NCBI GenBank assembly: GCA_003096235.1
Contig: PIXT01000239.1
Coordinates: 1 to 27,753 of the forward strand
Source of the DNA: Candidatus Bathyarchaeum sp.
Lineage (GTDB): Archaea > Thermoproteota > Bathyarchaeia > Bathyarchaeales > Bathyarchaeaceae
Direction of reading: 5' to 3'
Length of the DNA: 27,753 nucleotides
Below, piece after piece: positions 1-27,753 of this stretch (its first letter is position 1; each line of letters begins with the position of its first letter). The notes under the pieces were generated by a model. It was given only the letters and a program-made list of their open reading frames with translations, was not told the DNA's origin and did not search any database. Position numbers and translations under genes: made by a program.

Positions 1-556
1 AGTTATCAGGCGCTGAAAGATTTTCCATCAGAATTTTTAGGCCAGCGGCAGTTTTTCCAAAAGCGCCAGTTACTGCCACGTAATCTTTTGGGTTTGCGCC
101 GCTGCGCTTGATTAAATGGTGCTTATCGCATACTCCTAGTGCAGTGCAGCTGATTATCAGGTCAGGAGCTTGGTTTGTGTCGCCTCCCAGTATGTACGTG
201 TCGTATTCGTGGGCGCCAGCGTTTAGTCCCTTGCCGATATGTTGTATGTCGGTTTTTGTCAACTCTGCAGGTACTCCAACCGAGGCTAGAACAGCAATGG
301 GTTGTGCCCCTTTTGCTGCGAGGTCGCTTATGTTCATTATTACTGCTTTGCGTGCGGCTTGCCATAGGCTCATAGTTTTTGGGACGTCTGTTTTTCTGAC
401 AAGCATGTCCATGTTTATTATTGCTAGTTTGTTGTGCCCTATGTCTGCTGCTGAGGCGTCGTCTCCGAACGGAAGAGGCGTATTGGGCATTTGGTCTAAG
501 CAATCGACAAGGAGTTCTATGATTCTTCTTTCGCCCAGCTCCTTTGCGGAACTCAA
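1..556 (-). CDS. thiL: Thiamine-monophosphate kinase ThiL, 5' part (C-terminus beyond the left edge)
   Basis: ThiL phosphorylates thiamine monophosphate to the cofactor thiamine diphosphate with ATP; it is a cytosolic enzyme of the AIR-synthase/PurM fold. About 185 residues are visible. They contain the ATP/metal motif FGDDAS near residue 31, the segment NISDLAAKGAQP, the GGDTN motif near residue 125, and the later VTGAFGKTAAGLKIL glycine-rich segment, all in the order usual for ThiL. The chosen start is TTG at 556, because a Shine-Dalgarno-like GAGGT lies about ten bases upstream and no in-frame ATG precedes it. The reading frame is open to base 1, so the C-terminal domain lies outside the window. 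Other AIR-synthase-like proteins (SelD, HypE) are less likely because the spacing and GGDTN match ThiL. Confidence 0.88.
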   Translation of the reverse strand, partial: MSSAKELGERRIIELLVDCLDQMPNTPLPFGDDASAADIGHNKLAIINMDMLVRKTDVPKTMSLWQAARKAVIMNISDLAAKGAQPIAVLASVGVPAELTKTDIQHIGKGLNAGAHEYDTYILGGDTNQAPDLIISCTALGVCDKHHLIKRSGANPKDYVAVTGAFGKTAAGLKILMENLSAPDN

Positions 557-788
557 CTTGGGAACCTCTTTAGGGATACTGTTTGTTACTGAATGTCTTA
601 AGAATACCTGTATTGTGAAGTTTGTGTGCAATAGTGTTTGTTGTTTTGTAGGTTTGATAGCCCGAACGCAAAGCTGGTTACATGTTATTGAATTAACTTT
701 ATGTGAATAGTGTATCTGTGCGTTAATAGCACATGCTTTTACTTGTAAATCAGGTTAGAATAAGCTTGGTGTAATTCTGAAAAAACCT

Positions 789-800
789 TTTATAGTTTAT
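789..800 (+). promoter_or_regulatory. TATA box upstream of the NosD-like gene
   Basis: TTTTATAGTTTA is an archaeal TATA-type element in the gap before the NosD-like gene. It predicts transcription starting at about 822-826, which leaves a leader of about 120 bases before the ATG at 947. That leader contains a short reading frame (846-950). Confidence 0.45.
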
Positions 801-845
801 GGGGCGCTGAAATTAATAGAAATTATGTCAAAGGGTTAAAAAGAG

Positions 846-950
846 ATGATTTATGTGGCAGGTTCTGTGGTTGAAACGACAAAAATTAAAGAAAGTTACA
901 TGCAAACTAAAAATTTTGATGCAAAGCTAATGGGGGATGAACTGGAATGA
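846..950 (+). CDS. Possible 34-aa leader ORF overlapping the NosD-like start
   Basis: An ATG-initiated frame of 34 codons ends in TGA at 948-950, overlapping the ATG (947-949) of the next gene in the classic ATGA arrangement. The peptide begins MIYVAGSVVETTKIKE and ends LMGDELE. There is no strong ribosome binding site before its ATG, although AAAGAG lies close by. The overlap suggests translational coupling to the NosD-like gene, but a 34-codon frame can arise by chance. I do not recognise the peptide. Confidence 0.2.
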   Translation: MIYVAGSVVETTKIKESYMQTKNFDAKLMGDELE

Positions 951-2623
951 AGAAAATTATGGTTGCATTTTTAGTTATCTTGTATGTATCATCATTATGT
1001 GCAGTTACAACTCAAGTCCAGTCACAAGACACCAACGAAACTGTTTACATTCTAAGTGATGGAAGCATTTACTCTACAACAAACTCTACAGTCCCAATCC
1101 AAAAAGATGGTAACGTGTACACGTTTACAGCTGACCTTTTTGTGTACACACTTGTGATTCAACGCAACGGCATCACAATTGATGGTGCAGGCTTTGGTCT
1201 CAAAGGCGAAGGCGATATAGGAATAGAACTCACATCTGTACAAGACGTGACAGTCAAGAACGTGGAACTAACGGGCAGATACTATTATGGCATCTATATC
1301 ACAGAAGCATCATACAACACAATAACCGAAAACACAATAAAAAACACTTACACAGGCATCATTATCTACAATTCTACACAAAACACTGTCGCTGACAACA
1401 TTCTAGAAGACAACGAGTTTGGCATCGACTTGAGGGTAAGCACAGAGAACCTGTTTAGAACCAACAACTTGGACAACAGGTACAACATCGCAATTTATGG
1501 CACTGAGCTTTCACACTTCATTAATGACATGGATGACTCAAACACAATCGGCGGCACCAAAAAAGTCTGTTACCTTGTAGGTGAACAAAACCAAGTTATA
1601 ACCCCAGATACGTTTGGAGACATAGGGTTTCTTGCACTTGTAAGCTGCACCAACATAACTGTTCAAAATGTAGAATTATCCAACAATGGACAGGGCATAA
1701 TACTGGCGGTCACGACAGGCTCAAAAATAGTGCAAAGCAGAATAACCGATAATAGCAATGGCGTTATGCTCTTTGCGTCTTCTAACAACGTTATTTCTGG
1801 AAACACCATAAAAGACAACGTCAGGGGCATACAGCTCAGCATGTTTTCAAGCGTAAACAGCATATCATTAAACAATATAACAGACAACACGGGAGCCATG
1901 TTCCTGTTCAACTCGTCCCAAAACACTATTTCAGGCAACACCCTTGCAAGCAATGAGTATGGAATCGGCTTTAGTGCATCTTCATATAATCTGATTATGG
2001 GCAACCACTTCCTCAACAATGAAATACAAGTTTACGACTCTGGCACCGACGACTCTACCCTCGGTGTCTCAATAAACACATGGCATGTTACTTATCCCGC
2101 AGGAGGAAACTACTGGAGCGATTACGCGGGAATTGACGTGAAAACTGGCAGCGATCAAGATGAAAATGGCAGCGACGGCATAGGAGACACAGCTTATGTC
2201 ATTAACAGCCAAAACAAAGACAACTATCCGCTTATAATTGAAGGCTCTTTTTATGTTTACATTACTTCGCCAGAAAATAAGACCTACACTGTAAACTCTG
2301 TTAGCTTGACATATACAGCAAGTGAAACCGACGCAGTAGTGAGTTACAGTCTAGACGGACAAGCAACCACCACAATCAGCGCAAGCAAAACACTATCTGA
2401 CCTGTCTGAAGGCTCACATGAGCTAACGGTTTTCGCGCAAGATACGCAGGGAAATGAAGACTCTCACACAGTTTACTTCACTATATCTGAAGAAGCAGAT
2501 ACTCCAGCAGAGACTGAGGACCAAACAGATGATTTACCAATAACATTAATTGTAGCAGTCATAGCCATAGTTGCCGTAGTTGGAGTTGCTCTTTTCTACT
2601 TCATGAAAATGAAGAACAAATAA
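947..2623 (+). CDS. Secreted, membrane-anchored NosD-like parallel beta-helix protein
   Basis: The 558-residue protein starts with a Sec signal peptide (residues 1-27, hydrophobic after MKK). Residues about 60-370 contain repeated N-T-I/I-x-x-N motifs (for example NTITENTIKN and NVISGNTIKDN) that form the coils of a right-handed parallel beta-helix of the NosD/PbH1 type. The signature GGNYWSDYAG lies at about residue 385, followed by an acidic Asp/Asn-rich stretch (possible Ca2+ site), then an Ig-like domain at about 435-515. A transmembrane helix at about 531-552 ends in a basic tail (KMKNK), so the protein is anchored with its body outside the cell. The ATG has GGGGGATG about 10 bases upstream. 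Such proteins often bind or cleave polysaccharides, but no catalytic residues can be assigned here. The gene stands alone. Confidence 0.82.
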   Translation: MKKIMVAFLVILYVSSLCAVTTQVQSQDTNETVYILSDGSIYSTTNSTVPIQKDGNVYTFTADLFVYTLVIQRNGITIDGAGFGLKGEGDIGIELTSVQDVTVKNVELTGRYYYGIYITEASYNTITENTIKNTYTGIIIYNSTQNTVADNILEDNEFGIDLRVSTENLFRTNNLDNRYNIAIYGTELSHFINDMDDSNTIGGTKKVCYLVGEQNQVITPDTFGDIGFLALVSCTNITVQNVELSNNGQGIILAVTTGSKIVQSRITDNSNGVMLFASSNNVISGNTIKDNVRGIQLSMFSSVNSISLNNITDNTGAMFLFNSSQNTISGNTLASNEYGIGFSASSYNLIMGNHFLNNEIQVYDSGTDDSTLGVSINTWHVTYPAGGNYWSDYAGIDVKTGSDQDENGSDGIGDTAYVINSQNKDNYPLIIEGSFYVYITSPENKTYTVNSVSLTYTASETDAVVSYSLDGQATTTISASKTLSDLSEGSHELTVFAQDTQGNEDSHTVYFTISEEADTPAETEDQTDDLPITLIVAVIAIVAVVGVALFYFMKMKNK

Positions 2624-2639
2624 GTCCCAGAAATGGGAC
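2624..2639 (+). terminator. Hairpin directly after the NosD-like stop codon
   Basis: GTCCCA and TGGGAC form a perfect 6-bp stem closed by a GAAA tetraloop, starting on the base after the TAA. No T-run follows at once, so it may protect or process the mRNA 3' end rather than be a true terminator. Confidence 0.45.
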
Positions 2640-2775
2640 CTCCCTTAATTTGTGCATGGGCTTGTAGACACTGTAGCCAGAAAGCAGCGAATAACCTACA
2701 GGCACACTTTTTATTTCTGCAATATGCCAGAAAAGAATAGAGGCAGCACTGTTTGTGTTGTTTGTTCCCGAATGT

Positions 2776-2784
2776 CTTAAAAAT
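2776..2784 (+). promoter_or_regulatory. TATA-like element for tRNA-Thr(CGU)
   Basis: CTTAAAAAT is centred about 32 bases before the first base of the mature tRNA, a plausible distance for TBP/TFB-driven transcription with a short 5' trailer. Confidence 0.4.
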
Positions 2785-2811
2785 GTGTTTTTCGCTCAGT
2801 TCACAGTATGT

Positions 2812-2888
2812 GCCTCGGTGGCTCAGCCCGGTAGAGCGGCAGCCTCGTAAGCTGTTGGCCGCGGGTTCAAATCCCGCCCGAGGCTCCA
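2812..2888 (+). tRNA. tRNA-Thr (anticodon CGU)
   Basis: A complete cloverleaf is visible. The acceptor GCCTCGG pairs with CCGAGGC. The D-stem is GCTC/GAGC. The anticodon arm GCAGC/GCTGT closes the loop CTCGTAA with anticodon CGT at 2846-2848. The T-arm is GCGGG/CCCGC around TTCAAAT. Discriminator T73 and CCA are encoded (2885-2888); U73 fits archaeal tRNA-Thr. There is no intron. It decodes ACG. A near-identical tRNA-Thr(UGU) lies at 6330. Confidence 0.95.
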
Positions 2889-2938
2889 TTTTGTGGTAAC
2901 GTTAGTTTGGAGTATGGAAATGTTTTTGTTTTACGGAG

Positions 2939-2952
2939 AATATATATTATAT
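2939..2952 (+). promoter_or_regulatory. TATA-rich promoter of the coiled-coil protein gene
   Basis: An uninterrupted A/T stretch (AATATATATTATAT) predicts transcription starting at about 2968-2975, leaving a leader of about 20 bases that carries the ribosome binding site used at 2993. Confidence 0.5.
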
Positions 2953-2992
2953 CATACGAAATAATAGTATGTTGCTTTTGGAGGAACAATTA

Positions 2993-3766
2993 ATGGGCGA
3001 AAAGAAGCTCGTAGCAGCTGGTTTGATTTGTATTGTTCTAGTTGTTGGTCTTATCGGAGCATTAATGGTGCTCAACCAAAAAGAGGCTGAAATGCAGATT
3101 AAGACACAACAGCTTGCAGTAATAGAAAACGAAAAGAACATACTGGAGACTCAAGTTTCGAGCCTGCAAACACAAACCAGTTCACTGACTGATGAAGTGA
3201 ATACTCTGGAAGGTCAGGTTTCAACTCTGCAATCTGAAAAGGGCACGTTGGAAGCGCAAGTTACAAGTCTTCAATCTGAAACTACGGCGCTGAATGATGA
3301 AGTTGGTGTTCTAGAATCTCAGGTTTTGACTCTGCAAGATGAGGTGATTAAAAGCTACGCTTTGGGGTACAGTGAGGGTGAATTTGAGGGGCATCAACTT
3401 GGTTATGATGAAGGATATGTTCAGGGGGTAGAGGATTTGTCGAAGACTGGCTGGTATTTACGGGATCCGACGTATGAGGAGGCGATTGATTTTATTAATT
3501 CAGATACAACAGATGAACACAAGTATACGCCCAGCTATGTTTGTTACGATTTCACAGCTGACTTTAGTCGGAATGCAGTTCAGTTAAATTATAGGTGCGG
3601 ATTTGTGTATATCGAGTTTGTAGATAGTGCTCATGCAATAGCTTGCTTTAACACTACAGATCAGGGTCTAATTTATGTTGAGCCACAAAATGATGAGGTT
3701 GTTACAATAGCAGTTGGACAGTCATATCTAGGTCAGGTTGTGACCGATATGGGCATAATCTGGTAA
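2993..3766 (+). CDS. Membrane-anchored coiled-coil protein with transglutaminase-like C-terminal domain
   Basis: This 257-aa protein has an N-terminal membrane anchor (about residues 5-27). A coiled coil follows (about 30-120) built from repeats of the type LExQVxxLQxE. Next comes a glycine-periodic stretch at 125-146 (GYSEGEFEG, GYDEGYVQG) and a globular C-terminal domain (about 150-257). The last domain resembles the transglutaminase-like fold, with a candidate triad of Cys184 (SYVCYDF), His214 (SAHAIACF) and Asp223 (TTDQG). The active site would face outside the cell. The triad is inferred from pattern and spacing; an inactive or binding role is possible. The ATG at 2993 is preferred because GGAGGA precedes it; an in-frame ATG at 2969 lies at the predicted transcription start. 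The gene faces the lrp-like gene tail-to-tail, 18 bases apart. Confidence 0.7.
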   Translation: MGEKKLVAAGLICIVLVVGLIGALMVLNQKEAEMQIKTQQLAVIENEKNILETQVSSLQTQTSSLTDEVNTLEGQVSTLQSEKGTLEAQVTSLQSETTALNDEVGVLESQVLTLQDEVIKSYALGYSEGEFEGHQLGYDEGYVQGVEDLSKTGWYLRDPTYEEAIDFINSDTTDEHKYTPSYVCYDFTADFSRNAVQLNYRCGFVYIEFVDSAHAIACFNTTDQGLIYVEPQNDEVVTIAVGQSYLGQVVTDMGIIW

Positions 3767-3784
3767 AACATGAAAAAAGGGTGC

Positions 3785-4258
3785 TCAGCTCGTTAATGCT
3801 TTTTTTATCGGGTCTTCAGGTTTGTCTTTGATTGTGCTATGAACAATGAATGTTTCTGTGTCTTTGACGCCATTTAAGTCATGAATCTTTTTGACTAGGT
3901 CAGTTAGTTCTTTATTGTTGTTCACTAGCACTTTCGCGATGCTGTCATATTTGCCAAAGATTCTTTGAAACTCAGATACCTGTGGGAGATTTTTGACAAT
4001 TTCTTCGGTTTCTTTTCTGCAGTCGCTGCGGGGGTCTTCACGCATCAATATGTATGCTTGAATGGATAGTCCTAAGATTTCGGGTTGCATTTTGGGAAAA
4101 AAAGAGATTATTAAGCCTGATTTGTGCATCTGTTCAATTTTTTTTGCGACTGTTTGTCTTGTGACGCCTATGTCTTGTGCTATTTTGAGGATTGGTTGTT
4201 GTCCTTTTTCTAGCAGGTTGAGTAGAATCTTTTTTTCTAAATCTTTGACAATTAACAT
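3785..4258 (-). CDS. Lrp/AsnC-family transcriptional regulator
   Basis: At 157 aa the protein has the usual Lrp/AsnC size and layout. A winged helix-turn-helix occupies about residues 4-60 (ILKIAQDIGVTRQTVAKKIE) and a RAM-type ligand/oligomerisation domain about 65-150. Lrp-like proteins bind DNA as dimers or octamers and often respond to amino acids. The first residues MLIVKDLEKKIL match the normal N-terminus. The gene is transcribed away from pckG, with an 83-base gap that contains a 9-bp dyad, so control of pckG and of itself is likely. The effector cannot be told from sequence. Confidence 0.85.
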   Translation of the reverse strand: MLIVKDLEKKILLNLLEKGQQPILKIAQDIGVTRQTVAKKIEQMHKSGLIISFFPKMQPEILGLSIQAYILMREDPRSDCRKETEEIVKNLPQVSEFQRIFGKYDSIAKVLVNNNKELTDLVKKIHDLNGVKDTETFIVHSTIKDKPEDPIKKALTS

Positions 4259-4278
4259 TTTGTTAACGTAACCTTTAA

Positions 4279-4312
4279 ATTAGTTAGCAGTTTTTAAACT
4301 TTTCTAACTAAT
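4279..4312. promoter_or_regulatory. Divergent promoter with 9-bp inverted repeat between lrp-like gene and pckG
   Basis: ATTAGTTAG (4279-4287) and CTAACTAAT (4304-4312) form a perfect 9-bp inverted repeat with a 16-base spacer. The spacer holds a second palindrome, AGTTTTTAAACT (4289-4300), which can serve as TATA element in both directions. The distances fit a start near 4320 for pckG and near 4268 for the regulator. Arms one to two helical turns apart suit a dimeric Lrp-type protein, which would then cover both TATA boxes. Confidence 0.6.
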
Positions 4313-4341
4313 AATCAACATAGAGTAAATGAGGCTAAATA

Positions 4342-6219
4342 ATGAATCCATACATTGAAGCATTACGACCCAAACTAAGCCAAGAGGACTACAAAAAACT
4401 GTGTGCAATATCCATTCCTAAAGTTCACGAGTTCATCGCCAAATCTGCTGACCTTTGCAACGCCGAACACGTGTTCATCTGCAGCGACTCCGCAGAGGAC
4501 AAAAACCACATCCGGCAGCAAGCAATCGCCAGCAAAGAAGAGGCAAAATTGAAAATATCTGGGCACACTGTGCATTTTGATGGTTATCATGATCAGGGAC
4601 GGGACCGTAAAGCTACAAAATATCTTGTTCCAAAAAGAGTTTTTCTCAGCAAGGCTCTTAATCAAATTGACCGGCAAGAGGGCTTGGCGGAAGTAAAAGG
4701 GTTACTTAGAGATTCCATGACAGGTCGTACAATGATTGCACGTTTTCTTTCTTTGGGACCTATAAATTCGCCGTTTACAATTCTTGGGTTGCAGTGTACA
4801 GACTCGTGGTATGTAGCTCATTCTGAAGATTTGCTGTATCGGTCAGGGTATAAGGTTTTTACTGAGTCAGGTTCGGATACGCAGTTTTTGCGTGTTTTGC
4901 ATTCTGCAGGTAAACTGACCGAACGTATGGTCAGTGCGGATGATGACAAGAAGTGCATTTACATTGACCACATGGATAACACGATTTACAGCGTTAATAC
5001 TCAGTATGCGGGTAACTCTATTGGCTTTAAGAAACTTGCGTTCCGTTTGGCTATTCGGAAGGCTAACACTGAGGGTTGGCTTGCTGAGCACATGATGTTG
5101 ATGGGTGTGCATGGTCCAGCTGGTCGTAAGACATATTTTGCGGGTGCATTCCCGAGTGCTTGTGGTAAGACGTCTACTGCTATGTTGCCTGGTGAAACTA
5201 TTCTAGGCGATGATATTGCGTATATTCGTGAGATTGATTGTGTTGCAAGGGCAGTGAATGTTGAAGCTGGTATTTTCGGCATCATAAAGGATGTGAATCC
5301 GGTTGATGATGTCTCTATCTTTAAGGTGCTTCATACTTCCGGCGAGATAATCTTTTCTAATGTGCTGGTTAAGGACAACAAGCCGTACTGGTTGGGTATG
5401 GGCAGTGAGCTTCCTAAAGACGGCGTGAACTTTTCTGGCGAGTGGCATGAAGGCAAGAAGGATAAAAACGGCAATGAAATTACGTTAGCCCACAAGAATG
5501 CAAGGTACGCTGTGACTTTAAAGGCACTTGCAAATTGTGACCCTGAGCTGGAAAATCCGTTGGGAGTTGAGCTTAGTGGAATAATGTATGGCGGCAGGGA
5601 CACTAAAGCGTATGTTCCTGTTCAGCAGAGCTTTGATTGGGAGCATGGAATTATTTCGTATGGGGCATCTTTGGAGACAGAAACAACCTTTGCGACAATA
5701 GGTAAGGAAGGTGTGCCTGAAATTAATATGATGAGTATTCAGGACTTTATTTCTATTCCACTTGGGAAGAATGTTCGGAATAATCTGGAGTTTGGCAAGA
5801 AGATCAAAAATCCGCCTGTAGTGTTTGGAGTTAACTACTTCCTGAAGGATAAAACGGGAAATTACCTCAATGACCCTAAGGACAAGCATGTTTGGGTGAA
5901 GTGGATGGAGCTGCGGGTTCACGGTGAAGTGGATGCGATAAAGACTCCGACTGGGTATATTCCAAAGTATGAAGATTTACGTAAAATCTTCAAGCATGTG
6001 CGGGACAAAGATTACACTAAAGAAGAGTACAATCAGCAGTTTACTATCAGGGTTGACGAGAACATGGCGAAGATTAAGCGTGTGCGCCAGTTCTACAAGG
6101 AAAAGGTCACCTACACGCCCGAGGCAGTGTTTTGGGTGCTAAACCAGCAGTACGAGCGTTTGCTTAATGCCAAAGAACAGTTTGGCGATTATATTGCGCC
6201 TGACAAGTTTGGAAAGTAA
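4342..6219 (+). CDS. pckG: Phosphoenolpyruvate carboxykinase (GTP)
   Basis: The enzyme interconverts oxaloacetate + GTP and phosphoenolpyruvate + CO2 + GDP, the entry to gluconeogenesis, or in reverse an anaplerotic CO2 fixation; it is cytosolic and needs Mn2+. At 625 aa it has the normal length for the GTP-dependent class. The nucleotide P-loop with the reactive cysteine is visible as AFPSACGKTS (residues 269-278, Cys274 and Lys276), followed by the metal-binding region ETILGDDIAYIRE. The start ATG has TGAGG eight bases upstream. The gene lies divergently from an Lrp-like regulator and is followed by a T-rich hairpin, so it is probably monocistronic. The length and the PSACGKT loop distinguish it from the ATP-dependent PckA. 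Confidence 0.95.
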   Translation: MNPYIEALRPKLSQEDYKKLCAISIPKVHEFIAKSADLCNAEHVFICSDSAEDKNHIRQQAIASKEEAKLKISGHTVHFDGYHDQGRDRKATKYLVPKRVFLSKALNQIDRQEGLAEVKGLLRDSMTGRTMIARFLSLGPINSPFTILGLQCTDSWYVAHSEDLLYRSGYKVFTESGSDTQFLRVLHSAGKLTERMVSADDDKKCIYIDHMDNTIYSVNTQYAGNSIGFKKLAFRLAIRKANTEGWLAEHMMLMGVHGPAGRKTYFAGAFPSACGKTSTAMLPGETILGDDIAYIREIDCVARAVNVEAGIFGIIKDVNPVDDVSIFKVLHTSGEIIFSNVLVKDNKPYWLGMGSELPKDGVNFSGEWHEGKKDKNGNEITLAHKNARYAVTLKALANCDPELENPLGVELSGIMYGGRDTKAYVPVQQSFDWEHGIISYGASLETETTFATIGKEGVPEINMMSIQDFISIPLGKNVRNNLEFGKKIKNPPVVFGVNYFLKDKTGNYLNDPKDKHVWVKWMELRVHGEVDAIKTPTGYIPKYEDLRKIFKHVRDKDYTKEEYNQQFTIRVDENMAKIKRVRQFYKEKVTYTPEAVFWVLNQQYERLLNAKEQFGDYIAPDKFGK

Positions 6220-6224
6220 CCGGT

Positions 6225-6248
6225 AAAGGGACTCTTTTTTCCCTTTTT
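6225..6248 (+). terminator. Hairpin and T-run after pckG
   Basis: AAAGGGA (6225-6231) pairs with TCCCTTT (6240-6246) across an 8-base T-rich loop and is followed by more T. T-rich tracts are the usual archaeal termination signal. Confidence 0.55.
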
Positions 6249-6329
6249 ATTCCACATTATTTTTATTGAACGGAAAATCTATAGGCTAGTCCATAATAGA
6301 AATTAGACAAATCCGGGTTTGGACATTGT

Positions 6330-6406
6330 GCCTCGGTGGCTCAGCCCGGTAGAGCGGCAGCCTTGTAAGCTGTTGGTCGCGGGATCAAATCCCGCCCGAG
6401 GCTCCA
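6330..6406 (+). tRNA. tRNA-Thr (anticodon UGU)
   Basis: The cloverleaf is complete, with the same acceptor, D-arm and anticodon stem as the tRNA at 2812. The anticodon TGT is at 6364-6366, with discriminator T and encoded CCA (6403-6406). Three bases differ from the other copy: the wobble base, one base in the variable region, and position 54 of the T-loop, which is A (6384, loop ATCAAAT) instead of the nearly universal T. It decodes ACA and probably other Thr codons. The two genes are recent paralogues. Confidence 0.93.
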
Positions 6407-6514
6407 TAACACAATTTTTCGAGACATAAATCATGTTGCAAAAACGTTACTATTTTACTGTTGAGACCTAGTTTTTCTAGCAAAATATTGGACGAACAAA
6501 ATTGTTGTGCTGAG

Positions 6515-6664
6515 TTACTCGCGTTTTGCCCACAGTTCTTTTTTCAGCATGTCTCTTACTGCTGCTCTGATTGCTGCGCTTCTGCTGGGGTACATTCCTG
6601 ACCTTACTAGTTCGTCTAGTCCTGTCAGGTAAGCCTCTGGAAGTAGAACCGTTACAAGCTTCAT
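6515..6664 (-). CDS. 49-aa ribbon-helix-helix (CopG/Arc-type) DNA-binding protein
   Basis: The sequence reads MKLVTVLLPEAYLTGLDELV and continues with SGMYPSRSAAIRAAVRDMLK. This is the RHH pattern: one beta strand, helix, a turn with PSRSAAIR, then a second helix. Such proteins bind DNA as dimers through the paired strands (here K2, V4, V6 region). With only 49 residues it is the bare RHH unit with no ligand domain. The ATG at 6664 has GGTGA nine bases upstream, and a TATA-like CTATATCC on the opposite strand near 6707-6717 would give a short leader. Its target is unknown; the adjacent intergenic region is a natural candidate for autoregulation. Confidence 0.8.
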   Translation of the reverse strand: MKLVTVLLPEAYLTGLDELVRSGMYPSRSAAIRAAVRDMLKKELWAKRE

Positions 6665-7064
6665 TCACGTTTCACCTTGGCACCTGCATGTTATCTACCG
6701 ATTATGCAGCTATATCCTTAATAGAGTTTACCTTGGATGCTGGAGACATCTCCACTTGTTTTCTTGCAAATCTTCCCTTTTTTATGTTTAAGCCTTAAAC
6801 AAAAACGGTTCTCTATTGCTAGTCCCCCAAAAGAAAACACGGTCGGTGAACCTGAAATGAAGATTGCTGTTTTCACTCCTAATGGCACGATGTCTCGCAC
6901 GAAATCCCCCTTTTTTCTAGCATGTGCGCTTTTGGTATTTCAACTATTCATTACAACCGTGTTAAGCGTAACAATTAGTTGCAGAAAAACATTTTCAGAA
7001 TCGTATAATGTATTAGTAGTAAATCTTTTAAATAATTGGACTTATTGGTTAAGTCTAAAACTTT
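6665..7064. other. 400-base intergenic region without a convincing gene
   Basis: It probably holds the promoter of the RHH gene on the minus strand and, at 7025-7036, a TATA element (CTTTTAAATAAT) for the 57-aa gene that starts at 7065. Reading frames on both strands here lack clear ribosome binding sites and recognisable domains. Confidence 0.4.
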
Positions 7065-7238
7065 ATGGACGATGTCTTAATGGCTAAGAAAGCAAAAATT
7101 TTTCTTTCTCTTGTGAAAGAAAGCAACGAAATGTCGAACGACGAGATTGCGACAGAAATTTTTGAGGAGCTTCTAAAATTCCCGCAGGTACTTCCATGGG
7201 TTGAAAAGGTTCTTATTGTGAACGTAACTGATGACTAA
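7065..7238 (+). CDS. 57-aa acidic helical protein, function unknown
   Basis: The frame begins MDDVLMAKKAKIFLSLVKES and ends EKVLIVNVTDD. It looks like a small helical protein with charged and hydrophobic residues alternating in a credible pattern. The TATA element CTTTTAAATAAT at 7025-7036 predicts a start near 7060, so ATG 7065 would be almost leaderless; an in-frame ATG at 7080 is the alternative. A stable hairpin with a T-run follows at 7268, consistent with a single-gene transcript. I do not recognise the family. Confidence 0.55.
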   Translation: MDDVLMAKKAKIFLSLVKESNEMSNDEIATEIFEELLKFPQVLPWVEKVLIVNVTDD

Positions 7239-7267
7239 AAGATTCGATCGCCAGTTTTTATGTTAAG

Positions 7268-7286
7268 AAGTAAATTGTTTACTTTT
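7268..7286 (+). terminator. Hairpin plus T-run after the 57-aa gene
   Basis: AAGTAAA and TTTACTT form a perfect 7-bp stem with a TTG loop, ending in four T residues, about 30 bases after the stop codon of the 57-aa gene. Confidence 0.5.
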
Positions 7287-7368
7287 AGTACTATTACTGT
7301 TTCTTTTTTAATTGTTTGACAAGTTTTTCAGCAAACTTAATTTGGTAATTGTTCTTTTGACATAATTC

Positions 7369-8313
7369 ATGTGTTCCATTGACAATTTGCAGGATCCGCG
7401 AAAAAGAGCGGTACTAAAAGTCAGAGCCAAAGTGTTTAATTTAGCTAGGTGCTGGTTCAACGATCAAGGTTTTACGGAAATTCAAGGACCAACAATAATA
7501 CCTGCAACTGGAGAATGGTCTGGTTCCTTTGAGGTCAAATATTTCGATAAAAAAGCTTACCTTACTCAAGGACTTCAACCTTACGCGGATGCTTTTGTTG
7601 CCCTTTTAGGAAAAATCTATACTCTTGCTCCAGTCTTCAGGGCAGAAAAAGTGAGGACAAAACGTCATTTAATGGAATATTGGCGAATCGAAGCAGCTGT
7701 TCCACAATGTGATTTGAATGGCATAATTAGGATTCAGGAGGATTTGGTAGCTTATATTTGTCACAGTTTAGCTACAGATGCTATAGAAGAGCTAAAGTGC
7801 TTGCACCGTCAGGTTGAGGATTTAGAAAAGGTTCAAGCCCCTTTCCCCAGAGTAACATATGATGAGGCAATCGAAATGTTGCAAGATGACAATAATTACG
7901 TCTTTTGGGGGCAACAACTAAGCGTGGAATTGGAAAAAAAGATTAGCCTTCGATTTAATCAACCGTTTTTTGTCACTGATTTTCCAGTCAGTAATGAAAC
8001 GTTCTTTTACAAGTCAAATACACAGAGGCCAGAGCTAACTTTGTCTGCAGATTTGCTTGCGCCAGAAGGTTATGGAGAGATAGCGGGGGGAGGGCAGATG
8101 ATAGTGGAAAAAGAGGTTTTGCTTAAAAAGATGGCTGAAGAGAAGATAGGCGCTGCAGACCAAAGATGGTATCTGAGTCTTAGGCAGTTGGGTTCAGTTC
8201 CTCATTCAGGGTTTATGATGGGTCTTGAAAGGTTTATTCAGTGGCTCTGCAAACTAGAGCACATTAAAGAAGCTTCAGCTTTTCCAAGATTATCAGATAA
8301 CCTTTATCCCTGA
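7369..8313 (+). CDS. AsnRS-like catalytic domain protein; probable archaeal asparagine synthetase (AS-AR type)
   Basis: At 314 aa the protein is a class II aminoacyl-tRNA synthetase catalytic core of the Asp/Asn group without the N-terminal OB-fold that binds the anticodon. Motif 1 is near residues 34-45 (GFTEIQGPTIIP), motif 2 has FRAEKVRTKRH at 90-100, and motif 3 is GLERFIQWL with Arg288. The known archaeal AS-AR family has this architecture and makes asparagine from aspartate, ATP and an ammonia donor through an aspartyl-adenylate. The GGxxR region near residue 230 reads AGGGQMIVE, so the Arg usual in AsnRS is absent. The start is leaderless, about 25 bases after AACTTAATT. The gene converges with the MFS gene with a 10-base overlap. 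A role in amidating another substrate cannot be excluded. Confidence 0.75.
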   Translation: MCSIDNLQDPRKRAVLKVRAKVFNLARCWFNDQGFTEIQGPTIIPATGEWSGSFEVKYFDKKAYLTQGLQPYADAFVALLGKIYTLAPVFRAEKVRTKRHLMEYWRIEAAVPQCDLNGIIRIQEDLVAYICHSLATDAIEELKCLHRQVEDLEKVQAPFPRVTYDEAIEMLQDDNNYVFWGQQLSVELEKKISLRFNQPFFVTDFPVSNETFFYKSNTQRPELTLSADLLAPEGYGEIAGGGQMIVEKEVLLKKMAEEKIGAADQRWYLSLRQLGSVPHSGFMMGLERFIQWLCKLEHIKEASAFPRLSDNLYP

Positions 8314-9524
8314 CTGTGCAATTTCTTGTTAACTTTCTTGACAACATTCATGTGTAGTTTCAATCTTATTTTGTCGCGAAAATCTTCAGATAACAGTTCT
8401 GGAGCCAAAAATAATGGAATATTCGAAATGAAAATCAATGAGCAGCCAATAAGTGCACTCCAAACTACTGAAATCTGGGATATTTGCGGTGAAATGAGTA
8501 ATCCTAAAGCTAGCGGAAAATAGAAAATTATTAACCCCCTAGAATATCTTTTGACACAGTTTTGTTCGTCTGCCAGATCACCCCAAACTACAGAACCATA
8601 TAACGACCAGAGAATTCCCCAATTCAATCCGCTTACTGCCGATACCAAATAAGTTACTTCAGTATTCTGAACAAAACCGCCGAGAGCTGTGCTGATTCCA
8701 TATAGTGTAAGACTGAAACTTAGAGATATTTTTCTCCCAAAAAAATCGGAGATTATTCCGCCTCCCAGCGCACCGAAACCAGCTGCAATCGTTTGTAAAA
8801 GCAAAATTGAAAAATAAATAGATTCTGGGCTGCTCTGAATAACATTAAGTGAAATGTTTCTGTCAAATGTACTGTTGACTACCGAAAATATTATCCATGG
8901 AATAGCATATAGCAGGGCTGTTCTCTTTTCATAGTATCCCCCTTCTTTTTCTTTATTATTTTTTGAGATGGGGCTCTCTTCTGGTTTTAAGAACTTGGTT
9001 GCTAATATTCCTAAAATGAAAAAAGCAGCCAATATTACAGTTCCAAACAAATCAAGAAATTGTGCCAATAGATTTACGATGTAAGCGAGCGGTATTGCAA
9101 TTAAACCAATAAAACCTGCTATTCGTCCCCTTTCTTCGGATATTGTTATGCTCCAAAAATGCGTAAACGAAAGTAATTGACCTATAGCAAAGAATATACT
9201 TGCTATGAAAACGAGCAACAGGCCAACAGGTCCGTTTGGAAATAATAGAAGAATAATGAGCGTTGCCAACAGGGCTATGGAGCACCTGTAGATGCTCCTG
9301 ACTTTGTTGATTTTCTTAATGAAAAACATGCATAACAGCAACGTAATCGCGATGATGAGATGAAACGTTCCGTAACTTAGAAACGATTCATCTGCTGAAC
9401 CAACAAATTGCTGGATAAGTGATGTAGATAAAATATAATATAACGAAAGAAAAGCACATTGTAGAACCATATTGATGAACAAAGCAGTCTTATTTAGTCT
9501 GATTCCACTCGTTACTATGTTCAA
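8304..9524 (-). CDS. Major facilitator superfamily transporter, 12 TM
   Basis: This 406-residue protein has about twelve hydrophobic helices in two halves separated by a charged loop (about residues 185-200, rich in K and E). The motif-A-like loop of the second half, GGGIISDFFGRK, is clear. The start is TTG at 9524, because a TAA stands in frame three codons upstream; a methionine at residue 19 is an alternative. MFS proteins exchange small solutes or drugs with H+ or Na+. The substrate is unknown, but the gene shares its promoter region with the 73-aa peptide gene, and its 3' end overlaps the AsnRS-like gene by 10 bases. Export of a small product of this cluster is a reasonable guess. Confidence 0.82.
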   Translation of the reverse strand: MNIVTSGIRLNKTALFINMVLQCAFLSLYYILSTSLIQQFVGSADESFLSYGTFHLIIAITLLLCMFFIKKINKVRSIYRCSIALLATLIILLLFPNGPVGLLLVFIASIFFAIGQLLSFTHFWSITISEERGRIAGFIGLIAIPLAYIVNLLAQFLDLFGTVILAAFFILGILATKFLKPEESPISKNNKEKEGGYYEKRTALLYAIPWIIFSVVNSTFDRNISLNVIQSSPESIYFSILLLQTIAAGFGALGGGIISDFFGRKISLSFSLTLYGISTALGGFVQNTEVTYLVSAVSGLNWGILWSLYGSVVWGDLADEQNCVKRYSRGLIIFYFPLALGLLISPQISQISVVWSALIGCSLIFISNIPLFLAPELLSEDFRDKIRLKLHMNVVKKVNKKLHSQG

Positions 9525-9626
9525 GTTGCATTACCACTTAGTTTTTGTTCAGAAGTTAGATTAATGTTCGAGTTAAATAATAAGTTTTAAGAGCATAATC
9601 AAGTTATTTATTAACTGGCGATATGA
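9525..9626. promoter_or_regulatory. Divergent promoter between MFS and 73-aa peptide genes
   Basis: The 102-base gap has TATA-like stretches for both directions: GTTAAATAATAA (9572-9583, for the MFS gene on its reverse) and GTTTTAAGAG (about 9583-9592, for the peptide). A short dyad AGTTA/TAACT with a 5-base spacer spans 9602-9616, just before the peptide start, and could be an operator. Confidence 0.45.
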
Positions 9627-9848
9627 ATGAAAAATCTTCAAGAAAGAATAGCGGATGTGTCGTCTCATCTACAATCATTACTGAGCCCCAATGTCTTCCC
9701 CAAGGTTCAAGAAGCCGTTGAGAAAAAGGACAAAACAATGCTGATAGAAGCGTGTAGAACTGCAAAAATTCCAGACAGTTACATGAGTTCTGTTGTACCC
9801 GTGATTCTCTCAGTCAGTCCAAAACTGAAATGGCCCCCAACCATATGA
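9627..9848 (+). CDS. 73-aa peptide with Trp near the C-terminus, next to a prenyl-synthase-like gene
   Basis: The first half (residues 1-47) is predicted helical and charged. The second half, from IPDSYMSSVVPVILSVSP to the end, is hydrophobic and finishes KLKWPPTI with Trp69 four residues from the C-terminus. No signal peptide or membrane segment is obvious. The gene is convergent with the isoprenyl-synthase-like gene, their stops only 3 bases apart, and divergent from the MFS transporter. In Bacillus, ComX is a short peptide prenylated on a Trp near its C-terminus by ComQ, an isoprenyl-synthase homologue encoded beside it; the similarity of layout is suggestive only. It could instead be a small structural or regulatory protein. 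The start ATG has only a weak ribosome binding site. Confidence 0.6.
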   Translation: MKNLQERIADVSSHLQSLLSPNVFPKVQEAVEKKDKTMLIEACRTAKIPDSYMSSVVPVILSVSPKLKWPPTI

Positions 9849-9851
9849 TTG

Positions 9852-10871
9852 CTATACTTGCAACACAGATAGGCTTTCGATAAAAAGTTGGGCTTGTGCC
9901 TCAACAAAGAAGTTCAATGTCTTCGTAGAATCATTTACCTCTAATCCTGAGAGGCACCCCTTCGCTTTTTTTGTAGACGTTCTGATATGTTTCATAATAT
10001 TTTTTAGTGGTTCCGTTGCCAAAACATGTTCTACAACTTCTTTTATATCGGATGGCTGTATTGACTCTGTGGTTGCTAATTTTTCGAGTTTCTTCTGAAG
10101 GTTTTCAGACTGTTCCCTTGCCCACAGCAACGAATAGGGCAATCTATTATCTCTTATTTTTTCGGCTAGTTCGAACGTCAAATTGATGGATACCATGTAG
10201 TCTTTCCACAATTCCAAAATTACGCCGAAGTTTAGTCCATATTTGCCGAGTTGGTTGACTTCTTCATCAGATCCGTCACCTAAAGTTGCTCCGAGTTTTA
10301 GGCATGTTTCTAGGTCGGTAGCCTCCGTTTTAATCACCCACAGTTTATTGGATGAAGCAGTCTGTCTACGTGAACTAAGATTGACTTTTTCAGCTGTGCC
10401 CATCTTCGCCCAAAGACTCCAGATTAGCTTAGTGACCGCTTGACGTTTCTTTATATCTATATCTAGTTCATTAAGAATTGAAAATGCTTTGGCGGAAGCA
10501 AGTCCACCAATTATCAGAGCTGGGCCTTCACCAAATTTTCCAAAAAGCGTAGGCTTGAATGACTTGTAGACCGTGTTATCTACTATATCGTCCCAGACAA
10601 AAAAACTCAGATTCATCAAGCTTAACGATAACGCTACCTCATGAGTAGCTTCTGGTTGTCCTCCTACGGCTTCACATGAAAGCTTCATTAAAGCTGGGGT
10701 GAGTGGGTCACGCCAATTTTTTGATATAAACTCGAGAGGAGATTGTAGGTCCTTTAACAGTGGATCTTCAAGTAGTATTCTGCTAGATTGATCGGCAATG
10801 TGTCCTCCATTTTCATCCAGAATTCTTTGGCATCGCTTTTTTAGGCTAGATTCGATGTACATTAGTCTCAT
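9852..10871 (-). CDS. Degenerate trans-isoprenyl diphosphate synthase-like protein (ComQ-like)
   Basis: The 339 residues are mostly helical and align by eye with the isoprenyl synthase fold. LMKLSCEAVGG (61-71) matches the usual LxLLxCEAxGG. The first Asp-rich motif is intact as DDIVD (94-98). KTEA at 181-184 corresponds to the KTAxL site. However, the N-terminal basic IPP-binding GGKRxRP is replaced by KNWRDPLTP, the arginines after the first motif are missing, and the second motif is ELWKD (220-224) rather than DDxxD. Loss of IPP-site residues with the first motif kept suggests a prenyl transferase to another acceptor, as in ComQ, rather than chain elongation for lipids. The ATG at 10871 is the first usable start, although the frame stays open about 25 codons upstream. 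Confidence 0.72.
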   Translation of the reverse strand: MRLMYIESSLKKRCQRILDENGGHIADQSSRILLEDPLLKDLQSPLEFISKNWRDPLTPALMKLSCEAVGGQPEATHEVALSLSLMNLSFFVWDDIVDNTVYKSFKPTLFGKFGEGPALIIGGLASAKAFSILNELDIDIKKRQAVTKLIWSLWAKMGTAEKVNLSSRRQTASSNKLWVIKTEATDLETCLKLGATLGDGSDEEVNQLGKYGLNFGVILELWKDYMVSINLTFELAEKIRDNRLPYSLLWAREQSENLQKKLEKLATTESIQPSDIKEVVEHVLATEPLKNIMKHIRTSTKKAKGCLSGLEVNDSTKTLNFFVEAQAQLFIESLSVLQV

Positions 10872-10957
10872 CAGTTTGTTGTTCCATTCTACGTTAAAAT
10901 CTTTGTCAAAGTTGCGTTCTGCTCCTGAAAAGTCTTATATCTTACATGTTATACTTC

Positions 10958-10981
10958 GTATTATTGAAGATACAATAATAC
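10958..10981. promoter_or_regulatory. 9-bp dyad in the divergent promoter of the prenyl-synthase-like and wHTH-ParA-PadR genes
   Basis: GTATTATTG (10958-10966) and CAATAATAC (10973-10981) are a perfect inverted repeat with a 6-base spacer. ACTTCG flanks it as a direct repeat (10953-10958 and 10982-10987). The dyad overlaps the likely TATA region for the plus-strand operon, whose GTG is at 10997, and lies just upstream of the likely minus-strand TATA (AGATATAAG, near 10932-10942). A dimeric wHTH protein such as the PadR or MarR-like product encoded downstream could repress both directions from here. Confidence 0.6.
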
Positions 10982-10996
10982 ACTTCGTGGTTAACA

Positions 10997-11428
10997 GTGA
11001 CGAATGGAACAGAAAATAGCAAGACATTAGAAGAATTGGATACTAAACATCTATTGGTAACATTAATTGGCGAAGTCCATAAGTTGAACCAAAAATTTGA
11101 TTCCGTAGTTAAGTTCAGTGGGAAGATGTTAAAGGCTCAAGAAGAGTTACTCCAAAGAACTCCTAAACACAGTCATACTGGTAATCAATTCAAACTTGTA
11201 CCTGACATGATGACCTTAATTTCTATACCCTCTGCATTGAGAAAGACAGTTGTTGCGTTATACAAACTGCAAGAGGCAACAGCTGACGACTTGTCCAGAG
11301 AAACAAAGAGGCTGAGAGCTGTAGAAAGTGCGGCTGCAAACCAGCTATTACGAATGGGTTTTGTCAGCAAAAAGCGTGAAGGAAGAAAAGTCTATTTTAC
11401 ATTAAATGACTCGGAGACTTCACAATGA
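10997..11428 (+). CDS. Coiled-coil plus MarR-like winged-helix protein
   Basis: This is a 143-aa protein. Residues about 10-55 are a charged helix that may be a coiled coil (LEELDTKHLLVTLIGEVHKL). Residues about 75-138 look like a winged helix: LRKTVVALYKLQEATADDLS, then a helix with SAAANQLLRMGF, then a basic wing (SKKREGRKVYFTL). The start GTG is near the predicted transcription start, so the message is probably leaderless. The stop overlaps the ATG of the ParA-like gene (ATGA), implying translational coupling. It probably binds DNA and may link DNA to the ParA-like ATPase, as centromere-binding partners do. Confidence 0.65.
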   Translation: MTNGTENSKTLEELDTKHLLVTLIGEVHKLNQKFDSVVKFSGKMLKAQEELLQRTPKHSHTGNQFKLVPDMMTLISIPSALRKTVVALYKLQEATADDLSRETKRLRAVESAAANQLLRMGFVSKKREGRKVYFTLNDSETSQ

Positions 11429-12216
11429 AAGGAAAAGTAGTGGCTATTCACTCGTCACGTGGTGGCACAGGTAAAACCACTATAGCCACAAATTTGGCGA
11501 TCGCTTATTCACGAAAAGGTTTGAATGTTGCACTTTTGGACCTTGATTTTCGTGCTCCAAGCCTATTCAGCATTTTTTCAAAATGGATACAAATGCCCGT
11601 AAAACATTGGCTGAATGATTTTATGCTTAACAAATGCACGCTGGAGCAAAGTTTGATTGATGCTTCAGAATGGTTTGGTTCAAGTGGAAAACTGTTTTTA
11701 GGCTTAGCAAATCCTGCGCTTGAAGCAATCCGAAGCATTACTGGAAGAAGTAGAGCATGGGAAGTAAGTGCAGCTAAGAAACTTTTCGCTATGCGAACTA
11801 CACTCTTTGATGATATGCACATTGACTGTTGCATCTTGGACACTAGTCCTGGTATCCAATATTCATCAATTAATGGTGTAGTTAGCTCTGATGTTGCTAT
11901 TATTGTAGCAACTTTAAACCCTGTGGACATAAAGGGCGTTAAAAACATGCTTACAGAGTTTTATGATGAATTCGAAAAAAAAGCAGTTATATTGATTAAC
12001 AAAGCCTATCCTCAGACGCGGATTTGGTCAGAAAGTAAACGCAATGAATTAGCTGATCAGATGGAGAACGTCTTTGGACATGCCGTAATCTGTATAATTC
12101 CATGCTATTGTGATGTGCTTGATGCTAACACTGGGTCGTTCTTGGTGGAGACGCATCCATACCACTCCTTCTTTAAAGACTTACAGGAGGTTACAAAGAA
12201 ACTTGAAAAAATGTGA
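11425..12216 (+). CDS. ParA/MinD-family ATPase with Arg in the deviant Walker A
   Basis: This 263-residue P-loop ATPase has SRGGTGKTT (residues 11-19) as its Walker A, LLDLDFRAPS for the switch I/A' region, and CILDTSPGIQ for Walker B/switch II. ParA and MinD proteins normally carry a signature lysine in KGGxGKT that reaches across the dimer to the partner's ATP; here that position is Arg12. A MinD-type C-terminal amphipathic helix is not obvious, although the end (LQEVTKKLEKM) is charged and helical. It is the second gene of a three-gene operon with a wHTH partner and a PadR regulator. Chromosome or plasmid segregation, or positioning of another complex, are the likely roles. Confidence 0.82.
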   Translation: MKGKVVAIHSSRGGTGKTTIATNLAIAYSRKGLNVALLDLDFRAPSLFSIFSKWIQMPVKHWLNDFMLNKCTLEQSLIDASEWFGSSGKLFLGLANPALEAIRSITGRSRAWEVSAAKKLFAMRTTLFDDMHIDCCILDTSPGIQYSSINGVVSSDVAIIVATLNPVDIKGVKNMLTEFYDEFEKKAVILINKAYPQTRIWSESKRNELADQMENVFGHAVICIIPCYCDVLDANTGSFLVETHPYHSFFKDLQEVTKKLEKM

Positions 12217-12571
12217 TCTGAAAGAGACTCATGAGGCGCCTAAATTGGAGACAAAAATCTTGAGAGAAATACATGAGAGAATTGTTAAGAGCCTATTGGA
12301 TGTCATTATTCTGGTAGAGTTACGCGAAAGAACTACCTTTCTGGGGGGCTATGATGTACTGAATCTGGTTCAGCAGGAATATGGTGTTTTGATAAGTTCG
12401 GGCACGATTTATTCTGTTCTATATTCGATGGAACGAAAAGGCTTAATCGAGGGAAACGTCGCTCGAAGTAAGAGAGAATATGTGTTAACAAAAAAGGGCG
12501 AGAATAAGATCAAAGAAATCTTTGAATTGAAAGCAAACATCTTAGAATTGATGACAAAAATCATCAACTAA
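12203..12571 (+). CDS. PadR-family transcriptional regulator
   Basis: The start is TTG 12203, because AGGAGGT lies at 12185-12191, 11 bases upstream; this gives 122 aa and a 14-base overlap with the ParA-like gene. The PadR winged helix is clear: VKSLLDVIILVELRE, GGYDVLNLVQQEYGV, SSGTIYSVLYSMERKGLIEG, then a wing with YVLTKKGENKIKEI. A helical C-terminus for dimerisation follows. PadR proteins are mostly repressors of export or stress genes. The perfect dyad upstream of its own operon (10958-10981) is the obvious candidate site. Longer frames starting upstream inside the ATPase gene lack PadR character. Confidence 0.85.
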   Translation: MKKCDLKETHEAPKLETKILREIHERIVKSLLDVIILVELRERTTFLGGYDVLNLVQQEYGVLISSGTIYSVLYSMERKGLIEGNVARSKREYVLTKKGENKIKEIFELKANILELMTKIIN

Positions 12572-12602
12572 AAACTAAACAAAAGAAGAACTGCAGCTTG
12601 CA

Positions 12603-12857
12603 ATGAACACCGCACAAAAAGAAAGCACTATTTTTCTAAGTTTCTGTACGAAACTGGTTCAAGAGCAAATTAACCACAAAAACGTGAATGAGCAGACCTA
12701 GACAGCGAAAGATGCAAAGTTACAGTCAAATCGTCAAGTTCACGGCACCCCGCGATTTACAATAATTCAGTATGTTGACCTTTATCGACAAGTATACCGT
12801 GACAGCAGACATGAACAGTTCATAACAAAGATTGCGTCAATAAGGATTAACGTATAG
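12603..12857 (+). pseudogene. 84-codon frame interrupted by one TAG; decayed gene or readthrough ORF
   Basis: From ATG 12603 the frame runs 32 codons to TAG (12699-12701), then 51 more codons in the same frame to TAG at 12855-12857. The second part contains FTIIQYVDLYRQVYRDSRHE, which looks protein-like. I do not recognise a family. Simple decay is the default reading. Suppression of TAG by pyrrolysine is possible only if the organism has the Pyl system, which this window cannot show. The rest of 12572-13204 has no other firm gene. Confidence 0.3.
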
Positions 12858-13006
12858 AATTAATGAATGATTGTTGGGCTTGGTTGAAAAAGACTGTAGT
12901 GACTGGTATTTTAGGAAACCAAAGTTTGGTATTGAAACGTTGAGATAATCGTGAAATCGTTGAATTAATAGAGTTCACCTAGTAACTTTCGGATTACTAC
13001 ATGATT

Positions 13007-13150
13007 TTATGTTATCGTTTCCGTTTTCTGAATAATAGTAAATCTTGATGAGCGCAAACGTATTTGATTCCTGTCTTGATTTGTTCCTTTGCTTTTTGGT
13101 GTTGTGGCGACGGCAGAATGGTGTTTGCCTTTTTTCAAAACCTGCAACAT
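13007..13150 (-). CDS. Possible 47-aa basic protein
   Basis: The frame starts MLQVLKKGKHHSAVATTPKS and ends IIQKTETIT. Its ATG at 13150 lies about 20 bases from an A/T-rich TATA-like stretch shared with the gene at 13205, which would fit leaderless expression. The composition (K, R, S, T rich) is also compatible with non-coding sequence. No homologue comes to mind. Confidence 0.22.
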   Translation of the reverse strand: MLQVLKKGKHHSAVATTPKSKGTNQDRNQIRLRSSRFTIIQKTETIT

Positions 13151-13160
13151 GTGATGACCA

Positions 13161-13196
13161 AAATTTTTTTAAAATAATCAGGTAGTAACTTACCTG
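13161..13196. promoter_or_regulatory. TATA region and 6-bp dyad before the membrane protein gene
   Basis: AAATTTTTTTAAAATAAT (13161-13178) is a likely TATA element, usable in both directions. CAGGTA (13179-13184) and TACCTG (13191-13196) form an inverted repeat with a 6-base spacer between the TATA element and the GTG at 13205, a position where a bound repressor would block transcription initiation. Confidence 0.45.
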
Positions 13197-13204
13197 TAGG
13201 TTTT

Positions 13205-13747
13205 GTGGTTAAATCAGGGGGTGGATTTATCCCAATTACAGCTAAACAGGCTCAGTTGTTAAAGGAGTACATCATTAATGCTGAGTTTTGGAAACACCAT
13301 GACGCGATGCGCCAAAAGAAAATGGAAAATTTCTTAACAGTAAACTCTATTTTCGCAGCTGCAATTGCTCTTTTAACAAGCAGTATTTTTTCGAACATGC
13401 AGACCGTATCAATTATTCTAATCATTGGCATTTCAATCATAGGATTCTTTGTATCTGTAACATGGAATTCTGTTATGCGCAGAAATAGTGAGTACATGCG
13501 TTTTCAACGCTTACAACTTTGTTCTATTGAAAAAGTCCTTCCTGACGGTTTTATGACATTTACTAAAATGTACAAGGCATTTGACAAACCTGAAGCCGTT
13601 GATTTTTCCTGCACCAAAAAACCATTCATAACCAAAACAGAAAGCGCCAATAAACTAGAAGGCGCCCTCCCAATTATAATAGCAGTTAGTTGGTTTGTTA
13701 TTGCAACTGGTTGTGCTGCGTTTTTATTCCACATGTTTACTTTTTAG
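13205..13747 (+). CDS. Three-TM membrane protein, RipA/SLATT-like pattern, function unknown
   Basis: The 180-residue protein starts at GTG 13205 (leaderless; the TATA region is about 30 bases upstream). An amphipathic N-terminal helix (EYIINAEFWKHHDAMRQKKM) leads into two close membrane helices (about 43-62 and 67-87). A cytoplasmic helix with YMRFQRLQLCSIEKVLPDGF follows, and a third membrane helix sits at about 155-177. This pattern (Arg-rich N-terminal helix, paired TM segments, conserved helix after) resembles small membrane proteins of the RipA or SLATT type, which in bacteria can be effectors in stress or defence loci. The likeness is by eye. The gene appears to stand alone. Confidence 0.55.
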   Translation: MVKSGGGFIPITAKQAQLLKEYIINAEFWKHHDAMRQKKMENFLTVNSIFAAAIALLTSSIFSNMQTVSIILIIGISIIGFFVSVTWNSVMRRNSEYMRFQRLQLCSIEKVLPDGFMTFTKMYKAFDKPEAVDFSCTKKPFITKTESANKLEGALPIIIAVSWFVIATGCAAFLFHMFTF

Positions 13748-13830
13748 CTAACATCTATTGATTTGTGGGACTTTAGTTCTTTATTTGGAACCGTTTAACT
13801 CCCACAAACACCGCTAACGTCAAATTTTCT

Positions 13831-14664
13831 TCATTGTTTTCCATCTTTTATGCTTCTGATAATAGTTGGCGTGCTGATGTCTATTCCGTGCTTGTTGCAT
13901 GACTCCAGAACTGTTCTTTTGATGTTCGCGTCTATCTCTGGCAACAGTTTAATCTTGTCGATGAAAACATAAAGCGTGTACTCTACAGCATAATTTCCAA
14001 ACTGTGTAATCCAAACATAGGCTTTTGGTGTCTTCAAAATGTCTTCCAACTCAGCCAACTTCTTTGCAGCCTCTAACAACACAGCCTCAACCTGCTCAGA
14101 AGCAACATCAAAACCCGCAGTAACTGAACACTTTCTGCGAACAACATTCTTCTTTCCAAAATTATCTATCTCAGCCTTCAACAACTCTTGATTAGGAATC
14201 GAAACCAAAACATTGTCCAAAGTACGCATCTTAGTGTAAATCAACTCAATGGCTTCAACATCCGCAAATTGTCCATTAAAAAATATCCTGTCTCCAACCC
14301 TGAATGGACGGCTTGTCATAACTATCAAACCTGCAATTGTATTCCCAAGTGTGTTAATTGAAGCAAAACCTATGATGGTTCCCCCGATAACCGTTAAAAG
14401 CCCGGAAAGCTCACCTAGTGATATTCCAAACTGAGCCAAAATGATCGAAAAAACTGCCACAAAAATAAGCCACTTCAACACCCTATTCAACGTATACGCA
14501 GCATGCTGCTCCAACCTGTTCTGGCTTCTCAACGATTTTATCTCTCGGGCAACAAGCTTGATGACAATGTAACCCACAATAATTGCTATGACAGAAAACA
14601 TGATGTTAGACAGATTCGCTAAAGTCCAGTCGCCTATAGAATCAATAAAATCTAACGAGTTCAC
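13831..14664 (-). CDS. Small-conductance mechanosensitive channel, MscS family (first copy)
   Basis: This 277-residue protein has three membrane helices. The pore helix region GGTIIGFASINTLGNTIAGL is rich in Gly and Ala, as in MscS TM3, and the beta domain has the usual PFRVGDRI. The cytoplasmic alpha/beta domain ends at ISTPTIIRSI. MscS channels form heptamers that open under membrane tension and release solutes on osmotic downshift. The start is GTG 14664, with AAGGGGA about 12 bases upstream. It is divergent from a CaCA-type exchanger gene, and a second MscS lies beyond it. Confidence 0.9.
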   Translation of the reverse strand: MNSLDFIDSIGDWTLANLSNIMFSVIAIIVGYIVIKLVAREIKSLRSQNRLEQHAAYTLNRVLKWLIFVAVFSIILAQFGISLGELSGLLTVIGGTIIGFASINTLGNTIAGLIVMTSRPFRVGDRIFFNGQFADVEAIELIYTKMRTLDNVLVSIPNQELLKAEIDNFGKKNVVRRKCSVTAGFDVASEQVEAVLLEAAKKLAELEDILKTPKAYVWITQFGNYAVEYTLYVFIDKIKLLPEIDANIKRTVLESCNKHGIDISTPTIIRSIKDGKQ

Positions 14665-14745
14665 TTCAAAAATTCCCCTTCACCTTTTAATTACCATAAA
14701 ATCTTTAAAAGCTTCACCATTCAATCTACACTATCAAAAACCACT

Positions 14746-15720
14746 ATGGAGGAACCTCAACTGATACTCTACAGCATACCAATATTAGCTGCATCACTGC
14801 TGCTGATCATGCTCATCAGCGACCGACTCATCAGATACGTACTAATTATATCCAAAGCCCTCGGACTATCCGAAATGGCTGCAGGCTTTATCATTTTGTC
14901 AATCACAACCTCACTGCCAGAACTTTCAGTATCCATAGTCGCAGCCCTAGGAGGAGAAGGCGGACTTTCCGTCGGTAACGTCCTAGGCTCTAACGTCGCA
15001 AACCTCACCATAATCCTCGGACTATCAATACTGCTCGCCAGAAAAACCATAACCCTGAAAGGACAATCCAACAAAGAACTTGTACAATTCCTGTTCATCT
15101 CATCAATAATACCCCTGTTCATTGTCCAGCGAGGCAACCTGGACCTCATCTTAGGCATTGTACTTCTAACATTGTTCATTTACTTCGGCGTAACAGTCTC
15201 CCGCAAAACCGAAGGAACAGCCGTCATCGAAGAAACGCCCCAGCAACCACAAAAGGAGAAAATGGCTTTTGTAGTCATCAAATTTTTGGTGGGCGTTGGA
15301 TCAATAATACTTCTTTCCAATTTTGCGGTGGACAGTTCTGTTGATATTGCCAACTTCATAGGATTGCCCACATCAATAATCGGTGCAACCATAATCGGTT
15401 TTGGAACCTCCCTGCCCGAGCTAGCAACAACCATGCAAGCCCTAAAACAGGGACTAGTCAGCATGGCTCTTGGAAACCTGCTCGGAAGTTGCATCACTAA
15501 CATTACTCTTATTCTTGGTGTTTCATCACTGCTTTCTACATCTGCGGTGAATGTTGTAGCTGTGCAGAGCATCATGTTCTATGTGCTGATTTCATCATTA
15601 AGCGTCTGGTACATGGTGGGTGCCGCTGAGCGGCTTACCAAAAAGTCTGCAATTTTTCTATGCACAATATATATCGTATTTATTCTACAACAGGTAGGAG
15701 TTTCAGTGATTGTTTTCTAA
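14746..15720 (+). CDS. CaCA-family cation exchanger (Na+/Ca2+ antiporter-like)
   Basis: This 324-residue, about ten-TM protein carries the two alpha-repeats that define the family. In the first half these are TTSLPELSVSIVAALGG and GNVLGSNVANLTIILG. In the second half they are GTSLPELATTMQALKQG and GNLLGSCITNITLILG. The acidic residue in each SLPEL motif binds the cation. The prokaryotic YrbG-like members exchange Ca2+ for Na+ or H+ across the membrane. The second repeat has a Cys (GSC) where Asn is usual (GSN). The ATG is almost leaderless: CTTTAAAAG lies about 40 bases upstream. It sits between two mechanosensitive channel genes, pointing to ion balance. Confidence 0.9.
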   Translation: MEEPQLILYSIPILAASLLLIMLISDRLIRYVLIISKALGLSEMAAGFIILSITTSLPELSVSIVAALGGEGGLSVGNVLGSNVANLTIILGLSILLARKTITLKGQSNKELVQFLFISSIIPLFIVQRGNLDLILGIVLLTLFIYFGVTVSRKTEGTAVIEETPQQPQKEKMAFVVIKFLVGVGSIILLSNFAVDSSVDIANFIGLPTSIIGATIIGFGTSLPELATTMQALKQGLVSMALGNLLGSCITNITLILGVSSLLSTSAVNVVAVQSIMFYVLISSLSVWYMVGAAERLTKKSAIFLCTIYIVFILQQVGVSVIVF

Positions 15721-15826
15721 ACAAGAAACGTGACTATAACGCTGATTAAAAAAAAATCAAATCGTAACGTTCCAGAAAACATAAAAAAGAAACAAGTCTT
15801 CTATGAATGTACGCCGAGGAACAATT

Positions 15827-16669
15827 ATGCTTGCCCCCCTTCAAGGACTAATTGAACAGCCCATCCTGCTTCTAAAAATAGTTCTAACCATAATTGGCGC
15901 CTTTCTGATAGTTACATTATTCAACAAGTTAATAGGACGCCTTGAAAAGAGTGGTGAATTGGAAAAAGGAAAACTAACTCACCTCAAAAGATTCTTCCAG
16001 ATAGTCATCTACCTCGTAGCCTGCATCGTAATTCTCTCATTTCTAGACCAAGACATCACCGCAGCTATTGCAGGTCTTGGAGTAGGCGCCTTAGTGATCG
16101 GTTTTGGCTTGAGTGAACTAATAGAGAACTGGGTCTCTGGAGTTTTGATAATCTCTGGCAAAACTTTCGCCATCGGCGACGTAATCCGAGTTGGAGCTTT
16201 AACTGGAACAGTCACGGACATATCTCTTAGAACAACCAAACTGAAGACCTACGACCGAAACGAGATAATAATTCCAAACTCTGTGCTAATAAAAGAAAAA
16301 ATAATCAATCTAACTGGTGGAGCATCTGAAGCAGTTGCGACACTGACCTTTGCTGTAGACTATACCGTAAACGCTGAAAAAGCCAAATCGGTCATAGAAA
16401 AAATCCTGAAAAACCATAAATCGGTAATTGTTAACAATAAACGAAGACGAGAAATACGGTTCATTTTCCGCAACAAAGAGTGGACAAACGAAATTGAAGC
16501 ACTGTTTTGGGTAAATGATCCTCCTAACGAAGAATTCATTAAATCAGACATTTCGGAGTTAATTCAGAAAGAATTCAAGAATCAGTGTATACTGCCTCCG
16601 ATTCCTTCCTTGATGCGAAGGGATTACCTAACTGGACAAAAAACATCCGACGATCAACAAGTAGAATAA
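15827..16669 (+). CDS. Small-conductance mechanosensitive channel, MscS family (second copy)
   Basis: The protein is 280 aa from ATG 15827, chosen because GAGGA lies seven bases upstream; an in-frame ATG at 15803 would add eight residues. Three TM helices are followed by AAIAGLGVGALVIGFGLSEL, the Gly/Ala-rich pore helix, and by SGKTFAIGDVIRVGALTGTV in the beta domain. EIIIPNS at about 145-151 is the typical loop. The C-terminal domain is shorter and more basic than in the copy at 13831, and identity between the two appears low, so they are old paralogues rather than a fresh duplication. Confidence 0.9.
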   Translation: MLAPLQGLIEQPILLLKIVLTIIGAFLIVTLFNKLIGRLEKSGELEKGKLTHLKRFFQIVIYLVACIVILSFLDQDITAAIAGLGVGALVIGFGLSELIENWVSGVLIISGKTFAIGDVIRVGALTGTVTDISLRTTKLKTYDRNEIIIPNSVLIKEKIINLTGGASEAVATLTFAVDYTVNAEKAKSVIEKILKNHKSVIVNNKRRREIRFIFRNKEWTNEIEALFWVNDPPNEEFIKSDISELIQKEFKNQCILPPIPSLMRRDYLTGQKTSDDQQVE

Positions 16670-16677
16670 ACAATTAA

Positions 16678-16788
16678 TTACGTTCTTGATGTGCGGTTAT
16701 AGTGACAGTTTGGACACGAAAAGAACACTTGCTTTTTTCCCTTTAGTTTTCGCGTAATCATCTCGGTTTCGCATCTTGGACATTTCAT
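16678..16788 (-). CDS. 36-aa zinc-ribbon protein
   Basis: The frame reads MKCPRCETEMITRKLKGKKQ and then VFFSCPNCHYNRTSRT. Two CPxC knuckles (Cys3/Cys6 and Cys25/Cys28) about 20 residues apart form a rubredoxin-like zinc ribbon. The linker and tail are basic, which suits nucleic acid binding or a place in a larger complex. ATG 16788 lies about 25 bases after the TATA-like ACATAAAATAACG on the same strand (16809-16821), so a leaderless message is likely. Extending to an upstream GTG would add MDCFD with another Cys. Its partner is unknown. Confidence 0.65.
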   Translation of the reverse strand: MKCPRCETEMITRKLKGKKQVFFSCPNCHYNRTSRT

Positions 16789-16987
16789 ATCAAAGCAATC
16801 CACACATCGTTATTTTATGTTTTTCTATAATTCATTCTTTTTGTGTTCACCTATAATATATCTGTTTCATTCTGAACATGCAACGGCGGAAACAATTTTA
16901 GAAATCAAATTACATCACAATATGTTTTGCTTATAAGCACAAAGCACACAAAATACTATCAAGCACTCATATGGGAGATAATAAAAG

Positions 16988-17443
16988 TTGAAAAAATACG
17001 CCTTCATTGTCTTGAACTATGAAAAATTTTGGAACCGACTATGCAACCAAAACAGGGCAGGAAAAGCAAACCACTCCTTTGTCCGCCGAGGCATAATGGG
17101 GCCCAAAAACACAGAGAAACTTTTCTTCTACGTAACCCACCCGCAAAACGAAATTCGTGGACACGCAGACTTTATTGAACGCGTAACCGGAAACGCCAAA
17201 AATCTTTGGGAATCCTTTGGACACGAATCACTACTAAACTCCTATGACGAATACCAAGACTTTCTACAAGGAAGAAAAAAATCCACGTTCGTCAGATTCA
17301 AAAACCTACAAGAACTCCCTAACCCTATCACCACAAAAACGATGCCAAAAATCATCGGAAAAAAAAGAATGCCCCAAATAGGAATGTACATAACCCAACA
17401 AATGGCAGACCAATTACTTACAGAAGGCGGCGCAAAAATTTAA
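16988..17443 (+). CDS. PUA/ASCH-like domain protein (DUF365-type)
   Basis: This 151-aa protein begins at TTG 16988, with GGGAG about 11 bases upstream and a palindromic TATA element GCTTATAAGC at 16929-16938. The central pattern (KLFFYVTHPQNEIRGHADFI, then GHESLLNSYDEYQDFLQGR and STFVRFKNLQEL) is what I expect of the small archaeal beta-barrel PUA/ASCH-like domain that binds RNA or modified nucleotides. No catalytic residues can be assigned. Single-gene transcription is likely. Confidence 0.6.
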   Translation: MKKYAFIVLNYEKFWNRLCNQNRAGKANHSFVRRGIMGPKNTEKLFFYVTHPQNEIRGHADFIERVTGNAKNLWESFGHESLLNSYDEYQDFLQGRKKSTFVRFKNLQELPNPITTKTMPKIIGKKRMPQIGMYITQQMADQLLTEGGAKI

Positions 17444-17581
17444 CCAAAAATTGTACCAAAATCACTCTGTAGCGTAGCAAACCCCAGACCCGCAAAAAAG
17501 CTGCCTGCAAATACTAAACTGATGTGTGTCTTCTAATTAAGAAATGTATAAAGGCGTCTGAGCGTTTATTGCTTAACTGAA

Positions 17582-17920
17582 GTGGTTATTGTGACACGTG
17601 TCAGGGTTCAAAAAATTGAATCTACTAAAGATCCTGAAGGCAACCTTGGTAAGCGCATCGAACTCATTGAGGACAGGGTTATTCCCCAGTTTGCTGTTAG
17701 ACCCGCAACAGAAGAGGCGCGAATGGTTCAAGAAATGATGAAAACTCTACAGCAGCAACTTCCAATGCTCGCTACACAAAAAACCCAGTTCGCCATCCCA
17801 AAAATGGTTTTGTTTCTAACCGAAAACGAATACGAGCGGCTCGGAATCAAGTTTGATGTGAATCAAATCTACGAGCTAGAACTATCTGGGCAATCTATCA
17901 CCTTCAAAAAAGTATCCTAA
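17582..17920 (+). CDS. Conserved-looking 112-aa archaeal protein, function unknown
   Basis: The protein starts at GTG 17582, about 30 bases after TGTATAAAGGC (17546-17556). An N-terminal beta region (VIVTRVRVQKIESTKDPEG) is followed by a helix with Met and Gln (MVQEMMKTLQQQLPML) and a C-terminal beta region (YELELSGQSITFKKV). The layout, with a short central Met/Gln helix, reminds me of proteins annotated as arcadin-1-like in some archaea, but I cannot confirm this. There is no signal peptide or membrane helix. Confidence 0.6.
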   Translation: MVIVTRVRVQKIESTKDPEGNLGKRIELIEDRVIPQFAVRPATEEARMVQEMMKTLQQQLPMLATQKTQFAIPKMVLFLTENEYERLGIKFDVNQIYELELSGQSITFKKVS

Positions 17921-17988
17921 AAAATCTGTCACATCTGGAGTTTAATCCTAATTCTACTAATTAGCTATGTTCATGTAGCTTCAGGTCG

Positions 17989-18285
17989 ATGAGACTCATG
18001 AATGTTAGAGCCCACATCTTTGTAAGCGGTAAAGTTCAAGGCGTATTCTTTAGGGTAGAGACTCGTCGCGAAGCAATACAAAGAAATCTTACAGGTTGGG
18101 TTCGAAACACATCTAACGGTAAAGTGGAGGCAATATTTGAGGGTGAGAAAGAAAATGTTGACGCTTTGATTGATTTTTGTAGAACTGGACCTTCAGGAGC
18201 CAGAGTTACAGCAATAGATGTTCGCTGGGAAACATACGCCAGCGAGTTCAACAGCTTCAAAATAGAAAGAAACTTTGTCCTCTAG
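17989..18285 (+). CDS. acyP: Acylphosphatase
   Basis: Acylphosphatase hydrolyses carboxyl-phosphate bonds, for example in acetyl phosphate or 1,3-bisphosphoglycerate. The 98-aa protein shows the phosphate loop VQGVFFR with its catalytic Arg, and GWVRNTSNGKVEAIFEG with the catalytic Asn, in the normal positions. The start could be ATG 17989 or the in-frame ATG 17998 (95 aa), which is closer to the family's usual N-terminus. No membrane or signal sequence is present. A cytosolic housekeeping role is expected. Confidence 0.93.
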   Translation: MRLMNVRAHIFVSGKVQGVFFRVETRREAIQRNLTGWVRNTSNGKVEAIFEGEKENVDALIDFCRTGPSGARVTAIDVRWETYASEFNSFKIERNFVL

Positions 18286-18329
18286 CAACAATTTTTGTTG
18301 TCTAGTTTGCTAAAACCAGAAGTTAAAAG

Positions 18330-18468
18330 GAGGATGGGGGACTTGGCACATGCGCGCGTATGCACCGTCGATCGCTCAAGGAGAGGGTATGTCTCTTGGC
18401 GAATGGAGAATAGGGGTATTTTCTCTGCGTCCCCTCACCATCCATCAAGAGCGACAAAAAGCATCCTC
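18330..18468 (+). ncRNA. Candidate structured RNA in a GC-rich patch
   Basis: This segment between two convergent genes is richer in G+C than its surroundings and full of complementary blocks. GAGGATG (18330-18336) pairs with CATCCTC (18462-18468), and GGGGAC (18337-18342) with GTCCCC (18429-18434), enclosing local hairpins. These are CATGC/GTATG around GCGC (18349-18362) and CAAGGAGA/TCTCTTG (18377-18398). TCGCTC (18372-18377) also matches GAGCGA (18449-18454), and GGATGG (18332-18337) matches CCATCC (18438-18443), so alternative folds exist. AGTTAAAAGG at 18321 could be a TATA element. I do not recognise it as 5S, SRP or RNase P RNA. A short frame from 18334 (45 codons) overlaps it but looks unlike a protein. 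Confidence 0.35.
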
Positions 18469-18486
18469 TAATATAAACTTGTCGCA

Positions 18487-18501
18487 AATACAATCTGTAT
18501 T
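18487..18501. terminator. Small hairpin in the convergent gap
   Basis: AATACA and TGTATT form a 6-bp stem with loop ATC, followed by a T-rich stretch ending near 18510. It may end transcripts coming from either side. Confidence 0.3.
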
Positions 18502-18564
18502 CACAACTTTTCTGTTAGGCAACTTTGATTTTTTCTCTGACGTATTCGTATGCGTGTTGTCTTT

Positions 18565-19065
18565 TCAGTTTAGTTGCTGGTCATTGATGCTTTCGCTTTT
18601 CTTTTTTTCCAGTTTGACCGCTTCGATGTATTCTATAAATGTTAAATTCTTTTGCTTGGAATAGCTTTTGAATGTGTAACCGACTTTGTTGAACAAACAC
18701 TTCATTATCTGAATCTCAACTATTTTGGCTCCTGTTCCAAAGATTTTCTCTAAGGCATCGGCAAACTCTTCAATTCTATTTGGAATGTTTTTCTTCTTTA
18801 TTTTGAATGATTTTTCTAGATAAAAGTAGATTGCATGTTTCGACGATTCTCCGAGCACAGATAGACCTTCATCTATTGCTTCCAGCAAAAGTTTTTCGAA
18901 ATTTGTTGTTTTCTGTTTGTCTGCGGTTTTTTTAGTGTGTTTGCTTCTGTTTTGTTTTGTCGTGTAGCTGTCTGTTGGTGTTGTAGGGTTTCTTTTTTGT
19001 GGTTTTGCTGCAATTGGGTGTAGGTGTGTTCTGTATCGGTGCCAATTTGTTGTGAATGTGGGCAT
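18565..19065 (-). CDS. NitrOD5-like domain protein with a basic N-terminal extension
   Basis: This protein has 166 residues. The first 55 are basic and low complexity (many T, K, N, Q) and probably disordered. Residues about 55-130 (FEKLLLEAIDEGLSVLGESS, then YFYLEKSFKIKKKNIPNRIE and FADALEKIFGTGAKIVEI) match my memory of the small helical domain called NitrOD5, common in Thaumarchaeota and Bathyarchaeia and often found as an output module of signalling proteins. The C-terminal 30 residues are again charged. The ATG has GAGG about 9 bases upstream. No sensor or kinase is encoded beside it, so the partner is unknown. Confidence 0.68.
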   Translation of the reverse strand: MPTFTTNWHRYRTHLHPIAAKPQKRNPTTPTDSYTTKQNRSKHTKKTADKQKTTNFEKLLLEAIDEGLSVLGESSKHAIYFYLEKSFKIKKKNIPNRIEEFADALEKIFGTGAKIVEIQIMKCLFNKVGYTFKSYSKQKNLTFIEYIEAVKLEKKKSESINDQQLN

Positions 19066-19331
19066 TGTTTTTTCCTCTTTTGTTTTTTTGTTCTATTGTT
19101 CGGTTGTTCTACTCAAACACATATCATGTATTGTTGATTAATATACCCTATTTCAGTCAAAATTATGTGACAAAAACCGATATATGTACACCCAACTACA
19201 TATGCGCCGGCTCACCAAAAAACCTAGTCAATCCCAAAAATCACTACACAACAACCAAAAATCCTTCATGACGACAAGAAATACCCTAAAATAACGGAAC
19301 ACCGTATCTAAAACAACCGGAGAAAATTACC

Positions 19332-20120
19332 GTGCCAACAATACTGTTAATCAATGACGACGGAATCAACTCTATCGGATTATCTATTCTTGCAAAAAAA
19401 CTAAAAAATCTGGGAGATGTGACAGTTGTTACTCCTGGAGGAGAACGGAGCGGTATCGGAAAAGCCATCAGTATTGGTCAAGTGAACGTTACTGAGGTCA
19501 GTTTTGGCGACGTAACAAAAGCGTACGCCACAACAGGTACACCCGCAGACTCTTTTCTAATTGCAGTAAACAAAATACTCAAAAAGATGCCTGACCTGCT
19601 TGTGTCCGGAATAAACATTGGTCCAAATCTTGGAATCGATGATGTTTTAACCTCAGGCACTATAGGCGCAGCTTTTGAATCTGCAATCCACAACGTGCCT
19701 GCTGTTGCCGTTTCCTATTGTTTATCCGAAATCACAGACAAAACGCCCGATAAAAACGGCGTTTCGGTGAAAGATTTGGAACTGGCTGCCAATTTGGGCT
19801 ATAAAGCCGCTAAGCATGTGCTCTGTGAGGGGATGCCTGCTGATGTTGATATTATTTCGATAAATGTGCCGGAAAACGCTGATTGTACTAACGTGAAGCT
19901 TACAACTTTGTGTTATGATGGTTATGGTGACATACACACCAAGGTAGACGGTGGGTATAAGATTAAAAGTTGGGCGTTAAGGCATTATCCTGATGGTGAT
20001 CCGGGAACGGATTTGTATGCGATAAAGAATGGTAATTGTGTCTCTGTTACGCCCATCAAGTTAGAGTTTGTTCATAACCGACAAGCAATGAAGGGTGTTA
20101 TTGAATCCCTTTCGAACTAA
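19332..20120 (+). CDS. surE: 5'/3'-nucleotidase SurE
   Basis: SurE removes phosphate from nucleoside monophosphates using a divalent metal, and is linked to survival in stress and to nucleotide turnover. The 262-aa protein opens with ILLINDDGINSIG, where Asp9 and Asp10 bind the metal. PGGERSGIGKAIS supplies the Ser ligand, and LVSGINIGPNLG supplies the Asn ligand. TLTSGTIGAA-type GTIGAAFE follows. Length and order are normal for the family. The start GTG 19332 has GGAG about 11 bases upstream. The gene is single, with a 290-base gap before the hydrogenase operon. Confidence 0.95.
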   Translation: MPTILLINDDGINSIGLSILAKKLKNLGDVTVVTPGGERSGIGKAISIGQVNVTEVSFGDVTKAYATTGTPADSFLIAVNKILKKMPDLLVSGINIGPNLGIDDVLTSGTIGAAFESAIHNVPAVAVSYCLSEITDKTPDKNGVSVKDLELAANLGYKAAKHVLCEGMPADVDIISINVPENADCTNVKLTTLCYDGYGDIHTKVDGGYKIKSWALRHYPDGDPGTDLYAIKNGNCVSVTPIKLEFVHNRQAMKGVIESLSN

Positions 20121-20199
20121 CTTAACTCAATTTAATCTAATATAATTTTATTATGCGTGTTCTATTTTATTATACGGAATCCTTAAATCCTAAGTTTTT

Positions 20200-20223
20200 A
20201 CTTCCCGTCTCAAAGGCGGAGGT
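20200..20223. repeat. Strong hairpin resembling an IS200/IS605 end
   Basis: ACTTCCCGTC (20200-20209) folds on GGCGGAGGT (20215-20223) with loop TCAAA, giving nine pairs with one bulged C. On the minus strand it reads ACCTCCGCC-TTTGA-GACGGGAAGT. This is the style of the subterminal hairpin and omega-RNA end of IS200/IS605 (TnpB) elements in archaea. No intact tnpA or tnpB is nearby; the reading frame beside it on the minus strand does not show the TnpB zinc finger. It could be a solo end, or an unrelated regulatory hairpin upstream of the hydrogenase operon. Confidence 0.35.
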
Positions 20224-20412
20224 ATTCAGGAACGCATACACAACTAATGCTTCTCTTGTTCACACACGCGACGGTTTTCGTTGTCTTGTTAGCTTGGCGT
20301 TTGTCCCAACTGAAAACAAAACAAATTCTTGAGACACGACAACCGACAACATGCACATCCATAGTACACACAATTTCGGCAATAGACGCTAAATACATGT
20401 TATAGCTTTCGA

Positions 20413-20754
20413 ATGAATGAGGTTGTAAAATTGCTTTTAGAGTCACTTTTTGCCTTTCTAATTATCTTGGTCCTTGCTTCTTTGATCTACTTGTCCAGCC
20501 GCTTGCTAGTCCAAAAATCACCTGTTAGCGAAGAAAAAAGCGCAATGTATGCCTGTGGAGAAAAAGTCTTCGCGAAAAGGCTACTGGTTAATGTTTCTCT
20601 CTACAAGTATCTTATATTCTTCGTAATAATTGACTCGCCTGCGTTGATATTGGCGTTTGCGGCTTTAGCTCTAGAAGTGATCAACCCCTTTAGTTTACTA
20701 ATTTACTTGGGCATAATTTTAGCAGCAGACTTGTTGCTTTTGGGAGGATACTAA
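20413..20754 (+). CDS. nuoA: Complex I-like subunit A (NuoA/ND3 family)
   Basis: This protein has 113 residues and three membrane helices. The loop after TM1 carries YACGEKVFAKR, which matches the ND3/NuoA loop YECGFDP with its Cys kept. TM2 has FFVIIDSPALILAFA, where the Asp of FDLEVAF is kept but the following Glu is lost. In complex I this subunit sits by the quinone-cavity entry and couples the peripheral arm to the membrane arm. The ATG is probably leaderless. It is the first gene of the operon, and its TAA shares bases with the expected start of the B gene. Confidence 0.85.
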   Translation: MNEVVKLLLESLFAFLIILVLASLIYLSSRLLVQKSPVSEEKSAMYACGEKVFAKRLLVNVSLYKYLIFFVIIDSPALILAFAALALEVINPFSLLIYLGIILAADLLLLGGY

Positions 20755-21185
20755 AGACGCCCGACCTAGGCTTACTAAAATGGGCTAGAACAAAATCGCC
20801 TTGGCTGCTTCACTTCAACACAGGAGCCTGCAACGGATGTGACATTGAAGTTGTTGCATTGCTGACTCCCAGATACGACGTGGAACGTTTCGGCGTGAAA
20901 CTGGAGCCCTCACCACGACATGCAGACGTCTTGGTAGTAACTGGACCAGTGACAAAGCAGTGTGCACCAAGACTGAAAATGATTTATCAGCAAATGCCTG
21001 ATCCAAAATTTGTGGTAGCTGTAGGAGCTTGTGCATGTTCTGGCGGAATATTCCAAGATTGTTACAACATAAGTGGACGACTAGACAAGATAATTCCTGT
21101 AGACGTATATGTTCCAGGGTGTCCTCCAAAACCCGAAGCAATAATTCAGGGCGTTGCAAAACTACTTGCGAAATTGAAGGGATAA
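20754..21185 (+). CDS. nuoB: [NiFe]-hydrogenase small subunit / NuoB-like, without canonical start codon
   Basis: The frame matches group 4 hydrogenase small subunits: KWARTKSPWLLHFNTGACNG, then TPRYDVERFGVKL and VVAVGACACSGG, and later PGCPPKPE. The [4Fe-4S] ligands, counted from base 20754, are Cys26 and Cys29 (CNGC), Cys93 and Cys123. The CxxC spacing is hydrogenase-like; true Nuo/Fpo subunits have adjacent CC. Upstream of the CNGC motif the frame has no ATG, GTG or TTG back to a stop at 20691. Codon 20754 is AAG, exactly where TAATG overlap with nuoA and the GGGAGG at 20742-20747 predict ATG. From there the protein is 143 aa. The first TTG (20859) would remove two cluster ligands and is not credible. 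Confidence 0.85.
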   Translation, partial: KTPDLGLLKWARTKSPWLLHFNTGACNGCDIEVVALLTPRYDVERFGVKLEPSPRHADVLVVTGPVTKQCAPRLKMIYQQMPDPKFVVAVGACACSGGIFQDCYNISGRLDKIIPVDVYVPGCPPKPEAIIQGVAKLLAKLKG

Positions 21186-21188
21186 ACC

Positions 21189-22859
21189 ATGGAAAAATTT
21201 GAAACTGCTGTAGACCTTCTAAACAATAACTTGGCTGACGCGATTGTCGACCTAAAAGTTCCTAGGCCAAGAAAAGCTTACATTCTTCTTAAGCCTGAAC
21301 GCCACAGAGACGCGGTCTCTTTGCTTCTGAAGAACATTAATGAATCAATGCTTTCAACCATAACTGGCGTTGACTTGGGAAATGAAATAGAATTAAACTA
21401 TCACATGGTTTGTGGTGGAACAGTAACAATCAAAAATCGGGTTCCAAAAGAAAAACCTGTTACCCAAACGATTACCGATATCCTGCCCGGAGCAAACTTG
21501 TATGAACGAGAAGTTTTTGATCTGTTAGGAGTTGTTTTTGAGGGGCACCCTAACCTAGAAAGATTGTTGTTGCCCGATAGTTGGCCCCAAGGAGATTATC
21601 CGCTTAGAAGAGATTGGACGCCTCCAGTTATGAATGAGGACAGTTTCAGTTCTGAAGACGATTCGCAGACTGAATCAGCGGAAGATTTGGGGTCGTTAGT
21701 TAATGTTGTTGTGGGTCCTCAGCATCCGGTTTTGCATGAGCCTGAAAGGTTCTCTTTCAAGGTTGATGGGGAGACGGTTGTGGATGTTGAGCCGCGTCTT
21801 GGGTATGTTCATAGGGGAATTGAGAAAGCTGCTGAGCGGATGATGTACTTCCAAGACGTGTTTTTGGTTGAGCGAATTTGTGGTATATGTAATGCTGCTC
21901 ATACAACTTGTTTTTGTCAAGCTGTAGAGGACATTGGGAACATTGAGACTCCGGCTCGTGCTTTATACTTGCGTACTATCATACATGAGCTAAATAGGGT
22001 TCACAGTCACCTTTTGTTGCTTGGAGTTGGCGGTCACCTGCTTGGTTTTGAAGCCCTATTTCAGCATGTGTGGCGTGACCGCGAGCCAGTGATGGACATT
22101 GTTGAGCGGATTACTGGAAACCGTTTGATGAGCGGTTTTAATACAATTGGTGGAGTAAGGCGTGATATTGACCCAAACACAATCGAGAAGACTTTGAAGA
22201 CTGTTAAGGCGGTTAGGAAACGTGCAGTTTTCTACAAGAATGTGTTTGAGGAAGATGCAACATTGAGGCTGCGAACTGAAGGCGTCGGCGTGTTAAGCAA
22301 AGAAGATGCACTGAAGTTGTGTGTTGTTGGTCCTGTTTTGCGTGGGTCAGGCGTTGCTTCTGATGTTAGGAAAGATGAACCTTACGCGGCGTATGACGAA
22401 ATTCCATTCAATGTGCCTTGTTATACGGAATGTGACACATGGGCTCGGCTGATGGTCAGAGCTGACGAAGTGCTGGAAAGCTTGGACATACTAGAGCATG
22501 CACTCAGTAACATTCCGGGCGGTCGTTTGCGGGTTAGGGTTCAACGAAAAATACCTGAAGGTGAAGCAGTTAGCCGTGTAGAGGCTCCACGAGGCGAGCT
22601 TATTCATTATGTTAAAAGTGATGGAACTGCGTATCCTTACAGAGTTAAGGTTAGAGCTCCAACATTGGCGAATCTTGTGGCTTTTCCTGATGCAATCCGA
22701 GGCGGCTACATCGCTGACATTCCCTCTGTGATGGGAAGCTTAGACCCCTGTTTCTCTTGCACTGACCGTATGGCATTCATTGACACCACTGACGGTCAAA
22801 AATGGCACTGGAGCCTTGACGACGTGAACCGTCACAAAAACAGGAGAGTGCTACTCTAG
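21189..22859 (+). CDS. Fused NuoC-NuoD-like [NiFe]-hydrogenase large subunit
   Basis: This 556-aa protein fuses a NuoC-like domain (about 1-145, with EREVFDLLGVVFEGHPNLER) through an acidic Ser/Glu linker (about 147-170) to a NuoD-like domain. The latter keeps both metal-binding pairs: RICGIC (Cys231, Cys234) and DPCFSC (Cys521, Cys524). These ligate Ni-Fe in hydrogenases and are absent in NuoD, FpoD and Mbs/Mbx types. GPQHPVLHEPE opens the domain. A tail of about 30 residues follows DPCFSCTDR and could be the peptide removed by a maturation protease. The subunit should catalyse H2 formation or oxidation. Fusion of C and D also occurs in HycE of formate hydrogenlyase. Confidence 0.93.
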   Translation: MEKFETAVDLLNNNLADAIVDLKVPRPRKAYILLKPERHRDAVSLLLKNINESMLSTITGVDLGNEIELNYHMVCGGTVTIKNRVPKEKPVTQTITDILPGANLYEREVFDLLGVVFEGHPNLERLLLPDSWPQGDYPLRRDWTPPVMNEDSFSSEDDSQTESAEDLGSLVNVVVGPQHPVLHEPERFSFKVDGETVVDVEPRLGYVHRGIEKAAERMMYFQDVFLVERICGICNAAHTTCFCQAVEDIGNIETPARALYLRTIIHELNRVHSHLLLLGVGGHLLGFEALFQHVWRDREPVMDIVERITGNRLMSGFNTIGGVRRDIDPNTIEKTLKTVKAVRKRAVFYKNVFEEDATLRLRTEGVGVLSKEDALKLCVVGPVLRGSGVASDVRKDEPYAAYDEIPFNVPCYTECDTWARLMVRADEVLESLDILEHALSNIPGGRLRVRVQRKIPEGEAVSRVEAPRGELIHYVKSDGTAYPYRVKVRAPTLANLVAFPDAIRGGYIADIPSVMGSLDPCFSCTDRMAFIDTTDGQKWHWSLDDVNRHKNRRVLL

Positions 22860-22860
22860 A

Positions 22861-23856
22861 ATGGCAATTGACCTAATTTTTCTTGTGAGAACACTCGTGT
22901 TTCCGGGTTTCCTCTTTCTCTTGGCACTTGTACTATTCTTTGACTGGTTCGAAAGAAAGGTTGCAGCTCGGTTTCAGAACCGTATGGGTCCTTCGTATGC
23001 TGGTCCGTTCGGTATTCTTCAACCCATAGCTGATTACATAAAACTGTTTTCGAAGGAAGACATTACCCCAAAGCAGACCAACAAAATGCTTTTTGTTGTT
23101 GCTCCAATTCTTGCGTTTTCGCTCTTTGTTTTTGCCCTTTTTTACATCCCGATTGATGGCTCAAACGTAATTTTGAATTCGAGTTTTGAGGGCGATTTGC
23201 TTCTGGTTTTGCTTTTGGTGACTCTTGCTAACTTTGGAATTTTTCTTTCTGGGTGGGCTTCTTTGAATCCTTACAGCGGGATTGGCGCAACCAGAATTTT
23301 GACCCAGTTTCTTGGTTATGATATTCCTCTTATTCTTCTCGCGATTGGTCCAGCTTTTCTTGCAAAAAGCTTGTCTCTTGTGAGCATTACGGCGAGCCAA
23401 TCAGCTGTTCCATTTATTTTGTTGATTCCGTGGTCATGTGTCTTGTTTATTATAGTTCTACAGGCTGAGTTAGAAAAAGACCCTTTTGATATCCCGCATG
23501 CAGAAACTGAAATTGTAGGTGGTTACGAAACAGAGTATAGCGGAAGAAAGTTGGCTTTCATTAAGCTTTCAGAGGATTTTCAGTTCTTGATTGGTGCTTC
23601 GCTTGTAACTGTTCTGTTTTTGGGCGGTTTTCATGGACCTGTGCTGCTTGGACCTGCTGAGGTTTGGTATGTTTTCTGGTTTATTGTTAAAACGCTTGGT
23701 GTAGTGTTCGTTTTGGAGTATGTGGGTAATGTGTCTGCCCGATTGCGTATAGATCAGGTTGTTCATGGCAACTGGAAGCTGTTGATTCCTTTGTCTATTT
23801 TGTCTCTTGCTCTTACAGTACTTGTTGAACCGTTGTTGCGGTCGGTGGTTGGTTAG
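22861..23856 (+). CDS. nuoH: Complex I-like subunit H (NuoH/ND1 family)
   Basis: This 331-aa, eight-TM subunit connects the catalytic arm to the ion-pumping arm. Conserved loops are present: DWFERKVAARFQNRMGPSYA with GPFGILQPIADYIKLFSKED, and DPFDIPHAETEIVGGYETEY, whose acidic residues are the proton path near the quinone site in complex I. ATG 22861 follows the previous stop after one base, with AGGAGA upstream. It corresponds to MbhM in membrane-bound hydrogenases. Confidence 0.95.
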   Translation: MAIDLIFLVRTLVFPGFLFLLALVLFFDWFERKVAARFQNRMGPSYAGPFGILQPIADYIKLFSKEDITPKQTNKMLFVVAPILAFSLFVFALFYIPIDGSNVILNSSFEGDLLLVLLLVTLANFGIFLSGWASLNPYSGIGATRILTQFLGYDIPLILLAIGPAFLAKSLSLVSITASQSAVPFILLIPWSCVLFIIVLQAELEKDPFDIPHAETEIVGGYETEYSGRKLAFIKLSEDFQFLIGASLVTVLFLGGFHGPVLLGPAEVWYVFWFIVKTLGVVFVLEYVGNVSARLRIDQVVHGNWKLLIPLSILSLALTVLVEPLLRSVVG

Positions 23857-23867
23857 GAGGAAAAACT

Positions 23868-24269
23868 ATGGTGACTAAAAAACGACGATTACCCGCTCTG
23901 ATAAAAGATATGGGCGCATGCTTATTCAAGAAGCCCTTTACTCAACAGTATCCTTTTGTTAAGGTACAGGCTCCCGAAGGCTACCGCGGCAGACACACTT
24001 TTGATCCTGAAAAATGCATCGGCTGTGGATTATGTGAACGGGACTGCCCAGCTAACGCTATAGAGCTTGTGGAAGTTACTGGGAAACGTATGCCCTACTT
24101 TTACCTTGACCGATGCATCTTTTGTTATCAATGTGCAGAAAGCTGCCCAAGAGAGGCAATACACCTTTCTACAAATTTTGAGATGTCAACAACAGACAAA
24201 GAAGACCTGCTTGTAACCGCAGAAGAATTTATTTCTAAACAAAACTCTACTTCGGACGAGGAAAAATAG
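23868..24269 (+). CDS. nuoI: Complex I-like subunit I (two [4Fe-4S] ferredoxin-type)
   Basis: The protein is 133 aa with two CxxCxxCxxxCP clusters, CIGCGLCERDCP and CIFCYQCAESCP. It passes electrons between ferredoxin or another donor and the B-subunit cluster. The N-terminus is basic and lacks a membrane helix; the C-terminal 25 residues are acidic. AGGAGG precedes the ATG. No E, F or G (NADH-module) genes are in the operon, so the electron donor is likely ferredoxin. Confidence 0.93.
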   Translation: MVTKKRRLPALIKDMGACLFKKPFTQQYPFVKVQAPEGYRGRHTFDPEKCIGCGLCERDCPANAIELVEVTGKRMPYFYLDRCIFCYQCAESCPREAIHLSTNFEMSTTDKEDLLVTAEEFISKQNSTSDEEK

Positions 24270-24270
24270 C

Positions 24271-24735
24271 ATGTGGCTTGAAACAATTTTGGCTATTGGA
24301 ATGGTGACCTCTGCGGTCTTTGCTATATACCTGAAGGAAACAGTGTCTTCAGTTTTGTCTTTGAGCACCATGATGCTTCTGCTTGCGTTGCTGTATTTCA
24401 ACTTGAATGCTCCTTTCGCCGCAATTTTTCAGTTGGCGTTAGGTGCTGGAACTGCAGCGATTTTCCTTCTTGCCGGAGATACATTAACCAAGAAAACTGA
24501 CGCAAAAACGTCCACAAAAACGAAACTTGTGGGTTTAATCGTTTCTGCTGTTCTTTGTGTTCCTGTAATTGTTGGAACTGTGGCAACCGAGTCCTTTAGT
24601 AGTTCAGTGGATTTGTCTATTTCCAGTGCGATATGGGAATTAAGAGCAATTGATGTTCTTGCTCAAGGCTTAGTTGTTTTGACTGCTGCGCTTGGCGTTA
24701 TTATCCTTCTGAAGGAAGAACGGAGGAGAAAATAA
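24271..24735 (+). CDS. nuoJ: Complex I-like subunit J (NuoJ/ND6 family)
   Basis: This 154-aa protein has about five membrane helices. The pattern APFAAIFQLALGAGTAAIFL corresponds to the Gly-rich TM3 of NuoJ (where a pi-bulge forms) and to MbhD/E. It is assigned by position between I and K and by this motif, since the family diverges fast. ATG 24271 overlaps the end region of the I gene, with GAGGA inside it. Confidence 0.75.
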   Translation: MWLETILAIGMVTSAVFAIYLKETVSSVLSLSTMMLLLALLYFNLNAPFAAIFQLALGAGTAAIFLLAGDTLTKKTDAKTSTKTKLVGLIVSAVLCVPVIVGTVATESFSSSVDLSISSAIWELRAIDVLAQGLVVLTAALGVIILLKEERRRK

Positions 24736-25065
24736 GTGGATTACATCATACTCTCTATTACTATATTGGCGATTGGAATAATCGGCTTGGTTACAAAACA
24801 TGATCTGATAAAAATGCTGATCGCCATAGAAATGATCACTGCCGCAGCAACAATGAATTTTGTTGTTTTCGGTTCATTAATGGAAAATTCTTTAGGCCAA
24901 ACTTTTTCGATACTTGCCTTATCTGTTGATGCCTGCGTAACTGCTGTTGCTCTTGCACTTGCTATTGCAATCTACAAAAAACTGAATATCCGTGATGTCC
25001 GAGACCTCTCAGAAATAACAGAGCCAACATCCGAAAAACAAAACCCAACAGAGGAGGAAAACTAG
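24736..25065 (+). CDS. nuoK: Complex I-like subunit K (NuoK/ND4L family)
   Basis: The 109-residue protein starts at GTG 24736 immediately after the previous stop, with GGAGGA upstream. Three TM helices are visible. The first key glutamate is kept in MLIAIEMITAAATMNFVVFG. The second conserved acidic position has Asp (ALSVDACVTAVALA) instead of Glu. The tail beyond about residue 85 is hydrophilic and acidic, longer than usual. The subunit forms part of the ion path next to J and N. Confidence 0.9.
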   Translation: MDYIILSITILAIGIIGLVTKHDLIKMLIAIEMITAAATMNFVVFGSLMENSLGQTFSILALSVDACVTAVALALAIAIYKKLNIRDVRDLSEITEPTSEKQNPTEEEN

Positions 25066-25066
25066 C

Positions 25067-27163
25067 ATGATTCCCGTTGAGTACGCAGCGTGGTTGTGCT
25101 GGGCAATTCCCTTTGCAGGCTCATTGTTTATGCCTTTAGTTGCAAAGCTTCGCCGTAGACTTGTTGGCTGGTACGCTGTTGTAATTACTTTTCTTGCAGT
25201 TGTATGCACTGTTTCGTTGATTTCAAGCGTGATTGGCGGTCATGGTGAGGCACATGTGTATTCTATACCTTGGATGCCTGCTTTAGACATCAACCTTAGT
25301 GTTCTTGTTGATCCGCTGAGCATAATGATGGCGAACATTGCATCCTGTATTGGCTTGCTGATCATGATTTACTCCGTAAACTATATGGAAAAAGAAAAAG
25401 CAACACCCCGATTCTTCTTTTTCATGCTGCTTTTCGTCGGCGGAATGCTTGCTTTAGTTATGGCAAACAATCTTTTACAGATGTACTTTTTCTGGGAAAC
25501 CGTTGGATTGTGCTCTTATTCCCTTATCGGATTTTGGTACAGCCGAGATGACGCAGCAAAGGCAGGAATGAAAGCCTTTATTGTAACAAGAATCGGCGAC
25601 ATTTTTCTTTTGCTTGGAATACTGATTCTTTACGTGAACACTGGCACCTTCAGCTTTATTGAAATTCGTGAACTTATTGCAGCTGGGAGCGTTTCAGTTC
25701 CAATGTTAACTGTGTCAATTTTGATGCTTATTGGGGCAATCGGCAAATCAGCCCAAGTTCCATTGCATGTGTGGCTTCCAAACGCCATGGAGGGACCATC
25801 ACCAACCAGCGCCCTTATTCATGGTGCGACAATGGTTAAAGCCGGAATCTATCTTGTGGCAAGAATCTACATCCTCTTTTCTATAGTTCAGCCATGGTTA
25901 ACCACCATTACATACGTTGGAGGAATAACAGCTTTCATTGCTGCAACCATGGCGTTGACCAGCTCAGACCTGAAACGTGTTCTCGCATTTTCTACAATAA
26001 GCCAGCTGGGCATGATAATGTCTGCTCTAGGAATCGGAACTGAGCTTGGCTGGTTTGCCAGTCAATTTCATGTAATCAGTCATGCGCTCTTCAAGTCGCT
26101 TTTGTTCCTTTGTGCTGGAGTTGTGATGCATGTTACTCATACTCTTGATTTGAAACATTTAGGTGGTTTACGAAAAGCGATGCCTATAACCTTCATAGTG
26201 AGTGTTATTGGAGCGTTTTCGCTTGCTGGTATCCCGCCGTTTAGTGGTTTTTGGAGCAAAGACGCGATATTTGAAGCTATAATATTAGCCAACAATGTTC
26301 CTTTGTTCATTTTGATATTTGGGACATCTGTGCTAACTGCAATTTACAGTATAAGATGGATTTGTTTAGTTTTCCTTGGAGAACGATCCGAGTTTCTGGC
26401 AGACCATTATTTGCACGACCCTAGCCCAATCGTTTATGTTCCTCTTATCTTGTTGGCTGCTGCTTCGTGCATAACAGGCTTCTTCAAAAGCCCTCTAGAA
26501 CATTATCTTGGAATCCATTTTGAAGCTTCAACAACTGGTGTACTTTTGGCTAGTGCTACCTCAGCTGTGATTCTTGCGATTGCAGTGCCTGTAGCCTATT
26601 ATCTTTACTACAAAAGACGTGCAACTTCGATGTTTTTCGCAAGAAGTCTTTTAAATAATCCACTTTATCTGTTAATATCCAACGGCTACTATTTTGACGC
26701 CGTTTACAACAGGATACTAAATGGAGTCATGGGTTTGTCGCAATTCGTATGTCGGGTCATAGAAACGTCTGGGCTGCAACAGTTTCCTTATGCTGTTGCA
26801 AACGGGGCTTCAAAGATAGCCCAAGGCACACTAAATTACATCGAGGCATTTCTTGACCGTTTCGTTTATGTTGTAGCAGGTGGAGCAGTCATTACCGCCC
26901 ACAAAACACATGTACACCTTGACGCTTTTCTGGATCGGTTCTGCTACCTTCTAGCAGGTGGAACCGTAGAGACCGCCCGAGTAACCCACGAGTACATTGA
27001 TTCCTTCTTGGATAGGCTGGTCTATCTTTTTGCAGGAAAAACTGTTGAGCACGGACAGAAAATCAGAAAAATGCACCGAGGACCCCTGCCTGACTTTGTT
27101 TTGGCAGCTGCGCTCGGTTTCTTCCTAATCATAATATTGTTATTGTTAACTGCTTTGAGGTAA
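25067..27163 (+). CDS. nuoL: Complex I-like antiporter subunit L (NuoL/ND5 family) with repeated lateral-helix segment
   Basis: The protein has 698 aa. The Mrp-antiporter core is complete: FFWETVGLCSYSLIGFW has the TM5 Glu, IGKSAQVPLHVWLPNAMEGP has the TM7 Lys, and the TM8 region is SALIHGATMVKAGIYLVARI. After the core, residues 591-668 are three tandem 26-residue units (consensus about YIDxFLDRFVYxxAGGxVxxA), then a final TM helix (DFVLAAALGFFLIIILL). In NuoL this region is the lateral amphipathic helix that runs along the membrane arm, so the repeats probably form it. GGAGG precedes ATG 25067. Confidence 0.93.
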   Translation: MIPVEYAAWLCWAIPFAGSLFMPLVAKLRRRLVGWYAVVITFLAVVCTVSLISSVIGGHGEAHVYSIPWMPALDINLSVLVDPLSIMMANIASCIGLLIMIYSVNYMEKEKATPRFFFFMLLFVGGMLALVMANNLLQMYFFWETVGLCSYSLIGFWYSRDDAAKAGMKAFIVTRIGDIFLLLGILILYVNTGTFSFIEIRELIAAGSVSVPMLTVSILMLIGAIGKSAQVPLHVWLPNAMEGPSPTSALIHGATMVKAGIYLVARIYILFSIVQPWLTTITYVGGITAFIAATMALTSSDLKRVLAFSTISQLGMIMSALGIGTELGWFASQFHVISHALFKSLLFLCAGVVMHVTHTLDLKHLGGLRKAMPITFIVSVIGAFSLAGIPPFSGFWSKDAIFEAIILANNVPLFILIFGTSVLTAIYSIRWICLVFLGERSEFLADHYLHDPSPIVYVPLILLAAASCITGFFKSPLEHYLGIHFEASTTGVLLASATSAVILAIAVPVAYYLYYKRRATSMFFARSLLNNPLYLLISNGYYFDAVYNRILNGVMGLSQFVCRVIETSGLQQFPYAVANGASKIAQGTLNYIEAFLDRFVYVVAGGAVITAHKTHVHLDAFLDRFCYLLAGGTVETARVTHEYIDSFLDRLVYLFAGKTVEHGQKIRKMHRGPLPDFVLAAALGFFLIIILLLLTALR
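26837..27070 (+). repeat. Three tandem 78-bp (26-codon) repeats inside the L subunit gene
   Basis: The units are at 26837-26914, 26915-26992 and 26993-27070. They encode YIEAFLDRFVYVVAGGAVIT..., HLDAFLDRFCYLLAGGTVET... and YIDSFLDRLVYLFAGKTVEH.... The DNA has diverged while the amino acids FLDR and AG[GK] stay, indicating an old duplication under selection. The 27 residues before the first unit look like a weaker fourth copy. Confidence 0.85.
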
Positions 27164-27170
27164 AAGAAAA

Positions 27171-27753
27171 ATGCAAACACTATTAATTGCTTTAATGTTG
27201 CCCGCTCTGGCTATTCCAGTAGTGTATGGTTTTGGCAAAAAATCTGCGAAAACAGCTGCCTTGATTCTTACGCTGATTTCTCTGGTTAGTTTGTCTCTTC
27301 TTTTAACGTTGATACCCACAGTTCTTAATGAAGGACAATACATAGAATCGTATTACTGGATACCAACACTAGGTTCCGCATTTACACTTTTTGTTGATGG
27401 AATAAGTCTATCCCTAACTATTGCTACGCTAATACTTGTTGCAGCCGCAACCCTTTATTCCATAAATTATATGGAAGAAAAAAGTTCGCTCCCCGAGTAT
27501 TACGCATTAATGAGCTTACTCACAATAGGATTGGTTGGAGTTTTCATCACATCAAATCTGCTGCTATTCTATTTCTGTTGGGAACTCATGCTTGTTCCAA
27601 CATACTTCATCATAGGAGGATGGGGATACAAAGACTCCTTCAAAACAGCCTTCAAATTCTTCATCTTCACCCACGCCGGAGCAATATTTGTTCTCTTAGG
27701 CATCGGCGCAATCTACATGCTCACAGGCACCCTAGACATATTCCAGGCACAAG
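27171..27753 (+). CDS. nuoM: Complex I-like antiporter subunit M (NuoM/ND4 family), 3' end beyond the window
   Basis: ATG 27171 is 7 bases after the L gene stop, with GAGG in the end of L as ribosome binding site. The 194 visible residues contain the first antiporter helices. FYFCWELMLVPTYFIIGGWG carries the conserved TM5 glutamate (Glu138), and THAGAIFVLLG continues the family pattern. The frame is open to the last base. It completes an A-B-CD-H-I-J-K-L-M order; N is expected next. Confidence 0.9.
   Translation, partial: MQTLLIALMLPALAIPVVYGFGKKSAKTAALILTLISLVSLSLLLTLIPTVLNEGQYIESYYWIPTLGSAFTLFVDGISLSLTIATLILVAAATLYSINYMEEKSSLPEYYALMSLLTIGLVGVFITSNLLLFYFCWELMLVPTYFIIGGWGYKDSFKTAFKFFIFTHAGAIFVLLGIGAIYMLTGTLDIFQAQ

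Follow-up and report, generated by a model that had tools for sequence, protein, structure and literature searches.

A candidate peptide-prenylation pair in Bathyarchaeia, formed by a diverged polyprenyl-synthase homologue and a small protein with a C-terminal K-[WY]-P motif

Known prenyltransferase systems and the archaeal pair

The closest described systems are bacterial enzyme-precursor pairs. In ComQ/ComX of Bacillus, an enzyme of the polyprenyl-synthase fold that keeps its first aspartate-rich motif (FARM) and the second Asp alone of the second such motif (SARM) is encoded beside a small precursor with a Trp near its C-terminus and a variable tail. The ComQ and ComX genes are normally co-directional, and the comQXP genes are polymorphic. 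In PalQ/PalX of Paenibacillus alvei, an isoprenoid-synthase-superfamily enzyme is encoded next to a leader-type precursor whose last residue is Trp, and a further close system, Ord1, is a free-Trp farnesyltransferase (PDB 9v4g-9v4j). As far as the accessible parts of these papers go, ComQ requires a SARM of the form NDxxx or GDxxx, DDxxD being unsuitable for Trp prenylation (PMC5331326); a Gln before the SARM recognises Trp in PalQ and Ord1, the characterised trans-IDS-like enzymes are Trp-specific, and only bacterial trans-IDS-like peptide prenyltransferases are named in that 2026 review (PMC13290415); ComX and the comQXPA system are variable, and the 2014 census detected comQXPA loci in Firmicutes and in no other phylum (PMC4008528). 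A paper on archaeal RiPPs (PMC12144867) leaves prenyl, ComQ, Bathyarch, lipopeptide and Trp all unmentioned, and our search of the open-licence literature found no report of an archaeal Trp-prenylated peptide.

The window, by which we mean the whole stretch of DNA analysed, is contig PIXT01000239.1 (27,753 nt) of Candidatus Bathyarchaeum sp. (assembly GCA_003096235.1). A sequence-only reading of it had proposed a possible archaeal ComQ/ComX-like pair, and the underlying gene models were borne out. The precursor-like peptide is encoded at 9627-9848 on the plus strand, has 73 residues, ends in KLKWPPTI and carries Trp69 at position -5, with four residues beyond it. The enzyme, a 339-residue trans-isoprenyl-diphosphate-synthase-like protein matching PF00348 (E 1.5e-12) and a candidate peptide prenyltransferase, is encoded at 9852-10871 on the minus strand, so that the two genes meet tail-to-tail with 3 bases between the stop codons. 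The motif description given in that reading also held: set against canonical GGPP synthases of related genomes, the FARM is intact (DDIVD, residues 94-98; 10578-10592, minus strand), the IPP-binding residues are gone (NWRDPLTP, with no G-K-x-R), and the second DDxxD is replaced by the pseudo-SARM KDYMV (residues 223-227; 10191-10205, minus strand), where the second Asp alone is kept, in the context ELWKDYMV instead of FQxxDDxxD.

Among the 120 enzyme relatives listed (of 414 found), the FARM aspartates are nearly invariant (D94 120/120, D95 119/120, D98 120/120), the SARM begins with Lys in 117 cases, with Asn in 2 and with Arg in 1, and the second SARM Asp (D224) is kept in 109. Position 220, just before the SARM, is Glu in 113 and Asp in 7 of the same 120, unlike PalQ, ChrPC and Ord1, which have Gln there together with the first SARM Asp; the aligned pair-type enzymes likewise have no Gln at this place. 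The retention of the second Asp alone is shared with ComQ, and the NDFRV motif of loci L002 and L003 is the ComQ SARM form itself, whereas the other enzymes paired with KWP peptides mostly have KDxxx rather than N/GDxxx. Within this KWP clade the second Asp is kept and the first residue mostly replaced, with Q in L020, E in L016 and D in L019, which thus retains DD. In one pair-type enzyme (L016/L026, G220:C115) NNMMD replaces the first DDxxD, and a KWPILE peptide lies beside it. The second motif of the other pair-type clade, partnered with peptides of the GG-W type, is DDxxD- or DExxD-like and in this respect differs from ComQ.

The window enzyme shares the ancestral fold and the FARM with archaeal GGPP/FPP synthases (PF00348) but lacks the IPP-binding motif GKxxR as well as RRG and FQxxDDxxD. 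Canonical GGPP synthases of related genomes carry GGKRLRP, DDxxD, RRG and FQxxDD; our canonical set comprised L120 and L122-L128 (n=8), all with GGKR, a first DDxxD and an FQ/YQxxDD-like second motif, while L121 and L130-L135 have no GGKR and therefore fall outside it. In the phylogenetic tree, all non-canonical enzymes are separate from the canonical synthases (support 100/100), and the pair-type enzymes fall into two supported clades: one holds nine KWP-type rows (100/100) and the other three GG-W-type rows (100/99). Separate canonical GGPP synthases are present in related genomes, for G220 within the same genome (L123). The enzyme nearest to that of the window in the tree (L001) comes from a bin labelled Candidatus Sifarchaeum, reflecting either gene transfer or misbinning. 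A weak match to the enzyme (23.5% identity) occurs in a single plasmid record.

The peptide is predicted (AlphaFold2, pLDDT 86.9) to consist of a helical N-terminal part (residues 4-62) and a flexible tail (last blocks 67 and 59). We found 39 relatives directly and 535 by profile search, and none in the viral contigs scanned. The window peptide belongs to no family in Pfam (E up to 10; HMMER filters apply) or NCBIfam, and its model gave no Foldseek match at E <= 0.001, so these searches established no link to ComX or to NHLP/Nif11 leaders. It resembles ComX as a small precursor of similar length with a Trp near the C-terminus, a variable tail and a gene adjoining that of the enzyme, but differs from ComX in having no match to PF05952 (Pfam, E up to 10) and from PalX in having no leader-family match. 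Further differences from ComQ/ComX are the archaeal host, the convergent genes, and Trp at -5 or Tyr instead. In contrast to comQXPA, the partners encoded nearby are MFS, AsnRS-like and MinD-like proteins, and no ComP or ComA was found among the 18 window proteins scanned. Because the ComX Pfam match, an adjacent ComP/ComA and the Gln before the SARM were not found, membership in the ComQ family is unsupported.

Linkage of the enzyme and peptide genes

The peptide model matches eight of 256 genomes of the class, and a close enzyme (E < 1e-96) occurs in seven, in all seven of which the close enzyme and peptide genes are adjacent and convergent. As both families are conserved (535 and 414 relatives) and the pairing is kept in 7/7, the pair reflects more than chance. 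The earlier reading had proposed a search for homologue pairs to test whether the Trp accompanies the enzyme. Every one of 13 pair-type enzyme loci, including one enzyme fragment at a contig edge, has a convergent ORF of 55-87 aa with Trp in its last six residues, the 3' ends of the two ORFs lying -35 to +76 bp apart. Such an ORF was found beside 1/62 other paralogues and 0/8 canonical GGPP synthases (Fisher p 1e-13, a value that ignores kinship). The one exception, L091 (...RWWNYIP), is unlike the peptide family and was judged spurious. The background frequency of Trp in the last six residues is 125/1473 small ORFs of the fetched loci, and counted by kind of ending, 5/5 at a background of 8.5% corresponds to about 4e-6. 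The linkage count omits L114, L111 and L009, with less than 350 bp of downstream DNA, and keeps L019 (207 bp); the pair-type group was delimited with model A3, which includes six of the group's 12 full-length members, so the score gap arises partly by construction. Furthermore, 30 metagenome contigs, matched by equal length, carry both proteins (24 with W, 6 with Y). A scan of 398 genomes drawn from the phylum yielded no additional pair-type enzyme with a comparable score.

The peptides of the pair-type loci have five kinds of ending, KWPxxx, GWFLK, ASVSW, GGWA and DTGW, and their partner enzymes belong to the two clades; KYPEWI, a KYP ending with Trp, was grouped under the KWPxxx kind. Convergent with distant enzymes are the G102:C1 peptide (...DDPGWFLK), the G003:C2 peptide (...GGASVSW) and the G003:C46 peptide (...VVGGWA), and the G002:C84 peptide (...DADTGW) lies beside the contig-edge enzyme fragment. 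Profile searches show homology to the other peptides for two of these four: the GWFLK peptide was found by the A1 peptide model at E 1.4e-6, and the DTGW peptide, at E 1.7e-5, was the best non-member of 1880 small ORFs for a ten-peptide model built without it. With the A1 model, the ASVSW and GGWA peptides reached E 3.9 and 0.47, respectively, which is close to chance. When L007, L010, L008 and L012 were examined together, peptides were present in 2/4. Trp is the final residue of the SVSW and TGW peptides, as it is of PalX.

We consider it fairly probable that the two genes encode an enzyme and its substrate, with the former synthase prenylating an aromatic residue of the peptide tail, the MFS protein handling the product and the tail giving specificity. 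The ancestor of the enzyme would have been a polyprenyl diphosphate synthase; an allylic prenyl diphosphate may be bound by the intact FARM, and elongation with IPP would have been lost. The prenyl group would pass to an aromatic residue in the exposed peptide tail (Trp69 here, Tyr in some relatives), with the helical N-terminal part acting as a leader or as a domain for recognition. Either the whole modified peptide or a fragment from its C-terminus may then be handled by the neighbouring MFS protein, and the fast-changing last three residues would confer specificity as in ComX pherotypes. We infer the prenyl transfer, as well as the acceptor atom, chain length, cleavage, export, signalling and role. 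For this archaeal candidate, peptide prenylation in the manner of ComQ/ComX or PalQ/PalX is likely, and its specificity is possibly pheromone-like.

A peptide family widespread without the enzyme had been named in advance as counting against such a pair, and this was encountered in mild form, in one genome of the 256 (G097), the pair being otherwise linked. The G097 locus (L028, G097:C21:190000-205000) keeps the AsnRS-like, MFS, peptide, HTH and MinD genes, its peptide ends in KKYPIFL with Tyr and no Trp in the tail, and neither the enzyme nor a recognisable remnant of it was found in the cluster. This locus favours an alternative that we regard as unlikely, namely that the peptide is a regulatory or scaffold partner of the enzyme or of the MFS or MinD protein, its K-[WY]-P tail docking unmodified while the MFS protein exports a small isoprenoid made or bound by the enzyme. 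It is also favoured by the paralogues without a peptide, which likewise are followed by a co-oriented MFS-like gene (52/62; seven of the ten without it had less than 600 bp of DNA to inspect), and by the conservation of Lys and Pro, which exceeds that of Trp. Against a docking partner, Trp recurs, among changed neighbours, in four other peptides that have no K-W-P, and the canonical IPP-binding motif of the enzyme is gone.

The C-terminal tail and MFS divergence

The motif K68-W69-P70 and the hypervariable residues P71, T72 and I73 (9828-9845, plus strand) were defined by comparison with the peptide family. Among 128 relative sequences from the matches listed (of 535), K-x-P occurs near the C-terminus in 127, as KWP in 112 and KYP in 15, and exactly three residues follow the Pro in 126. 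For the 124 of the 128 peptides long enough for position statistics, Lys at -6 and Pro at -4 are invariant (each 124/124), position -5 is Trp in 109 and Tyr in 15, and Trp occurs outside the last six residues in 0/124. A poorly conserved Trp had likewise been named as evidence against the pair; here too the effect is mild, since the 15/124 substitutions leave an aromatic residue. Among the KYP peptides listed, 14/15 have no Trp anywhere in the tail. At the active-site columns checked, W-type and Y-type enzymes showed no clear difference; the comparison used 30 W rows, of which 6 came from loci, against 6 Y rows, and omitted one Y contig of ambiguous length (2632).

Nowhere in the protein is variability higher than at the three C-terminal positions (2.68, 3.80 and 2.79 bits in the 124 peptides, against a mean of 0.72 bits over the first 53 positions). 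In 65 close, non-independent pairs, with an identity of 90% or more across residues 1-67, the last three residues differ at a mean of 1.92 positions, compared with 0.21 expected at the same rate. Protein C-termini are often loose. The length of this tail, however, is constant, and 94/124 peptides have Phe, Tyr, Trp or Leu at position -1; from these sequence patterns the hypervariable tail therefore looks diversified rather than merely unconstrained, which would be odd for a docking tail. A substrate with its dedicated prenyltransferase fits the observed pattern of conserved linkage, motifs, recurring C-terminal Trp, tail hypervariability and gene order better than a docking partner or chance.

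The MFS-type transporter gene (8304-9524, minus strand) is divergent from the peptide gene, with about 100 bp between them. Between L023 and L024, seven proteins are 84-93% identical with the exception of the MFS protein, at 59% and lowest in its N-terminal half. DNA identity drops from about 0.9 to 0.6-0.8 over the MFS gene, the flanks of the peptide gene and the 3' end of the enzyme gene, forming a low-identity island (L023 7121-8900 versus L024) in loci otherwise about 90% identical. Of three pairs compared, MFS identity is clearly lowest in this one (0.59 vs 0.84-0.93), tied lowest in another (0.66) and second lowest in the third. The island resembles comQXP polymorphism, an analogy drawn from one pair, the two others being less clear. 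A bolder version of the preferred reading, which we put forward only tentatively, is that Bathyarchaeia possess families of C-terminally prenylated peptides with pherotype-like diversity, in which the dedicated convergent enzyme modifies the aromatic residue, the AsnRS-like ligase also modifies the invariant Lys of KWP peptides, and the last three residues are read by a co-varying MFS exporter or receptor. If true, this would be the first archaeal signalling or recognition system of its kind.

In weighing the prenylation reading, we counted for it the 13/13 linkage, the five endings, the fixed K-[WY]-P+3 arrangement, the ComQ-like motifs, the separate GGPP synthases, the tail hypervariability and the 30 contigs. 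Counted against it were the Tyr variants, set beside the Trp specificity of the characterised enzymes, the enzyme-less G097, NNMMD in G220, the lack of Gln before the SARM, the Lys at the first SARM position, the score gap that arises partly by construction, the convergent genes, the GG-W SARM, the near-chance ASVSW and GGWA scores, and the finding of no peptidase and no histidine kinase among the 18 window proteins scanned. Of the ComQ/ComX-like pair originally suggested, the pairing was strongly supported by linkage, endings, pseudo-SARM and hypervariable tail; the enzymatic reaction and a pheromone role remain proposals, and none of the 18 window proteins scanned is a histidine kinase. An archaeal counterpart spanning several paralogous precursor types would, if real, extend peptide prenylation to Archaea and give a large uncultured archaeal group a testable candidate for a chemical signal. 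Enzyme and peptide are small and co-expressible, so the claim is directly testable.

Gene neighbourhood and accompanying genes

Next to the 3' end of the MFS gene lies a gene for an AsnRS-like class II catalytic core without the anticodon-binding domain (7369-8313, plus strand; 314 aa, corresponding to residues 126-434 of the 434-residue 1x54). Beyond the enzyme gene, also on the plus strand, follow genes for a winged-helix regulator-like protein (10997-11428; TrmB match below cut-off), a MinD/ParA-like ATPase (11425-12216) and a PadR-like regulator (12110-12571 as the ORF is listed, the true start probably lying further in). The order AsnRS-like (forward), MFS (reverse), peptide (forward), enzyme (reverse) and HTH, MinD-like and PadR-like (forward) is found in the window, L023, L024, L077 and L078. 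It is conserved in L001, where the contig end cuts the AsnRS-like gene; L025 has no PadR match in the cluster, and contig ends truncate both L026 and L027, with HTH and MinD on the enzyme's strand in L026. In the P-loop of the window ATPase, SRGGTGKT, an Arg occupies the place where the deviant Walker A signature expects Lys; the L029 relative has YKGGSGKT. Compared with PalQ/PalX loci, the archaeal neighbours are MFS, FAD-protein and MinD-like genes.

The AsnRS-like gene occurs in the eight KWP/KYP loci that reach that far (window, L001, L023, L024, L025, L028, L077 and L078) and was not found in four loci without K-W-P peptides (L029, L073/L074, L075 and L076). Together with the invariant Lys-6 and the missing anticodon domain, this suggests a further, rather improbable reading, in which the AsnRS-like protein modifies Lys68, much as EpmA is an aminoacyl-ligase acting on the protein EF-P, and the prenyl enzyme acts elsewhere or second. 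However, the contrasting loci are just four, archaeal AsnRS-like cores can be asparagine synthetases, and modification of Lys68 accounts for neither the recurrence of Trp nor the enzyme. A coincidental neighbourhood of a diverged isoprenoid enzyme (terpene-cyclase-like or a lipid enzyme) and an unrelated small protein is very improbable. In its favour, 61/62 other paralogues have no such peptide, the remaining one being doubtful, and some loci have FAD proteins nearby whose weak similarity to geranylgeranyl reductase hints at lipid chemistry. Against it, the linkage holds in 13/13 loci across two clades with convergent order conserved.

The FAD proteins in question occur in the GG-W loci L074, L075 and L076, and the L007 copy of the L075 protein matches Pfam GGR_cat below the cut-off. 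At least one MFS gene is present in each GG-W locus, and L029, L073 and L076 have MinD-like genes; in L076 four MFS-like genes surround one enzyme-peptide pair (5915-16490). The other paralogues (L030-L042 and further loci) form a large non-canonical polyprenyl-synthase family with no GGKR and a mostly DDxxD-like second motif, and their loci include radical-SAM-like genes in 14, MinD-like genes in 12 and FAD/GGR-like genes in 3. Beside the pair-type cluster of L029 lie a trypsin-like peptidase gene and a TIR-domain gene (4147-5271 and 8957-9607), possible processing or response genes. A TIR-like gene in L073, suggested by a profile-free match, was rejected as such; the gene, which follows the pair-type cluster (4612-5481), encodes a KaiC-like ATPase that has a TRASH domain. 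L025 carries a PAS histidine kinase and an exosortase-like gene (10945-12144 and 12863-14953) beside the G102:C2 cluster, and a receptor kinase is conceivable there. The window also contains two tRNA-Thr genes, at 2812-2888 and 6330-6406, with anticodons cgt and tgt.
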